Source: Burkholderia sp. TSV86
Lineage (GTDB): Bacteria > Pseudomonadota > Gammaproteobacteria > Burkholderiales > Burkholderiaceae
DNA length: 64,000 nt
Assembly (NCBI RefSeq): GCF_001522865.1
Contig: NZ_LOWB01000116.1
Span: 186,001-250,000 of the forward strand
Reading direction: 5' to 3'
The notes under the pieces were generated by a model. The model was not told the DNA's origin, did no database searches, and was given only the letters and a program-made list of their open reading frames with translations. Shown piece after piece: positions 1 to 64,000 of the stretch. A program made the translations under genes and the position numbers. Every line of letters starts with the position of its first letter. The stretch's first letter is position 1.

Positions 1-571
1 AAGCGCCGGATGCGCGCCCGCGCGGTGAGCATGGCCGGTGTGCGCGCGTCCGGCGTGTTGCGATGCACGATCGCGCCGGGCCGCAGGGGACGAGGCCGAT
101 TTGCCGCCCGGATATGTTTGGCGATACGGCTTACCGCGCCCATCCGGCTGAAATCCGCGCGCGCCGGGCGAATGTGGGCCCGCTCGGATATTGCGGCAAT
201 GCCGCAATATCCGATTAAATAGTCTGATGTAGATGGTTTTGCAAAATCAAAAATTAATTTTTTGTATATTCTGATTGGAAAAATTTGGAGAATGGAAGGT
301 GTTTTCCGAGGATGATTTGAGGGAGCCGGCAGTGAGACGATCGTATCCCGTGGTGAAATCGGTTTGCCGGCGCTCGGGCAAGTCGGGCGGGCATGTGAGG
401 TAGGTGCCCACGTAGTTGCGCAATGTCATCAGTTATTAACTCAAGTCAGAAAAAATCTCTGAAGAGCACTTGCCGGTTATTTTGACGATTGCTAATCTCT
501 GGGTGATGCGGAATGGCAGGACCGCAGATATCGAGAAAATGAATAAATAAATGACTTCGAGAAGGGCCACC
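1..571. other. Intergenic / no supported gene
   Basis: No gene can be supported here. The short open frames on both strands have no recognisable domain and no good ribosome-binding site. The left third is GC-rich, while about 220-300 and 430-560 are clearly AT-rich compared with the rest of the window. A perfect inverted repeat sits at 185-213. The AT-rich part just before the DUF2158 gene probably contains its promoter. Confidence 0.5.
185..213. repeat. Perfect 13-bp inverted repeat with 3-nt loop
   Basis: Left arm CGGATATTGCGGC (185-197), loop AAT, right arm GCCGCAATATCCG (201-213). The arms are perfectly complementary. No T-run follows on either strand, so it does not look like an intrinsic terminator. 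It could be an operator, a structured RNA element or part of a dispersed repeat. The function is unknown. Confidence 0.6.
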
Positions 572-844
572 ATGATGATGACTTACCGTGATAAGGATAC
601 TCCATCGTTTCGAATTGGCGATGTCGTGACGCTCAGGACGGGCGGTCCGCGCATGACCGTAACCCACGTCGGCCCCGTCGTGTTCGATCAAGGTGAATGG
701 GTGATCTGTCAGTGGTTCGACGAGCACGGCGAATTCCGGCAGGAGATGTTTCCGAACCACGCCGTCGTGGGCGAGCCGCGCACGGTTTCTGCGGGGCTCG
801 TGCGGATGCGTTCGCTGGCGGCTCGCGGCCCCGCGCAAGCTTGA
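572..844 (+). CDS. DUF2158 (YodC-like) small protein
   Basis: A 90-residue protein with the DUF2158/YodC pattern: FRIGDVVTLRTGGPRMTV near the N-terminus, then a Trp-rich middle (WVICQWFD) and a short basic tail. The family is small, probably SH3-like, cytoplasmic and of unknown function. I chose the first of three consecutive ATG codons at 572 because GAAGG lies about six bases upstream. An ATG at 551 would add seven residues. The gene stands alone, flanked by an AT-rich leader and a convergent immunity-like gene. Confidence 0.75.
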   Translation: MMMTYRDKDTPSFRIGDVVTLRTGGPRMTVTHVGPVVFDQGEWVICQWFDEHGEFRQEMFPNHAVVGEPRTVSAGLVRMRSLAARGPAQA

Positions 845-922
845 TGCGCGGCGCACGGGGTAGTTCACTGGCTGGGCCAAGCCGGCGGGGCATGGGCGCG
901 ATGCGCTTGCTCCGTGCCGCGG

Positions 923-1225
923 CTACCTTTGCTGAGTGGCAATGCGCCTCTGCACGCGCTCGACAAGGCCGGTCGAGAAAGCCTTCATGCTGAGCGCGCG
1001 GCGCTTGAGCCGAACCTCGCTCGCGATATCGCCGGGCGGGTTCGGTTGCATTGCCCACGTGAGCGTCAGCAGCCAGCCGATGATTGTCCAGCCGAGCAGC
1101 GCGTTGAACAGCGCGATCGTCAACTTGTCATGCCGGCGCCGGCGATCGGCGACGATCGCCGGCAGGAAGTAGAGCGCGGCGGCGGCGGCCGAGCCGGCGA
1201 TCTGAACCAGAATGCTTGTCTGCAT
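923..1225 (-). CDS. Superinfection-immunity-like small membrane protein
   Basis: A 100-residue protein with two hydrophobic helices. The first (about residues 4-22) is followed by the basic stretch RRRRHDK. The second (about 31-53) carries NALLGWTIIGWLLTLTWA, the signature of the superinfection immunity family (T4 Imm-like, PF14373). Members are usually small inner-membrane proteins with no proven bacterial role. The start ATG at 1225 was preferred to a longer frame because the upstream extension is basic and non-hydrophobic. It is convergent with the DUF2158 gene. I see no phage genes nearby, so a genuine phage-exclusion role is unproven. Confidence 0.7.
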   Translation of the reverse strand: MQTSILVQIAGSAAAAALYFLPAIVADRRRRHDKLTIALFNALLGWTIIGWLLTLTWAMQPNPPGDIASEVRLKRRALSMKAFSTGLVERVQRRIATQQR

Positions 1226-1347
1226 GGTGCTGCTCCGTCGTGCGTCGGTGCAACGGCATGGTCGTTCGACTTGACGCTGAACCTGCAATGGAGCCGATTG
1301 TCGCGCGTTTCGCGTGGTTTTGCCGGCAACTCATTGTTGCGGTTTTG

Positions 1348-1773
1348 TCATTGATCGACGGCCGCGGGCAGCGGCGCGGCCGCCGTCCGCGCGAGCGCGA
1401 ATCCTTCGGCCAGCCAGCCCGTGAGGCCGCCCGCCATCAGTTTCACTGGCCGCCCGAGGCGGGCAAGCCGGAGCGCCGCGCGCGCCGCGCCGTTGCAATG
1501 CGGGCCCGCGCAATAGACGACGAAACAGATGCCGCGCGGAAATGCCGATAACTTGCTTTCGATGATCTTTCGATGCGGCAGGTTGTGCGCGCCGGGCACG
1601 TGTCCGGCGGCATAGCGTTCGGGGCTGCGCACGTCGAGCAGCACGAAATCGGGCGCGCCGGACGTCAACGCATCGTGCACGTCCGAGCAGTCGGTTTCGA
1701 AGCCGAGCGACGCTTCGAAATGGGCGATGGCGGCGGTGCTGTCGGCGGGGGGAATGTCAGTGACGAAGGACAT
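1348..1773 (-). CDS. Rhodanese-like domain protein
   Basis: A 141-residue single-domain rhodanese. Visible features are FVLLDVRSPERYAAGHVPGA (the CH2A-type N-terminal motif), then the active loop VVYCAGPHCNGA with candidate catalytic Cys, and a C-terminal GGLTGWLAEGF that closes the fold. Rhodaneses transfer sulfane sulfur or sense redox state. The atypical CxGPxCNG loop occurs in a subset paired with GlxA-type regulators. It is divergently placed about 110 bases from the FtrA-like regulator, which suggests that regulator controls it. An alternative ATG at 1812 would add 13 residues. Confidence 0.85.
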   Translation of the reverse strand: MSFVTDIPPADSTAAIAHFEASLGFETDCSDVHDALTSGAPDFVLLDVRSPERYAAGHVPGAHNLPHRKIIESKLSAFPRGICFVVYCAGPHCNGAARAALRLARLGRPVKLMAGGLTGWLAEGFALARTAAAPLPAAVDQ

Positions 1774-1884
1774 GCCGAGGGCTCCTGTTTTTGGCGAGGC
1801 GGCGATGAACATGTGTGTCAAGTATCCGTAACGCACGCCCGGCGTGACAGTGGCGCGATCGACAACTTCCGGTAACATTGCGCC

Positions 1885-2841
1885 ATGCGCAATCATCTCG
1901 TCGTCACGCTTGCCTACGATCGGCTTTGTACCTTCGAATTCGGCTGTGTGGTCGAGCTGTTCGCGTTGCCGCGGCCGGAACTGGGTGTCGACTGGTATCG
2001 CTTCGCGGTTTGCGCGAGCGAGCCGGGGCCCGTGCGCGCGGCGGGCGGCATCACGGTTGCCGCGCCGCACCGGCTCGCGCTGATGGACCGCGCGCAGACG
2101 ATCGTGATTCCCGGCTGGCGCGATCCCGACGAAACGCCGCCCGAGCCGCTGCTGAAGAAGATTCGCGCCGCACACCGTCGCGGTGCGCGCCTTTGCTCGA
2201 TCTGCTCGGGCGTTTTCGTGCTCGCTGCCGCTGGCATTCTCGACGGCGTCACCGTGACCACGCATTGGCGTTATGCACAGCGTCTGCAGGCGCGTTATCC
2301 GTCGCTGCGCGTGAATCCCGATGCGTTGTATGTCGATGCGGGGCAGATCGTTACGTCGGCGGGCTCAGCCGCGGGCCTCGACATGTTGATGCACGTGGTG
2401 CGTCGCGATTACGGCAGTGCAATCGCCAATCGCGTCGCGCAGCGGCTCGTCCTGCCGCCGCATCGCGACGGTGGCCAGGCGCAGTTCGTGCCGCGTCCGT
2501 TACCCCGTGTCGGCGGCGACCGGCTCGCGAAACTGATCGACTGGATGCGCGCGCATGCTGCACAGCCGCATACACTTGCGTCGCTGGCCGCGCGTGCGGC
2601 GATGAGCCCGCGCACGCTGCAACGGCTGTTCCGCGACGCGACGGGGCTCGGGCCTTACGAATGGCTGATACGCGAGCGTGTCGGGCTGGCCAAGGAGTTG
2701 ATCGAGCGCGATCCGGCGCTGAGCGTTGCTCGGGTCGCCACGCTGGCGGGATTCGGTTCGGAAGAATCGTTGCGACGTCACTTCAGGCGCATCGCGGCGA
2801 CGAGCCCTGCGGTGTATCGCCGCAATTTCGATGCGCGTTAG
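1885..2841 (+). CDS. ftrA: GlxA/FtrA-type AraC family transcriptional regulator
   Basis: A 318-residue regulator. Residues about 5-175 form a DJ-1/PfpI (class I glutamine amidotransferase-like) domain, with the nucleophile-elbow region ARLCSICSGVFVLAAAG. The C-terminus (about 205-315) carries two AraC helix-turn-helix motifs, including MSPRTLQRLFRDATG and ATLAGFGSEESLRRHF. This architecture is the FtrA/GlxA family, which usually activates a neighbouring gene. Here the divergent rhodanese is the obvious target. The start at the first ATG agrees with the domain boundary. The symbol is assigned by family resemblance only. Confidence 0.85.
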   Translation: MRNHLVVTLAYDRLCTFEFGCVVELFALPRPELGVDWYRFAVCASEPGPVRAAGGITVAAPHRLALMDRAQTIVIPGWRDPDETPPEPLLKKIRAAHRRGARLCSICSGVFVLAAAGILDGVTVTTHWRYAQRLQARYPSLRVNPDALYVDAGQIVTSAGSAAGLDMLMHVVRRDYGSAIANRVAQRLVLPPHRDGGQAQFVPRPLPRVGGDRLAKLIDWMRAHAAQPHTLASLAARAAMSPRTLQRLFRDATGLGPYEWLIRERVGLAKELIERDPALSVARVATLAGFGSEESLRRHFRRIAATSPAVYRRNFDAR

Positions 2842-3005
2842 CGTGCATTCGCGCCGCAGGCAAGCGGCTTGCGGCCCGAGCCGGCATGCGCGTGCGCAGC
2901 GGTCGAACGCGCGGCCAACGGGCTTGCGACGCGCATGTCAAAGCGGGCGTATCGGCGCTATCATCGCCACTTCATCTCGCCATACAGCTTGAGCTGTCCA
3001 TTGCC

Positions 3006-4457
3006 ATGACTACCGCCACTGCCTGCGTCATTGACCACGACCGCCTCGCCGACTTCATCGAACGCAAATGGAACGACGAGATTCTGCATGCGCTGACCGA
3101 CTACATCGCGGTGCCCGCGAAAAGCCCCGCGTTCGATCCCGACTGGGCGAAGCACGGTTATATCGAGCGCGTCGTCGCCGATGCCGCGCAGTGGGCAGAG
3201 CGGCAGCCCGTCAAAGGGCTGAAGGTCGAGATCGTGCGGCTTGCCGGCCGCACGCCGGTGATTTTCTTCGAGACGCCCGCGACACGCACGGGGAGCACCG
3301 AGACGATCGTGCTGTACGGCCACCTCGACAAGCAGCCCGAATTCGACGGCTGGCGCGCCGATCTCGGTCCGTGGACGCCGAAGCTCGAGAACGGCAAGCT
3401 GTACGGCCGTGGCGGTGCCGACGACGGCTATGCGATCTACGCGAGCCTCACCGCGCTTGCCGCGCTCGACGCGCAAGGAATCGAGCGGCCGCGCTGCGTT
3501 GGCCTCATCGAGACGTGCGAGGAATCGGGCAGCTACGATCTGCTGCCTTACGTCGACGTACTGCGCACGCGGCTGGGCGACGTAAGTCTCGTCGTGTGCC
3601 TCGATTCGGGCGCGGGCAATTACGATCAGCTTTGGCTGACGACGTCGCTGCGCGGGCTCGTGTCGGGCGACTTGCAAGTCGAGGTGCTCGAGGAGGGCGT
3701 GCATTCGGGCGTGTACGGCGGCATCGCGCCGTCGAGCTTCCGCGTGATGCGGCAATTGTTCGAGCGGCTGGAGGATGCGGCGACCGGCAACCTGCTGCCC
3801 GCGTCGTTCCATTGCGAAGTGCCGGCAGGCCGCCTGCGTGAAACCGAGGCGGCCGCATCGATTCTCGGCGACGCCGTCTGGAAGGCGATGCCATGGGCCT
3901 GCGGGCAGGACGGCAAGCCGGTGCTGCCCACGACGACCGATCCGCGCGAGGCGCTTCTCAATTCGACGTGGCGGCCGTCGCTGTCGGTCACGGGCGCGCA
4001 AGGCTTGCCCGCGCTGGAGAACGCGGGCAACGTGCTGCGGCCGCGCACCGCGTTCAAGCTTTCGCTGCGGCTGCCACCGCTCGTCGACGCCGCGCAGGCT
4101 GTTCAGCAGTTGAAGGCGCTGCTGGAACTCGATCCGCCGTACAACGCGAAAGTCACGTTCAAGCCCGACGCGGGCGCGGCGACCGGCTGGAACGCGCCGG
4201 ATCTCGCGCCGTGGCTCGCAACCGCGCTCGACGACGCGTCGCGCCGGCACTTCGGCGCGGACTGCGCGTACATGGGGCTCGGTGGCACGATTCCATTGAT
4301 GAACGTACTGCAGGCGGGTTTTCCCGCGGCGCAGTTCATGGTGTGCGGCGTGCTGGGCCCGAAATCGAATGCGCATGGGCCGAACGAGTTCCTGCATGTG
4401 CCGTATGCAAAGAAGCTGACGGCGGCGGTCGCCGACGTGATCGCCGTCGCGCGTTGA
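3006..4457 (+). CDS. M20 family metallopeptidase
   Basis: A 483-residue M20/M25/M40 amidohydrolase-type peptidase. The metal-site motifs appear in order: GHLDKQPE (first His), GRGGADDGYA (bridging Asp), IETCEESGS (catalytic Glu pair), LDSGAGNYD (Asp) and a C-terminal SNAHGPNEF (His). A dimerisation lid lies roughly between residues 215 and 370. Such enzymes hydrolyse dipeptides or N-acyl amino acids in the cytosol, and the real substrate cannot be read from sequence. I chose ATG 3006 because the longer frame upstream overlaps the regulator gene in another frame. The TfoX-like gene follows after 10 bases and may be cotranscribed. Confidence 0.9.
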   Translation: MTTATACVIDHDRLADFIERKWNDEILHALTDYIAVPAKSPAFDPDWAKHGYIERVVADAAQWAERQPVKGLKVEIVRLAGRTPVIFFETPATRTGSTETIVLYGHLDKQPEFDGWRADLGPWTPKLENGKLYGRGGADDGYAIYASLTALAALDAQGIERPRCVGLIETCEESGSYDLLPYVDVLRTRLGDVSLVVCLDSGAGNYDQLWLTTSLRGLVSGDLQVEVLEEGVHSGVYGGIAPSSFRVMRQLFERLEDAATGNLLPASFHCEVPAGRLRETEAAASILGDAVWKAMPWACGQDGKPVLPTTTDPREALLNSTWRPSLSVTGAQGLPALENAGNVLRPRTAFKLSLRLPPLVDAAQAVQQLKALLELDPPYNAKVTFKPDAGAATGWNAPDLAPWLATALDDASRRHFGADCAYMGLGGTIPLMNVLQAGFPAAQFMVCGVLGPKSNAHGPNEFLHVPYAKKLTAAVADVIAVAR

Positions 4458-4467
4458 CGCCGGCCCG

Positions 4468-4848
4468 GTGAGCTGGCAAACCGAAAAGCGGCGCGCCGAC
4501 GAATTCGCCGAGCAGCTTGCGGATCTCGGCCGGATCGCCGTCACGCGCTTTTTCAGCGGCGCGGCGCTCAGGCTCGACGGCGTGCTGTTCGGTTTTGTCA
4601 TACGCGGCTCGCTGTTCCTGCGCGTGGACGAGGTCAACCGCCCAGCATTCGAGCGCTGCGGCATGGGGCCGTTCTCGTATCACGCGCGCTCGCGCGCCGT
4701 GGTCATTGGCGGTTATTACGAAGCCCCCGCCGACGTGCTCGAGGATATTGGCGCGTTGCGCGATTGGTGCCGCGACGCGTACCGCGCCGCCGTGCGCGCG
4801 GGGGCGGGTATGAAAACGAGCGCGCGCCGCGCGAAGCGCACCCCATAG
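4468..4848 (+). CDS. TfoX/Sxy family N-terminal-domain protein
   Basis: A 126-residue protein starting at GTG 4468, ten bases after the peptidase stop. It matches the TfoX N-terminal fold: an amphipathic start, then VTRFFSGAALRLDGVLFGFVIRG and LFLRVDEVNRPAFE, followed by a Phe-Ser-Tyr region and a GGYYEAPADVLED segment. Single-domain TfoX_N proteins are common and mostly uncharacterised. Full-length TfoX/Sxy activates competence genes, which cannot be inferred here. The tail is lysine/arginine-rich. Tight spacing suggests an operon with the M20 peptidase. Confidence 0.8.
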   Translation: MSWQTEKRRADEFAEQLADLGRIAVTRFFSGAALRLDGVLFGFVIRGSLFLRVDEVNRPAFERCGMGPFSYHARSRAVVIGGYYEAPADVLEDIGALRDWCRDAYRAAVRAGAGMKTSARRAKRTP

Positions 4849-4962
4849 CGCGGCAGCGCGCTCGCGTTGCGGGTGGCGGACGGCGGCGCGTGCGTGTACG
4901 ATGCTCGGCGCATCACATGCCGATTGAGTCGATAACAAAATTCCCCATCTGGAGACACGCGC

Positions 4963-5541
4963 ATGGTCGTCCTGATTCTCGGTTTGTTGATCTTCCTGGG
5001 CGTGCATTCGATTCGGATCTTCGCCGACGATTGGCGCGCCGCACGGATCGCGAGCCTTGGCGAGCGTCGCTGGAAGGGCCTTTATTCGCTGGTATCGGCA
5101 TCGGGCTTCGCACTGATCGTTTGGGGTTATGCGCTTGCCCGCGAGAACGCCACGCTGTTATGGCTGCCGCCGGTCGGCATCCGGCATCTGGCGGGACTGC
5201 TGACGGCGATGGCGTTCGTGCTGTTCGCTGCCGCCTATGTGCCCGGCACGCGAATCAAGGCGCTGGTCGGCCATCCGATGCTCGCCGGCGTGATGGCATG
5301 GGCGATTGCGCATCTGCTTGCGAACGGCACGCTCCATGCGGAGCTGCTATTCGGCGCGTTCCTAGTGTGGGCGCTCACCGATTTCATTGTGTCGCGTGCT
5401 CGCGATCAGCGCGACGGCAAGCGCTATCCGGCCGGGTCGCTCATGCGTGACGGTGTCGCGGTCGGCGCGGGACTCGCCGCGTGGGCATTATTCGCACTCG
5501 TGCTGCACGGTTTGCTAATCGGCGTGCGGCCGTTGGCGTAG
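4963..5541 (+). CDS. NnrU family membrane protein
   Basis: A 192-residue integral membrane protein of the NnrU family. It has about six hydrophobic helices. Family motifs are FLGVHSIRIFADDWRA at the N-terminus (a conserved His-Ser), GERRWKGLYSLVSASGF, the central PGTRIKALVGHPMLAGV and a C-terminal DGKRYPAGSL. NnrU was named in rhodobacterial nitric oxide/nitrite metabolism, but most homologues lie outside denitrification loci, as here. GGAG lies upstream of the ATG. Confidence 0.88.
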   Translation: MVVLILGLLIFLGVHSIRIFADDWRAARIASLGERRWKGLYSLVSASGFALIVWGYALARENATLLWLPPVGIRHLAGLLTAMAFVLFAAAYVPGTRIKALVGHPMLAGVMAWAIAHLLANGTLHAELLFGAFLVWALTDFIVSRARDQRDGKRYPAGSLMRDGVAVGAGLAAWALFALVLHGLLIGVRPLA

Positions 5542-5972
5542 TCATCGTTCGTTCAAATGCAAGCGGCTCGGATGAGCGTCAATGCTCGACGATCCGGCGC
5601 AAGTGCGCAGGATCTTGGGATGACGAAAGATCGAACGGGCCATCGGCATGGGTGTACGAGCGTTTGACGTCTATGGCGCGTGAGGTCAGTCAGCCCGGCA
5701 TGAACAAGCCGGCGCCGGGCGTGGCCGGTATCGCGACGCAACGGCGGCCACGGGCGCCGATCGCGCCGATTCACGCTAGCGCTACGCTTGCCTGCGTTGC
5801 CGTTTCCGCCATTACTCGTTCCTGCGCTGAAGCTTTGCCGTGCTTGTCCGGCAGCCTGCAACCCTATGTTTTTCGACCGATGAGACCGATTGAACGCGGC
5901 TGAGCTGCTGTCGTCGCGCGCGGTGGCTCGCGCGCATACAATACGCGCTCGTCGATTTTTATGGGGCATGCG
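5542..5972. other. Intergenic, no gene supported
   Basis: About 430 bases between the NnrU and DUF1653 genes. The open frames crossing it on both strands have no recognisable domain. I see no clear terminator, repeat or RNA. It could be a decayed gene, but nothing in it matches a family I know. Confidence 0.4.
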
Positions 5973-6191
5973 ATGACTGAGCAGGAGGCCGAACGAATTG
6001 CAACTCACCGCCACTACAAGGGTGGGCTGTATCGCGTGATCGGTGTCGCACGACATTCGGAGACGGAAGAATCCGTTGTCGTCTACGAGCAGTTGTGGCC
6101 GAAAGCGCGCAGCCTGTGGGTGCGGCCCGAAGCGATGTTCAACGAGACGCTCGCCGATGGTACGCCGCGCTTTCGTCAATTGAGTGATTGA
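5973..6191 (+). CDS. DUF1653 family small protein
   Basis: A 72-residue protein almost entirely made of a DUF1653 domain: HRHYKGGLYRVIGVARHSETEE, then VVYEQLWP and LWVRPEAMFNE, ending with TPRFRQL. This is the usual length for the family, a cytoplasmic domain of unknown function. I prefer the ATG at 5973 because GGGG lies about six bases upstream; an in-frame ATG at 5961 would add four residues. It has no close operon partner. Confidence 0.8.
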   Translation: MTEQEAERIATHRHYKGGLYRVIGVARHSETEESVVVYEQLWPKARSLWVRPEAMFNETLADGTPRFRQLSD

Positions 6192-6497
6192 CGGGCCATG
6201 CATGGATGGCGCGGTTGGCTAGGATTCGTGCCGCTTGCCGGTAATGGGCCGGTGAGCGGGAGTGGCTAAACTCCGGCCGTTCATCAGCGGCGCGAGATAT
6301 CGGCAGGTTTGTGCGGCGGAAGATCTGCTGTTTCGTTGTCGCCGCCGCGAACTGCTCGCCGGGAGCGGACGCTGGAACCGCAAAAAGGACGCACGCGCTA
6401 TTCACGGCCGTCGATCCGCGGATCGACACCGCCCATGCCGGCTGAACGCACTGTGCCGTTTTCTTGGCGTGCGGTGTTGATCGCATTGTGGTGGCGT
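6192..6497. other. Intergenic, no gene supported
   Basis: About 300 bases between the convergent DUF1653 and glycosylase genes. A short perfect palindrome CGATCCGCGGATCG occurs near 6412. I found no T-tract terminator and no supported coding frame. Confidence 0.4.
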
Positions 6498-7712
6498 TCA
6501 GCGCGCGTCGAACGCGTTCGCGATTTCCTTTGGCGCATTGCCGACCTTGACGACCGGCGTGTCGTGCCAATCGGCGAGCTTGCGCACCGCGCGGCCGACA
6601 TCGGCCAGCAGCCCCGCGCCAAGCCGCACACCCGGCTCGATATGCACCGACTTCAGCTCGAAGATGTGCTGTGCGCGATGCGCTTTCGCGTCGACGCGGC
6701 CGATCAGTCGGCCGCGGTGCAGGATCGGCAGGCAGAAGTAGCCGTAGCGGCGTTTGTGCGCGGGCGTGTAGCACTCGATCGTGTAATCGAAATCGAACAG
6801 CGCCGATGCGCGGCGCCGGTCCCAGACCACCGGATCGAATGGCGACAGCAGCGTCGTGACGGTCGAGCGCAGCGTGTCGCGGCTTGCGGCGTCGACGAGC
6901 GGTGCGAGATCGCGGTGCACGAGTACCTGTTCCTTCCAGTCTTCGATTGTCGCAGGCAGCAGGTCCCCCGCATCCGCAAGCGCATGCAATGTATCGTGAT
7001 ATGAGCGCTTCGGCAGCCGGTAGTAGTCGGCGATCCAGTCGGCACGCACGACGCCGAGTGCGCGGCACGTGTTGTCGATGAGGCGCGGCAGCACCGCATC
7101 GCGCGGCGGCAGGTCGCGTGCGTCATCCCAGCCTGGCAGCACACGTTCGGCAACGTCATATACGCGCTGGAAGTTGCGTCGCTCGGCAACCATCAGGCGT
7201 CCTAGCGAAAACAAAACTTCGAGATGCTTCTTTTCGGGCTTGCGGTTCCACCAGCCGCTGCTAGTATGACCGTCGTTGCGCACGAAATCGGCCGAGCGTA
7301 CTGGCCCGTTGATTCGCACGTGGGCAAGCAGTTTATCGATCTCGTCGCGATGCTGCGCGTGCCAGTCGGCCGGATATTTCCAGCCCATGCCAACCGGATT
7401 GAGCATCGTATGACGCATCAGCCCGAAATCCTCGATCGGCAAAAAGCACGCTTCATGTGACCAGTATTCGAATAGCTTCGCTTCCGCGAGATGCTCGTCT
7501 AACCATTGCGGCGCATAGGGGCCGACGCGGCTGAACAGTACCAGATACGGGCTGCGTGCGACGACGTGGATCGTGTCGATCTGCAACTGGGCCATCTGGC
7601 GGATCGCGGTGAGCACGTCGGATTTGGTCGCTTTGCGGCGAGGCGGGGTCAGCAGGCCCTGCGCGGCAAGATGCAATGCGCGGGCGCAAGTAAGCGAAAG
7701 CGTTAGGGGCAC
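6498..7712 (-). CDS. AlkX/YcaQ-like winged-helix DNA glycosylase
   Basis: A 404-residue protein of the DUF1006/YcaQ family, also called HTH_42 or AlkZ-related. The N-terminus holds the family QxD motif in QLQIDTIHVVARS, then LFSRVGPY and a helix with EYWSHEACFLP. A C-terminal beta-rich region contains SPFDPVVWDRRR and YGYFCLPIL. E. coli YcaQ (AlkX) removes bulky nitrogen-mustard adducts and unhooks interstrand crosslinks, so a DNA-repair role is likely. The length matches the family, and the whole catalytic core is present. It is monocistronic, with a 460-base gap upstream. Confidence 0.85.
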   Translation of the reverse strand: MPLTLSLTCARALHLAAQGLLTPPRRKATKSDVLTAIRQMAQLQIDTIHVVARSPYLVLFSRVGPYAPQWLDEHLAEAKLFEYWSHEACFLPIEDFGLMRHTMLNPVGMGWKYPADWHAQHRDEIDKLLAHVRINGPVRSADFVRNDGHTSSGWWNRKPEKKHLEVLFSLGRLMVAERRNFQRVYDVAERVLPGWDDARDLPPRDAVLPRLIDNTCRALGVVRADWIADYYRLPKRSYHDTLHALADAGDLLPATIEDWKEQVLVHRDLAPLVDAASRDTLRSTVTTLLSPFDPVVWDRRRASALFDFDYTIECYTPAHKRRYGYFCLPILHRGRLIGRVDAKAHRAQHIFELKSVHIEPGVRLGAGLLADVGRAVRKLADWHDTPVVKVGNAPKEIANAFDAR

Positions 7713-7930
7713 GGGCGGAGCGAGCGGGAAATGGGATATGTCACTTTAGCGCGAATCAATGTGGGATACTGAATGGAGTGAAACAACACTTCAATAGAAT
7801 GCAAAAGTTGGATAGCATGCATACGTCTGACAATCGTTGACAAAAGCTCGTCCAAAGTTTCCTTATAGTTTGGACTAGTACGTATTTGCTTCCGACGCAC
7901 GATATTTCTATGGCACGCAGGGAGCAAGTC

Positions 7931-8026
7931 CGGATGTCTCAACCCCCGTCGAGACGTCCGGAGCCGTTGAAGCGGACATCCATGCGGCTTAAAGCCGGCC
8001 CCGAGTGGATGTCCGCTGATTTTTTT
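7931..8026 (+). ncRNA. Candidate small RNA ending in an intrinsic terminator
   Basis: On the plus strand two stem-loops lie in tandem. CCGGATGTCTC (7931-7941) pairs with GAGACGTCCGG (7951-7961) with one G-U pair, and AGCGGACATCCA (7971-7982) pairs perfectly with TGGATGTCCGCT (8006-8017). A run of T follows at 8020-8026. Both neighbours are on the minus strand, so no plus-strand gene uses this terminator. A TTGACA box at 7837 has a possible TATAGT partner, but the spacing is too wide (21 bases). The 5-prime end is therefore unknown. I infer an independent small transcript. Confidence 0.45.
7971..8026 (+). terminator. Rho-independent terminator (orphan)
   Basis: A perfect 12-bp stem with a 23-base loop is followed within two bases by seven T residues. 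The loop contains a further mini-hairpin (CGGCTT/AAGCCG). Orientation is plus strand only, as no matching A-run lies on the other side. It cannot serve the minus-strand genes on either side. Confidence 0.7.
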
Positions 8027-8172
8027 GGTGGTGTCAACGGTCTTTTACTTCATTCAGTCTGACGAAATTCTGAGCGCGCGAGCACTGTCGGCGCGATCTG
8101 CCGATGCGCGCACGGCGCGTGTCCTGCTTCATACCGTGGACTAACCGTCGCGAACATTCGCAAAGGCCGACG

Positions 8173-9597
8173 TCAACTCCGTTTGCCGCGCGCGACTTCA
8201 TCTCCGGCATTCGATGCGAGCCGGCGGGTGATCGGAATCGATGCGAACGAGCAGAGGCCAACCACCACGAACGCTGGCCAGAAATCAGACCAGACGATCG
8301 TCTCATGGCCTTGTATCCAATGTGATGCATGTAGCACGAGTCCCGCGACGGTTACGCCGAGGCCGAGCGACATTTGCTGGACGACACTGCCGAGGCTCGT
8401 CGCGCGAGCAGCATCGCGCGACGGGATTTCCGCGTAAATCATCGAATTGAGGCTCGTGAACTGCAGCGCGGGGAACAGCCCGCCGATCAGCACGACGAGC
8501 CAGATTGCCCACACCGGCATGCCAGGGTGGAACGTTCCGTATGCGGCGATCGCAAGGCCCGAGAGCGCTGCGTTATACATCAATACGGTGCGGAATCCGA
8601 AGCGTTTGAGTGTGCGTGGCGCGATGACTCGCGTGAACGCACCGCCCACCGCCGATGCGCACGTGATCGCGCCTGAATGAAATGCGCTCATTCCGAGCCC
8701 TTCCTGTAGCGCGAGCGGCAGCAGGAACGGCACGGCACCGAGCCCGATCCGGAACAGCGAGCCGCCGACGACGCTAGCGTGATAGGTAGGAATGCGCAGA
8801 AAGCGCAGATCGAGAAGTGGGCGTTTGGCGTGCCGCGCATACAGCACGTAAAGACCCAGCAACGCCGCGCCCGCCGCGCTCATCGCGAGCGCGGCGCCGC
8901 GCGACGTGAGCGCGCCGTCGATGAGCGTGAGGCCCATCAGCAGCAGCGCGGCACCTGAGGCGGACAGCAGGAAGCCCGGCCAATCGAGCGGGCCGGGGTC
9001 CGGCTCATGAGTGTTGGCGATATGCTTGTTCGCAAGATAGATGCCGATGAGTCCGACCGGCACGTTGATGAAGAAGATCAGCCGCCAGTGCAGGTAGGTC
9101 GTGATGAACCCGCCGAGCAATGGGCCGGCGACAGGCCCGAACAGCGCGGGCACGCTCAGATAGTTCATCGCGCGCACGAGTTCCGAGCGTGGTATCGCGC
9201 GAAAGATGATGATGCGCCCGACGGGCACCATCATCGCGCCGCCTACGCCTTGTACGAAGCGTGCGAATGTGAACAACTCCAGATTGAACGAAGCCGCGCA
9301 CATCAACGAACCGACGACAAAGATGCAGATCGCGGTACGGAATACGGCGCGCGCGCCGAAACGGTCCGCGAGCCAGCCGCAGATCGGAATGAACACGCCG
9401 AGGCCGACGACGTACGTCGTGATCGCAATGTTCAGTGTGACGGGATTGTGACCAAAGTCGCGCGCCATCGCGGGCAGTGCCGTGACGATGATGTTGGCAT
9501 CCACGCTTTCCATGAACAACGCGCAAGCAACGATCAGCGGTGCAATGAAAGCGCGAATGGCAAGCGGCATGGGAACGATGCGCGATAAAGATTCCAT
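8173..9597 (-). CDS. MFS transporter, DHA2 (EmrB/QacA-like) family
   Basis: A 474-residue transporter with about 14 hydrophobic segments. Family motifs: DANIIVTALPAMARDFG after TM1, the motif-A loop GWLADRFGARAVFR between TM2 and TM3, FARFVQGVGGAMMVP in TM4, and motif C in FGPVAGPLLGGFI (TM5). DHA2 members are proton-drug antiporters in the inner membrane. The substrate is not readable from sequence. I chose ATG 9597; the frame extends upstream without transporter-like sequence. It is divergent from trehalase across 345 bases and has no accompanying membrane-fusion gene. Confidence 0.87.
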   Translation of the reverse strand: MESLSRIVPMPLAIRAFIAPLIVACALFMESVDANIIVTALPAMARDFGHNPVTLNIAITTYVVGLGVFIPICGWLADRFGARAVFRTAICIFVVGSLMCAASFNLELFTFARFVQGVGGAMMVPVGRIIIFRAIPRSELVRAMNYLSVPALFGPVAGPLLGGFITTYLHWRLIFFINVPVGLIGIYLANKHIANTHEPDPGPLDWPGFLLSASGAALLLMGLTLIDGALTSRGAALAMSAAGAALLGLYVLYARHAKRPLLDLRFLRIPTYHASVVGGSLFRIGLGAVPFLLPLALQEGLGMSAFHSGAITCASAVGGAFTRVIAPRTLKRFGFRTVLMYNAALSGLAIAAYGTFHPGMPVWAIWLVVLIGGLFPALQFTSLNSMIYAEIPSRDAARATSLGSVVQQMSLGLGVTVAGLVLHASHWIQGHETIVWSDFWPAFVVVGLCSFASIPITRRLASNAGDEVARGKRS

Positions 9598-9942
9598 TAT
9601 TGCATCGATTAATCCGTCATGCTTGCGCGCACAACGACTCTTCGGCGCGTACCGCGGCAAATCGGCAAAAGGGGGCGCGCCGTTCCAGACCGCTTCGCGC
9701 CTGTGAATTTCCGAACCCGCCGGGATGGTAGCTGCGATCTCGAAAAGACGCATATGCGGCGCTATGCGCGCTATGTGCGCTACATGGCCGTTTGCGCGCC
9801 GCATCGACGGATCTGCTTGCTAGACCGCGGATTTTCATGCGAAGCTGCGCGCCGCGGCATCTGATAGATAAACAGCCGCGCCTGCAGGGGGGCTGCGGGA
9901 TAGGAGACCATATCGCCGTCCATTATCAGAATAGGAGCAGAC
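9598..9942. other. Divergent intergenic region MFS/trehalase
   Basis: The shared upstream region of the minus-strand MFS gene and plus-strand treA. It presumably carries both promoters. I see no clear operator palindrome. AGGAG is present ahead of the treA start, near 9932. No gene is supported. Confidence 0.45.
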
Positions 9943-11628
9943 ATGGTCACATCACGGCGTTTTCCGCTTCATGTCGAAAATCCGCTGTATCGCCGCTTGT
10001 TGAGCGCGCCCGTGTGGGCTGCGCTCGTTGCGTCAGCCGGCATTGGTTGCACGGGCACGCTCGCGCATGCCGATTCGCTGTCCGCGCCGGCATCCGCTGC
10101 CGCGCTCACCGCATCGGCTCCGGCCGCGCCGATTCTGCCGCCGCCGAGCGTGCTGTATGGCGATCTTTTTGTTGCGGTGCAAACCGCGCAAATCTTCCCG
10201 GACCAGAAGACCTTCGTCGATTCGACGCCGAACACCGATCCCGCGACGATCGTCCAACTTTACCAGCAGCAAAAGGGCACACCGGGCTTCTCGCTGCAAG
10301 CGTTCGTTTCGAAATATTTCACGCCGCCGACCGATCAGTCGGTGACGCCGCCGGCAAACCAGACGCTGCGCGAGCATATCGATTGGTTATGGCCGAAACT
10401 CACGCGCACGACGGGGACCGTACCGCAATACAGTTCGCTGATTGCGCTGCCAAAACCTTATGTGGTGCCGGGCGGGCGTTTCCGCGAAGGTTACTATTGG
10501 GACACCTATTTCACGATGCTTGGCTTGCAGGAGTCTGGCCACGAAGATCTCGTCGACGACATGCTCGACAACTTCGCCTATTTGATCGATACCGTCGGCC
10601 ATGTGCCGAACGGCAATCGCACGTATTACGTGAGCCGCTCGCAGCCGCCTTTCTTCGCATACATGGTGGCGCTTGCGGCAAAGGTCGGGGGTGAGCGCGT
10701 CTATCAGAAGTACCTGCCGGCGCTGCGCAAGGAATATGCGTACTGGATGCAGGGCGAGCGCTCGACGGCACGCGGTTCGGCCACGCGCAACGTCGTCAAG
10801 ATGCCGGACGGTTCGGTGCTGAACCGCTATTGGGACGAGCGGGATACGCCCCGCGACGAATCGTATCTCGAGGATGTGCAGACCGCGCAGCAGGCGAGCG
10901 GGCGGCCCGCGGCTGAAGTGTGGCGCGACCTGCGCGCGGCGGCCGAAAGCGGTTGGGATTTCAGCTCGCGCTGGTTTGCAGACAGCAAGACGCTTGCGAC
11001 GATTCGCACGACAGCGATTGTGCCGGTCGATCTGAACAGCCTGATGTTCAATCTGGAGACGACCATCATCAAAGGCTGTGCAGTGGCGCGCGACATGCGC
11101 TGCGTCGTCGAGTTCACCGGCCGCGCGACGAAGCGTGCGCTCGCGATCAACCGTTATCTGTGGAACGATAAAGGCTATTACGGCGACTATGACTGGAAGC
11201 TCGGCAAGCCGCGCGACAACTTGTCGGCCGCGGCGCTGTATCCGCTGTTCGCGGGTGTCGCATGGCCTGATCGCGCGAAGCGGACCGCCAGCAATATCAA
11301 AAAGACGCTGCTGCAGCCAGGCGGCCTCGCGACGACGGCTTATAACACGGCTCAGCAGTGGGACGCGCCGAACGGTTGGGCGCCGTTGCATTGGATCGCG
11401 CTCGTTGGCCTCAAGCGTTATGGCGAGACTGCGCTCGCGAACGATATCGGCACGCGTTTTCTTGCTGACGTGAAAAGCGTCTATGCGTCGCAAGGCAAGC
11501 TCGTCGAGAAATACATCGTCGAAGGAGCGGGCTCGGGCGGTGGTGGCGGCGGCGAATATCCGCTGCAGGACGGATTCGGCTGGACCAACGGCGTGACGCT
11601 CAAGCTGCTCGATCTGTACGGCGGGTGA
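9943..11628 (+). CDS. treA: Periplasmic trehalase
   Basis: A 561-residue GH37 trehalase that splits trehalose into two glucose units in the periplasm. An N-terminal signal peptide is visible (basic start, hydrophobic stretch, AHA-DS cleavage near residue 43). Signature 1, [15 protein letters not shown], is near residue 180, and signature 2, [14 protein letters not shown], near 470. A glycine-rich [19 protein letters not shown] lies close to the C-terminus, as expected for the family. Length and domain order are those of TreA. An intrinsic terminator follows about 160 bases downstream, consistent with a single-gene transcript. Confidence 0.95.
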
Positions 11629-11788
11629 TGCCAGGTATCGAGCGGTTCCGGCGCTCGCTTGCTTGCTTGCGAGATGAGCGCTGGCGCGGTCGCGCGGATG
11701 CGATACATATCGTTCGCCGATAGCAGAAAATCGAACAATGGCGGATATCGACTCGTATCGATTGGCAATCCCCACAATCGATGAAAAG

Positions 11789-11813
11789 GCGCCGGGCAAA
11801 CCGGCGCTCTTTT
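11789..11813 (+). terminator. Rho-independent terminator downstream of treA
   Basis: GCGCCGG (11789-11795) pairs with CCGGCGC (11801-11807) around a five-base loop, followed by TCTTTT. Orientation and position suit treA, whose stop is at 11628. Confidence 0.7.
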
Positions 11814-11956
11814 CGAATTTTTTTCTTCCAAAAAAAATAATTCGGCATACAAGCACGAATAATTCACGAATATTTTCTCCGTAATAATTTGTGGACGCAC
11901 GGCGCTGCGTCCCGTTGCGCGGCGTCGCCGATCGACCTCAAACGGGGATGCTCGCC

Positions 11957-13909
11957 ATGTGTGGAATCACGGGTTTTTGGCGTCCAACGGCATGCAGCCG
12001 GCAGACAGCGGGCGAGGTGCTCGCCCGAATGACAGACAGCCTTGCTCATCGCGGTCCCGACGATGCGGGCGCATGGTTCGATGCAGCGGCCGGTGTTGCG
12101 CTCGGGCATCGGCGGCTGTCGATCGTTGATCTGACATCGCACGGCCATCAGCCAATGGTGTCGGCTTGCGGCCGCTACGTGATGACCTTCAACGGCGAGA
12201 TCTACAACTTTCGCGAATTGCGTCGCGAACTCGATGCATCCGCTCATGCGCCAAACTGGCGTGGTAATTCGGATAGCGAAGTATTGCTTGCCGCATTCGA
12301 AGCCTGGGGGATCGACCGCACGCTGAAAAAGGTGGCTGGCATGTTTGCGATCGCGCTCTGGAACCGTGATGCCGGCGTGCTGACGTTAGCGCGTGATCGG
12401 ATCGGCGAGAAGCCACTCTATTACGGCCGCATCGCCGGTGCGTTGGTGTTCGGCTCGGAACTCAAGGCGCTGCGCCGCTATCCGGGCTTCGACACGCGAG
12501 CGATCGATCGCGACGCATTGTGTTTATATTTGCGCTACGCGAGCGTACCCGCGCCGCATACGATCTACACGGCGATTCGTAAGCTGCCGCCTGGCACCTA
12601 CGTGCAGTTCGAAGATGCAGTGCAGGAGCCGGTTGCGCGGCGCTATTGGTCTCTCGAGCAGGCGGTCAGCGCAGGCCAGATGAACTTGGTCGAAGGCGAT
12701 GCCGACGCGGTCGTCGATCAGCTCGATGCGGTGCTGCGCCTCGCGGTCGCGCAGCAGATGGAGGCCGACGTGCCGCTCGGCGCGTTCTTGTCGGGTGGCG
12801 TCGATTCGTCGGCAGTCGTCGCGCTGATGCAGGCGCAATCTGCGCGGCCGGTGCGCACGTTCACGGTCGGCTTTCACGAGGCTGGCTACGACGAGGCTGG
12901 CTATGCGAAGGCTGTCGCGCATCATCTCGGTACCGACCATACCGAGTTGTACGTGACGCCCGTCCACGCACTCGATCTCGTGCCGAAGCTGCCCGACGTC
13001 TATGACGAGCCGTTTGCGGACGCATCGCAGATCCCGACGCTGCTCGTCTCCGAGATGACTCGGCGGCATGTCAAGGTGAGTCTGTCCGGCGACGGTGGCG
13101 ACGAACTGTTCGGCGGCTATCCCCGCTATTTCCTGACGCCGTGCCTTTGGAAAAGGCTAAGGCGTGTACCGACGGCGATGCGCGCGCAAATCGCAGCCGC
13201 GCTGCATGCGCTGCGGCCCAATCACGCGGACCAAATCGCCGCGTTCGTGCTGTGTGCCTGGTGTTCTGCCACGCCGCGCGTCGGAGATCGGTTGCACAAG
13301 CTTGCCAACGTGATGACGGCGAATAGCCGAGCGGGGCTCTACCGGCTACTGATGTCGGTTGTGCATCACCCCGAGCGGCTCGTGCTGACGGGCCGTGAGC
13401 CGCACACGCTGCTTGATGCGCCTGACGCATGGCCTGCCGGCCTCACGTTTGCCGAGCAGGCGATGATGGTCGATGCGCTTACATATTTGCCGACCGATAT
13501 TCTCGCAAAAGTCGACCGTGCCGCGATGGCGATGAGCCTCGAGACGCGCATGCCGTATCTTGACCATCGCGTGGTGGAGTTCGCGTGGCGTGTGCCGGCC
13601 GTGCTGAAGGTGCCGGACGGGCAACAGAAGTGGTTATTGCGCCGTTTGTTGTACCGGTACGTGCCGCGCCAGCTGATCGACCGGCCCAAGCAGGGCTTTT
13701 GTGCACCGGTCGGCGACTGGCTGCGCGGCGAGTTGCGCGATTGGGCCGCAGCGCTTCTTGAACCGGTGCGGCTGCGTGCGGAAGGTTTCTTTGATGCGGC
13801 GCACATCGAGCGCCAGTGGCAGCAGCATCTCGCTGGGCGGATGAATTGCCAGCATCCACTGTGGGCGGTGCTGATGTTTCAGGCTTGGCTCGATGCGCAG
13901 GGGCGTTGA
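11957..13909 (+). CDS. asnB: Asparagine synthase (glutamine-hydrolysing)
   Basis: A 650-residue class B asparagine synthetase, converting aspartate, glutamine and ATP to asparagine. The start at ATG 11957 gives MCGITGFW, so the nucleophilic Cys2 of the class II glutamine amidotransferase domain is exposed after Met removal. The GATase domain spans about 1-210 (NGEIYNFRELR, NSDSEVLL). The synthetase domain begins about 235, with the ATP pyrophosphatase loop LSGGVDSSAVVAL near 280 and LSGDGGDELFGGYPRY near 375. LDHRVVEFAWRVP lies further downstream. This subfamily is often found near polysaccharide genes, amidating sugar or peptide acids. No such neighbours are visible here, so the acceptor is uncertain. 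Confidence 0.92.
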   Translation: MCGITGFWRPTACSRQTAGEVLARMTDSLAHRGPDDAGAWFDAAAGVALGHRRLSIVDLTSHGHQPMVSACGRYVMTFNGEIYNFRELRRELDASAHAPNWRGNSDSEVLLAAFEAWGIDRTLKKVAGMFAIALWNRDAGVLTLARDRIGEKPLYYGRIAGALVFGSELKALRRYPGFDTRAIDRDALCLYLRYASVPAPHTIYTAIRKLPPGTYVQFEDAVQEPVARRYWSLEQAVSAGQMNLVEGDADAVVDQLDAVLRLAVAQQMEADVPLGAFLSGGVDSSAVVALMQAQSARPVRTFTVGFHEAGYDEAGYAKAVAHHLGTDHTELYVTPVHALDLVPKLPDVYDEPFADASQIPTLLVSEMTRRHVKVSLSGDGGDELFGGYPRYFLTPCLWKRLRRVPTAMRAQIAAALHALRPNHADQIAAFVLCAWCSATPRVGDRLHKLANVMTANSRAGLYRLLMSVVHHPERLVLTGREPHTLLDAPDAWPAGLTFAEQAMMVDALTYLPTDILAKVDRAAMAMSLETRMPYLDHRVVEFAWRVPAVLKVPDGQQKWLLRRLLYRYVPRQLIDRPKQGFCAPVGDWLRGELRDWAAALLEPVRLRAEGFFDAAHIERQWQQHLAGRMNCQHPLWAVLMFQAWLDAQGR

Positions 13910-14332
13910 CAGTGGAGCGCTTGCCGGGAATCTGAAGAAATGTCCGGCGCGGCACATTAAGTTCGGATTGTGGCGAGCCGTGATTCCTGTGATGTATTGA
14001 AAAGTGTTTGCTGAGCATAATTCGATATGCAAACGGTTTATCAGGTTCGGCGTGTCCTGGATTTGCTGAGCAACGTTGCTGCGTAGTTGGCAGAATCTCG
14101 TGGTGTGGGTTACTGGCATCTGGCGCCCGATTCGGCTTGTTGCTTGCAAGCAGGCGCCATAGGGCGAATATCGCAACGTGTCGCAGTAATATCGTGCTGC
14201 CGGATATTTTGTTCGTTACCCCGAAACAGTAGGAGGTACGCTGGTGAATTTGTGGCGTGTATGCTCTGGATGCATGTCGAATATTCCGGCATAACGCAGG
14301 CGAACCCACTCTTTTGCCTTCGCGAGGTTTCC
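13910..14332. other. Low-GC intergenic region
   Basis: About 420 bases, noticeably richer in A and T than the flanking asnB gene. No supported coding frame was found. It leads into an unrecognised low-GC gene, so the composition break may mark an acquired segment. I saw no target-site repeats or mobile-element remnants. Confidence 0.4.
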
Positions 14333-14848
14333 ATGAGCACAGGCGGTAATGATCAAAATATAGCGCCGGTTAGAACGACAACCGCTGCTAGCGAGCCGCA
14401 TGGCGTGGTGTATTTGGCCGGATCGGTTAACGGATGGTATCTCGGCACCGGCGTTAGCAATAGCGACCCTGGAGTGCTGATGGCGACGTCGCCGGAAATG
14501 ATTGGTAAATTGACCGGTCTCGACAATTCCGCCTACTGGTGGGAGGTAGAGACTCAGGAAGGGTCGTCCCTAATGAAGTCAGTGAGGTCGGTGAAATATG
14601 GAACATATTTGACCGTGTTTAACCGTGACAGCAACACTCCATGGGGCCTCAAACCATTAGATACGGTGCCGACAGTCGATTCAACGTTTAAAATTGGTCC
14701 TCATCCTAATTATCCAGGGAACATCTTTTATTATGGCGATATATTGACTTGGCAATTATATGATGCTGTTCCCGAAGGATATGGCGTGATTGCACTCCTT
14801 GCCGGTGCTGGCGGCGCATATCCTTTGCAGATCATTCCTAGAGATTGA
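14333..14848 (+). CDS. Hypothetical protein, beta-rich, low GC
   Basis: A 171-residue protein I do not recognise. It is rich in Gly, Trp, Tyr, Thr and Ser, with short alternating hydrophobic strands (VVYLAGSVNGWYLG, YWWEVETQEG, YGTYLTVFNRD, STFKIGPHPNYPG, ILTWQLYDAV). It has no Cys, signal peptide or membrane segment. The pattern suggests an all-beta fold such as a lectin-like or trefoil domain, but that is inference only. ATG 14333 was chosen because the preceding frame is nonsense-like, and AGG lies upstream. Its base composition is lower in GC than neighbouring genes, consistent with transfer. It stands alone. Confidence 0.7.
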   Translation: MSTGGNDQNIAPVRTTTAASEPHGVVYLAGSVNGWYLGTGVSNSDPGVLMATSPEMIGKLTGLDNSAYWWEVETQEGSSLMKSVRSVKYGTYLTVFNRDSNTPWGLKPLDTVPTVDSTFKIGPHPNYPGNIFYYGDILTWQLYDAVPEGYGVIALLAGAGGAYPLQIIPRD

Positions 14849-14970
14849 ATTATGGGCGCCATAAATCCATGAAAGACTCGTCGGTGAGAGCGCAGGGGGT
14901 GATGCAAGTTCACCGGTTGCGGAATAGGTGATGCCACATCACGCGGTATTGCTCATTCGATGAAGCATTT

Positions 14971-15005
14971 TGCGGGAAATCCCGCAGCGCGGCTTCTAGC
15001 CGCGC
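14971..15005. repeat. Two adjacent perfect hairpins in a convergent gap
   Basis: TGCGGGA-AA-TCCCGCA (14971-14986) is followed directly by GCGCGGCT/AGCCGCGC (14987-14994 and 14998-15005). They lie between the ends of the convergent hypothetical and winged-helix genes. They may act as a two-way transcription stop, although no strong T-run follows on either side. Confidence 0.5.
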
Positions 15006-15038
15006 CGCTTGCGCGCGTGTGTGTGACGCGATAATGCG

Positions 15039-15557
15039 TCAGCGTAACTCGACGGTGTAATCGCGGGAGTCTATCGTGCTGCTTCGCACTGCCGGTGGGC
15101 TCGGGGGCGCAGGCAGGCGAGATAGCGATGCCAAACCGGCCACGCCCGACGTGCCGGACAAGTCCTGCACACTCGATGCCGGCGGCAAAGCGGACAACTC
15201 GGATACGGGCGGTTCGTCGTGCGGTTCGACGTAAGTCGTCGCCGCCCCGAACAGTACGAGCCGGTAGCCGATCGAATAAATCGGGATGATGCGCATGTTC
15301 TTATCATGATCGAGACCGAGCTTCGAGCGGATGCGTGAGATGTGCGTGTCTAGCGTGCGCGACGATACGGCGAGTTCCCGCCCCCACACAGCTTCCTGAA
15401 TCGCCTGGCGTGACACGACCTTGTTCATATTGTCGAGTAGAAATTCGACGACGTCGAATTCGCGCGGGGTCATGTTGATCGGCTCACCGCCGATCTCGAT
15501 GTTGCGCCGGACAAAGTTGATCTTGATGTTGTCGATGTGCAGGTGCTTGCAGTCCAT
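15039..15557 (-). CDS. OmpR/PhoB-type winged-helix regulator without receiver domain
   Basis: A 172-residue protein. Residues about 8-105 form a Trans_reg_C winged helix: GGEPINMTPREFDVVEFLLDN, VVSRQAIQEAVWG, SSRTLDTHISRIRSKLG and the wing IYSIGYRLV. No phospho-acceptor receiver domain precedes it. The start ATG lies only seven residues before the domain, so this is not a truncated frame. The C-terminal 65 residues are Pro/Ser/Ala-rich and probably disordered. It lies about 420 bases downstream of the M4 protease on the same strand, and may regulate it or another locus. How it is controlled without phosphorylation is unclear. Confidence 0.8.
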   Translation of the reverse strand: MDCKHLHIDNIKINFVRRNIEIGGEPINMTPREFDVVEFLLDNMNKVVSRQAIQEAVWGRELAVSSRTLDTHISRIRSKLGLDHDKNMRIIPIYSIGYRLVLFGAATTYVEPHDEPPVSELSALPPASSVQDLSGTSGVAGLASLSRLPAPPSPPAVRSSTIDSRDYTVELR

Positions 15558-15974
15558 GATGGTCCTCGTAATTCGCGGTTGAGTAGGCGAATGGCTGAGG
15601 GGATTACTGCAATTGGCGGGCCAGCTTGCTCAACGCATCAAGCAAACTCTTTGAAAGAAATGGTGTGACGATGTAGTTGATTGAATATAAAGTGTTTTTT
15701 GTGCGGATAAGCCGTGTGCGATGGCACGGGCGGCGTCACAATTTGAAGTGGGTTGAAGGTGTGTTACGTAGCACGGGAACGTTGGTGTTACGTTTGCTCG
15801 GGTGTCGCCGTAACATGGGCCGCGATCGGTTCGGAACAATGGGGGGCGTTGATCGACGAGGTGTGGCGCAGTTTGGGCGCCATGTAGGGCAGCGTTCATC
15901 GGAAAGGCCGTGTGACGCGAACCGGGCCGCTCGACGCAGCCCGGCGCATAAGGCGTCAAAACCTGCCGCCCGAA
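15558..15974. other. Intergenic region upstream of winged-helix gene
   Basis: About 420 bases between the protease stop and the winged-helix gene, both on the minus strand. It presumably contains the promoter of the regulator (AT-rich around 15,650-15,710). I found no convincing terminator for the protease and no supported gene. Confidence 0.4.
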
Positions 15975-17657
15975 TTACCGGACGTTGACTGCATCCCATG
16001 CTCTCGCCACGGTCTGCGCTTCAATGGAAGCAGCCCCGTACAAATCGCTCGCCGCTCGAATCGATGCGGTCCGGGCGTTGGGATAGGTCGAACCGGATGT
16101 CAGATAAACCGACAGTGTTCGATACCAGATTTTCCCCGCCTTATCGCGTCCAATTCCGGTAAGTGATGTATCGCCGTTGCATACGAGCTGACTCTTGGAT
16201 AGCGACGGATCGGTGGCCGGAACCGTCGCTCCTTCGGCAAGCAGATAGAAGAATCGATTGCCGACTCCCGAAGACAGGTGCGGATTCGTGTTGGAGAACC
16301 CGCCGCTCGGATAACAACTGGACGAGCGATTATCCAAATCCTGCTTGTACATCTTACGCAAGCCGCCCGGCATTAAAGACGCGCCTATGACGTAATTTCC
16401 CGGATCGTTCGGATTGTTTGCATAGAACTTAACCAACGTTCCGAAGATATCGGAAGTCGATTCATTGAGTCCGCCGGAATCGCGGTAGTTGTATGAAAGC
16501 CTTGCGGTGTTTTGGGTGACGCCGTGGGTCATTTCATGTCCCGCCACGTCGAGCGTCACCACCGGCTGGTTGCCGAGTGACGGGCCGCCGTCTCCGTACA
16601 GCATGACGCCTGAATACCATGATGCATTGGCTCCATCGTCGCCGAACAGCACGTGAGCATAGCTTCTCACACCATTTCCATCATTCGCAACTCCGGAGCG
16701 GCCATGAGTATTTTTATAGTAGTCCCAAGTAATTGCCAAACCATAATCGATATCGGCGGCCACCGTTTGGCGATTGCTCGTACTGTAGGTTCCCCATGTA
16801 TTGGTGGTGTTGGTGTAGATTGGAAGACTGTCTGCCTGGGACACGACGACATAATCCTGAAGATCGGCGCCGTCATGCACGGACCCGTTGCCGCGCTTGG
16901 GGTCCAGCATCCGATAGCCATTAGCGGAGGTCTGATCGGTCGTCAACGTGACGTCACCGTAATAATACGACCGCCCGATACCTGTTGCGGCGCTTTGCTG
17001 TATCAGGCTTTCGGATTCCAGCACGCGACCGGTGCGCGCATCTATCGAATAACGCATCACCGACGAATGCTCGCGCGTGGAAGGGCCATACACGTCTACC
17101 TGATAGGCAAGAACGGGTGAGGTATTGCGGGCATAGATAATTTTGACGGGGTTGCCGGTATGATCGACGTGCGTCGCGAACTGGGCTGCCGCAATTTTTT
17201 CCGCGCTGGCGGCACCGATGTCCGATGTGCTCGAAAACGTTTTTTGATTGGGAGCTAGATTAGCCAGGTTTATTGGGGCGTTTAGCGTCGTGCTCGGCTG
17301 CTGCAATTGACCTTGCTTCGAATGCACGACGACGTCTGCGCCGATCACAGGCAATCCACCGTAAAACCGGTCGAATCGAACGTGCTCCGTTCCGTTTTGA
17401 TCCACGATGACGTTACGGACTTTGAATTGATCCGCGGCTGCACCGGGAATCGTGTCAGCGCTGCTTGCGGCGTTGATATCGAGCGCTTTTGCCGTCCGTG
17501 CCACTCGGCTTGGCGCCAATTGGAAAATCGATGGATTGGCTTGAATCAGCGCAAGCGCGCGGTCGACGGCGGCCTGTTTGTCGGCAGCTTGGGCAAATGC
17601 GCTGGCACAGGCTGTTGCAATGATTGATGCACAAGCAATGCGATACAGCTTCTTCAT
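15975..17657 (-). CDS. zmpA: Secreted M4 (thermolysin-like) zinc metalloprotease, ZmpA-like
   Basis: A 560-residue preproenzyme. MKKLYRIACASIIATACASAFAQA is a signal peptide, given here in two halves: MKKLYRIACA plus SIIATACASAFAQA. A FTP/PepSY propeptide follows (about 30-210), then the M4 catalytic domain. The zinc site HEMTH is at residues 374-378 and the third ligand Glu is in GGLNESTSD at 399. NPHLSSGVGNRFFYLLAEG and GIGRDKAGKIWYR follow as in the M4 C-terminal half. The closest family I know is Burkholderia ZmpA, an extracellular virulence protease. A strong AGGAGG sits upstream of the chosen start. A long AT-rich palindrome lies about 210 bases upstream. Confidence 0.9.
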   Translation of the reverse strand: MKKLYRIACASIIATACASAFAQAADKQAAVDRALALIQANPSIFQLAPSRVARTAKALDINAASSADTIPGAAADQFKVRNVIVDQNGTEHVRFDRFYGGLPVIGADVVVHSKQGQLQQPSTTLNAPINLANLAPNQKTFSSTSDIGAASAEKIAAAQFATHVDHTGNPVKIIYARNTSPVLAYQVDVYGPSTREHSSVMRYSIDARTGRVLESESLIQQSAATGIGRSYYYGDVTLTTDQTSANGYRMLDPKRGNGSVHDGADLQDYVVVSQADSLPIYTNTTNTWGTYSTSNRQTVAADIDYGLAITWDYYKNTHGRSGVANDGNGVRSYAHVLFGDDGANASWYSGVMLYGDGGPSLGNQPVVTLDVAGHEMTHGVTQNTARLSYNYRDSGGLNESTSDIFGTLVKFYANNPNDPGNYVIGASLMPGGLRKMYKQDLDNRSSSCYPSGGFSNTNPHLSSGVGNRFFYLLAEGATVPATDPSLSKSQLVCNGDTSLTGIGRDKAGKIWYRTLSVYLTSGSTYPNARTASIRAASDLYGAASIEAQTVARAWDAVNVR

Positions 17658-18378
17658 ATTGCCTCCTGAGAAAAGAGCGAATCGCATGAGCGATTCGGGC
17701 TTCACCTGCGATGTGATGCAACTGGATATGTCAGTCGGCACTTCGGAATTTATGTGCTCGGCCGGCATATTGATTCGGCGCGCGTAATGGCCTGCACGTC
17801 GTCCCGGCATTGGCGCGTGCCGGACCGTCGAGTGAACGTCAAGCTGGCGACAGATAGTTCCACGTCTTCTATTAATTAGGCTTACTAATTAATAGAAGAA
17901 AAGATCGAACCTGGCCTGTCGGGCTGGCGTCAATCTACTTGGGGAATCCGTGCGGGTAATCGCGAAGACACGTCGTGAAATCGGGAGTTTGTTTTTGCTC
18001 CTTTATTTGAAACGCTCGATCGGCCCTCGGTCGTTTCTTGGGTGTAATGAACATGACGCATGAGTCCAAGGTTCATTGCGTCTTCCTTTCGGTACGTTAG
18101 TTCTGCAAAAAGCGCGCGTCAAACTTTTTTTTATGGCACTTAAAAAAGTTGGATTTGAGGCGAAATCCTCAGGCCGCAGCAGGGCAGGCGGCTCGGATCG
18201 GATAGAAGAACGGTTGCAATGTGCGGTTTTTCTCGGGGCAACCGTATGGCGAGGCAGCCACTGGAGCTCAAATGGGGCCGGCTTGGAGGACGAAAACGCG
18301 CGGATGTCCGCCGTGCCCGGGGGTGAGCGCGGCGGCGAGGGAGCGGTCAGGCCCGCGATGCGGGAGCGCGTTTGCGGT
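17658..18378. other. Long intergenic region upstream of zmpA
   Basis: About 720 bases between the zmpA start and the end of the molybdenum hydroxylase gene. The part nearest zmpA is AT-rich and contains the palindrome at 17866-17898. Short open frames near 18,000-18,380 have no domain match. Both flanking genes are on the minus strand, so this region must contain the zmpA promoter. A small hairpin CCCGC-GAT-GCGGG occurs near 18,352, just beyond the hydroxylase stop. Confidence 0.4.
17866..17898. promoter_or_regulatory. AT-rich 14-bp inverted repeat upstream of zmpA
   Basis: CTTCTATTAATTAG (17866-17879) and CTAATTAATAGAAG (17885-17898) are perfect complements around a five-base loop. The AT-rich arms contrast with the GC-rich genome. 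No T-run follows in the protease direction, so an operator is more likely than a terminator. The binding protein is unknown. Confidence 0.5.
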
Positions 18379-20601
18379 TTATACGCTGCCGTGCGGGTCC
18401 GCAGCCGACAGCGGCAGCGTGTACGTTCGCTTGCCGGTCGCCGCGAAGATCGCATTCGCGACGGCTGGCCCGACCGGCGCGACGCCAGGTTCGCCGACGC
18501 CGGTCGGTGCTTCGCCCGACGGCACGATATGCACTTCGACTTTCGGCATCTCGGCGATCCTCAGCACCTGATAGCCGTCGAAGTTATTCTGTTCGACCTT
18601 GCCGTCCTTTAGCGTGATCGCGCCTTTCAACACCGCGCCGAGCCCGAAGCCGATGCCGCCTTCCATCTGTGCCGCGATCACGTCCGGATTGATCGCGGTT
18701 CCGCAATCGACTGCGCAAACGATCCGCTCGACCTTCACCGCGCCTTGCTCGTCGACCGACACCTCGGCGATCTGTGCGACGTAGCTCTGAAACGCCTCGG
18801 CGACCGCGATTCCACGCCCGCGTCCCTTTGGCAGTGGCGTGGTCGAATCCCAGCCGGCTTTTTCCGCGGCGAGATCGAGCACCGCGCGCATTCGCGGCTC
18901 GTGCGCGAGCATATCGCGCCGGAACTGGTATGGATCCTTGCCCGCCGCCTGCGCGGCCTCATCAATGAACGCTTCGACCGCGTATGCGGTGTGCGAGCTG
19001 CCGACGACGCGCCACCATAGCACCGGCACGCCCGTTTGCGTGGTTGTCAGTTCCACTGATATGTTTGGAATGGCATATGGCAGGTTCGACGCGCCCTCCA
19101 CCGAGGTCGTATCGATGCCGTTTTTCACCAAGCCCGCGGCGAAAGGCGTGCTGGCGAGGATCGATTGACCGACGATCCGATGCCGCCAGCCGACGAGTTT
19201 GCCGTGCGCGCTCAAACCCGCGTCGAGCTTGTGAAAGTACATCGGCCGGTAGCGTCCGCCATGGAGGTCGTCCTCGCGGGTCCATTGCAGCTTGATGGGC
19301 GTGCCGTTCGCACCAAGTGCTTTTGCAATCGACACCGCCTCGACAATGTAGTCGGACGCCGGGTTCGCGCGCCGTCCAAAGCTGCCGCCGGCGTACAGCG
19401 TGTGGATGAACACCTGCTTCGGGGCGAGCCCTGCCGCGCGTGCGGCGTTTTCCTGATCGATCGTCTGGAACTGATCGCCCGCCCAGATTTCGCAGCGATC
19501 GGCTGTCAGCTTGACGACCGCGTCGAGCGGCTCCATCGGTGCATGGGCGAGAAACGGGAATTCGTAGGATGCCGAAATTCGCTTTGCCGCCCCTGCAAGC
19601 GCCGCGTCCACGTCACCGTCACGGCGCGCGGAGGCGCCTGCGTGCTCCGCCAGTTGCCGGTATTCACGCATGATTGCGTCGGAACTGCGTTTTTCGGCGT
19701 GTACGTCGTCCCATTCGATTTTCAGCGCGTCGCGGCCTTGTTTGGCGGCCCAGAAGCCTGTCGCGACGACGGCGACGCCGCGCGGCACCTGAACGACCGA
19801 CATGACGCCCGGCACGGCCTTTGCCGCCGACGCATCGAATGACTTCACGGTCGCGCCGAATAGCGGCGGGCGCTGCAGTAGTGCGACCAACATGCCCGGC
19901 TGCGCGACGTCGATCGTGAATTGTGCAGTGCCGTTGGATTTCGCGGCGGCATCGACGCGGGGCACCGGTTTGCCGATCAAGCGGAAATCGGCCGGTGATT
20001 TCAGTGTGACCTTGTCCGGTACCGGCAGCTCGGCTGCGGCGTTCGCGAGTGCGCCGTAAGTCGCGCTGCGTCCGCTTACGGTGTGGCTGACCACGCCGTC
20101 GCGCGTGCTCAGCTCGGCAACCGGTACACGCCACTGCGCGGCAGCCGCCGTCATGAGCATCGCGCGTGCCTTGGCGCCTGCTTCGCGCAGTTGCATCCAC
20201 GAATTCGCCATCGCGGAACTGCCGCCCGTGCCTTGCAACTTGCCCCACTGCAAGTTCGCGTAACGCTCGGCATCGGCTGGCGCGCTTTCGACGCGCACGT
20301 CGCGCCAGTTCGCATCGAGTTCCTCGGCGACGATCGTCGCGATGCCGGTGTACGCGCCTTGGCCCATTTCGACGTGCTTGGCGATCACGGTGACGCTGTT
20401 GTCCGGTGCGATGCGCAGAAATGCATTTGGCGTGAATGCGCCGGCGCCGGACGGTGGGGCGGCTTGTGCCGCGCGGCTCGCGTCGTGCCATTCGAAGCCG
20501 ATCGTAAGGCCAGCGGCCGCTATCGCGCCAGCGGCTTTCAGAAACGTGCGGCGGGACGCGCGCACCGCGTCCGGTTCGGGTAGGTCGAGATGGTTCGTCA
20601 T
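18379..20601 (-). CDS. Molybdopterin-binding subunit of an IorB/aldehyde oxidase-type hydroxylase
   Basis: A 740-residue large subunit of the xanthine dehydrogenase family, IorB (isoquinoline 1-oxidoreductase beta) branch. An N-terminal twin-arginine signal [20 protein letters not shown] points to a periplasmic or membrane-facing enzyme. [26 protein letters not shown] marks the Moco-binding start. GQFQ-type, [14 protein letters not shown] and [17 protein letters not shown] motifs follow, and the C-terminus has [21 protein letters not shown] and a final [16 protein letters not shown] with the catalytic Glu. It is encoded three bases after the [2Fe-2S] subunit, forming a heterodimer. The substrate (N-heterocycle or aldehyde) is unknown. 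Confidence 0.9.
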
Positions 20602-20604
20602 CGT

Positions 20605-21066
20605 TCAGGCCTTCAGCGCGGACGCGGCTTCGTGAATGGCGGCGCGAATGCGCGTATAGGTTGCGCAGCGGCAGAGGTTGCCGTTCATCGCGGCGTCGAT
20701 GTCGGCATCGGTCGGCGCGGCATTCTGCTCGAGGAGCGCCGTCGCCGACATGATTTGCCCCGACTGGCAGTAGCCGCACTGCGGCACTTGCAACTTGATC
20801 CACGCTGCCTGGACGGCTTGCGCGGGTTTGCCCGACAGCCCTTCGATCGTCGTCACCCGTTTGCCGGCGACAGCGGCAAGCGGCAGCACACACGAGCGTG
20901 CCGCTTGGCCTTCGAGGTGAACCGTGCAGGCGCCGCATTGTGCGGCGCCGCAGCCGAATTTCGTGCCGGTGAGGCCGGCGCGCTCGCGTATCGCCCAGAG
21001 CAGCGGCATCGCGGGATCGGCGTCCAGCGTTAGATTCTTGCCGTTCAGCACAAACGTCGTAGACAT
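20605..21066 (-). CDS. [2Fe-2S] subunit of an IorA-type hydroxylase
   Basis: A 153-residue small subunit with two [2Fe-2S] clusters. The plant-type ferredoxin cluster is in [16 protein letters not shown] plus a later Cys (ARSCVLP). The second cluster is in [12 protein letters not shown] and [12 protein letters not shown]. The length is typical for IorA-like subunits, which pass electrons from the Mo centre to an external acceptor such as a cytochrome. ATG 21066 gives [10 protein letters not shown], the usual start. It is the first gene of a two-gene operon with the large subunit, divergent from an AraC regulator about 180 bases away. Confidence 0.92.
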
Positions 21067-21248
21067 GAACTTTCTCCGTGGGGGCATCCCCGGACTTGGC
21101 GCCGGGTAATAACCGGCAGTGTGACGGATGGGCTGCTGGCGCGTGTATATACGATTCTGCAAAAATATTGAACAATCCTGCAAATTGCCGGCTCGGCGCG
21201 AAGGCGCTGCGCGGTTTGAGTCTTCGCCTGTTACGATCGGAGGCCTGA

Positions 21249-22283
21249 ATGCTTCCTGTGCTGTCTCATTGTGAAGGTGTATTGACGATGAATTCGCGGC
21301 TCGATACGGTTGAAGCGCCTTCACGCATCGCCTCTGGTGCGCCGCATGGCGACCCCGCGTTAGCGCGACGGTCGGCGTCGCACGACGCGCGCCGCGAGTT
21401 GGCAGCGCGCGTCGCGCGCTTCGCGCCAGTGGACGGCGGGCATCAGACGGCGATTTCCGCACTGTCGTTCCATCGCTTCTCGTCGCCCGTCGATCTCGGC
21501 TGCAGCGTGCCGCGTGCTTCGTTCGTGTTCGCCGCGCAGGGGGCAAAGCGGGTGACGGTCGCCGGACATGTGTACGAATATGATCCGCAGCATTGCCTCG
21601 TTACGTCAGTCGATTTGCCTATGCTGTCGCAGGTTACGCGCGCATCTGTCGACGCGCCATATCTGTGCGTGTCGGTCGCACTCGATTTGCAGCGCATCGC
21701 CGAGTTGGCGGCCGAGATGCGGATGCCCGCGCCGGATGCGTTGCCGGCCGGTGAGGGGATCGTCGTCGGCGCATTATCCGAGCCTCTTTTCGACGCGGCC
21801 CTCAGGCTCGTCCGATTGCTCGATACTCCGGGCGATATCCCGATTCTCGCGCCGCTGATCGAAAAGGAATTGCTTTACCGGCTGCTGACCAGCGAATTGG
21901 GCGTACGACTGCGGCATATCGCGATCGCCGGTAGCCAGACGTATCGGATCGCGCGCGCGATCGAATGGATTCGAACCCATTATGCGCAGCCGCTTCGGAT
22001 CGAGGCACTGGCGCAGCAGGTGAACATGAGCGTGTCGTCGCTGCACCATCATTTCAAGCATGTGACGACGCTCAGCCCGTTGCAATATCAGAAGCAACTG
22101 CGGCTGCATGAAGCGCGGCGGTTGTTGCTCGCGCAGGGCGGCGATGTCGGCTCGATCGCGTTGCGGGTCGGGTACGAGAGCCCGTCGCAGTTCAGCCGGG
22201 AATACAGCAGGCTGTTTGGCGCGCCGCCACTGCGCGATGTCGGTCAATTGCGACGGCGCAATGGCGTTGGAATCACTGGGTGA
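21249..22283 (+). CDS. AraC family transcriptional regulator
   Basis: A 344-residue regulator. The N-terminal part (about 55-230) matches the AraC_N (PF06719) effector domain: [25 protein letters not shown], then [16 protein letters not shown] and [12 protein letters not shown]. The C-terminal AraC HTH pair contains [20 protein letters not shown] and [23 protein letters not shown] five bases upstream supports ATG 21249; an ATG at 21288 is an alternative. It is divergent from the molybdenum hydroxylase operon and probably controls it or the SnoaL-like gene that follows after seven bases. Confidence 0.88.
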
Positions 22284-22290
22284 CTCGCAG

Positions 22291-22692
22291 ATGAGCACTG
22301 ATCGGGACGCCGAACGGTTGGCGGTGAGTCTCGTGTGCGCATTTTGGCGTTTGATGCAGACGACCGATTTCGGCTCGGTCGCAGCTGTGCTGGCCGACGA
22401 TTTCGTGCTCGAGTGGCCGCAATCGAACGAGCGCATTCGCGGTACGGCGGATTTCGCAACATTGAATCGCGAATATCCCGCGTATGGCCCGTGGAAGTTC
22501 ACGCTTAATCGCGCGATCGGCGACGCGCGTGAAGCGGTGTCCGACGTGTCCGTAATCGATGGCGTTCAGCGTGCCCGGGCAATCTCGTTCTTTACGATCG
22601 AGCATGCGAAGATTGCGCGCATCGTCGAATTTTGGCCCGATTCTTATGATCCGCCATACGACCGCTCGCATCTCGCCAAGCCAATTACGTAA
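22291..22692 (+). CDS. SnoaL-like (NTF2-fold) protein
   Basis: A 133-residue single-domain protein with an NTF2/SnoaL-like pattern: an N-terminal helix with FWRLMQTTDF, then VLADDFVLEWPQSNERIRG, a middle strand region and a C-terminal ISFFTIEHAKIARIVEFWPDSYDPPYDR. Members include small cyclases, isomerases and binding proteins. The function cannot be chosen from sequence. ATG 22291 was picked because it starts seven bases after the AraC stop; an in-frame ATG at 22261 would overlap. It is probably cotranscribed with the AraC gene. Confidence 0.75.
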   Translation: MSTDRDAERLAVSLVCAFWRLMQTTDFGSVAAVLADDFVLEWPQSNERIRGTADFATLNREYPAYGPWKFTLNRAIGDAREAVSDVSVIDGVQRARAISFFTIEHAKIARIVEFWPDSYDPPYDRSHLAKPIT

Positions 22693-22725
22693 GCGTACCG
22701 GCTGGCACCGGCCCGCGTCGCCGCG

Positions 22726-23500
22726 TTACTTTGCTCCACCAGAAATTCTGTCGACGATTGCCTTGACGGCTTTCATTTGATTGCCTGCGTGCGTTGCATA
22801 TTTCATGCTGTTGTACTCCCACCAATCCCGGCATCCCAGCAGGTTGCTCGGGGCCTCGGTATTTTCGGCGCCTCCATACAGTTGCGGATAGAGCACGATA
22901 GTGTTGTTCGCCTCGGCCCACGGGTTGTAGCCGGCGTTTTTCACGAAGGTCATGTCATAAGGGCTTTTTCCCGAAGAGGAAGCGGGATACTGCTTGCAGC
23001 CGTGAAAGATGACGTGCAATCGGCATGCGTGAACGTTTTCGCAATCAGCTGGCACGTACACCCAACCAGTGTTCGCCGTGCTGTGTTGAAGCGGATGGGA
23101 TATGCACTCGCTTGATCGAATTCGATGAAGCGCCCTTCATCGAGCGGCTGAGTTTTCTCCGAGTTCAGCGGACCGTAAATCCATTGGAGTAATGCTCCGG
23201 CCGCATCGAACTGGCAATTGCTGATGTACGGGCTGCCGAGGAATCCGCGGGCGTTGCCGTAGGAGTTCGTCGGCATCGCGTGTTCGGCGGGCATGCTCCT
23301 GATGTATTCGACGTTTTTCTCGTCGACGAAGATTGATGGTAGACCTGAAGTGCATTCATGACCGGCTGCTTGATTAACGTATCGGTGGTGCCGGAAAACA
23401 TTCAGATCTTCTGGCTTCCTTGGGTTCTGGGCGACCGATCTGGTGAGGTAGGCGTGGAGCGGCAGGTTGTATTTGTGAATGTCGTAACGCCGACAGGAAT
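22726..23500 (-). pseudogene. Decayed extracellular PHB/PHA depolymerase gene
   Basis: Three minus-strand frames in succession encode parts of one short-chain polyhydroxyalkanoate depolymerase. First, about 23,490-23,335: EDLNVFSGTTDTLIKQPVMN and ALQVYHQ. Second, about 23,335-23,105: FVDEKNVEYIRS and GSPYISNCQFDAAGALLQWI. Third, to the stop at 22726: TGWVYVPADCENVHACRLHV, FHGCKQ, NPWAEANN and CRDWWEYNSMKYATHAG. The frame changes twice, near 23,335 and near 23,100. The N-terminal catalytic part with the lipase-box Ser is not recognisable upstream. An intact homologue would be a secreted enzyme degrading PHB. Annotated as separate genes these pieces would mislead. The 5-prime boundary is approximate. 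Confidence 0.8.
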
Positions 23501-23690
23501 TGCCGCTATGCAGCCGTTCATGCCGGGAGGGCGGCGTATTGGCCGTGGTGCCGGGCGCACGGGCATGTGTGGCGCGCAGCTTTGGCGATGAAGGCTGTGT
23601 CCGGCTTCGATTATTTCGGCGTCCTACAGCCGGATTTCGTCTGTCTCGAGGCCGTCTGTATTGCCGTGCCGTCGAGATTGCCGCAGGCTC

Positions 23691-24056
23691 TCAGCGGGTG
23701 ACGACGGTGAACTCCCGGTTTTCCGGATGAATGGGCTCCGTATCGACCGCTTGCAATCGCCATGCGCCGTGAAGCGATTGTTTGTCGAGCAATGCGGCGC
23801 CGTGTTCCTGCTCCTGCGTCGACAACTGCAGGCCGGTGAGCGACAGCCCTTGCAGCCGGCATAGCGCTTCGCCGCTGTCGGCGGAGCACAGCGCAACTGC
23901 ACCTGCGACATCCGTCACCTTGCCCCATGTCGGCAGATCGATACCCTGATGTGCCTCGCGCGACCACAGATGCTCGTCGGTATCGAGCCACAGAACCGCG
24001 AAAGACGGTTGCGCAGAAGTAGCACTGTTGCCGCTGATTCGAATGGTGAGGCGCAT
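23691..24056 (-). CDS. Hypothetical protein
   Basis: A 121-residue protein that I do not recognise. It has no signal peptide or membrane helix. Alternating strands (MRLTIRISGNS, SFAVLWLDTDEHLW, VAGAVALCSADSG) suggest a compact beta-rich cytoplasmic protein. AGGAG lies ahead of ATG 24056, which supports translation. It sits between the depolymerase remnant and the divergent ABC ATPase gene, with no obvious functional link. Confidence 0.6.
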   Translation of the reverse strand: MRLTIRISGNSATSAQPSFAVLWLDTDEHLWSREAHQGIDLPTWGKVTDVAGAVALCSADSGEALCRLQGLSLTGLQLSTQEQEHGAALLDKQSLHGAWRLQAVDTEPIHPENREFTVVTR

Positions 24057-24252
24057 ATTTCGTCTCCTTTCGAAATTTGTTCGGTCAGCTATCCAGTCTA
24101 GATGGATCGGGGCGGAACACAAGCGTGTGACGTGCAACAGTTTATGTCCGTTCCTTCGACTATCGATATGACGAACCCTTGGTTCTCGAATGCGCGCTTG
24201 CTCGCTACGATCGCGGCTTGATCCGATAAAGCTTGCCACACAACACTCAACA

Positions 24253-26040
24253 ATGTCCGAAACCGTTTTCGCCGCACGTGGGGTCGCGAAGCGCTTCGGC
24301 GCGACTGCCGCGCTCGATTGCGTCGATTTGTCGCTGAGCGCGGGCGAGGCGGTTGCGCTGATGGGCGCAAACGGCGCGGGCAAATCGACGCTCGTGAAGA
24401 TCGCCAGCGGCGTGTTCGCGCCCGACGCCGGCACGCTTACGCTGCGCGGCGCGCGCTACGCGCCGGCTTCGCCATATGCGGCCAAGCGCGCGGGCATCGC
24501 CACGGTTCATCAATCGGTTACCGACGCGGTCGCGCCGTCGCTGTCGATTGCCGACAATTTGTTGCTCGATACGTTGTGCGATTCCAAGTCGCGCTGGCTC
24601 GCGACGCCCGCGTCCCGTATCGCGGCCGCGCTGCCGCTGGCGCGCCGGGTCGGCCTGCACATCGATCGCATGGACCTGCGCGCGCCGCTCGGTACGCTTT
24701 CGCTAGCCGCCCAGCAACTTGTCGTGATCGCCCGTGCGCTTGCGGCGCAGCCTGCGCTGTTGATTCTCGACGAACCGACTGCAAGCCTCGATGCGGCGGA
24801 TGCCGAGCGTTTGCTTACGCTCGTTGACGCGCTGCGCGCCGATGGCGTTGCAATTCTGCTCGTGTCACATCGCACTGGCGATTTGCGGCGTATCGCCGAT
24901 CGCATCGTTATTCTGCGAGACGGCCGTATCGTATCGACGCTGGCTGCGCCATTCGATTTTGATTCGGCACACGAAGCAATGATCGGGCGGCCAATGGCGG
25001 GCAGTTCGCGCGCGGCGAGCGCAGCGGTGGCCTCGGGTGCGGATCATGTGCATGTGGTTGCGGCCGAAGGCGCCGCCCCTGAGCTTGCATCCGCATCGAC
25101 TGCAATCGATGCGCGTTCCACCGGATCGATGGCGGCTTCGAACGAGGCGTCGTTTGTTCGGATAGATCCGGCAGATGCTGTCTTTTTTGCCGGTGTCGAA
25201 TCTGTTGATGCTGTAACGGTTACCGCGTTATCCGCTGCATATTCCGATTCGGCACCGCTGCTTACACGCCACGCCGGTAGCGTTTCATTCCCGGCTGCAA
25301 TGACAGGCGGCGCCTGTTCGAATCCGGCCAAGCAGTGTTTCAGCGCGCGCGGCATTCGGCTTTCGGCTGACAGCGAGCCGTTCGATCTCGATATACGGCG
25401 TGGCGAGATCGTTGCGATTACCGGGCCGGTCGGCGGCGGAAAATCGCGTTTCGCGCGCGCAGTTTTCGGTGCCGAGCGGCTCGCGGCCGGTTCGATGATG
25501 TTGGACGGTGTGCCGTGGCGTCCACGTTCGCCCATGCACGCGATTCGTGCGAATGTGTTTCTCGTGGCCGAGGATCGCTGGCGCACGTCACTGTTTCCGG
25601 ACAGCGTGCCGTTCGCGACGCTCGCGGGCACATTGTCGTTGCCGTTTCTGTCCCGCTGGTTTCCATTCGGCTTCGTGAGCGCGGCGCGCGAGCGGCAGGC
25701 TGCGCGCGATGCGATCGCGCGCTTCGGCATTCGTTGCATAGGCCCTGACGACCGCTTGACGCATTTGTCGGGCGGCAATCAGCAGAAGGCCGTGATCGCG
25801 CGCTGGCATCTCGCGCCGGCGCGTCTGCTGTTGCTCGACGAACCGTTCCAGGGCATCGACGTCGGCGCGCGCGCCGGGCTGATTGCGCTGTTGCGCAATG
25901 AAGCGGTTGCACGCGCGACGCTCGTGTTCGTCAGCGATCTCGACGACGCCTATGCCATTGCCGATCGTGTGCTGCCGTTCGATCGCGGCACGCTCGATAT
26001 TCACTCCCGATTCGCTGAGCCGGAGACTTCGTCAGCATGA
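24253..26040 (+). CDS. Sugar-type ABC transporter ATP-binding protein (tandem NBDs)
   Basis: A 595-residue RbsA/XylG-like ATPase with two nucleotide-binding domains. NBD1 has Walker A GANGAGKST near residue 40 and Walker B LLILDEPTASLD, with a degenerate signature (LSLAAQQLV). NBD2 has an unusual Walker A, GPVGGGKSR, signature HLSGGNQQKAVIARW and LLLLDEPFQGIDVG. Between them, from about residue 250 to 370, is a long Ala/Ser/Val-rich insert, roughly 95 residues more than typical RbsA proteins. ATG 24253 gives a canonical N-terminus. Its stop overlaps the permease start (ATGA). It energises the permease encoded next. Confidence 0.88.
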   Translation: MSETVFAARGVAKRFGATAALDCVDLSLSAGEAVALMGANGAGKSTLVKIASGVFAPDAGTLTLRGARYAPASPYAAKRAGIATVHQSVTDAVAPSLSIADNLLLDTLCDSKSRWLATPASRIAAALPLARRVGLHIDRMDLRAPLGTLSLAAQQLVVIARALAAQPALLILDEPTASLDAADAERLLTLVDALRADGVAILLVSHRTGDLRRIADRIVILRDGRIVSTLAAPFDFDSAHEAMIGRPMAGSSRAASAAVASGADHVHVVAAEGAAPELASASTAIDARSTGSMAASNEASFVRIDPADAVFFAGVESVDAVTVTALSAAYSDSAPLLTRHAGSVSFPAAMTGGACSNPAKQCFSARGIRLSADSEPFDLDIRRGEIVAITGPVGGGKSRFARAVFGAERLAAGSMMLDGVPWRPRSPMHAIRANVFLVAEDRWRTSLFPDSVPFATLAGTLSLPFLSRWFPFGFVSAARERQAARDAIARFGIRCIGPDDRLTHLSGGNQQKAVIARWHLAPARLLLLDEPFQGIDVGARAGLIALLRNEAVARATLVFVSDLDDAYAIADRVLPFDRGTLDIHSRFAEPETSSA

Positions 26041-27101
26041 AAAACTCGACGCCCGCCGAGGTTGCGGCGGCACCCGCGCAGCGATCGGCGGCAGAGCGTG
26101 CCCAACCCTGGATCGCCGTCGCGCGCGGGCACATCGAGCGCATTGGCATCGTGCTCGTGCTCGTCGCGCTCGTGGCCGGCTTCGCGGCGCGCGAGCCAGC
26201 TTTTGTCGCGATCGACAATCTGTTCAGCATCTTGCAGGCCGTATCGATCGTCGCGTTGCTCGGCATCGGCGTGACGATCACGCTGGCCGCAGGCGGCTTC
26301 GATCTGTCGGTCGGTAGTGTCGCCGCATGCGCACAGATGGCGGCGAGCTATGTACTGATCGTCTGGCACGGCGGCGCTGCGGCAGCGGTTGCCGCGTGCG
26401 TCGCGCTCGGCGTCTGCGCGGGCGTGTTCAACGGACTTCTGATCACGCGCTTGCGCGTACCGGATCAGCTTGCGACGCTCGGCACGCTGTTTTTGCTCGC
26501 GGGGCTGCAATTGATTCCGACGGGCGGCCGTTCGCTCGCAACGGGCGCGGTCCTGCCTGACGGCACCGAGGCGACGGGCAGCTTTCCGCAGACGTTTGTC
26601 GCGCTCGGACGGCTGCGCGTGCTCGACGTCGTGCCGTTGCCGGTGATCGTGGTGGCTGTCGTCACGCTCGTTGCATGCGTCGTGATGGAGGCGACGCGGT
26701 TTGGCCGCGTGCTGTATGCGATCGGCGGCAACGAGACAGCCGCACGGCTGGCGGGTGCGCCGACCGCGCGTTATCGGATTGCCGCCTATGCGGCGTCGGG
26801 AGCGATCGCATCGCTCGGCGGCGTGTTGATTGCCGCACGGGTCGGCCGGGGCGACGCGAGCGCCGGCCATTCGTTGCTGCTCGATGCGGTGGCGGCATCG
26901 CTGATCGGCTATGCGGTGTGGGGCGCGAAACGCCCGAACGTCGCGGGCACTGTGCTCGGCGCGGTGTTCGTCGGCGTGCTGTTGAACGGACTTACGATGC
27001 TGAACGCGCCATACTATATGCAGGACTTTATTAAAGGCGGGCTGCTCGTGTGCGCGCTCGCGTTCACGTTTCGGATCGGCAGTATGCCGCCTACGCGTTA
27101 G
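26037..27101 (+). CDS. Sugar-type ABC transporter permease (RbsC-like)
   Basis: A 354-residue inner-membrane permease of the BPD_transp_2 family with about eight to ten helices. Family hallmarks are ALLGIGVTITLAAGGFDLSVGS, the motif LGTLFLLAGLQLIPTGG, the cytoplasmic loop IGGNETAARLAGAPTARYRI with EAA-like features, and a C-terminal VFVGVLLNGLTMLN. The start overlaps the ATPase stop by four bases, so translation is coupled. The substrate of RbsC-type permeases is usually a sugar or an autoinducer. The downstream flavin enzymes suggest a different compound here. Confidence 0.9.
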   Translation: MKNSTPAEVAAAPAQRSAAERAQPWIAVARGHIERIGIVLVLVALVAGFAAREPAFVAIDNLFSILQAVSIVALLGIGVTITLAAGGFDLSVGSVAACAQMAASYVLIVWHGGAAAAVAACVALGVCAGVFNGLLITRLRVPDQLATLGTLFLLAGLQLIPTGGRSLATGAVLPDGTEATGSFPQTFVALGRLRVLDVVPLPVIVVAVVTLVACVVMEATRFGRVLYAIGGNETAARLAGAPTARYRIAAYAASGAIASLGGVLIAARVGRGDASAGHSLLLDAVAASLIGYAVWGAKRPNVAGTVLGAVFVGVLLNGLTMLNAPYYMQDFIKGGLLVCALAFTFRIGSMPPTR

Positions 27102-27142
27102 TGTCGGAGTATCGGGTTCGTCGAGCGTGACGCGTGCACGCG

Positions 27143-27156
27143 GGGGCATGCATTGC
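27143..27156 (+). promoter_or_regulatory. Possible sigma-54 -24/-12 element
   Basis: GG at 27143-27144 and GC at 27155-27156 are ten bases apart, with TTGCA at the -12 box, as in sigma-54 promoters. It lies about 200 bases before the first SfnB gene. The known sfn genes of Pseudomonas putida are sigma-54/SfnR dependent, which makes this attractive. The match around -24 is only partial and no SfnR gene is in the window. Confidence 0.25.
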
Positions 27157-27356
27157 AGCTGCGGACATCGCGTGCGGCACGCCGAATCCGGAGGCAGGGC
27201 CGATTCGCGACGGCGGGGCGGCGTGATGTCGATCTGTTCGCGCGGATGCGCAGCGCATTTTGCAGACGCGGGAATATCGTTTCCAGAAACCATCGGTTTG
27301 TGCCGAGGCGCTGCGTTGTTAGATTGATCCATTGTTCCAGACAATGGAGAAGCCAG

Positions 27357-28601
27357 ATGTCAGCAACATTGGAGACGCCCGACGATGTGCGGGACGCCGC
27401 ATCGGATCAACTTGGCGTTGCACGTGTCATCGCGAGCGATGCGCAAGCGCTCGAGGTTGCGCGCGAACTCGCGCAACGGCTTGCCGAGGGCGCGATCGAG
27501 CGCGATCGTGACCGCCGGCTGCCGTATGAGGAAATCGACTGGTTCTCGCAAGCGGGCCTATGGGGCATCACGGTGCCGAAAGCCTATGGCGGCGCGGGTG
27601 CATCGTATGTGACGCTCACCGAAGTAGTGAAAATCATCTCGGCGGCGGACCCGTCGCTTGGCCAATTGCCGCAGAACCATTTCGGCCTTGTCGACGTGAT
27701 CGCCCTGACGGGCACCGACGAGCAAAAGCGCTTGTTCTTCGGCGAGATCCTGAAGGGAAAACGTTTCGGCAACGGCTTCTCGGAGAAAGGCACCAAGCAC
27801 GTGCTCGACTTGAAGACGAGGATCACGCGCGACGGCGACCGCTATCGCGTGAGCGGCACGAAATTCTATTCGACGGGTGCGCTGTTCGCTCACTATGTGC
27901 CCGTGCTCGCACTCGACGAGAACCGTAAGGGCTGGCTCGCCTATATTCCGAAGGGCACGCCGGGGCTTTCCGTGATCGACGACTGGTCCGGATTCGGCCA
28001 GCGCACGACGGCAAGTGGCACTGTTCGGCTCGACGATGTGAGCGTGCCCGCGTTGCATGTATTTCCGGCACATCGCGTATCGGATCTGCCGACGTTGAAT
28101 GGCCCGGTTTCGCAAATCATCCAGGCGGCAATCGACGCGGGTATCGCGCATGCGGCGCTCGACGATACGCTGCGCTTCGTTCGCGAGCGCTCGCGTCCGT
28201 GGATCGACAGCGGTGTCGAGCGCGCGAGCGACGATCCGTTGACGGTGCGGGAAACCGGGCGGCTCGTGATCCAGCTTCATGCGGCCGATGCGTTGCTGGA
28301 ACGCGCGGCACGCACGCTCGACGCCATTTCGGCGCAGCCCGCGATAACCGATGACGACGTTGCGCGCGCGTCGGTCGCGGTTGGCGAGGCGAAGGTGCTG
28401 ACCACCGAGATCGCGCTGCTCGCGAGCGAGAAGCTGCTCGAACTGGCCGGCACGGCCGCGACGCTTGCGGAGCATGGTCTCGACCGCCACTGGCGTAATG
28501 CGCGCACCCATACGCTGCACGATCCGGTGCGCTGGAAATATCACCTGGTCGGCAATTACTACTTGAACGGCGTCAAGCCTGCACGCCATCCCTGGAATTG
28601 A
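27357..28601 (+). CDS. SfnB-family flavin oxidoreductase (acyl-CoA dehydrogenase fold), copy 1
   Basis: A 414-residue member of the SfnB sulfur-acquisition oxidoreductase family. Visible: LPYEEIDWFSQAGLWGITVPKAYGGAG (N-terminal helical domain, given in part), SAADPSLGQLPQNHF, RFGNGFSEKGTKHV, the middle beta domain with TKFYSTGALFAH, DDWSGFGQRTTASGTVRLD, and a C-terminal helical domain ending HWRNARTHTLHDPVRWKY. These flavin enzymes resemble DszC and act on sulfones or related compounds. The start ATG 27357 removes a spurious long N-terminus, with GGAGAAG upstream. A paralogue follows after four bases. Confidence 0.88.
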   Translation: MSATLETPDDVRDAASDQLGVARVIASDAQALEVARELAQRLAEGAIERDRDRRLPYEEIDWFSQAGLWGITVPKAYGGAGASYVTLTEVVKIISAADPSLGQLPQNHFGLVDVIALTGTDEQKRLFFGEILKGKRFGNGFSEKGTKHVLDLKTRITRDGDRYRVSGTKFYSTGALFAHYVPVLALDENRKGWLAYIPKGTPGLSVIDDWSGFGQRTTASGTVRLDDVSVPALHVFPAHRVSDLPTLNGPVSQIIQAAIDAGIAHAALDDTLRFVRERSRPWIDSGVERASDDPLTVRETGRLVIQLHAADALLERAARTLDAISAQPAITDDDVARASVAVGEAKVLTTEIALLASEKLLELAGTAATLAEHGLDRHWRNARTHTLHDPVRWKYHLVGNYYLNGVKPARHPWN

Positions 28602-28605
28602 TTTG

Positions 28606-29826
28606 ATGAACGCGATTGTCCAACCTAGCGGTGGGCTGGCCTCAGCGGCCGCGCGCCGCATTGCCGACGACCGGCAGGCGCTCGACGTCGCGCACGAGTA
28701 TGCGGCGCGAATCGCCGAAGGGGCTGCGGAGCGCGATCGCACGCGCCGGCTGCCTTACGACGAACTCGATGCCTATTCGGCGACGGGGCTCTGGGGGATA
28801 GCCGTGCCGCGCGAATTCGGCGGCGCGGCAGTATCCGCGGCCACGCTCGCAGAAGTGACCGCGATCGTGTCGGCCGCCGATCCGGCGATCGGTCAGATTC
28901 CACAAAATCACTTCTACATGCTCGAAGTGCTGCGCGTGAACGGCACGCGTGAGCAGCAACGCTTCTATTTCGAACGCGCGTTGGCAGGCGAGCGTTTCGG
29001 CAACGCGCTGTCCGAACGCGGCACGAAGACCGTGCGTGATTATCGGACGACGATCGAGCCCGACGGCCCTGGCTTCAGACTCAACGGACAAAAATTCTAT
29101 TCGACGGGGGCACTGTTCGCTCACTGGATTCCGATCGTCGCGAAGGACCGCAACGGCGTGCTGTATGTCGCATTTGTGTCGGCGAACGCGCCGGGGCTGT
29201 CGGTCGACGATGACTGGAGCGGCTTCGGTCAGCGCACGACGGGCAGCGGCTCGACGCGGATCGACAACGTGTATGTCGACGCGTCGGCAGTCGTGCCATA
29301 CGGCGCGGCGTTTGACAAACCGACGGCTGTCGGTCCGCTTGGTCAATTGATTCACGCGGCTGTCGATCTTGGTATCGCGCGTGCGGCGTTTGACGATGCG
29401 CGCCGCTTCGTGCGCGAGCATGCGCGGCCATGGGTGGATGCGCATGTCGAACGGGCGAGCAATGATCCGCTGACGCTCGAAATCTTCGGCAAGCTCGCAG
29501 TCGAACTCGATGCGGCCGAAGCGTTGATCGAGCGCGCCGGTCCGCGTGTGGATGCATCGATTGACGATCCGAACGAGCGCACGGTTGCGGCCGCATCGAT
29601 CGCGGTTGCGAAGGCGCGCGCCGCGACAACCGGGATTGCGCTTGCGGCGTCGTCTCGGCTGCTGGAACTTGCCGGCACGTCGGGCGTGCTTGCCGAGCAC
29701 GCGCTCGATCGGCATTGGCGCAATGCACGGACGCATACGCTGCACGATCCGGTGCGCTGGAAATACATCGCGATCGCCGACTATCTCGTCAACGACACAC
29801 TGCCGCCGCGGCACGGCGCGCTGTAA
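28606..29826 (+). CDS. SfnB-family flavin oxidoreductase, copy 2
   Basis: A 406-residue paralogue of the preceding gene, with the same layout: LPYDELDAYSATGLWGIAVP, SAADPAIGQIPQNHFYMLEV, GQKFYSTGALFAHWIPIV, DDWSGFGQRTTGSGSTRID and HWRNARTHTLHDPVRWKY. The ATG at 28606 begins four bases after the previous stop. The two copies differ through much of their length, so they probably act on different intermediates or form a heteromer rather than being a recent duplication. Both would need reduced flavin from a reductase not encoded here. Confidence 0.88.
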   Translation: MNAIVQPSGGLASAAARRIADDRQALDVAHEYAARIAEGAAERDRTRRLPYDELDAYSATGLWGIAVPREFGGAAVSAATLAEVTAIVSAADPAIGQIPQNHFYMLEVLRVNGTREQQRFYFERALAGERFGNALSERGTKTVRDYRTTIEPDGPGFRLNGQKFYSTGALFAHWIPIVAKDRNGVLYVAFVSANAPGLSVDDDWSGFGQRTTGSGSTRIDNVYVDASAVVPYGAAFDKPTAVGPLGQLIHAAVDLGIARAAFDDARRFVREHARPWVDAHVERASNDPLTLEIFGKLAVELDAAEALIERAGPRVDASIDDPNERTVAAASIAVAKARAATTGIALAASSRLLELAGTSGVLAEHALDRHWRNARTHTLHDPVRWKYIAIADYLVNDTLPPRHGAL

Positions 29827-29861
29827 GCCTGTTATTTTGCTGTCCGGAGTGCTTAGCCGTC

Positions 29862-31247
29862 ATGACTCGTCCAATCCGTTTCAATGCCTTCGACATGAAT
29901 TGCGTCGGACACCAATCGCCTGGATTGTGGGCGCATCCGCGCGACGAATCGTGGCGTTACCGTCAGATCAGTTACTGGACCGAGCTTGCGCAGTTGCTCG
30001 AGCGCGGCAAGTTCGACGGCCTGTTTATTGCCGACGTGCTCGGTATCTACGACGTTTATCAACACAGCGGTGAAGCCGCGATCAGGCAAGGCGCGCAGGT
30101 GCCCGTGAATGATCCGATCCTGCTCGTGTCCGCGATGGCCGCCGTCACGCAGCACCTCGGTTTCGGTATCACGTGCTCGCTGTCGTATGAACATCCGTAT
30201 CCGTTCGCACGTCGGATGTCGACGCTCGATCATCTGACGAACGGGCGCGTTGGCTGGAATGTCGTCACGTCGTATCTCGACAGCGCCGCGCGCAATCTGG
30301 GCCTGCCACGCCAGACCGATCACGACGACCGCTACGCGCTTGCCGACGAGTATCTCGAAGTCTGCTACAAACTGTGGGAAGGCTCGTGGGAGGATGATGC
30401 GGTGGTGCGCGATGCGGCTCGGCATGTATTCGCGGAGCCGTCGAAAGTGCACGCAATCGGCCATCACGGCAGGCATTTCGATGTGCCGGGCATCCATCTG
30501 TGTGAGCCGTCGCCGCAGCGCACGCCGGTACTGTATCAAGCCGGTGCGTCCAAGCGCGGCAAGGATTTCGCCGCGCAGCATGCGGAATGCATTTTCGTCG
30601 CGGCGCCGTCGCGCACGATCTTGAAGGCGTTCGTCGCGGACATTCGCGAGCGCGTGCGCAAGTACGGTCGGAATCCGCGTGACGTGCTGATTTTCAATCT
30701 ACATACGGTGATAACCGGCCGCACGTCGGCGGACGCGCACGCGAAGCACGCCGATTACCGGCGCTATGCGAGTGACGAGGGGGCGCTTGCGCTAATGTCT
30801 GGGTGGACCGGCATCGATCTGTCGAAGCACGGGCTCGATGAGCCGCTCGCGCACGTCGAGAGCAACGCGATCCAGTCGGCCGTCGAGGCACTGTCGAGCG
30901 CTGACCCGACACGCGTATGGACGGTTCGCGAAATTGCGAAGTGGGGAGGCATTGGCGGGCTCGGTCCAGTGTCGGTCGGCGATCCGCGCGAGATTGCCGA
31001 CGATTTGCAGTCCTGGGTCGATGAGACCGACGTCGACGGTTTCAACCTTGCTTATGCGGTGACGCCGGAAACGTTCATTGACGTTGTCGAGCTTGTCGTG
31101 CCGGAGCTGCAACGGCGAGGCGTCTACAAGACCGAGTACGCGCCGGGCACGCTACGCGAAAAATTGCACGGTGTGGGGCCGCGTCTTGCAGTGCCGCATC
31201 CCGGGGCACGCTATCGCGTGCCGACCGAGCACGCGCCTACGCGCTGA
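29862..31247 (+). CDS. NtaA/SnaA/DszA-family flavin-dependent monooxygenase
   Basis: A 461-residue luciferase-like (LLM) monooxygenase of the NtaA/SnaA/DszA group. Motifs: FNAFDMNCVGHQSPGLWAHP at the N-terminus, LLERGKFDGLFIADVLG, VNDPILLVSAMAAVTQHLGF, the family TCSLSYEHPYPFARRMSTLD, NGRVGWNVVTSYL, and PVLYQAGASKRGKDFAAQHA. DszA-like enzymes use FMNH2 and oxygen to cleave C-S bonds in sulfones; NtaA cleaves nitrilotriacetate. Its position directly after two SfnB-like genes favours a sulfur-compound route. No flavin reductase partner is in the cluster. Confidence 0.9.
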   Translation: MTRPIRFNAFDMNCVGHQSPGLWAHPRDESWRYRQISYWTELAQLLERGKFDGLFIADVLGIYDVYQHSGEAAIRQGAQVPVNDPILLVSAMAAVTQHLGFGITCSLSYEHPYPFARRMSTLDHLTNGRVGWNVVTSYLDSAARNLGLPRQTDHDDRYALADEYLEVCYKLWEGSWEDDAVVRDAARHVFAEPSKVHAIGHHGRHFDVPGIHLCEPSPQRTPVLYQAGASKRGKDFAAQHAECIFVAAPSRTILKAFVADIRERVRKYGRNPRDVLIFNLHTVITGRTSADAHAKHADYRRYASDEGALALMSGWTGIDLSKHGLDEPLAHVESNAIQSAVEALSSADPTRVWTVREIAKWGGIGGLGPVSVGDPREIADDLQSWVDETDVDGFNLAYAVTPETFIDVVELVVPELQRRGVYKTEYAPGTLREKLHGVGPRLAVPHPGARYRVPTEHAPTR

Positions 31248-31414
31248 TGGCGAAATGGGCGGCCGGCCGGGCGGTGCAATGCACGCTGCTCGCCGCGCGA
31301 TGATTGCCTGGCTCACCATTTGGCCGATTCATCGGCCGGTGTACCGATTGCGCATCGCTCGTTTGCCGAATCGACGCGAAACCCATCCACCTACTTATAC
31401 CGATAGGAGTTGCC

Positions 31415-32470
31415 ATGCGAGTGCCGCTGCGAGGGCTGTGCCGGATCGCGTGTGCCGTTTCGTTATCCTTGATATTGCCGGTCTCGAGCGCATGTGCCGC
31501 GCCGCTTAAGGACGCGCCGCCGCCGTTCGACAAGGCCGGTGTGAAGATCGCGCTCGTCAACTACTTGTCGACTGGCGATTTCTTTCAAGCATACGAGGCC
31601 GGCGCACAGAAGCAGGCTAGGGCGCTCGGCGTGGATCTGCGCATCTACGAAGGCCGGCAGGACGCGGCCGAGCAGCGCGAGCAGATTCAACAGGCGATTA
31701 GCCTTGGTGTCGCGGCGATCATCGTCAATCATGGGCTGCCGGAAGCGTTGACGGACGTCGTGCAGCGCGCGCTCGACAAAGGCATAAAGGTCGTCGCGTT
31801 CGACGTCGATCTGAATCATCCGAAAGTGCCACAGATCGAGCAGAGCGACCGCGATCTCGCGACGCTCGTGCTGGAGCAGGCGGTAAAGGATAATGGGCCG
31901 TCATTTGCGGCGGGTTATGTGTACGTTGCGGGCTTTGCTCCGCTCGATCGTCGCGATGCGGTATGGCGCGAGTTCAAGCGTACCCGGCCCGGCATCCAGC
32001 AGAAGGCGCGCTGGGGGACGGTCGATGCTCCGATTGCGCAGTCGGTCGCGAACCAGGCGGCCGCCGCGTATCGTGCGCATCCGGATATCCGGGTGGTATT
32101 CGCACCATATGATGAGTTTGCGCGTGGCGCACTGATTGCCGCGAACGAAGCGAAGCTCGGCTCGCGAGTGAAGATCTACAGCGCGGACATCTCCACGGCC
32201 GATATCGAGGCGATCCGTGCGCCTGGCAGTGCATGGGTTGCGACCGCGGCAACGAATCCGGCCGTGGTTGGCGCGGTGTCGGTGCGGGCAGCGGCGCTGC
32301 TCGTCGCGGGACAAGATCCTGGGCGGCATATTGTCGTGAAGCCGACGTTGATCACGCGAGACGACTTGATTCGCAATGGTATCCGCACGGTCGGCGAACT
32401 GAGCGCGAAATTCCCGGCATTTCGTGACAGCGATGCGGCAAAGGCGAAGTGGATCCCAAAAGCGGATTGA
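31415..32470 (+). CDS. Periplasmic sugar-type ABC substrate-binding protein
   Basis: A 351-residue type I periplasmic binding protein (RbsB-like, Peripla_BP_4). A signal peptide spans about 1-28 (CRIACAVSLSLILP, cleavage after ACA). The first domain has IALVNYLSTGDFFQAYEAGA and AISLGVAAIIVNHGLPEAL, followed by GIKVVAFDVDLNHP. The second domain contains VVFAPYDEFARGALIAANEA and VKIYSADISTADIEAI. AGGAG precedes ATG 31415. It is the missing partner for the ATPase and permease about 4.3 kb upstream, separated from them by the three flavin enzymes. This arrangement suggests one functional unit. Confidence 0.9.
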   Translation: MRVPLRGLCRIACAVSLSLILPVSSACAAPLKDAPPPFDKAGVKIALVNYLSTGDFFQAYEAGAQKQARALGVDLRIYEGRQDAAEQREQIQQAISLGVAAIIVNHGLPEALTDVVQRALDKGIKVVAFDVDLNHPKVPQIEQSDRDLATLVLEQAVKDNGPSFAAGYVYVAGFAPLDRRDAVWREFKRTRPGIQQKARWGTVDAPIAQSVANQAAAAYRAHPDIRVVFAPYDEFARGALIAANEAKLGSRVKIYSADISTADIEAIRAPGSAWVATAATNPAVVGAVSVRAAALLVAGQDPGRHIVVKPTLITRDDLIRNGIRTVGELSAKFPAFRDSDAAKAKWIPKAD

Positions 32471-32481
32471 GCGCGATTGTT

Positions 32482-32507
32482 CGCCGCCGGCAGGCGGCGG
32501 AAAATTT
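32482..32507. terminator. Weak hairpin between convergent genes
   Basis: CGCCGCC (32482-32488) and GGCGGCG (32493-32499) pair around a four-base loop, followed by GAAAATTT. It sits 12 bases after the binding-protein stop and before the convergent kinase stop. The T-tract is poor, so termination would be inefficient or Rho-assisted. Confidence 0.4.
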
Positions 32508-32515
32508 CGTGCGCA

Positions 32516-33844
32516 TCAGGCCGCCATGCTTGGCGTGTCTCGGCCGCGAGCCGCCAATTCGAGCACCGGCAGCGTGATGACGAAGCGGGCGCCGGCTGCT
32601 GGCGCGTCGTCGAGCCGCGCGTCGCCGCCATGGGCTAGCGCGACGTGCCGTACAATCGTCAGGCCAAGCCCGAATCCGCCCGTCTGCCGGTCTCGGCTTG
32701 AGTCTAGCCGGTAGAACGGCTCGAACACACGGTCGCGATCGGCGGGCGCGATGCCGGGGCCGTCGTCTGCAACCGCCAGCACGAGTGCTCCTGCTTCATT
32801 GTGCGACGCATTTAGCGAGATTGTCGTTGCTGCATAGCGCATGCCGTTGCGGATCAGATTCAGCAGTGCACGCGCGACGAGTTTCGGATCGCAGATATGG
32901 CTCGCGCGCGCGCCGTGCGTCGAGACATCGAGCGTGAGCCGGCGATCGGCGATATCGTTCGCGACGTTGGCCGCGACGCTATCGATCAGCTCGGCCACCG
33001 TCACCCGCATCAGCGCGAGATGCGCTTCGTGTTGTTCCAGCCGGCCGATCGTCAGTAATTCCGTGACGAGATCGTCCAACTCGCGCACGTCGCGGCGCAG
33101 CGCCTCCTGTCGCTCACGCATGCGAGCGGGCGCATCTGGTGCGGCGAGCAGCGCAAGGCCGAATTCGAGCCTCGCGAGCGGCGTTTTCAGCTCATGCGAG
33201 ATGCTATGCATCATCTCGCGTTGCTGCTGAATCGACGTTTCGATACGTTGCGCCATGTCGTTGAACTGCTGCGACAGCTCGTAGATGTTCGATTTGCGCG
33301 ACAAGCGCACGCGCGTCGCCAGCCGCCCTCTGCCGAATGCGCGCGCGGCCGCTTGCAGCTTGCGCAGGTCGCGCCAGTGATAGTGCACCCATAGCACGAT
33401 CGCGAGCAGCATCGCGAACGAAACGGTCAGGTATGCGTAGATTTGGATGTCGAGATTTGCCGGTTGGACCGGCCGCGCATGCAATACGGAGCCGTCGGCG
33501 AGCGGCATGTAGTAATCCTGGCCGTCGTAGCTGATTGCGATGTCGCCGCGTTCGAGATCGTACAACGGCGCGCCGTACAGCGCGCGGCGGGCCTCATCCA
33601 TCGAAATGAAATTGAATCCTTCGTTGCCGTGCAACGCAAGCTCGCGCAGCGCGAGTTCGCGCTGCGCGCCCGGATGACGTTCGAGATAATCGTTGAGCAC
33701 GAACGCGTAGGTCGTCAGCGACGCGCGTTGCGCGGTTGCGAGCCGTTCGTAGAAAAAGCGGTCGAAAGACGTGTTGATGAACACGACCGATGCGGCGAAG
33801 CATGCGATCACGAACAGGTACAGTTTGATCAGCGAGCGCAGCAT
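32516..33844 (-). CDS. Sensor histidine kinase, RstB-like
   Basis: A 442-residue inner-membrane kinase. TM1 is about residues 5-24 and TM2 about 138-156, bracketing a periplasmic sensor of about 110 residues. A HAMP domain follows, then the HisKA helix with ISHELKTPLARLEFG (phospho-accepting His217). The ATP domain has LIRNGMRYA (N box), ADDGPGIAP (G1), FEPFYRLD (F box) and GFGLGLTIV (G2). The architecture matches RstB. Its ATG abuts the response-regulator stop, so the pair is translationally coupled. The signal sensed is unknown. Confidence 0.9.
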   Translation of the reverse strand: MLRSLIKLYLFVIACFAASVVFINTSFDRFFYERLATAQRASLTTYAFVLNDYLERHPGAQRELALRELALHGNEGFNFISMDEARRALYGAPLYDLERGDIAISYDGQDYYMPLADGSVLHARPVQPANLDIQIYAYLTVSFAMLLAIVLWVHYHWRDLRKLQAAARAFGRGRLATRVRLSRKSNIYELSQQFNDMAQRIETSIQQQREMMHSISHELKTPLARLEFGLALLAAPDAPARMRERQEALRRDVRELDDLVTELLTIGRLEQHEAHLALMRVTVAELIDSVAANVANDIADRRLTLDVSTHGARASHICDPKLVARALLNLIRNGMRYAATTISLNASHNEAGALVLAVADDGPGIAPADRDRVFEPFYRLDSSRDRQTGGFGLGLTIVRHVALAHGGDARLDDAPAAGARFVITLPVLELAARGRDTPSMAA

Positions 33845-34567
33845 TCAATCGTCCCATGCCGAAGGGCTGAACAGGTAGCCGCGCCCCCAGATAGTCTTGA
33901 TCCGATGCGGTTCTGACGAATCGTCCTCGAAGCGGCGCCGTAGCTTCGAGATGCCCGAGTCGACCGAGCGGTCGAGGCCGTCGAACTCGATGCCGCGCAA
34001 TTGCTTCAGGATGTCGTCGCGGCTGAGCACGGTGCCTGCGGCGCGCGCGAGGATCAGCAGCAGGTTGAATTCGGCCGTTTTCAGATCGACGAGCTCGCCG
34101 CGCCACGCGACAGTGCGGTTCGGCGGGGAGATGGTCAGTTGACCGAACGATAGCGTCTGGCTCGTCTGCACTTCGGCGACGGAGCCGGGCTGCGCGCGGC
34201 GCAGCAGCGCGCGGGCGCGTGCGACGAGCACGCGCGGTTCGATCGGTTTCGTCACGTAGTCGTCGGCGCCGGTTTCGAGGCCGGCGATCTGGTCATATGC
34301 ATCCGCGCGCGCGGTCAGGATCAGCACCGGCACGTTCGAGAACGCGCGGATGCGACGGCACACTTCCATGCCGTCGAGATGCGGTAGCATCAGGTCGAGA
34401 ATCACGAGCGCGGGCTGATGCTCGCGCGCGGTGGCAACGGCAAGATCGCCGCGCCGGACGACTGTCACGGAGAACTCGTAGCTGTCAAGGTATTCGCGGA
34501 TCAGTTGCGCGAGCCTGTCATCATCCTCGACCAGCAGCACGCGATATCTGAGCGGCACGTCTTTCAT
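33845..34567 (-). CDS. Response regulator, RstA-like (OmpR family)
   Basis: A 240-residue response regulator. The receiver has acidic residues in VLLVEDDDRL, the phosphorylated Asp58 in VILDLMLPHLDG and Lys in YVTKPIEP. The winged-helix domain (about 140-235) includes LKTAEFNLLLILARAAGTVLS (given in part) and RSVDSGISKLRRRFED, ending in IKTIWGRGYLFS. GAGGAG upstream supports ATG 34567. It is the first gene of a two-gene operon with the kinase and is divergent from a MipA-type porin-like gene about 160 bases away, its likely target. Confidence 0.9.
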   Translation of the reverse strand: MKDVPLRYRVLLVEDDDRLAQLIREYLDSYEFSVTVVRRGDLAVATAREHQPALVILDLMLPHLDGMEVCRRIRAFSNVPVLILTARADAYDQIAGLETGADDYVTKPIEPRVLVARARALLRRAQPGSVAEVQTSQTLSFGQLTISPPNRTVAWRGELVDLKTAEFNLLLILARAAGTVLSRDDILKQLRGIEFDGLDRSVDSGISKLRRRFEDDSSEPHRIKTIWGRGYLFSPSAWDD

Positions 34568-34730
34568 GATCTCCTCGTTGTATTTGCGCCGCATGCGCCC
34601 GGCCGGCATATGCGGGACACGCGAATTCTAGCCGTGCATATACCCCCGCAGCGGGGGCATCACAATTACCAACAATCGAACACAAATACGCACATATTCC
34701 CGAAACATTCGGGACAGAATCGTCAGACGC

Positions 34731-35561
34731 ATGCCCCTAGACTGCGGGCTTCTTGACTCTCGTGCCAATATCGTGCGCTTGTTCTTCCAGTCCCTACGGT
34801 CTTTCCGGTATTGCGTGCCGTTCATCGGCTTGACATCCGCTGCGGCTTCTCATGCGGAAAATGTCTATACGGTTTCGCTCGGCGGCGGTTTTGCGCCGCG
34901 CTATGCGGGCAGCAACCAATACCGCAGCGTGTTCGCGCCGTCGTTTTCCGCGACGTTCGACAACGGCTGGTTCATCGGCCCGCTCGACGGCATCGGCTAC
35001 AGGCTGAATCTGCCCGGCGACACATTTGTTGCCGCGGCGCTCAGCTATGACGAGGGCCGAGCGGACGAAAACCGCTTCGGCCGTTCGGGATCGGACTATC
35101 TGAAGGGCATGGGAAGCGTGCCGGGCTCGGTGATCATCGCGGTGCAGGCGGGCGTGAAATTGTATGGCAATAGCGTGTTGAGCATGACGCTCGATACGCC
35201 GGTCACTCATACGGCGCGCGGCTTGTCCGGGCATGTCGATCTCGCCGTGCCAGTGTTTAGCGCCGGGCGTCACGCAGTCGTCGTGACCGGGTCCGTGCAT
35301 GCGGGATCCGGCCGCTATATGCAGGCGTTTTATGGCGTGACCGCGGCGCAGTCGGCGGCCAGCCGCTTTCGGCCGTACTCGACGAAAGGCGGTATCGACA
35401 GTGCGTCGATGGCGCTCGCCTGGACCTATACGTTCTCCCGCCATTGGTCCGTGGAGACGACGCTTGGCGTATCGCGTCTGCTGGGCAGCTACGGCAACAG
35501 CCCGATCGTGCAGGCCAAGAGCAATTACTTCGGGCTGTCGTCGGTGAGCTATCGCTTTTGA
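34731..35561 (+). CDS. MipA/OmpV family outer-membrane protein
   Basis: A 276-residue beta-barrel precursor. A signal-like N-terminus ends in ASHAENVYTVSLGGGFAPRY, which begins the MipA pattern. YAGSNQYRSVFAPSF, NGWFIGPLDGIGYRL and FVAAALSYDEGRADE follow. The protein ends with Phe (SSVSYRF), typical of outer-membrane barrels. MipA proteins are linked to murein scaffolding or antibiotic-peptide exposure. A shorter start inside the first 12 residues would give a more usual signal peptide. Being divergent from the RstAB-like pair, it is likely regulated by it. Confidence 0.85.
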   Translation: MPLDCGLLDSRANIVRLFFQSLRSFRYCVPFIGLTSAAASHAENVYTVSLGGGFAPRYAGSNQYRSVFAPSFSATFDNGWFIGPLDGIGYRLNLPGDTFVAAALSYDEGRADENRFGRSGSDYLKGMGSVPGSVIIAVQAGVKLYGNSVLSMTLDTPVTHTARGLSGHVDLAVPVFSAGRHAVVVTGSVHAGSGRYMQAFYGVTAAQSAASRFRPYSTKGGIDSASMALAWTYTFSRHWSVETTLGVSRLLGSYGNSPIVQAKSNYFGLSSVSYRF

Positions 35562-35591
35562 TGCTGAATTCGCGGAAAAACGGAGACTATC

Positions 35592-36782
35592 GTGTTGATC
35601 TGGAAACGGGCCTTATCGTTTACTTGGCAGACCGGCCTCATGTCGCCCGCAAGCGTGCCTGCCGCGGCCGCGCATATCGAGCGTCTCGTGCTGACGGGGG
35701 CGACAGGGTTCATTGGCGGCTCGGTGCTGGTTGCGCTGGTCAATGCCGGGTTGATCGACCGGGTGGTCTGCGTGGTTCGCGCCTGCAATCGCGCGCATGC
35801 GCTGACGCGGCTGCGCGCGGCGGCGCTCAGAAGCGGCCTCGCGCCGTACTGGGCCGAGCGCCTGATCGAGGCGAACGTGATTGCAGGCGCGCTCGAAGGC
35901 GAGTTCGACGATGATGACGCGGCGCGTTTGTCGGCGGCTACGCACGTGATTCATTGCGCGGGGATTGCGTCGTTCTCCGCGGCACCCGTCGTCAATGCGA
36001 CGAACCGTGACGCGACGTTGCGCTTCGCGAGCCGCTTCGTCGGCAGCCGGCGGCTGAAGCGCTTCGTGCATGTGGGTGCGGCGTTTGCAACCGGCGTGCG
36101 CGAGCGTGGCGCGATTCGTGAGGACTCCGCCGCGTCTGCATCGTGCGATCGGGGCATCGACGCGATGCCGTATGCGCGTGGCAAGCGCGATGCGGAAACG
36201 GGCCTGCGCGCGCTGGGGCTGCCGCTCGTCGTCGCGCGGCCGTCCTGCATCGTCGGCCATACGCTGCTTGGCACGCAGCCGTCGGCAAGCACGTTCTGGA
36301 TGTTCCGGATCGTACACGCGGTGCGCCGCTTCACCGCGCGGCCGATGGCGCGCGTCGATGTGATCGCAGTCGACGACTGCGCACGCGCGCTGATGCTGCT
36401 TGCGCTGAAACCGGTGCTTGCTTACGACGCATATCATGTTTCGGCAGGCGGCGAAGCGCCGAGCGTCACGCAGATCGTGCGGGCGATGGACGAAGCGGCC
36501 GGCATCGAAGGCCAATCGCGTTACGCACTGTGCTCGAACGCCGAGCTTTCCACGATCGCGCGTGACGTGCTCGGCCGCCGCGATCCGGCGCGCGAGCGGG
36601 TGATCGAGCGGGCCTTGCAGTCCTACGCGGCGTTTGCCGATCTCGACTGCGTGTTCGACAACGCACGCATCCGTGCGGAGATCGACTTCGAGCCGCTGCC
36701 GTTCGTTGATTACATACACGAATGCATGCGCACGTCGCGCGGCATCGACGTGTTCGCGCAGATGCCGAAAACGGGCCGCTGA
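35592..36782 (+). CDS. Extended SDR / NAD-binding-4 family oxidoreductase
   Basis: A 396-residue NAD(P)-dependent protein related to male-sterility (NAD_binding_4) and thioester-reductase SDRs. The nucleotide loop LVLTGATGFIGGSVLVAL is near residue 35. THVIHCAGIASFSA and the active-site-like MPYARGKRDAE (Tyr-x-x-x-Lys) follow, then VVARPSCIVGHTLLG. The substrate is unknown; activated acids or sugars are possible. GTG at 35592 gives the longest form; ATG 35640 would remove 16 residues but lacks a ribosome-binding site. It begins 30 bases after the MipA gene and may be cotranscribed with it. Confidence 0.75.
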   Translation: MLIWKRALSFTWQTGLMSPASVPAAAAHIERLVLTGATGFIGGSVLVALVNAGLIDRVVCVVRACNRAHALTRLRAAALRSGLAPYWAERLIEANVIAGALEGEFDDDDAARLSAATHVIHCAGIASFSAAPVVNATNRDATLRFASRFVGSRRLKRFVHVGAAFATGVRERGAIREDSAASASCDRGIDAMPYARGKRDAETGLRALGLPLVVARPSCIVGHTLLGTQPSASTFWMFRIVHAVRRFTARPMARVDVIAVDDCARALMLLALKPVLAYDAYHVSAGGEAPSVTQIVRAMDEAAGIEGQSRYALCSNAELSTIARDVLGRRDPARERVIERALQSYAAFADLDCVFDNARIRAEIDFEPLPFVDYIHECMRTSRGIDVFAQMPKTGR

Positions 36783-36807
36783 CGGCGTGCGTGGCGGCGG
36801 CCGCCGG

Positions 36808-37248
36808 TTATTGCAGGCCGCCGACCTCGATTAATTTGTCGAGCGCCGCGTACATTTCGCTTAATGCATCGACCCCGAAACGTTCTTCGATGAGCCGGTA
36901 TTGTTCATCGATGCGTGGGCCGATCTGTTTGACGAGCTGGCGGCTTTGCAGGGTCAAGCTGACCATCAGCCGGCGCTGATCTTCGGGCGCGCGCATTCGA
37001 CGAATCAGGCCGTCGCGCTCCATTCTTTCGAGCACGCCCGTGAGGCTCGGGCTTAAAATGCTGCAGCGCTTCGCGATCTGCCCGGCGTCGAGTTCCTGGT
37101 TCGGAGCCCCGTCCAGCAAGCGGATGATCCGCCATTGCTGCTCCGTCAACGCGAATTCCTTGAGAATCGGCCGGAACCGTCCCATCAGCGTTTCACGAGC
37201 TTCAAGCAGCAGCATGGCCAGGTTGCGGTGATCGACCGTTCGATTCAT
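36808..37248 (-). CDS. hpaR: Homoprotocatechuate operon MarR-type repressor
   Basis: A 146-residue MarR-family regulator matching HpaR: MNRTVDHRNLAMLLLEARE, FRPILKEFALTEQQWRIIRLL (given in part), then IAKRCSILSPSLTGVLERME as the recognition helix and RAPEDQRRLMVSLT as the wing. HpaR represses the hpa meta-cleavage genes until 4-hydroxyphenylacetate or homoprotocatechuate is present. It is divergent from hpaG1 with 153 bases between the starts. A perfect 12-bp AT palindrome at 37348 is a candidate operator. An ATG 10 codons upstream is possible. Confidence 0.92.
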   Translation of the reverse strand: MNRTVDHRNLAMLLLEARETLMGRFRPILKEFALTEQQWRIIRLLDGAPNQELDAGQIAKRCSILSPSLTGVLERMERDGLIRRMRAPEDQRRLMVSLTLQSRQLVKQIGPRIDEQYRLIEERFGVDALSEMYAALDKLIEVGGLQ

Positions 37249-37347
37249 GAAGTGTCCGGAAAGCGATTGATCCGACAATCTTAACAGGACGAAATCGCCG
37301 AGGCGACCAATCAGGGTTATTGTAGTTGTGTGTGTGCCGTCATTTAT

Positions 37348-37359
37348 TTAATATATTAA
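37348..37359. promoter_or_regulatory. Candidate HpaR operator
   Basis: A perfect palindrome, TTAATATATTAA, lies in the hpaR-hpaG1 divergent region, about 43 bases before hpaG1. MarR-family proteins typically bind AT-rich palindromes in such positions. The assignment is inferred from position and symmetry. Confidence 0.5.
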
Positions 37360-37401
37360 CAACTTAAGTTTGGCCGCACGACGCGGCAAAGGAAGAAACG
37401 G

Positions 37402-38091
37402 ATGGAGTTGCCTTTTGTCGTCGATGGCGAGGCGGCGGGGACGGTCCGCGTGGGCACCGTGTACGGCGCTTTGCTGAACGATCGCGGCGCGCTCGCCGCG
37501 TTGGGCGACGCGGTGCATGCGCCGCCTTACGGCAAGCCGCCGGCCGCGCCCGTGCTGTATGTGAAGCCCGCGAACACGCATGCGGCCGACCGGGCTGCCG
37601 TTGCGGTGCCGGCGGGCGTCGATGCGCTCGAAATCGGCGCGACGCTCGGCGCCGTGTTCGCGCGCCGAGCTACCCGGGTGACACGCGAGCGGGCGCTCGA
37701 TTATGTGCTCGGCTACACGCTCGCGAGCGACATATCGGTACCGTCTCCCGATTACTACCGGCCTGCAGTGCGTTTCAAATGCCGCGACGGATTTTGTCCG
37801 CTCGGCCCGGCGATCATTGCGCGCGCAAGCATTGCTGATCCGGACGGGCTCGAGGTGACCGTGCGCGTCGATGGCGTGCCGCGCTATGCCGCGAGCACCG
37901 CGAACCTGATCCGGCCGGTGGCGCAATTGATCGCCGAAGTGTCGTCGTTCATGTCGTTCGACGCGGGCGATGTGCTACTGGTCGGCGTCGGGCCGAAACT
38001 GCCGCGCGCACCGGCCGGCAGCACGATCGAAATCGCCGCGCCGGGCCTGGGCGTGCTGCGTCACTCGCTGATTGCGGAGGATACGATATGA
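37402..38091 (+). CDS. hpaG1: 4-hydroxyphenylacetate degradation isomerase/decarboxylase subunit HpaG1
   Basis: A 229-residue FAH-fold protein corresponding to the N-terminal half of E. coli HpaG/HpcE. It acts with HpaG2 in decarboxylating 5-oxopent-3-ene-1,2,5-tricarboxylate (OPET) and isomerising the product. Motifs: VLYVKPANTHAADRA, DALEIGATLGAVFAR, RALDYVLGYTLASDIS and KCRDGFCPLGPAII. In Burkholderia the two halves are separate genes, as here. It is the first gene of the hpa operon, and its stop overlaps the hpaG2 ATG by four bases. Confidence 0.93.
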   Translation: MELPFVVDGEAAGTVRVGTVYGALLNDRGALAALGDAVHAPPYGKPPAAPVLYVKPANTHAADRAAVAVPAGVDALEIGATLGAVFARRATRVTRERALDYVLGYTLASDISVPSPDYYRPAVRFKCRDGFCPLGPAIIARASIADPDGLEVTVRVDGVPRYAASTANLIRPVAQLIAEVSSFMSFDAGDVLLVGVGPKLPRAPAGSTIEIAAPGLGVLRHSLIAEDTI

Positions 38092-38852
38092 AAACCGCGC
38101 GAGTGGTGTTCAATGGCGCGTTGCATACAGCCGAGCCGGCAGGCGAAGGGGGTGTGACGCTCGATATCGGTCGCATGCTTGATGAGACGGACGTCGCATG
38201 GTTGCCGCCGCTGGTGCCACGCACAACGTTCGCGCTTGGGCTGAATTATGCCGATCACGCGAAGGAACTCGCGTTCAACGCACCGAGCGAGCCGCTTGTC
38301 TTCCTGAAAGGGCCCAACACGTTTGTCGGTCATCGCGCGCTGACCGTGCGTCCCGCTGATGCGACGCACATGCATTACGAGTGCGAGCTTGCGGTGGTGA
38401 TCGGCCGTGCCGCGCGCAACGTGAAGCGCGCGCAGGCGCTCGATTATGTGCTTGGCTATACGGTTGCGAACGATTACGCAATTCGCGACTATCTCGAGAA
38501 TTACTATCGGCCGAACCTGCGCGTGAAGAATCGCGACACCTGCACGCCGCTTGGGCCGTGGCTCGTGAGTCGCGACGAGATCGGTGATCCGTCGAATCTC
38601 ACGTTGCGCACGACGGTCAATGGCCGTGAAACGCAGCGCGGCAACACGCGCGACATGATTTTCGACGTTGCATCATTGATCGAATACCTGAGCGGCTTTC
38701 TGACGCTCGCGCCCGGTGACCTGATCCTGACCGGCACGCCGCACGGGCTTGCCGATACGAAGCCGGGCGACGAGGTCGTGACCGAGATCGAAGGCATCGG
38801 CCGGCTCGTCAATACGATCGTGAGCGAAGACGATTATTACCGTGCGGGCTGA
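38088..38852 (+). CDS. hpaG2: OPET decarboxylase/isomerase subunit HpaG2
   Basis: A 254-residue FAH-family enzyme, the C-terminal half of HpaG. FALGLNYADHAKEL and VFLKGPNTFVGHRA are visible, then the metal-binding segment HYECELAVVIGRAA, YVLGYTVANDYAIRD, and KNRDTCTPLGPWLV. The C-terminal LILTGTPHGLADTKPGD is the family signature. It converts the isomerised OPET (after HpaF) to 2-hydroxyhepta-2,4-diene-1,7-dioate. ATGA overlap with hpaG1 implies coupled translation and a shared complex. Confidence 0.94.
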   Translation: MKTARVVFNGALHTAEPAGEGGVTLDIGRMLDETDVAWLPPLVPRTTFALGLNYADHAKELAFNAPSEPLVFLKGPNTFVGHRALTVRPADATHMHYECELAVVIGRAARNVKRAQALDYVLGYTVANDYAIRDYLENYYRPNLRVKNRDTCTPLGPWLVSRDEIGDPSNLTLRTTVNGRETQRGNTRDMIFDVASLIEYLSGFLTLAPGDLILTGTPHGLADTKPGDEVVTEIEGIGRLVNTIVSEDDYYRAG

Positions 38853-38875
38853 CGGCGCCGCACCAGGAGAGCTGC

Positions 38876-40342
38876 ATGACCCTCATCAAGCATTGGATCG
38901 ACGGCAAAGAAGTGGAAAGCCGCGAGACGTTTACAACGTTCAACCCGGCCACGGGCGAGCCGATTGCCGATATCGCATCGGGCGGCGCACAGGAAATCGA
39001 CGCGGCCGTGCGTGCCGCGAAGGAGGCGTTTCCAAAGTGGGCGAACACGCCGGTCAAGGAGCGCGCGAAGCTGATGCGCCGGCTCGGCGAGCTGATCGAG
39101 CGCAACGTTGCGCCGCTTGCCGAATTGGAAACGCAAGATACGGGGTTGCCGATCTCGCAGACGAAGAAGCAGTTGATTCCGCGTGCATCGGAGAATTTCC
39201 ATTTTTTCGCCGAAGTGTGCGCGCAGATGAACGGCCGCAGTTATCCGGTCGACGACCAGATGCTGAACTACACGCTGTATCGGCCAGTTGGCGTGTGCGC
39301 GCTGATCTCGCCTTGGAACGTGCCGTTCATGACGGCGACGTGGAAGACCGCGCCATGTCTCGCGCTCGGCAATACCGCGGTGCTGAAGATGTCGGAGCTT
39401 TCGCCGTTGACCGCGGATCAGCTCGGGCGTCTGGCGCTCGAAGCCGGTATTCCGCCCGGCGTGCTGAACGTCGTGCAGGGTTACGGCGCGACGGCGGGCG
39501 GCGCGCTCGTCAAGCACCCGGACGTGCGCGCGATCTCGTTTACCGGCGGAACCGTCACCGGCAAGCGGATCATGGCGAACGCGGGATTGAAGAAATATTC
39601 GATGGAACTCGGCGGCAAGTCGCCCGTGCTGATTTTTGACGATGCCGATTTCGAGCGTGCGCTCGACGCATCGTTGTTCACGATATTTTCGATCAATGGC
39701 GAGCGTTGCACGGCGGGATCGCGGATTTTCGTACAGCGAACGATTTACGACAAGTTCGTTGCCGAATTCGCGCGTCGCGCGAGTAACCTGCTCGTCGGTG
39801 ATCCCGCCGACGAGCGCACGCAGCTCGGCTCGATGATCACGCGCGCGCACTGGGAAAAAGTGACGAGCTACATCCGGCTTGGCGAAGAGGAGGGCGCGCG
39901 CCTTGTCGCCGGCGGTGCGGACAAGCCCAATCATTTGCCCGAGCATTTGACGAACGGAAATTTCGTTCGGCCGACCGTGTTTGCCGATGTCGACAACCGG
40001 ATGCGCATCGCGCAGGAGGAGATCTTCGGGCCGGTCGCCTGCCTGATTCCGTTCGATAATGACGAGGACGGGCTGCGTCTGGCGAACGATACGAATTACG
40101 GCCTTGCTTCGTATCTGTGGACGCAGGACGTCAGCCGCGTGCATCGGCTCGCGCGCGGGATCGAGGCGGGAATGGTGTTCGTCAACAGCCAGAACGTTCG
40201 CGATCTGCGCCAGCCGTTCGGCGGTGTGAAGGAGTCGGGCATCGGCCGCGAAGGCGGCGAATACAGCTTCGAAGTGTTCGCCGAAATCAAGAATGTCTGC
40301 ATTTCGATGGGCGGTCATCATATTCCCCGCTGGGGCGTATGA
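38876..40342 (+). CDS. hpaE: 5-carboxymethyl-2-hydroxymuconate semialdehyde dehydrogenase
   Basis: A 488-residue aldehyde dehydrogenase oxidising the ring-cleavage semialdehyde (CHMS) to the dicarboxylate with NAD+. ALDH motifs: SPWNVPFMTATWKTAPCLA (Asn of the active site), SFTGGTVTGKRI (NAD loop), MELGGKSPVLIFDD (general-base Glu), GERCTAGSRIFVQ (catalytic Cys near residue 278) and EEIFGPVACLIPF. AGGAGA precedes the start. It sits 23 bases after hpaG2, in the usual place in the pathway operon. Confidence 0.95.
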   Translation: MTLIKHWIDGKEVESRETFTTFNPATGEPIADIASGGAQEIDAAVRAAKEAFPKWANTPVKERAKLMRRLGELIERNVAPLAELETQDTGLPISQTKKQLIPRASENFHFFAEVCAQMNGRSYPVDDQMLNYTLYRPVGVCALISPWNVPFMTATWKTAPCLALGNTAVLKMSELSPLTADQLGRLALEAGIPPGVLNVVQGYGATAGGALVKHPDVRAISFTGGTVTGKRIMANAGLKKYSMELGGKSPVLIFDDADFERALDASLFTIFSINGERCTAGSRIFVQRTIYDKFVAEFARRASNLLVGDPADERTQLGSMITRAHWEKVTSYIRLGEEEGARLVAGGADKPNHLPEHLTNGNFVRPTVFADVDNRMRIAQEEIFGPVACLIPFDNDEDGLRLANDTNYGLASYLWTQDVSRVHRLARGIEAGMVFVNSQNVRDLRQPFGGVKESGIGREGGEYSFEVFAEIKNVCISMGGHHIPRWGV

Positions 40343-40409
40343 CGCCTGGCGATCAAGATTACGCCGCGCGCCGGTGCTGGAAGCGCCGACGTGCGGCTGG
40401 AGACCCACG

Positions 40410-41258
40410 ATGGGAAAATTGTCTCTTGCCGCGAAGATCACTCACGTGCCGTCGATGTATTTGTCCGAGCTGCCGGGTAAGCATCATGGCTGCCGTGCGG
40501 AGGCGATTCGCGGGCATCAGGTGATTGGCGAGCGCTGCCGCGCGCTCGGCGTCGATACGATCGTCGTCGCCGACACGCATTGGCTGGTCAATGCCGGTTA
40601 TCACGTCAACTGTAACCGGTATTTCTCGGGCATTTACACGAGCAACGAACTGCCGCACTTCATTCGGGACATGCGTTATGCGTATCCGGGCAATCCGGCG
40701 CTCGGGCATTTGATCGCCGAGGTCGCGAACGCGCATGGGATTCACGCGCGCGCACATGAAATCGATAGTCTCGAACTCGAATACGGCACGCTCGTACCGA
40801 TGCGTTACATGAACGCCGATCAGCATTTCAAGGTCGTGTCGATTGCCGGCTGGTGCATGTGGCACTCGCTCGACGAGAGCCGCCGTTTCGGCGTGGCGCT
40901 GAAGGAGGCGATCGAGGCCAGCGATGCGAATGTCGCGTTCTTCGCAAGCGGCTCGCTGTCGCACCGGTTCAACGACAACGGCAGCCCGGAAGATTCGATT
41001 GACGAAATCAGCCGGGAGTTTTTTCGGCAAGTCGATCTACGTGTGGTCGAACTATGGAAGCGGGGCGATTTCGCCACGTTCTGCAAGATGCTGCCCGAAT
41101 ACAACGAGCACTGCCACGGCGAAGGCGGCATGCACGATACCGCGATGCTGCTCGGTTTGCTTGGCTGGGACCGTTACGACAAGCCGATCGAAACCGTCAC
41201 TGATTATTTCGCAAGTTCCGGCACGGGCCAGATCAACGCGATTTTCCCGCTGCCATGA
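40410..41258 (+). CDS. hpaD: 3,4-dihydroxyphenylacetate 2,3-dioxygenase
   Basis: A 282-residue class III extradiol dioxygenase, the ring-opening enzyme for homoprotocatechuate. MGKLSLAAKITHVPSMYLSE is nearly the E. coli HpaD N-terminus. VVADTHWLVNAGYHVNCN and TSNELPHFIRDM contain the iron-ligand region with conserved His, and FASGSLSHRFNDNG and EYNEHCHGEGGMHDTAML are further family motifs. The start at ATG 40410 was chosen over a longer frame that overlaps the hpaE end. It is about 70 bases after hpaE. The enzyme is cytosolic and Fe(II)-dependent. Confidence 0.95.
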   Translation: MGKLSLAAKITHVPSMYLSELPGKHHGCRAEAIRGHQVIGERCRALGVDTIVVADTHWLVNAGYHVNCNRYFSGIYTSNELPHFIRDMRYAYPGNPALGHLIAEVANAHGIHARAHEIDSLELEYGTLVPMRYMNADQHFKVVSIAGWCMWHSLDESRRFGVALKEAIEASDANVAFFASGSLSHRFNDNGSPEDSIDEISREFFRQVDLRVVELWKRGDFATFCKMLPEYNEHCHGEGGMHDTAMLLGLLGWDRYDKPIETVTDYFASSGTGQINAIFPLP

Positions 41259-41316
41259 CACGGGCTGCGCTCTCGCCTCTACAACGACAAGACCGTTCGG
41301 AATACGGAGAATTTTC

Positions 41317-41709
41317 ATGCCGCACATCATCGTCGAATATACCGCGAACATTCGCGAAGCCGCCCGGATTCCGGTGCTGCTCAAGATGATCAACGATACG
41401 CTGATCGCGCAGGACGGCGTGTTCCCGATCGGCGGTATCCGTTCGCGCGCGATCGAGTTGCAGGATTACTGCATCGCCGACGGCGCCGCCGACGACGCGT
41501 TCGTCCATGTGACGTTCAAATTCGGCTCCGGCCGCGACGAGGCGACGAAGAAGCGCGCTTGCGACGCGCTGTTCGACGCAATCAAGGCCCATTTTGCGCA
41601 GCTGTACGCAAGCCGCCCGCTGGCACTGTCGATGGAAGCGAACGAGTTCAGCGAAGCGGGCACCTACAAGCACAACAACATTCATGCACGCTATAAGCGC
41701 GGTGCGTGA
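41317..41709 (+). CDS. hpaF: 5-carboxymethyl-2-hydroxymuconate delta-isomerase
   Basis: A 130-residue isomerase of the CHMI/tautomerase superfamily. Pro2 after Met (MPHIIVEYTANI) is the catalytic N-terminal proline typical of the fold. GVFPIGGIRSRAIELQDYCI and VHVTFKFGSGRDEATKK follow, and the C-terminal NEFSEAGTYKHNNIHARYK is conserved. It rearranges 5-carboxymethyl-2-hydroxymuconate to OPET. Length is standard. It follows hpaD by 58 bases and precedes hpaH by 15. Confidence 0.94.
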   Translation: MPHIIVEYTANIREAARIPVLLKMINDTLIAQDGVFPIGGIRSRAIELQDYCIADGAADDAFVHVTFKFGSGRDEATKKRACDALFDAIKAHFAQLYASRPLALSMEANEFSEAGTYKHNNIHARYKRGA

Positions 41710-41724
41710 CGGTCATCGGCGATC

Positions 41725-42537
41725 ATGACGACCATGCTGGATTTCACTACCATCGATCTTCTCGCACGCAAGCTGCATACGGCGGAACGCGAGCGCAAGC
41801 AAATTCGCCAGATTTCGCTCGATCATCCGGATATCACGATCGATGACGCGTATGCGATTCAACGCACGTGGGTCGACATCAAGCTTGCCGAGGGCCGTGT
41901 TCTGAAAGGGCATAAGATCGGCTTGACGTCGAAGGCAATGCAGGCGTCGTCGCAGATCGACGAGCCGGATTTCGGCACGCTCCTCGACGACATGTTTTTC
42001 GACGACGGCGCGATGATTCCAACGCAGCGCTTCATCGTGCCGCGTGTCGAAGTGGAACTTGCGTTCGTGCTCGGCAAGCCGCTTAGGGGGCCTGGCTGCA
42101 CGCTGCTGGATGTCTACGATGCCGTCGATTACGTGGTGCCGGCGCTTGAGATCATCGACGCGCGCAGCCAATCGATCGACCCGGATACCAAGCGCCCGCG
42201 CAAGGTGTTCGACACGATCGCCGACAACGCGGCGAACGCGGGCGTGGTGCTCGGCGGCCGGCCGGTGCGGCCGACGGACGTCGATTTGCGTTGGGTCGCG
42301 GCGATCATGTCGCGCAACGGAGTGGTCGAGGAAACGGGCGTCGCGGCCGGCGTGCTGAATCATCCGGCAAATGGCGTTGTGTGGCTCGCGAATCGGCTGG
42401 CGCGCTTCGGCGTGACGCTCGATGAAGGCGAGGTCATTCTTGGCGGTTCGTTTACGCGGCCGTGCGCGGCGAAAAGCGGCGATACATTCAGTGTCGATTA
42501 CGGCCCGCTCGGTGCGGTTCATTGTTATTTCGAATAA
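41725..42537 (+). CDS. hpaH: 2-oxo-hept-4-ene-1,7-dioate hydratase
   Basis: A 270-residue hydratase of the MhpD/HpaH branch of the FAH superfamily. Motifs: [36 protein letters not shown] (substrate loop), [31 protein letters not shown] with the metal-binding Glu pair, [12 protein letters not shown], and a C-terminal [19 protein letters not shown]. It adds water to the dienol product before aldol cleavage. It is nine bases from hpaI. Confidence 0.94.
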
Positions 42538-42546
42538 TGCAACGCG

Positions 42547-43344
42547 ATGATATGCACATCTGATAATTCGTTCAAGGCGGCGCTCGCGCGAGGCACCGCG
42601 CAGATCGGGCTATGGCTCGGGCTTGCGAATCCCTATAGCGCGGAGCTTGTCGCGGGCGCCGGATTCGATTGGCTGCTGATCGACGGTGAGCACGCGCCGA
42701 ACACGGTGCCGACGATACTTGCGCAATTGCAGGCGATTGCGCCGTATCCGTCGCATCCCGTCGTGCGCGTGCCATGGAACGACGCGGTCGTCATCAAGCA
42801 GGTGTTGGATCTCGGCGCGCAGACGCTGCTCGTGCCGATGGTGCAGAGCGCCGCGCAAGCGAGCGCTGCCGTTGCGGCTATCCGTTATCCGCCGCACGGC
42901 GTGCGCGGCGTCGGCAGCGCGCTAGCGCGCACGTCGCGCTGGAATCGCATCGACGACTATTTGCAGCGCGCGAACGATGGGATCGCGCTGCTCGTGCAAG
43001 CCGAGACGCGCGCGGCGGTGGACGAGATCGATGCGATCGCGCGTGTCGACGGCGTCGACGGCGTGTTCATCGGCCCGGCCGATCTGGCCGCTGACCTCGG
43101 GCATCTCGGCAATCCCGGGCATCCGGACGTGCAAGCCGCGATCGATCACGCGATTGCGGCGATCGTCGCGACGGGCAAGGCGGCCGGCATTCTTTCCGCC
43201 GATCCGGCCGCCGCGCGCCGCTATCTCGATGCGGGCGCGACATTCGTGGCGGTTGGCGTCGATACGATGCTGCTCGCACGCGGTGCCGAGCAGCTTGCCG
43301 CGCACTTTGGCCGCGGGGCGCACGTGCGCGCGCCGGCGTACTGA
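42547..43344 (+). CDS. hpaI: 4-hydroxy-2-oxoheptanedioate aldolase
   Basis: A 265-residue class II aldolase of the HpcH/HpaI family. It splits the seven-carbon intermediate into pyruvate and succinic semialdehyde. Hallmarks: [82 protein letters not shown] (metal-binding Glu) and [14 protein letters not shown]. It is the last gene of the hpa cluster here and is convergent with the MOSC gene. hpaX (uptake) and hpaBC (the preceding hydroxylase) are not in this window. Confidence 0.94.
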
Positions 43345-43444
43345 TTGTCGAATTCGAGCAGGTGCTCGTGCGCAATGCCGCGCACGAGCGCCGCCTGCGC
43401 GCCCAGCGGCCGGAATCAGGCCAAACGAGACCAAGTCGGCTTGC

Positions 43445-44317
43445 TCAATCGCCGAAGCCGATCTCTGCTTCGACTGCTTGCCCAAGCGCGAGCGATGCAC
43501 CGGCGCCGTTGACGACGATGCCGTTCTTGCCGAACGTGAGCGCGCCGTTGAACCGGGCATTGCTGCGATAAGCGCTCATTGTGTCGAGCGGTTCGTGCGG
43601 CCACTCGGGGGCCGGCATACCGGTGCGCTGATCGATCGTCGGCACCGGGCAGCGCGTGCATAGCTTCACAAGATTGATGCGCACGCTGGCGCTTTCGGTT
43701 TCCACGTCGAGCGAATCGACATAGTCTTCTTCATGGGCGTCGAGCCCTGTCAGCACGAGGTTCGGCCGGAAGCGGTCCATCGGTACTTCGGGCGCGCCCT
43801 TGTCGCGCAGGCGCTTGTTCAGTTCGTCGAGCGATGCCTGGCCAATGACGAGCAGCGGGAAGCCGTCCGCGAAATGCGTATGCGCTACTTGTTCCCCCGT
43901 CCATTTCGAATCGACCACGCGGCGCGCGCCGGGCGCGAAGCGCACGAGGCACGCTGGAGTTTGCAGGAATTCGGAGAACCAGCGAGCGGTATGCTTGCCG
44001 GTGTCGAACGCATGGACGGTATCGCGCCAAACCGTCGCCGCGATCGCCGTGGCGTGCGGCTGGAGCGCCGCAGCGGCGAGCGGTATACGCAGTTCGGGCA
44101 TTCCCGGCGCGCAGAGCACGAGATCGTGCTCTGCGATCGCGGTGTGCACGAGCGCGAGCTTCGGGTGAGTGCGCTGCGTGAGCATTGCGCCTGCCGGGTC
44201 CGTCACCATCCAGTTCCGATCGTATTCGAGGCCGGTGTCGAGCAGGCGCGCACGCTTGACGGCGATGCCGCGGCAGGATTTGATCGGATAGACGAGAAGA
44301 TCGCTGATGACTGGCAT
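43445..44317 (-). CDS. MOSC domain-containing protein (YcbX-like, no ferredoxin domain)
   Basis: A 290-residue protein. The MOSC N-terminal barrel starts ISDLLVYPIKSCRGIAVKRA, then LEYDRNWMVTDPAG. The MOSC domain proper (about 115-275) contains GFPLLVIGQASLDELN, FRPNLVLTGLDAHEED and the conserved Cys in CTRCPVPTIDQRTG. MOSC proteins bind molybdenum cofactor and reduce N-hydroxylated compounds. YcbX also has a C-terminal [2Fe-2S] domain, missing here, so electrons must come from a partner. ATG 44317 matches the usual N-terminus. Confidence 0.88.
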   Translation of the reverse strand: MPVISDLLVYPIKSCRGIAVKRARLLDTGLEYDRNWMVTDPAGAMLTQRTHPKLALVHTAIAEHDLVLCAPGMPELRIPLAAAALQPHATAIAATVWRDTVHAFDTGKHTARWFSEFLQTPACLVRFAPGARRVVDSKWTGEQVAHTHFADGFPLLVIGQASLDELNKRLRDKGAPEVPMDRFRPNLVLTGLDAHEEDYVDSLDVETESASVRINLVKLCTRCPVPTIDQRTGMPAPEWPHEPLDTMSAYRSNARFNGALTFGKNGIVVNGAGASLALGQAVEAEIGFGD

Positions 44318-44448
44318 GGGGCGGGGAAAACGAACGGAGTGGGCGGGCTCGGCCGTAATTGGAGTAATGGCGGATATTGTATTGGCTGAACGGCTGCGCT
44401 GCCTACTCGCTGCGAATTTTCGCGGTTTGTTTCGCGGCCCGAGCGGCT

Positions 44449-44474
44449 GCCGGATTGCTGATCAGCAATCCGGC
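44449..44474. repeat. 26-bp perfect palindrome
   Basis: Positions 44449-44474 read identically on both strands. The left half is GCCGGATTGCTGA and the right half TCAGCAATCCGGC, with GATC at the centre and no loop. It lies upstream of the MOSC gene and downstream of the SDR gene, both on the minus strand. No T-run flanks it, so an operator for a dimeric protein is more likely than a terminator. Confidence 0.6.
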
Positions 44475-44559
44475 GATCGCGCTTTAGACGGGCATCGTGT
44501 GAGCGCGTCGGCAATCGACACGGGCGTCGCGGCGCCGAACTTCGTTTGGCGAAGCCGGT

Positions 44560-45309
44560 TTATTGCGCGGTATATCCGCCGTCGACGACGATGCTCTGCC
44601 CGGTCAGATAACGCGCGCGGTCGCTCGCGAGGAACAGGATGGTTTCGACGACCTCGTCGGTCGTGCCGGCGCGCTTCGCTGGCACGGCCGACAGGAAGCT
44701 TGCTTTCGCATCGGCGTTCCTCCCGGAGAAGCGCTCAAGCATTTCCGTCTGGATGGGGCCCGGCGCGACGGCGTTCACGCGCACGCCCGCCTGCGCGCCT
44801 TCGAGCGCGGCGCTCTTCGTGAGCCCTTCGACCGCATGCTTGCTCGCGACGTACACCGACGCGCCAGCGAAGCCGACCCGCCCAGCAATCGACGACAGAT
44901 TGATGATCGAGCCGGAGCGTTGCGCGAGCATCACGCGCAGCTCGTATTTGAGAGACAGCAGCGTGCCGAGCGCGGATGCGCCCAGCGTATTGTTGTAGTT
45001 GTCGACGGTTTGCTCGACGATGGGCGCGACCATGCCTTCGGTGCCCGCGTTGTTGACGGCGACGTCCAGCCGGCCGAAGCGTTCGACCACGCGTTCGACG
45101 AGGCGGCGCACGTCGTCCTCGACGCTGACGTCGGCGCGCACGAATTCGGCTTGCGCGCCCAGCTCGCGCAACGTTTGCACGAGCGCTTGACCTTTATCGT
45201 CGTGGCGCCCGCTGACGACGATGCTGCTGGATTCGCGGGCGAATGCGAGGGCGGCCGCGCGGCCGATGCCGGTCAATGCGCCGGTGATGAGCACTACGGG
45301 TTGAGCCAT
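44560..45309 (-). CDS. SDR family oxidoreductase
   Basis: A 249-residue classical short-chain dehydrogenase. The Rossmann loop is LITGALTGIGRAAAL, the NNAG motif is in VAVNNAGTEG, the catalytic Ser is in IINLSSIAGRVG and YVASK carries the Tyr and Lys. APGPIQTEML and the C-terminal LTGQSIVVDGGYTAQ complete the fold. The substrate is unknown. ATG 45309 was chosen to begin just before the Rossmann fold. A near-palindromic TAACTGGTTA element about 50 bases upstream may be an operator for a TetR-like repressor, which is not found nearby. Confidence 0.9.
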   Translation of the reverse strand: MAQPVVLITGALTGIGRAAALAFARESSSIVVSGRHDDKGQALVQTLRELGAQAEFVRADVSVEDDVRRLVERVVERFGRLDVAVNNAGTEGMVAPIVEQTVDNYNNTLGASALGTLLSLKYELRVMLAQRSGSIINLSSIAGRVGFAGASVYVASKHAVEGLTKSAALEGAQAGVRVNAVAPGPIQTEMLERFSGRNADAKASFLSAVPAKRAGTTDEVVETILFLASDRARYLTGQSIVVDGGYTAQ

Positions 45310-45901
45310 GAGAATCTCCATTGATAGGCGGATTGGCAATGACAACATGTAAACTGTAACTGGTTATGTTCGGTTTCGAAAGTAAACTAGTTTCATTGTC
45401 ATGTCTTCACGCCGGCATGACGGGATCGACCGGCGTCGCGCGTGGGCTGCTGCCGCGGTTCGATCGATATAGGCAATGCGCTCGCGGCCACGGCGATGCG
45501 TGCGCATTTCGATCGGCAACCCGTCTTCACTGGTTTGGCCGGCCGCGAAGGCTCGTATCGCTTCGACGCCTGTGGCAAGCCGTCTGGGATGACGCGCCAG
45601 GTATCGCACCGTTGCGTTGTGCGAAAGCGTTCTGGAAGGCGCGCGGAGGGATTGTTTGAATGTAAATCAGGGTAAATCCCTGTTCAATGGGAACCGGTTC
45701 CAAAAAACGCGCATATGCCATCAAATCCTTGCTGGCCCGGCATAAAAACTAACTGGTTAATGAATTCCCGCGTTGCGCGGACCCGACGCCTTTTTATTCT
45801 CCGTTTTACAGAAAAAATGAATCGGTGAGAATGGCGGCCGCATGGGCAAGCCATGAGCGCCCGGCGTCATACGAGAAAAATTTCTTGAGGATGGGGATTC
45901 A
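45310..45901. promoter_or_regulatory. Divergent regulatory region SDR/porin with repeated TAACTGGTTA
   Basis: About 590 bases without a supported gene. TAACTGGTTA occurs at 45357-45366 (near the SDR start) and again at 45750-45759 (near the porin start). A related palindrome AACTAGTT lies at 45385-45392. The middle part has open frames on both strands without domain matches and may be a decayed regulator gene. The shared motif suggests one regulator acts on both promoters. Confidence 0.4.
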
Positions 45902-47104
45902 ATGAAAAAGCGTGTAGCGGTCGCGATGACGACCGTCGGACTGGCGGCCGTTGCCACGGCGCATGCCCAGAGCAACGTGACGTTGTACGGTATCGTCGAC
46001 AACGGCATTGCGTATCAGAGCAGCAGCGGCTCGCTCGGCTCGACGACGGGCGGCCGCTCGGCCGTCAAGATGTCGACGGGCGTATGGGCGGGCAGCCGCT
46101 TCGGCCTGAAGGGCAGCGAGGATCTGGGCGGCGGCTCGAAGGCGATCTTTCAGCTCGAAGCAGGCTTCAATACCGCTAACGGCACGTCGCAATTCGCGGG
46201 CGGGATTTTCACGCGCCAAGCCTGGGTCGGCTTGACCAATCCGACCTACGGTACGCTGACGGCCGGCCGCCAGTACACCGCGTACTACACGCTGCTGTCG
46301 CCGTATAGCCCGACTAACTGGCTTACCGGCTATTTCGGCGCGCATCCGGGCGATATCGATTCGCTCGACACCAGCTATCGTGCGAACAACTCGCTCGTTT
46401 ATATGTCACCGTCGTTCTACGGCTTCAAGGTCGGCGGCTCGTATGCGTTCGGCGGCGAGCCGGGCAGCGTGAACGCCGGCTCGACGTGGAGCGCGGGCAT
46501 CCAGTACCTGAACGGGCCGGTCGGCATCGCTGCGGCGTTCCAGCGCGTGAACAACTCGACATCGGGCGGCGGCGATTGGGGCCCGTACTCGACGACGTCG
46601 AACGGCGGCGCGCAGGCGGCCGTGTCGGCGATCAACAACGGCTACAAGACCGCGCAGGCGCAGCAGCGCGTTGCGGTGACGGCGGGTTACCAGTTCTCGT
46701 CGGCATGGGACGTATCGGTGTCGTACTCGAACGTCCAATATATCCCCGGTGTGAAATCGGGGTTCCGCAACACGGCGATCTTCAATACCGCTGGCGCGGT
46801 GCTGCACTTTAAGCCTTCCGCAACCTGGGATTTCGCGGGCGGCTACAGCTACACGCGGGCGACGCAGTCGAACGGCATCACGAGCGCCGCGCAATATCAC
46901 CAGTTCACGCTATCGCAATACTACAGCTTGTCCAAACGCACGGGCCTCTATGCGCTCGAGGCATATCAGCGCGCAAGCGGCAAGACGTTGGCCAACGGCA
47001 AGATCATCAACGCGACCGCATCGATCGGCGACGGCTTCAATTCGTCTCCGGCAACGTCGCGCAGCCAGGTGGGCTTGGGCGTCGGTCTGATTCACCGTTT
47101 CTGA
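45902..47104 (+). CDS. Outer-membrane porin, OmpC/Gram-negative porin family
   Basis: A 400-residue porin typical of Burkholderia. Signal peptide MKKRVAVAMTTVGLAAVATA ends at an AHAQ site. The mature protein begins SNVTLYGIVDNGIAYQSSSG, the family signature, followed by SRFGLKGSEDLGGGSKAIFQ and RQAWVGLTNPTYGTLTAGRQ. The C-terminus GVGLIHRF ends in Phe, needed for Bam assembly. It should form a trimeric 16-strand barrel for small solutes. A strong terminator lies directly downstream, so it is a single-gene unit. Confidence 0.93.
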   Translation: MKKRVAVAMTTVGLAAVATAHAQSNVTLYGIVDNGIAYQSSSGSLGSTTGGRSAVKMSTGVWAGSRFGLKGSEDLGGGSKAIFQLEAGFNTANGTSQFAGGIFTRQAWVGLTNPTYGTLTAGRQYTAYYTLLSPYSPTNWLTGYFGAHPGDIDSLDTSYRANNSLVYMSPSFYGFKVGGSYAFGGEPGSVNAGSTWSAGIQYLNGPVGIAAAFQRVNNSTSGGGDWGPYSTTSNGGAQAAVSAINNGYKTAQAQQRVAVTAGYQFSSAWDVSVSYSNVQYIPGVKSGFRNTAIFNTAGAVLHFKPSATWDFAGGYSYTRATQSNGITSAAQYHQFTLSQYYSLSKRTGLYALEAYQRASGKTLANGKIINATASIGDGFNSSPATSRSQVGLGVGLIHRF

Positions 47105-47161
47105 TGCGCGACGCGTGACAGCGTGCGGCGTGCGCCGTGTGCTGGCGGCTCGATGGCTTGG

Positions 47162-47190
47162 CAGCCGGTTCGCTCGAACCGGCTGTTTTT
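47162..47190 (+). terminator. Strong Rho-independent terminator after porin
   Basis: CAGCCGGTT (47162-47170) pairs with AACCGGCTG (47177-47185), extended by one C-G pair to leave a four-base loop. TTTTT follows directly at 47186. It is 58 bases after the porin stop and correctly oriented. Confidence 0.85.
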
Positions 47191-47349
47191 GTTTGCGGCG
47201 ACGCGTTTGCGGTGTTTTATAGCGGCAGTTGCGGCACGGGCGGGATTTTCACGCGTGCGCGTCGAGATGGCGCATCAAAGCGTGGCAGCAGCGTATGCGC
47301 GCGCGATATGCAGGATATATGCGGATGCACAAGCGTGCACGTGGCGCGC

Positions 47350-47730
47350 TCAGCGCACCACGCCAGCGCGATAGCCGCGGGCGCTGACTCGCAGGACGTT
47401 GCCGTCCGGCGTGAATAAGCGCGGAATTTCGGGGGACGAAGGCGCGGGCATCGCGCGCGGCGACGCGCCGTCGAGCCCGCGCGGTTTAGGCGCGATCCGC
47501 GCGATCGTCGGCGCCGAGGGGCGGCGGATATGCGCATCGACGACGTGCGGCGCGGCGCGCTTGCGTTTCACGGCGGGCTTCGGCGCAGCTGGCGCTGCGG
47601 GGGCGGCAGGCTCATGGTGCGTCACGCCCGCGCGCGCTTCGGGCGGGTTCCAGATCTCGACATAGTGCTCGCCCGCGAACGTCGAGGACGTGAAAGTGAA
47701 CAACAGCAATCCGTATCCAACCAGTTTCAC
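47350..47730 (-). CDS. Proline-rich exported protein
   Basis: A 126-residue protein starting at GTG 47730 with GGAGAAGAG upstream. A short signal peptide is visible (VKLVGYGLLLFTFTSSTFAG). The mature part is rich in Pro, Ala and Arg (HHEPAAPAAPAAPKPAVKRK, RRPSAPTIARIAPKP) and probably unstructured in the periplasm or cell wall. I recognise no domain. It is convergent with the porin. Codon use is typical of the genome, which supports a real gene. Confidence 0.6.
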   Translation of the reverse strand: MKLVGYGLLLFTFTSSTFAGEHYVEIWNPPEARAGVTHHEPAAPAAPAAPKPAVKRKRAAPHVVDAHIRRPSAPTIARIAPKPRGLDGASPRAMPAPSSPEIPRLFTPDGNVLRVSARGYRAGVVR

Positions 47731-48113
47731 TATCTCTTCTCCGTGGCACGAGCGATGCCCAAGCAGTGTCGATCGGCTTGTTTTCGCGCGGCCGCGGGCT
47801 TGCGGCTGCCGCGCGGCACGCGATTTTCGCATGGGTGGCGCGTTTTGCGCCATTGCTGCGGACTGTATGAATATACAGGTTTGACGGGCGATGTCCATCG
47901 GTGCGTCGATCGCGGTCCGGCGATGTCGGTTTTTCGCCGCGTTGGCCCATGCATGACCATTTTTTGCTTGACGCACAGCGGTTCGCTTCGTCCGGATACC
48001 ATTTGTCAGTGGCAAGGACGCCGGGCGGAATTGTTGCCCGTATTGGCGGGTATCGGCGCATATCGGCCCGTATCTGTCCGGCAACGAACGTACATTCCCT
48101 CCAGGAGGACGAC
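47731..48113. other. Divergent intergenic region with 10-bp repeats
   Basis: About 380 bases between the divergent proline-rich gene and the hydratase gene. It presumably carries both promoters. Four imperfect 10-base direct repeats lie at 48041-48080: TATTGGCGGG, TATCGGCGCA, TATCGGCCCG and TATCTGTCCG. No gene is supported. Confidence 0.5.
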
Positions 48114-48914
48114 ATGGACACGCCCAGCTCGCTGCCGCCGCTCGTGCGCGACGACGCCGACGGCGTCGCGACGTTGCGACTGAACCGGCCGGCTCGATTC
48201 AACGCGCTGTCGGACGCGCTGATCGATGCGTTGCTGCGCGAATTCGCTGCGCTGGCCGACGATGCGCACGTGCGCTGCGTCGTGCTTGCCGCCGAGGGCC
48301 GAGCGTTTTGCGCCGGGCATGATCTGCGCGAAATGCGCGGCCGGCCGGATATCGAGTATTACCGTGATCTGTTCGGCCGGTGCAGCCGCGTGATGCAGGC
48401 GATTCAGGCGGTGCCCGTGCCGGTGGTCGCGCGCGTGCACGGGGTGGCGACGGCGGCGGGCTGCCAGCTCGTTGCGTCGTGCGATTTGGCGATCGCGGCC
48501 GATACCGCTCGCTTCGCGGTGTCCGGCATCGATGTCGGGCTGTTCTGTTCGACGCCCGCTGTTGCGTTGAGCCGTAACATATGCGCGAAGCGCGCATTCG
48601 ACATGCTTGTCACCGGCCGCTTCATCGATGCCGCGACGGCACGCGACTGGGGGCTCATCAACGAGGCGGTGCCGGCCGATGCGCTTGATGCGGCTGTCGC
48701 GCGAACGGTCGAGCGGATCGTGTCGAAGTGTCCGGCCGCGGTGCGCTACGGCAAGGCGATGTTCCACCGGCAGCGGCAGATGCCGCTCGCCGGCGCTTAC
48801 GCGTATGCGGCCGACGTGATGGCGCGCAACATGATGGAGACGGACGCGCGCGAGGGCATCGACGCTTTTCTGGAGAAGCGGCCCGCGCACTGGTATGCGC
48901 GAGCGCGCTCGTGA
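48114..48914 (+). CDS. Enoyl-CoA hydratase/isomerase family protein
   Basis: A 266-residue crotonase-fold enzyme. RLNRPARFNALSDALIDAL opens the domain, and the oxyanion-hole segment is GRAFCAGHDLREM. HGVATAAGCQLVASCDLAIA and SGIDVGLFCSTPAVALSR follow. The second catalytic Glu of typical hydratases is not obvious at the usual place (VGLFCSTP), so the reaction may be isomerisation, decarboxylation or another crotonase reaction. AGGAGG six bases upstream fixes the ATG start. No other fatty-acid gene adjoins it. Confidence 0.88.
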   Translation: MDTPSSLPPLVRDDADGVATLRLNRPARFNALSDALIDALLREFAALADDAHVRCVVLAAEGRAFCAGHDLREMRGRPDIEYYRDLFGRCSRVMQAIQAVPVPVVARVHGVATAAGCQLVASCDLAIAADTARFAVSGIDVGLFCSTPAVALSRNICAKRAFDMLVTGRFIDAATARDWGLINEAVPADALDAAVARTVERIVSKCPAAVRYGKAMFHRQRQMPLAGAYAYAADVMARNMMETDAREGIDAFLEKRPAHWYARARS

Positions 48915-49135
48915 CGGTTCGCGGCCGCGGCGGAACGCGGCAGGCCGTCGGCCGGTATGCGCCGAACGGGGCTTTCGATTAACCAAGGCCGGGCCGCTGC
49001 GATTGCGTCGGGGTATTGTGCGCCGATGCCCGCATGTTCGACGCCGCGCCGGTAAGCGCGCAGCGCGGCCGGCCGGCCAGGTTTGCCGCCACGCTTTGCC
49101 GGTGCGCGCGGGTGCGCGCCGCCACGATATCGCGG

Positions 49136-50263
49136 CTATCGGCCGAAACTTCCAGTGCGGGTATCGTAGATTGAGCGGTGCGCGGCTGCGTCCAGCGGGT
49201 CGACCCCAACGGGCACCCGCCGCGCGAGCGCGCACATTAGCTCGTAGCCGATCGTGCCAGCCGCTTCTGCAACCTCGTCGACGCGAACCTGCGTGCCCCA
49301 CAGCTCGACTGCCGAGCCGACGCCGGCCGTCGGGCAGGGCGTCAGGTCGATGGTCAGCATGTCCATCGAAACGCGCCCGACCACTTGCGTGCGCACGCCG
49401 TCGACAGCAATCGGCGTGCCCGTCGGCGCGTGCCGTGGATACCCGTCCGCGTAGCCGCAAGCGACGACGCCGATGCGCATCTCACGTTCGGCGGTGAAGC
49501 GGCGGCCATAGCCGACCGTTTCGCCTGCCGCGACAGTTTGTACGCCGATGATGCGGCTCGTGACGGTCATCGCCGCGCGCAGCGGTACGTTGGTGATATC
49601 GCAAACCGCGCCCGTTGGCGATGCGCCATACAGAATCGTGCCAGGGCGCACCCAGTCGCGATGCGCGCGCGGATGCCACAGCACCGCGGCCGAATTCGAC
49701 AGCGTGCGCTCGCCAGGCAGGCCGGCTGCCGCGGCGTCGAACAGACGTATTTGCCAGTCGATCTCGCCTTCGTCAGCGTTCGCGAAATGCGTCATCAGCG
49801 CGATCTTGCCGATCGACGGTACGGCAGCCGCGCGTTCCCACGCGGCGCGGAACGCGTCGGGCCGGAAGCCGAGCCGGTTCATTCCTGAATTCATCTTGAG
49901 TTGGATGTCGATCGGCCGGCTCGGCTTGGCCGACGTCAGCATGTCTAATTGGTCCTGGCCGTGCACGGCAACCGTTAGGCGATAACGGTCGGCAATCTCG
50001 ATATCCGCCGCGTCGAAAATCCCTTCGAGCAGCAGTACGGGTTTCGTCCAGCCGAGTTCCCGCACGCGTACCGCTTCGTCGAGATCGAGCAGCGCGATTC
50101 CGTCGGCGGTGGCGAGCGCCGGATAGACGCGCTCGATGTCGTGACCATATGCGTTTGCCTTGACGACCGCCCATACGCGCGACGCGGGGGCTTTCTGGCG
50201 GACGAGCGCGAGGTTGTGCGCGATGGCGTTGGGATGGATGCGGGCGGCGATGGGGCGGGGCAT
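49136..50263 (-). CDS. alr: Alanine racemase
   Basis: A 375-residue PLP-dependent fold-type III racemase converting L- to D-alanine for peptidoglycan. The PLP lysine is in [12 protein letters not shown] (Lys35). [14 protein letters not shown] and [11 protein letters not shown] are barrel motifs, [13 protein letters not shown] is the phosphate/active region, and [16 protein letters not shown] holds the catalytic Tyr. The C-terminal domain contains [11 protein letters not shown]. Length and motifs match Alr/DadX. ATG 50263 was chosen at the family start. A DadX (catabolic) assignment would need a neighbouring dadA, which is absent. Confidence 0.93.
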
Positions 50264-50627
50264 GGAAATTTCTGCGAATGGACGAAACAGAGAAAAAGCG
50301 GCAACGAACCGTCGGCGAATGGCAGCAGTGCGCTGCCGGAGCGCCGGCACGTGCCCGCGATGCGTATTTTCCGTATGAGGCGAGATAGCCAGTGTTGCGC
50401 GCTATGATATGTCGATGTGTATGGTTGTATTTAACGTATTTGTCGATTTTTTAGTAAAAATTGGCGAAAGTTCTTTGCCGAGGCCCGCGCCGCAGCTAAC
50501 GGTTAATGTGCCGGCGATTGTTCGAAGGTTCGAGCATCGGCATTCGCGGCTAGCATGTCGCAGAGCGCGCCATAGCAGCGTACGATGGCGCCGAAGTCCG
50601 ACGAGTTTCGCAACCGGAGGCGTTGTC
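50264..50627. other. Divergent intergenic region alr/DUF427
   Basis: About 360 bases. The stretch 50,400-50,465 is AT-rich and probably holds promoters for the divergent genes. No gene, strong repeat or terminator is supported. Confidence 0.4.
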
Positions 50628-51008
50628 ATGTCCGAGCACACCCTTGCCGTCAAGATTCCCGGCCCGGATCATCCGATCACGATCGAAGCAACGGGCGCAC
50701 GGGTTGTCGTCACCGTGAACGGCAGTCCGCTCGCCGATACGCGCAATGCGTTGACGCTGCGCGAGGCGGCATATCCGCCCGTGCAATACATTCCGCGCGA
50801 CGATGTCGACATGACGCGGCTCGAGCGCAGCGCGCATGCGAGCTATTGCCCATACAAGGGCAGCGCGTCGTACTACAGCGTCGACGATGGCGACGGGCGG
50901 CGCGTCGATGCCGTGTGGTCATACGAATTACCACACGACGCCGTCAAGCAGATCGCCGGCCATCTCGCGTTCTATCCCGACCGGGTCGATTCGATCGCGA
51001 TCGGCTGA
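50628..51008 (+). CDS. DUF427 family protein
   Basis: A 126-residue protein matching DUF427: HPITIEATGARVVVTVNGSP, then LADTRNALTLREAAYPPVQY, IPRDDVDMTRLERS, and the family core SYCPYKGSASYYSV. WSYELPHDAVKQIAGHLAFY closes the domain. It is a beta-tent-like fold of unknown biochemical role, cytoplasmic. CGGAGG upstream supports the ATG. It is followed after about 165 bases by egtB. Confidence 0.88.
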   Translation: MSEHTLAVKIPGPDHPITIEATGARVVVTVNGSPLADTRNALTLREAAYPPVQYIPRDDVDMTRLERSAHASYCPYKGSASYYSVDDGDGRRVDAVWSYELPHDAVKQIAGHLAFYPDRVDSIAIG

Positions 51009-51173
51009 CGCGCATTGGCCAACCGGTGCCGGCGCACACCGCATCAGAGGTGCCAATTGCGCGTGCGGCATGGCGATGTCACAGGCATGTCCTATTCTCT
51101 TTGAGATGTTTTCCGTTGAGCGCATCGGCCGATGTAGCGCATGAGCCGAATCATCCTGTCGGGACGCAACGCA

Positions 51174-52412
51174 ATGACGAACCATGAAGAACCAGCGCGC
51201 GACGTCGCGCGCAGCCTCGAGCGTGACTTCACCGATGTGCGCCGGTATAGCGTCGAGTTGGCCAGGCCGCTGTCGGCCGAAGATCAGTCGTTGCAGTCGA
51301 TGCCGGACGCGAGTCCGACGAAATGGCATCTCGCGCATACGACGTGGTTTTTCGAGACCGTGATCTTGGCGCGGCATGCGCGCGGCTACAAGCTGTTCGA
51401 TGCGCGCTATTCCTACCTTTTCAACTCGTATTACGAAGCACTCGGCCCGCGTCACGCGAGGCCGCAGCGCGGGCTGTTGTCGCGCCCGTCGCTCGATGAC
51501 GTGCACCGCTATCGCCGCTACGTCGACGCCGCGCTGCTCGAGCTGTTGCGCTCCGCCGACGCGTCGTCGCTGCTCGCGCTCGAGCCGGAGATCACGCTCG
51601 GTCTGCATCACGAGCAGCAGCATCAGGAACTGATGCTGACCGATATCCTTCACGCATTTTCGCTCAACCCGCTATTGCCCGCGTACCGCAGCGACGCCGG
51701 TGCCGTGCCCGCCGATGCGCCCGCGCGCGCGAATCGCACGGCGCGCTGGATCGCGCGGCCGGGGGGTGTCGTCGAAATCGGTCATGACGGCCGCGGCTTT
51801 TCGTTCGACAACGAACGGCCGCGCCATGCGGTGATCCTGCAGCCATACGAGATTGCCGAGCGGCCCGTGACGAACGGCGAGTACGCGGCGTTCATCGAGG
51901 ACGGCGGCTATGCTCGCGCGGAGCTTTGGCTCTCCGATGGCTGGGCGCTGGTTCAGCGCGACGCATGGAAGGCGCCGCTGTACTGGATCGCGGCGGACGC
52001 GGGCGAGGGGCTCGGCTGGCGCGAGTTCGGGCTCGACGGCCTGCGGCCGCTCGCGCATGACGCGCCGGTGTCGCATCTGAGCTTCTATGAAGCGGCCGCG
52101 TATGCGCAATGGGCAGGTGCGCGGTTGCCGACCGAATTCGAATGGGAGGCGGCGTTCGACGCGCCAGGCATCGAACAGATGACCGGGCATGTGTGGCAAT
52201 GGACACGCTCGTCGTATGAGCCGTATCCGGGCTTCAAGCCGCTGGCGGGCATCGCGGCCGAATACAACGGCAAGTTCATGGTCGGGCAGCAGGTACTGCG
52301 CGGCAGCAGCATCGCGACGCCACCGGGGCATGCGCGCGCGACATACCGCAACTTTTTCGCGCCGGCCGCGCGCTGGCAATTCACGGGGGTGCGCCTTGCA
52401 AGAGAGCACTGA
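51174..52412 (+). CDS. egtB: Ergothioneine biosynthesis protein EgtB
   Basis: A 412-residue non-heme iron sulfoxide synthase. The N-terminal DinB-like domain carries the iron-ligand His residues in KWHLAHTTWFFE (His52, His55) and LGLHHEQQHQELMLTD. The C-terminal FGE-sulfatase-like domain has ERPVTNGEYAAFIEDGGY, PVSHLSFYEAAAYAQWAGAR (given in part), LPTEFEWEAAF and GHVWQWTRSSYEPYPGF. It joins trimethyl-histidine (hercynine) to a thiol, in ergothioneine synthesis. ATG 51174 and ATG 51141 are both possible. It overlaps the start of egtD. Confidence 0.93.
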   Translation: MTNHEEPARDVARSLERDFTDVRRYSVELARPLSAEDQSLQSMPDASPTKWHLAHTTWFFETVILARHARGYKLFDARYSYLFNSYYEALGPRHARPQRGLLSRPSLDDVHRYRRYVDAALLELLRSADASSLLALEPEITLGLHHEQQHQELMLTDILHAFSLNPLLPAYRSDAGAVPADAPARANRTARWIARPGGVVEIGHDGRGFSFDNERPRHAVILQPYEIAERPVTNGEYAAFIEDGGYARAELWLSDGWALVQRDAWKAPLYWIAADAGEGLGWREFGLDGLRPLAHDAPVSHLSFYEAAAYAQWAGARLPTEFEWEAAFDAPGIEQMTGHVWQWTRSSYEPYPGFKPLAGIAAEYNGKFMVGQQVLRGSSIATPPGHARATYRNFFAPAARWQFTGVRLAREH

Positions 52413-53388
52413 ACCGATCGACGACGCGGCGCACGATGCGCATGGGGCGATACGCGCGAGCGCATTTGGCCGCGATCTGCTGGCTGGATTGCGCAGCTCG
52501 CCGCGCAGCATCGCGCCGAAGTATTTCTACGACGTGGCGGGCTCCGCGTTGTTCGACCGGATCTGCGAGTTGCCCGAATACTATCCGACCCGCACCGAAC
52601 TCGCGATCCTGAAGCGTGGCGCAAGCGAGATTGCAGAGCGCATTGGCCGCGACGCGAATCTGATCGAGTTCGGCGCGGGATCGCTCTCGAAGATCCGCGT
52701 CCTGCTCGATGCATGCGCCGTGTCCAATCCGCCCACGCGGTATCTGCCCGTCGATATTTCGGCCGATCATCTCGCGCATGCGTCGGCCGCATTGCGCGAC
52801 GCTTATTCGTGGCTCGACGTGCAGCCGGTTGTCGCCGATTATCTGCAAGCCGAACAATTGAGCGTGATCGAGCGGCTGCCGGGGCGTCGCGTCGGCTGTT
52901 TTCTAGGCTCGACGATCGGCAATTTCTCGCCGGACGAGGCCGCGTCGTTCCTGCGGCGCATGGCCGTGTTGCTGGCGGGCGGCGGGTTGCTGATCGGCGT
53001 AGATCTGGTGAAAGACGTGTCGATCCTGCATCGCGCATACAACGATTCGGCAGGCGTGACGGCGGCGTTCAATCTGAATCTGCTCAAGCGGGCGAACGCG
53101 GAGCTGGGTGCGGATTTCGCGCTTGATGCGTGGGCGCATCGGGCGTTCTACGATGCCGAGCATCAGCGTATCGAGATGCATCTCGTCAGCCGGCGCGCGC
53201 AGACGGTGCGCGTTGCCGGCACTGCGTTCCGGTTCGACGAGGGCGAGACGTTGCATACCGAGAATTCGCACAAATTCACGGTCGACGGGTTTCGCGAACT
53301 GGCGAGTACAGTGGGATTCCAGCCGGTGGCGGTTTGGGTCGACCCCGCGCGGCTGTTCAGCTTGCATTGGCTCGAAAGCCGGGGGTGA
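52396..53388 (+). CDS. egtD: L-histidine N-alpha-methyltransferase EgtD
   Basis: A 330-residue SAM-dependent methyltransferase making hercynine, the EgtB substrate. Motifs: RSSPRSIAPKYFYDVAGSAL, FDRICELPEYYPTRTELAIL, LIEFGAGSLSKIRVLL (SAM loop), YLPVDISADHL, CFLGSTIGNFSPDEA and GVDLVKD. The only in-frame start candidate before the conserved domain is TTG 52396, which lies inside the end of egtB (17-base overlap). No ATG or GTG occurs in this stretch. The two genes therefore form a translationally coupled pair. egtC and egtE are absent, as in many proteobacteria. Confidence 0.92.
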   Translation: MQESTEPIDDAAHDAHGAIRASAFGRDLLAGLRSSPRSIAPKYFYDVAGSALFDRICELPEYYPTRTELAILKRGASEIAERIGRDANLIEFGAGSLSKIRVLLDACAVSNPPTRYLPVDISADHLAHASAALRDAYSWLDVQPVVADYLQAEQLSVIERLPGRRVGCFLGSTIGNFSPDEAASFLRRMAVLLAGGGLLIGVDLVKDVSILHRAYNDSAGVTAAFNLNLLKRANAELGADFALDAWAHRAFYDAEHQRIEMHLVSRRAQTVRVAGTAFRFDEGETLHTENSHKFTVDGFRELASTVGFQPVAVWVDPARLFSLHWLESRG

Positions 53389-53583
53389 GGGTGTGCGGAT
53401 TGGCCGGGGCGGCAACGCGCATGCTTGGGTGACTTCGGTGAGCGTTCATCGAAAACGGTTTTGATGGCATATGCATGCGATGGCTTGCACGTTGCGTGCC
53501 GGCTCACGCGAGCGGTGCGCTGTGCTGGCGTGCATCGCGTGCGTGACCGCTGGGCGCCGCGGCGCTGCATCGACCAACAGGCG

Positions 53584-54258
53584 CTAACGCTCGCGCGAAC
53601 GGCTTTTCTGCTTTTTGCTGCTGCTGCCGGCGCGTGGCGCGTCGTTGCCGGCCGCTGCGTTGTCGCCGGTCATTTGTTCGATCCAGGCGAGCGCATCCAC
53701 ATACGACATGAACTGCTGCAAATACCCCGGCGACAACTCGCGCATCGACAAAAGCGAGCGATGCACAAGGCTGCTCGAATTGAGCGGCCCGGCGTTCTTC
53801 GGCACCTGGTTCAACGATTGCCGCAACTGCCTGTCGGTGCTGAGTTTCGACCAGATCTGGCGGAATGCGCCGAGCATCTCGAGTTCCGGATAGGCATGAC
53901 GCGGGTGCAATGCGTGATGGGCGGGGTCGCGCTCGTCATCCGGCGCCGTATGCCGCGCGGCGATGTAATCGATCAACCGGCCCAACTCGCTGCGTGCGGG
54001 CGGATGCTCCGGCGCTGACGGCGCGGCTCGAGCGGTCCCGCCGCCGATGGACGCAGCGTGCCGTTCCACCGCACTCGCATAGGACGACAATGCTTCGGAT
54101 AACTTCTCGTCCAGCAGGCGGCGCGCCTCGCCGCTATGGTTCGCCGCGCGCCGATGCAGCGTGGCGATGAAGCGAAAGCGCACCGGGTCGAGCCGATCGG
54201 CGCCGTGCTCGCGCCACGCGTCGAGCATTGCTTGCGCACGCGCGCCGACGCTATTCAT
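53584..54258 (-). CDS. DUF2894 domain-containing protein
   Basis: A 224-residue protein: QAMLDAWREHGADRLDPVRF and RFIATLHRRAANHSGEARRL are the DUF2894 hallmark, followed by a Pro/Ala-rich linker. The second half contains ELEMLGAFRQIWSKLSTDRQ, SLVHRSLLSMRELSP and YLQQFMSYVDALAWIEQ. The C-terminus is Lys/Arg/Ser-rich. It has no signal or membrane helix, so it is cytoplasmic. ATG 54258 overlaps the OmpA-like stop by eight bases. It is the last gene of the four-gene motor-like locus and may be an adaptor. The function is unknown. Confidence 0.8.
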   Translation of the reverse strand: MNSVGARAQAMLDAWREHGADRLDPVRFRFIATLHRRAANHSGEARRLLDEKLSEALSSYASAVERHAASIGGGTARAAPSAPEHPPARSELGRLIDYIAARHTAPDDERDPAHHALHPRHAYPELEMLGAFRQIWSKLSTDRQLRQSLNQVPKNAGPLNSSSLVHRSLLSMRELSPGYLQQFMSYVDALAWIEQMTGDNAAAGNDAPRAGSSSKKQKSRSRER

Positions 54259-54898
54259 GGCGCTCACCGCCGGAAGCCGTCGCCCTTGGCACGGGCGCAA
54301 TCTCGACGCGCCGGTTCTTCGCGCGGCCTTCGTCGCTCGTATTCGCACTCACCGGCTGCTCGGAGCCGAACGCCGCGGCGAACACCGACGACGACGGCAC
54401 GCCTTCGCTGATGAACGCGCGCGTCACGGTCAATGCGCGCTGCGCCGACAGCTCCCAGTTGTCGGCGAAGCGGCGGTTGCCCGCATGCACTTGCTGGTCG
54501 TCGGCGAAGCCGCTGACCATCAGGATTTCGTCATGCGTCTTCAAGTAAGCGGACAGCGGCCCGGCGAGGCTCTTCAGCAGGTCACGCCCCTCGGGCTGCA
54601 ACTGATCGGAATTCAGCGCGAACAGAACGCTGCCGCTGATACCGATGCGGCCGTTGACGAGCGTCACGCGTCCAGCCGCAAGCGGGCCGGCGAGCGCCTG
54701 CTCGAGCGTCTGGCGGCGCTGCGCTTCCATCTGGCGCTGCTTGAGCGCGTCGTCGAGCCGCGACGACAACTCCAGCTGCACGCCAATGACGCTGACCAGG
54801 ATCAGCATGAATGCGCCGAGCAGCACCGACATCAGATCGCCGAAGGCTGCCCAGATCGGCGCGCCCGACTGCGCGCCGTCGTCGATTTCGTCGCTCAT
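54251..54898 (-). CDS. OmpA/MotB-like membrane protein (stator B-type)
   Basis: A 215-residue protein. A short cytoplasmic start leads into one helix, WAAFGDLMSVLLGAFMLILV (residues about 16-35), with an Asp (D21) at the position of the proton-carrying Asp in MotB and ZorB (pattern F-x-D-L-M-S/T). A coiled linker of about 50 residues follows. The OmpA peptidoglycan-binding domain (about 90-205) has LFALNSDQLQPEGRDLL, ILMVSGFADDQQ and RALTVTRAFISEGVPSSSV, ending in KNRRVEIAPVP. It overlaps the DUF802 gene by four bases (ATGA), so the two proteins are probably made in a fixed ratio. Confidence 0.88.
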   Translation of the reverse strand: MSDEIDDGAQSGAPIWAAFGDLMSVLLGAFMLILVSVIGVQLELSSRLDDALKQRQMEAQRRQTLEQALAGPLAAGRVTLVNGRIGISGSVLFALNSDQLQPEGRDLLKSLAGPLSAYLKTHDEILMVSGFADDQQVHAGNRRFADNWELSAQRALTVTRAFISEGVPSSSVFAAAFGSEQPVSANTSDEGRAKNRRVEIAPVPRATASGGERHE

Positions 54899-56997
54899 GC
54901 CGTCTCGGCTCCGGCCGATGCCCGCTGGTTCGCGAGCCGTTGCAGATCCTCGATGATCTGCTTTTGCGCCAACATGCTGAGATCGACGACTTCCCGGGCT
55001 TGCGCGACGTAATAAGCGAGTTGCTCGTCGCCGCGCGCGACGGATTTGTCGAGCGCGGCTTCGATGCGCTCCAGATGGGCGACCAGCTTGTCGTTCGACT
55101 GTCCGAACAATTGGACGGCCGCGCCGAACGCATCGCCGAGGCTTGCCACGTCGACGGCGCCGGCGGCAACTTGCGCGGCGGCCACGGTCAGCTTGCCGGT
55201 TTCGGCTTCGACTTGATCAGCGAAGCGGCCGCCGACGCGTTCGAGCAGATCCGCCGACGTCGAGACCAACGCGTCGATCGCCGTGCGTTGTTCGGTGCAC
55301 GCGTGGTTTACCGCGTCGAGCAGCGTTTCCAGCGTCGCAAGCAGGCGGCCGCGCTCGTCGAGCATCGCCGTGTCGCGGGCCAGGCTGTCGGACAGCCGCT
55401 CGCGCAACTCGGCGATGACGGTGGCCGCGGCCTTCGGCGCCTGCGCCGCGGCTTGTGCGAGCTGCGAGATTTCGGCGATCGTGTCGCGCGCATGGGCTTG
55501 CGTTTGCGCTGAGATGTCACGCGCGGTTTGCGCGAGCGTGTCGCAGATCGCCTGCTGCCGGCTGGCAGTGTGCGCGCCGGCCTTTTCCCATTCGCTGCCC
55601 AGCTTGGCGGCCATCTCGCCGAGTGCGTCGGTCCAGGCCGACAGCCGTTGCTGGTCTTGCGATTTCAATTCGGCGTGCCAATCGGCATGCGACTGTCCAA
55701 GCGTGTACAGCAATGATGCGCAATGCTGCTCGAAGGTTGCCGCGGCGGTTTCCAGCGCACGCTGATTACGCTCGGCCAACTGATCGTTGAGGCCGGCTTG
55801 TCGTGCGAGCGCATCGTTGCACGTCGCCGATATCGCGCCCGCCGTGGTTTCGACGCGTGCCGAAACGTTTTCCAGCAGGCTGGCCGAGCGTTGATCAAAG
55901 GTTTCCGAGAAGCGATCGAGCGCGGCGCGCAGATGTTGCACGAGTGCTTCGTTCGTGCGCCGATGCTCGGCGAGTGCGTCGTTCCAGACTTGCGTGGCGG
56001 CAGCGGCCGTCGCGCCGAAACCGCTCGACAGGCTGTCCAATTGCCGTTGGACGGCATGCGAGACGCTGTCGTGCAGCGACGCCGCTTGGCGTGCAAGCCC
56101 CGCCATCGTCGCTGCCATGACCGGCTGAAACGCATCGCCGGCAACACGCGCGCTTTGCGCGACGCTGTCTTTCAACGATTGCGCAACCGACGATGCAAGA
56201 TGCGCATAAGCAGTTTGCGCATTGCTCAGGAACGCTTGCTGACTGGCAACCTGACGCTCGCTTGCGTCGACGCTGCGTTGCTCGACGGCCGCCATCATCG
56301 CTTGCAGCCGCTCGACGAGAACCGGCATTGCTTCGGCTTGCCGCTGCAGCAATCTGATGGTTTCGTCGCGCCGATACGCGTGTGAGTAGACGTGCAACTC
56401 CGTGGCGATCTTGCCGTCGAGCGCTTGCGCGGCGGCGAGCCGTTCGCGCCTGCACAGCGCGGACAGCAACCCGAGCATCGCCGATGTTGCGACGCCCGCG
56501 ATCGACGTGCCGAACGCGAAACCGAGCCCGTTGACGGGCGCCGCCAGCGACGCGCGCACCGCCTGCAGGCTCGTTGCGCTTTCGAGCGCCGCGCCGGTGC
56601 CGCGCAGCGTCGCGACCATGCCGAGCAGCGTGCCGAGCATGCCGAGCAGCACCAATAGGCCGACGAGGTAGGGCGTCAACGCAGGCCCAGGCAGCGCGGC
56701 GCGTTCGCCTTCGATGCGCAGGCGCACCGCGCCGCGCAGGCTCGGATGCAGCCGTTCGAGCCATGCGCCGAGCGCGGGCGGCGGCTCGGACAGGCCGTCG
56801 AGCGCTTGCGACAGCGTGGATGTTGCTTGCCGATAGCGGTGCAGCTCGAATGCGCCTGCCAGATAGCAGGCGCCGATCAACGCCGTGACGGCGAGGGCGA
56901 GCAGGTTCGAGCCGGCATAGCCGGCAGCGATCCAGCAGACGACGGCCAGACCGGCCAGAAAGACGACGAGATTGAAGTTGAGGCGATGTCTGGACAT
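54895..56997 (-). CDS. DUF802 protein with MotA/ExbB-like core and long coiled-coil tail
   Basis: A 700-residue membrane protein. Four hydrophobic segments are visible, at about residues 9-27, 31-50, 108-128 and 158-180. The last two, with LVGLLVLLGMLGTLLGMVAT and NGLGFAFGTSIAGVATSAML, match the MotA/TolQ/ExbB channel helices. From about 185 to 690 there is a helical tail, rich in Ala, Gln, Ser and Glu, containing repeated DUF802 segments such as LLYTLGQSHADWHAELKSQD and predicted to be coiled coil. The architecture resembles ZorA (MotA-like core plus long tail). With the MotB-like partner it should form a membrane ion-driven complex. Its function is unknown. Confidence 0.85.
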   Translation of the reverse strand: MSRHRLNFNLVVFLAGLAVVCWIAAGYAGSNLLALAVTALIGACYLAGAFELHRYRQATSTLSQALDGLSEPPPALGAWLERLHPSLRGAVRLRIEGERAALPGPALTPYLVGLLVLLGMLGTLLGMVATLRGTGAALESATSLQAVRASLAAPVNGLGFAFGTSIAGVATSAMLGLLSALCRRERLAAAQALDGKIATELHVYSHAYRRDETIRLLQRQAEAMPVLVERLQAMMAAVEQRSVDASERQVASQQAFLSNAQTAYAHLASSVAQSLKDSVAQSARVAGDAFQPVMAATMAGLARQAASLHDSVSHAVQRQLDSLSSGFGATAAAATQVWNDALAEHRRTNEALVQHLRAALDRFSETFDQRSASLLENVSARVETTAGAISATCNDALARQAGLNDQLAERNQRALETAAATFEQHCASLLYTLGQSHADWHAELKSQDQQRLSAWTDALGEMAAKLGSEWEKAGAHTASRQQAICDTLAQTARDISAQTQAHARDTIAEISQLAQAAAQAPKAAATVIAELRERLSDSLARDTAMLDERGRLLATLETLLDAVNHACTEQRTAIDALVSTSADLLERVGGRFADQVEAETGKLTVAAAQVAAGAVDVASLGDAFGAAVQLFGQSNDKLVAHLERIEAALDKSVARGDEQLAYYVAQAREVVDLSMLAQKQIIEDLQRLANQRASAGAETA

Positions 56998-57007
56998 GAT
57001 GCTCCAG

Positions 57008-57763
57008 TTAGCGGGTGCGAAGGGCCGCGAGCAAGCCCTCGACCGGTTGAAAACGAATATCCAGCTCGGCGAGCAGCACGCGCTGCATGTCGTGGCGGAA
57101 CGTGTCGAGCCACGCGCCCGCTGCGACGGGCGGGCCGCTTTGCGAAGCCGGAGCGTCGGCCGCGAGCGCCTGCTGCTCGGCATTGCGCAGCCGCGTGAAG
57201 TACGTGCCGAGCAACGCGGGCACGCATGCCAGCAGTTTTTGTTCGCGCGCGCCGAGCGCCTGTTCCATGGCCGCATCTAGTGCGGCGAGCCGGGCGAGGC
57301 GTGGCGTGGCCGTGGCGAGCATGCTTCTCAAGCGCGCGCGCAAGGTGCCGATATCCATCTGCATCGCCTGTTGCATCGACAGATAATGCTGCCGGAATTC
57401 CGCATAATCGGCGGTGGCGGGCGCGGCGGCCGCCGCATCCCGCGCGACCGCGCGATGCGGCTGCGCGCGATTGCGCTTGGCATCGGCTGGGCCGACGATC
57501 GCCTCGGCCAACGACGCGCGCGTGCGCGCGCACAGACGCTCGGCGTCCCGGCCGGCGGCGGCGGGACGAGCGTGATCGGCCGTGGCCGGCGGCTTGACGT
57601 TCAGCGCCGACGACAGCGTGATCGCATCGGTCCAGCCAAGCCATTGGCTCAGCCGGTCGGACAACGATTGCCGGGGCTCGGGAACGTCGATTTCCGCCAG
57701 GCGAGCGAGCAGGCGAATCAGCGTGGGTCCGCTGAGCGCGCTTCGCTGCGGGGCTTGCTCCAT
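57008..57763 (-). CDS. DUF3348 domain-containing protein
   Basis: A 251-residue cytoplasmic protein. The N-terminal domain has LSGPTLIRLLARLAEIDVPE, LSDRLSQWLGWTDAITLSSA. The C-terminal part is helical and Ala/Arg-rich: YAEFRQHYLSMQQAMQMDIG, RLARLAALDAAMEQALGARE, LLACVPALLGTYFTRLRNAE and WLDTFRHDMQRVLLAELDIR. This is the DUF3348 family, which I know only from loci with DUF802. It is the first gene of the locus, 10 bases before DUF802. A regulatory or assembly role is possible but unproven. Confidence 0.82.
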   Translation of the reverse strand: MEQAPQRSALSGPTLIRLLARLAEIDVPEPRQSLSDRLSQWLGWTDAITLSSALNVKPPATADHARPAAAGRDAERLCARTRASLAEAIVGPADAKRNRAQPHRAVARDAAAAAPATADYAEFRQHYLSMQQAMQMDIGTLRARLRSMLATATPRLARLAALDAAMEQALGAREQKLLACVPALLGTYFTRLRNAEQQALAADAPASQSGPPVAAGAWLDTFRHDMQRVLLAELDIRFQPVEGLLAALRTR

Positions 57764-58155
57764 GTCGCGAGTGAGGGAAAAAGGCAGAAGTTTACACTCT
57801 GGCGAAGGCGAGGCCGGCGAATTGGGGAATCGACGGTGTGTGAGTGGCTGCCGTTACTGGAGCGGCAGCGTTCGCGGGCCTTCGTTTTGCTCGCGCGCGG
57901 CGTCTCGCGACAGTCGGCTCAGCCCGTGCCGTGATCGGGCCGGCTGCCGTGTTCGGGGCGCAAGAGGGGCGGGGCGACGGCTTGCTTGCCGAGTGCGGGA
58001 TGGGCTCACGGGCGCAACGCCCGCTGCCCGGCCCTGGGTTTCGTTCGCGCGCCCGCCCGGCCGATGTTCGGAAAGTGCAGGGACTCATCTTTCCTGCGCG
58101 TCAGGCCGGGCCGGTGTCACGCACCCGGCCCGTGCCCGGCGAGCCGATTGAACCG
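57764..58155. other. Intergenic region upstream of DUF3348
   Basis: About 390 bases of GC-rich sequence between the DUF3348 start and the GH92 stop. It should contain the promoter for the four-gene motor-like locus. I see no clear terminator for the GH92 gene and no supported coding frame. Confidence 0.4.
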
Positions 58156-61100
58156 TCAGCCGCCCACTGTCATCGCAAACACGTGCTGGCGTCCCCGATC
58201 GACCTGATAGGGGAACGTCACGCTTTTCACGGGCCGCGCCGGATCGAGCGGCTGCGTCCACTGGAACACTTTGGCCGACACGCCGTCTTCGGTGCCGTCC
58301 ATTCGAAGACGCGTGGGCGTTGTCAGTACGACGGTATTGTAAGGGCCGGGCTGCCGGCTGCCGCCATTCAAGGTCCAGTCGTCGAAGGTCAGATCGAGCG
58401 TGGCTTGGGTGCCGTCGGCATAGGTCACCACCAGCTTGCCGGTGGACGGCCCGTCGCTTGCGCTGCCGAGCAGCGACAGCGATTTGCCGCGTACCGGCGT
58501 GGTGAAGGTGATCGTTTGGCCCTGGACGATCATGTTGTCGAGCTCGGTTTTGCTGTCAGGCCAAGCAAACGTCAAGCCGTTCAGGGTCAGCCGCGAGTTC
58601 GGCCGCACGCCGATCGCCGCGAGCGCATCCCGCGAATAGCGTGCGCCCGATCCGTCGAACGTATTGCCTTCGGCGGCCTGCTCCGGTGTCGAGCCTCTCG
58701 CGCCCGTGCCGACGTTGTTCAGCGCGTCGCCGATGCTCGTGAAGCCGTCGAGTCCGTAAGACGGCAACCGTCCCGCCGCCGCCGCGCCCCACTGCGACGG
58801 CGCGCTGCCCAATGCGATATCGAGCCGCGCCACCTTGCGCAGATCGTCCTTCAGCCAAACCCACGGCGCTTCAAGCGTGGCACCGTTGAGCGTGGCGCTT
58901 TGGATATAGCGCGATTGCGCGCCGTTGCCGGTCGTGTTGATGATGAGTTGCTTGTGGCCGTCGGCCCAGCGCACGACGGCCTTGTCGAACACGGGCGAAT
59001 GCAGCGCGAGCCCGCCGACCGACTGGATGGCCGGGTACGCGCCGAGCGCGGCCCACACGTACCACGACGAGACCGCGCCGAGATCGTCGTTGCCGGGCAG
59101 GCCGCCCGGCCCGTCATTGAATACCGGATCGATCCTCTCGTCTGCGTTGCCGTTGATGATGTCGCGCACCACCTTCTGCGTTCGCCACGGGGCGCCGGCC
59201 CAGTTGTAGAGCCACGGCGACGAAAAGCTCGGCTCGTTGCCGATATAGAAATGCGGCGGCGACATGCCCGCGTTCAGGTTCGAGAAGTAGGCGTCCAGCC
59301 GCTTGACGACAGCGTCGTTGCCGCCCGAGAGTGCGAAGAGTTCGCGCGTGTCATGCGTCATCATCCACGTGTATTGCTCGGCGTTGCCCTCCACCATGTC
59401 CTGGTTCGCCACCGGCGACAGATTCCATGAGCCGTCGTCATAGCGCGGCAGAATTTGCTTTTGTTGCGCGTTGTACATGTTTTTCCATTGCGCGGCGCGC
59501 GCGAGGAACTGGCGATACGCGGTTTCGTCGCCCAGCGATTTCGCGAACGACGCGATCGCGAAATCGACCGTGCTGAATTCCGGCGTGAGCGAGCCTGCCC
59601 ACCAGCCGCGGTCGAGCGAGACGTAGCCGCGTGTCAGGTGGTCGTTCATGCGGTCGTCGGCGTCGCGCGGAATTGTGCCGCCGCAGCGCACGACCCGCTT
59701 GTTGCCGGCCAGCTTCATGTACTTCAGCGCGCTCGCGGTATCGAACCGGGTCGCGCCGAACGCGTAACCGCCGACGACGGCGGGCACGCCGGAGTCGCCG
59801 GGCATGATGCCCTGGTCGACATTGACCGGCGACCAGCGCGGAATCGCGCCGCACTGTTCGGCATCGGTGACGAGCGATTGAAGCATATTGCTCGTCTCGC
59901 GCGGGAACAGCATGCCGAGCAGCGGCATCAGGCTGCGGTAGGTGTCCCAGTTCGAGTAGTTGACGTATTGCGTGCGGTTGCCCGCGACGCGATGAATTTT
60001 CTGATCGAAGCCGATGTATTCGCCATTGACGTCGCTGTTGACGTTCGGCGACAGCATTGAGTGATACAGCGCCGTATAGAACTTGCGCTTGTCGAGCATC
60101 GAGCCGCCGCTTACCTGGATCGTGTTCAAGCGGTTGTTCCATGCTTGGTCGGCGGCTTTGCGCACGAGGTCGAAGTTCCAGTTTCTCGCCGGATTCTCGG
60201 CGTCCAGGTTCTGCTTCGCGTTGGCGACGCTGACGTATGACAATGCCACTTTCATCAGAACCGGGCCGGATTTCGCGGCGAAGCGCACTTTCGCAATGCC
60301 CTTGCCGAGGTCGGTGGCGGACTTGTCGATGTTGCGATCGAATTGGATGTAGAAGTAGACCGTGTAATTGCGCGCTCCGCAGAAGCCGCCGCCGACGGTC
60401 GAGCCCGACAGTGCGTCGTTGCCGCTGTAGCCGATGCTGCCTTGCGTGGACGGTTTGGTGTTGGTGCGCGTCGCATCGATCACGAGCGTGGCCGGCTGCG
60501 CGTTGGCGGGAAAAGTGAAGCGCCCGAAGCCGGTGCGCGTGGTGGCGGTCAGTTCGGCCTTGATGCCGTCGTTCAGGACGACGCGATAGTAGCCCGGTGA
60601 TGCGGTCTCGTTCTCGTGCTTGAAGTTCGCGACCGGCTTGACGAGATTCGACGCCACGGCAGCCGGATCGAAGGTCGGCATGATCGGCAGTTCGCCCGAG
60701 TTGCCGTCGCATCCCGAGCCGCTCATCTGAGTCAGCGGAAAGCCGATGATGGTGTTCTCGGTGTAGACATAGCCGACCGGCGTATCCTTGCCGCCGCCGG
60801 GCTTGATGCTGGGCGTCATCGGCGACCACTGCACCATGCCGAACGGCGTGGTGGCGCCGGGGAACGTGCCGCCGCGCTCGCCTGCCGGCACGGGATCGGT
60901 TGCCCGCACGCTGGCGTTGGCCGTGCCGATGAACGGGTTGACGTATTGGGTGAGCGCCATCTGCACGTCACGCTCTTCGGCCACATCGCTTGCATTCGCG
61001 GATGCGCGGGCCGCCTCGTCGGGCGTGGGTGGCGTGGAATTCCCGGCGTTCGCCCGATTGTTCGCAGCGTTCAAGACGGCCGGCGAAGCCGTGCCGTCAT

Positions 61101-61170
61101 CGCCGTTGCAGCCGGCGAGCAGCAAGCTCGCGACAAATACCGCCAGTGCGGCATGATTGCTTCGTCGCAT
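58156..61170 (-). CDS. GH92 family alpha-mannosidase-like lipoprotein
   Basis: A 1004-residue glycoside hydrolase family 92 protein. The signal peptide ends in the lipobox LLLAGC with Cys21, so it is a lipoprotein. The N-terminal beta domain begins TQYVNPFIGT, followed by FPGATTPFGMVQWSPMT and a central (alpha/alpha)6 region: NYSNWDTYRSLMPLLGMLFP, VVGGYAFGATRFDTAS. Catalytic motifs: GNEPSFSSPWLYNWAGAP (acid Glu region) and GNDDLGAVSSWYVWAALGAY (Asp pair). A C-terminal beta-sandwich of about 250 residues follows. GH92 enzymes release mannose from glycans using calcium. A paralogue is divergently encoded. Confidence 0.9.
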   Translation of the reverse strand: MRRSNHAALAVFVASLLLAGCNGDDGTASPAVLNAANNRANAGNSTPPTPDEAARASANASDVAEERDVQMALTQYVNPFIGTANASVRATDPVPAGERGGTFPGATTPFGMVQWSPMTPSIKPGGGKDTPVGYVYTENTIIGFPLTQMSGSGCDGNSGELPIMPTFDPAAVASNLVKPVANFKHENETASPGYYRVVLNDGIKAELTATTRTGFGRFTFPANAQPATLVIDATRTNTKPSTQGSIGYSGNDALSGSTVGGGFCGARNYTVYFYIQFDRNIDKSATDLGKGIAKVRFAAKSGPVLMKVALSYVSVANAKQNLDAENPARNWNFDLVRKAADQAWNNRLNTIQVSGGSMLDKRKFYTALYHSMLSPNVNSDVNGEYIGFDQKIHRVAGNRTQYVNYSNWDTYRSLMPLLGMLFPRETSNMLQSLVTDAEQCGAIPRWSPVNVDQGIMPGDSGVPAVVGGYAFGATRFDTASALKYMKLAGNKRVVRCGGTIPRDADDRMNDHLTRGYVSLDRGWWAGSLTPEFSTVDFAIASFAKSLGDETAYRQFLARAAQWKNMYNAQQKQILPRYDDGSWNLSPVANQDMVEGNAEQYTWMMTHDTRELFALSGGNDAVVKRLDAYFSNLNAGMSPPHFYIGNEPSFSSPWLYNWAGAPWRTQKVVRDIINGNADERIDPVFNDGPGGLPGNDDLGAVSSWYVWAALGAYPAIQSVGGLALHSPVFDKAVVRWADGHKQLIINTTGNGAQSRYIQSATLNGATLEAPWVWLKDDLRKVARLDIALGSAPSQWGAAAAGRLPSYGLDGFTSIGDALNNVGTGARGSTPEQAAEGNTFDGSGARYSRDALAAIGVRPNSRLTLNGLTFAWPDSKTELDNMIVQGQTITFTTPVRGKSLSLLGSASDGPSTGKLVVTYADGTQATLDLTFDDWTLNGGSRQPGPYNTVVLTTPTRLRMDGTEDGVSAKVFQWTQPLDPARPVKSVTFPYQVDRGRQHVFAMTVGG

Positions 61171-61814
61171 GAATCGTCCTCGTGAATGATCGCATGGGCG
61201 CACCGGAGCTATCGCCGCATGCATTCGCGTTCATGTGGCCTCTCGCCGGCTAAGCGGCGGAGTCGAGATAAAGAATCGCATTCCTGATTAATCGAATCGG
61301 CCGTAAACGCAGGTGGATTCGAAGGCAAATGACATCTGCGTGCCGGGTTGCTTGCAAGCTATGGGATTCGTGGCGGTGCTGTCAAGGAAATCGCGTGATT
61401 GCAATTATTTAAACAAGCTAAACACCACGTGACGAACGCATGTGGGCGTAGCAGGTCGCGCTGAGACAAAGCGCCCCGGCGGAGGGGATTTTCGCCGGCG
61501 CGAACAAGGGGCGGGCGTTGATAACGGCAATGCATTCGCGTTCCATTGAACTACCGTGCAAGCTCTTTTCGGCAGGCCGCACATTTTCAGATGTGCGCGC
61601 GGACACAAAACATGTCCGCACAAAAGCTAAACTGAAGCGTGGCAGGGTTTTCCCAGATTGCCCAGCCGATCCCGAGAAACCAATACTGCCACCAAAATAG
61701 TCCGAGGGCCGTGCGTTCACGGGTTTTCCGAACGGCTCATCCTCTTCGGCCACGCCGGTATTGCAACCGTCACGGCATGGAATCGATCGCGATATTTGGC
61801 ATCCTAAATAAAAG
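61171..61814. promoter_or_regulatory. Divergent intergenic region between two GH92 genes
   Basis: About 640 bases, more AT-rich than the genes. It holds the promoters for both GH92 lipoproteins. An imperfect inverted repeat occurs near 61,593-61,623 (CGGACA / TGTCCG within TGTGC/GCACA arms). Short open frames on both strands lack domain matches. No terminator is expected here, and none was found. Confidence 0.45.
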
Positions 61815-64000
61815 ATGAAACATTTTCGATCGTCGATTGTTGCCGCGCTGATCGGTGCGGCGCTTGCCGCCTGCGGCGGGGACGACACGGTAACGGGCGG
61901 GCCGTCTGTTGCCGGCATCATGTCGCCGGTATCGGCTTCAACGGAATCGTCGACGGCGACGATTTACCGGCAACAGCCGGCAAAGCCTGGGCGGGTCGAC
62001 TTGGCGCTGACTCAATTCGTGAATCCGTTGATCGGCACTGCGGTATCCGGAGACAGCGGATACGCGGGCAATGTCAACCCTGGCGCAAAAGTGCCGTTCG
62101 GCATGGTGAATTTCGGACCGAACACGCCGCGCCAGGATTTCAACGGATCAGGCGGCTATCTCTCTGCTGTGTCGTCGCCGAACGGAACCATCGATTTTTT
62201 CAGCATGACGCATCTGTCCGGCGTCGGCTGCCCTGGCCAGGGCACGGTTGCTATGCTGCCGAACGATAACGGCGCTCCGATCATGGGCGCGTGGGGGCCC
62301 TCCGGCGTAGGCTACAGCCATCGCAACGAGGCCGCGGAGCCGGGCTACTACAAGGTCAAGCTTGACACCGGGATCATGGTCGAGTTGAGTGCGACCGCGC
62401 GAACCGGCAGCGCGCGCATCCGCTACACCGACAAAAGCAAGGGGTTTTTGTCAATCGATACGACGCTCAACGGCAATAGCGATGCATCGGGCGCGACGCC
62501 GATCTCCCCGTCCAACGTTGCGTTGACCGTGGGCCGCGACGGCAAATCGATATCCGGCCAAAGCGTGGCGCCCGCGTTCTGCACGCCCTATGGCACGCCC
62601 TGGAACTCGCCGGTGTACTTCCATGCGACTTTCGACAAGCCATTGCGCACGCAACCGGGTTCGTCGCGGCTCAATACCGCGAGCAACGGCGCCGCAATCC
62701 TGCAATTTGATCTGACCGACGCGGACAAGACCGTTCACGTGAAAATCGGCATCTCGGCCGTCAGCGTCGACAACGCGAAACGCAACCTGCAAGCGGAGAA
62801 TGCGAACGCGTCATTCGACGACGTGAGGAAGCGGGCGTCGCTCGCTTGGAACGACCGGCTGAACACTGTGCAGATCGATCAAGCGGCGGATCCCGCCAAG
62901 CTGACCAGCGCGCAACGCGACAATCTGATCAAGTTCTATACCGCGCTTTATCATGTGTTCGGCTCGCCGACTGTCTATAGCGACGTCAACGGCGATTTGC
63001 GCAGCATGCGCCAGCCGAAGATCGGCGGTGGCTATCCGAGGCGGGACCCGGCGGGCTCGGTTCCCGTTCGCGACACCGTCAATGTGGCGGACTATCGTTA
63101 TCGCCAGGTGGACGGCAAGCCGGGATCGTATCGCACGCATTACACGGGATTTTCGCTTTGGGATACGTACCGTTCGCAGGCACAGTTGCTGGCATGGCTC
63201 GCGCCGCGCGAATCCAGCGACATGATGCAATCGCTGACGGCGGACGCGCTGCAGTGCGGCGCATTTCCGCACTGGGTCGATGCGAGCGACGATTCGACGC
63301 CGATGGCGGGCGACAACGCGCTGAACGTGATGGCAGGCGCGTACAAGTTTGGCGCAACGCATTTCGATGTGGTGGCTGCCGCGCGTTTGATGAAGCAGTC
63401 GGCGTTCAATCCGGCAAGTGCCTGCAATAACAATGCGAGCGCGCCGAATTTGGCCGACTATTTGACAACGCATTACTACACGAGTGCGAATTCCGGACAT
63501 CCTTCATCCGAGCAGATCGAGCGCATCAATAGCGACCGTTCCGCTGCCGCATTCCTGCAAGCGCTACCGGCCAGCGTGCTGGCCGATCCATCGGTTCAGG
63601 TGAAGCAAGCCGATATCGACTCGCTGTTCAAGCGCGCGTCATGGTGGACCAACATCTATGATCCGGCCAGCAAAACGCTCGCCGCCCGCGCGGCGCCGCC
63701 ATCCGGTTCCGCGCCTGGCACGCTGGGGCCGTTGACCGCAGGCTCGTTTCACGAGTCGACCGAACCCAACTACTTCTGGAGTTTCGCTCACGATTGGACG
63801 GCGTTGATCCATGCGATCGGCGGCAAGGCCGCCGCCGTCGCGCGGCTGAACAAGCTGTTTTCGATCGATACGGCGTTTTCGGTTACGCCCGGCTCCGCGG
63901 AGCTGAACGGTGGCGAAAGCTCGAACGGCTACTACATCGGCAACGAGCCGTCGTTTCAAGCGCCGTGGGCCTATAACTGGGCGGGCGCGCCGAGCGCGGC
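61815..64000 (+). CDS. GH92 family alpha-mannosidase-like lipoprotein, truncated by window end
   Basis: An open frame without a stop to the end of the window, at least 728 residues. The start MKHFRSSIVAALIGAALAAC gives a lipobox Cys20. GH92 motifs: LTQFVNPLIGTAVSGDSGY, VNPGAKVPFGMVNFGPNTP, FSMTHLSGVGCPGQGTVAML, SLWDTYRSQAQLLAWLAPRE and IGNEPSFQAPWAYNWAGAPS. The Asp-Asp region must lie beyond the edge. It differs from the minus-strand paralogue in its middle part (for example extra segments around ADYLTTHYYTSANSG), so the two are diverged copies. It is divergent from that paralogue across about 640 bases. Confidence 0.9.
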   Translation, partial: MKHFRSSIVAALIGAALAACGGDDTVTGGPSVAGIMSPVSASTESSTATIYRQQPAKPGRVDLALTQFVNPLIGTAVSGDSGYAGNVNPGAKVPFGMVNFGPNTPRQDFNGSGGYLSAVSSPNGTIDFFSMTHLSGVGCPGQGTVAMLPNDNGAPIMGAWGPSGVGYSHRNEAAEPGYYKVKLDTGIMVELSATARTGSARIRYTDKSKGFLSIDTTLNGNSDASGATPISPSNVALTVGRDGKSISGQSVAPAFCTPYGTPWNSPVYFHATFDKPLRTQPGSSRLNTASNGAAILQFDLTDADKTVHVKIGISAVSVDNAKRNLQAENANASFDDVRKRASLAWNDRLNTVQIDQAADPAKLTSAQRDNLIKFYTALYHVFGSPTVYSDVNGDLRSMRQPKIGGGYPRRDPAGSVPVRDTVNVADYRYRQVDGKPGSYRTHYTGFSLWDTYRSQAQLLAWLAPRESSDMMQSLTADALQCGAFPHWVDASDDSTPMAGDNALNVMAGAYKFGATHFDVVAAARLMKQSAFNPASACNNNASAPNLADYLTTHYYTSANSGHPSSEQIERINSDRSAAAFLQALPASVLADPSVQVKQADIDSLFKRASWWTNIYDPASKTLAARAAPPSGSAPGTLGPLTAGSFHESTEPNYFWSFAHDWTALIHAIGGKAAAVARLNKLFSIDTAFSVTPGSAELNGGESSNGYYIGNEPSFQAPWAYNWAGAPSA

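Follow-up and report, generated by a model that had tools for sequence, protein, structure and literature searches.

The window, which is the whole stretch of 64,000 nucleotides analysed here, carries a compact locus of four minus-strand genes for a stator-like membrane pair and two partner proteins. The question raised by this locus is whether it represents a new motor, a phage defence system, or a resident machine of the cell envelope. The first-pass annotation had called it an uncharacterised, distinct motor with novel accessory proteins. The locus consists of a DUF3348 gene (57008..57763, 251 aa; PF11828 3.1e-89; PADLOC 2.5e-96, 321 bits), a ZorA3 gene (54895..56997, 700 aa; DUF802, PF05650, 8e-28; PADLOC PDLC00650 E=0, 1222 bits), a ZorB3 gene (54251..54898, 215 aa; OmpA, PF00691, 2.7e-18; PADLOC PDLC00651 1.5e-116, 385 bits), and a DUF2894 gene (53584..54258, 224 aa from ATG; PF11445 4.7e-66; PADLOC 7.9e-81, 270 bits). 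The PADLOC scan of ZorA used a 793-aa frame, in which the match starts at residue 94. The likely ZorA start is at 56997, and the upstream in-frame start at 57276 is an unlikely gene start. Given this start, 10 bases separate the DUF3348 and ZorA genes; the ZorA and ZorB genes overlap by 4 bases (ATGA), and the ZorB and DUF2894 genes by 8 bases, exactly as had been claimed. The DUF2894 ORF has an additional in-frame GTG at 54348.

The PADLOC models match all four proteins as Zorya III components, so the locus is of an already known kind. The text of Payne et al. 2021 gave the name Zorya type III to a motor pair flanked by DUF3348 and DUF2894 and counted 6,401 such systems (PMC8565338). The window shows the same arrangement, with profile matches to ZorA3 and ZorB3 between flanking DUF3348 and DUF2894 genes. 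Judged from these matches, the four-gene locus is a complete Zorya type III cassette. DUF3348 is ZorF and DUF2894 is ZorG in the 2021 naming text, whereas the labels are reversed (ZorG3 and ZorF3) in PADLOC-DB v2 (models PDLC00652-00658). In the same paper, a locus from Stenotrophomonas nitritireducens reduced plating for one or more phages in E. coli BL21-AI, and protected from PVP-SE1 in liquid culture at MOI <0.1; the test used plasmid expression in a foreign host (PMC8565338). The words uncharacterised, distinct and novel accessory proteins therefore had to be given up, since the type was named and phage-tested in 2021. Defence was rightly listed as a candidate role, in view of the anti-phage effect of this homologous locus.

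Gene order and strand were constant in 129/129 complete operons. These were obtained from 145 loci searched, with some genomes present twice; the other 16 loci were short or cut at a contig end. This constancy is more than chance. Two loci (L102 and L103) gave weak DUF3348 matches (E 5.4e-6 and 4.1e-5) within longer frames, and none of the four cassette genes was detected in the surrounding 20 kb; the matching protein is perhaps an unrelated helical protein.

The membrane part of the pair has the features of a stator. A simple hydropathy scan located hydrophobic stretches of ZorA at about 5-30, 28-52, 100-133, and 160-182, the first two overlapping, followed by a tail of about 515 residues. 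This agrees with the long-tailed, MotA-like membrane protein that had been proposed. ZorB has a single hydrophobic stretch (14-46), followed by an OmpA-like domain of the peptidoglycan-binding type. The FGDLMS motif occupies ZorB residues 19-24, which places the membrane Asp at D21, as the annotation had it. This Asp is kept in 115/116 distinct homologues, so the conservation on which the motor proposal depended was borne out. The sole other row is L055, in which the ZorB N-terminus is out of frame through an assembly error or a real frameshift. The ZorA residues T123, T130, T164, S165, and S172 are present in 117/117 distinct homologues, and by analogy they may form an ion-path ring. A solved chain with a MotA/TolQ/ExbB domain (8vvn_C) is a sequence relative of ZorA (4.1e-5). 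The MotB-related chain 8vvn_B also matched (7.4e-4), with no single stretch passing. The 8vvn entry is presumably a Zorya structure. Together with the PADLOC matches, 8vvn_C supports the earlier view of a MotAB/ZorAB-type stator with two accessory proteins.

Beyond its motor part, ZorA is predicted to continue as a long helical tail, which ends in a conserved tip and contains PF05650 (DUF802). The tail was surveyed in 131 complete proteins, of which 117 are distinct, and the length of the distinct copies ranges from 643 to 1207 aa. Tandem expansion above the threshold was found in 79/117. It was absent in 38/117, several of which have weak repeats with scores of 10-20; the window ZorA belongs here as a short, unexpanded form of 700 aa with a repeat score of 5. 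The tandem units are 40-149 residues long, and each comes close to an integer number of helical turns if a turn takes 3.63 residues. The commonest sizes are 80 residues (39 proteins) and 87 (26), followed by 69 (3); the rarer sizes are 98, 131, and 149 (2 each), and 94, 58, 51, 44, and 40 (one each). The arrays of 80- or 87-residue units start at ZorA residues 417-449, with one exception at 581, and stop 175-234 residues short of the C-terminus. Some other unit classes sit closer to the membrane. Neighbouring units are 75-93% identical in DNA (19 loci checked).

The unit lengths follow the helical register closely. At 3.636 residues per turn, each of the 11 unit lengths deviates from an integer number of turns by no more than 0.15. 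The best period was 3.632, matched by 0/20,000 random sets over the scanned periods, although the choice of the best-matching lag within a coil could favour in-register lags, and the lengths are non-independent events (69/80 and 87/98 differ by 11). The nine unit lengths with at least 70% identity gave the same period (3.634; 0/5,000 random sets). As a separate measure, the hydrophobic period of the expanded stretch in 56 proteins peaks at 3.64. In a second genus, held out as a check and with ZorA of 695-853 aa in 20 fetched loci, the one clear unit is 102 residues, or 28.08 turns. In 30 base-length ZorA proteins (643-722 aa), TM3-4 is the most conserved region (0.93, vs 0.72 for TM1-2), and within the tail the tip (0.85) exceeds both the proximal part (0.72) and the middle (0.74). 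These features fit a tail that would form one continuous helical shaft, changing length only in register and keeping a protected working end. A helix rises about 0.15 nm per residue; on this basis, the predicted shaft length comes to about 77 nm for the window ZorA, against about 125 nm for the common form of 1015 aa.

The length differences are unlikely overall to be assembly artefacts. Among 41 copies of the genus of the window, ZorA is 700 to 1015 aa long. The 19 near-complete assemblies (five or fewer contigs, among 40 fetched) span 778 (2), 855 (1), 858 (1), 935 (3), and 1015 aa (12). For the window ZorA itself, in a 135-contig draft, a collapsed repeat is a residual possibility; its counterpart in the sister draft (L072/L116) has the same length of 700 aa. 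In the cassette tree, L060 and L063 pair as sisters (support 0.98), and their ZorA proteins of 855 and 1015 aa differ by two 80-residue units, so the unit number can change over short times. No report of variation in ZorA or Zorya tail length was found in the literature searched.

The two partner proteins are also predicted to be largely helical where the models are confident. The AF2 model of DUF3348 is all-helical with ten helices (pLDDT 85.9, pTM 0.81), and that of DUF2894 has a confident three-helix N-terminus and an uncertain C-terminal two thirds (pLDDT 73.8, pTM 0.41). No convincing PDB relative was found for either protein, and the hydropathy scan showed no TM segment in either. Their mean protein distances are 0.21 (DUF3348) and 0.28 (DUF2894), vs 0.04 for GyrB. 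Purifying selection acts on each of the four genes, with a median dN/dS (10 chosen pairs) of 0.26 for DUF3348, 0.13 for ZorA, 0.09 for ZorB, and 0.25 for DUF2894. No nuclease or helicase signature was found in the operon proteins, and the gene clusters inspected showed no fifth gene kept beside the operon across lineages. A recruited nuclease, which a published cross-type Zorya model suggests as output for all types, thus has no visible carrier here, and this is a point against reading the cassette as a phage-restricting motor.

Zorya systems use a stator motor for defence, and the step from rotation to output is at issue. Types I and II form a 5:2 ZorA:ZorB assembly, and they need ZorB D24, peptidoglycan binding, and the cytoplasmic extension of ZorA (PMC11890865). 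On the combined evidence, the type III cassette probably encodes an ion-driven ZorA5-ZorB2 inner-membrane motor that would restrict phages when the cell wall is disturbed. The cassette is read as a peptidoglycan-sensing rotor with a helical adaptor pair on its tail. By extension from types I and II, the OmpA domain of ZorB would catch damaged or displaced peptidoglycan, the channel would then open and let ions pass D21 and the ZorA Thr/Ser ring, and the five ZorA subunits would rotate with their bundled tail. For type III, we propose that DUF3348 and DUF2894 may act as a helical adaptor pair, binding the conserved tip of the tail and relaying the rotation. As the operon shows no nuclease, the output might come from a host factor acting in trans or from an ion leak. 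The tail length would be free to vary, because only the register and the tip must be kept. The motor proposal is supported by the conserved D21, the ZorA polar residues, the gene order (129/129), the in-register units, and the tip (0.85).

The same machine may have another main task. The cassette might be a resident envelope motor that mainly senses or relieves cell-wall or envelope stress; phage restriction would then be a side effect, either of over-expression or of that sensing. This is a possibility of some substance, though an unlikely one, and the distribution of the cassette bears on it from both sides. In its favour, DUF3348 is a single-copy core gene of the genus (64/65 genomes, including 64/64 of those at least 90% complete). 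The lone negative genome is 82% complete in 1,100 contigs; among the positives, the DUF3348 match of G348 covers positions 1-99 only. All four genes were present in 40/40 loci fetched from the 64 positive genomes, one of them with ZorB partly out of frame. The gene is likewise core in the second genus, which belongs to another order (87/91 genomes; 83/86 of those at least 90% complete), with all four genes in 20/20 loci fetched from the 87 positive genomes. However, the three near-complete genomes of the second genus that lack DUF3348 speak against the envelope motor, and show that the cassette is non-essential there. The patchy occurrence across the order (17/300 above cut-off) also weighs against it; the count across the phylum was 19/398. 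At the family level, DUF3348 was found in 171/249 genomes; among 20 listed of the 78 misses, 17 genomes are 2.6 Mb or smaller and 3 are larger. The rapid evolution of DUF3348 and DUF2894, as would fit an arms race, and the published anti-phage effect of the homologous locus (PMC8565338) are further points against an envelope role, whereas the purifying selection (median dN/dS 0.09-0.26) is in line with it.

The mode of inheritance is also consistent with a resident machine. Cassette distances track gyrB across all four genes (Mantel r 0.86-0.91; 40 taxa; 0/999), in keeping with the envelope motor. Only 8/37 tree splits agree with gyrB (shuffled mean 0.3, maximum 2), and of 26 gyrB splits with good support, 19 conflict with a cassette split that is itself well supported. 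With such frequent conflict, exchange within the genus by recombination among close relatives, or noise from the one marker gene, is likely. The core carriage, the gyrB-tracking distances, and the mostly fixed neighbours do not favour a recent arrival of the cassette in the genus. No DUF3348 match was found in 50,697 phage records, which again suits the envelope motor, and a related DUF3348 is encoded in 27/72,556 plasmid records, the 20 listed being large replicons of 0.59-3.5 Mb. The type I ZorA model (NF033914) was considered as a yardstick of scatter and dropped, with none above cut-off in 65 genomes of the genus; the count in the second genus was 0/91. At E<=0.001 the model matched in 34/65 genomes of the genus, all below cut-off. 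Near-full-length weak rows were found in 3/65 (43-49 bits vs a 190-bit cut-off) and in 0/91 of the second genus, and these three may represent another ZorA-like family. The remaining rows are short stretches, some of which are the type III ZorA itself.

Neighbouring genes were called from frames of at least 100 aa with GC-rich third positions only. In 35/40 genus loci, a common oxidoreductase gene is found inside the fetched 20 kb, and 33 of these 35 additionally carry an FMN-reductase gene or either of two further shared genes. In the other five loci and in the window, the cassette is sited elsewhere. The cassettes of the window and its sister lie between egtBD-like genes and a GH92 gene. In the window, a gene with an FGE-sulfatase domain adjoins a Methyltransf_33 histidine methyltransferase gene (51141-53388, plus strand) beside the cassette, a pair that we take to be EgtB/EgtD-like (ergothioneine). 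An alanine racemase gene (49136-50350, minus strand) and the GH92 glycosidase gene (58156-61224, minus strand) are further neighbours. PADLOC matched none of the 6 window neighbours and none of the 4 conserved genus-context neighbours, so the suggestion that defence genes might adjoin the locus was not borne out in these ten genes, among which there is no sign of a defence island. The mostly fixed genus neighbours, with no PADLOC match in the four scanned, count for the envelope motor. Near-universal single-copy carriage with mostly fixed neighbours (35/40) is unusual for a defence system, and the distribution of Zorya III resembles that of a resident machine more than that of a mobile defence gene.

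A broader reading may be offered tentatively, as a doubtful one. Zorya III might be a resident, vertically kept, nuclease-free rotary machine, in which an adjustable shaft of 75-150 nm works the adaptor pair. The peptidoglycan-anchored motor would read the envelope state, and its shaft would have been lengthened repeatedly in whole helical turns. Defence would be one use of this machine, and types I and II might be mobile offshoots that added nucleases. With no nuclease seen and a natural series of ZorA lengths, type III makes the role of tail length testable, as well as the choice between a defence gene and a resident envelope motor. The core distribution is a caution against scoring every Zorya III hit in defence-gene surveys as acquired immunity. 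For a supposed defence motor, the resident distribution and the in-register lengthening of the tail merit a second look.

The models might instead have given a wrong name to a plain flagellar or Tol/Exb-type stator. The MotB-like OmpA domain and several MotB models that are weak relatives in NCBIfam suggest this, but it is very improbable, as the MotB and TssL models all fall under cut-off among the best 25 of 39 NCBIfam rows, the MotA_ExbB/TolQ Pfam domain has no match in ZorA at E<=1, and the long tail and two dedicated partners occur in 129/129 complete operons. Among the same 25 rows, only PRK09040 (hypothetical protein) passes, with 389 vs 194 bits. The cassette resembles MotAB, TolQR, and ExbBD in its MotA-like pore protein and its one-TM partner with a membrane Asp, and differs from them in the long cytoplasmic tail of ZorA. 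An OmpA domain is shared with MotB, unlike TolR and ExbD. ZorAB appears as a remote homologue in the text of an mBio 2025 paper on MotAB (PMC12505986), which makes no mention of DUF802. With Zorya types I and II, the cassette shares the ZorA/ZorB motor core, the membrane Asp of ZorB, the OmpA-type domain, and the long ZorA tail. Unlike these types, no ZorC and ZorD or ZorE partner was found among the proteins scanned with PADLOC: the operon proteins match the ZorA, ZorB, ZorF, and ZorG models only, and the 6 window neighbours are unmatched. With the Zorya type III of Payne et al. 2021, the identical four families are shared in one operon, with no difference in gene content. The core distribution, the stepwise tail length, and the helical models of the two extra proteins are new beyond the published type.
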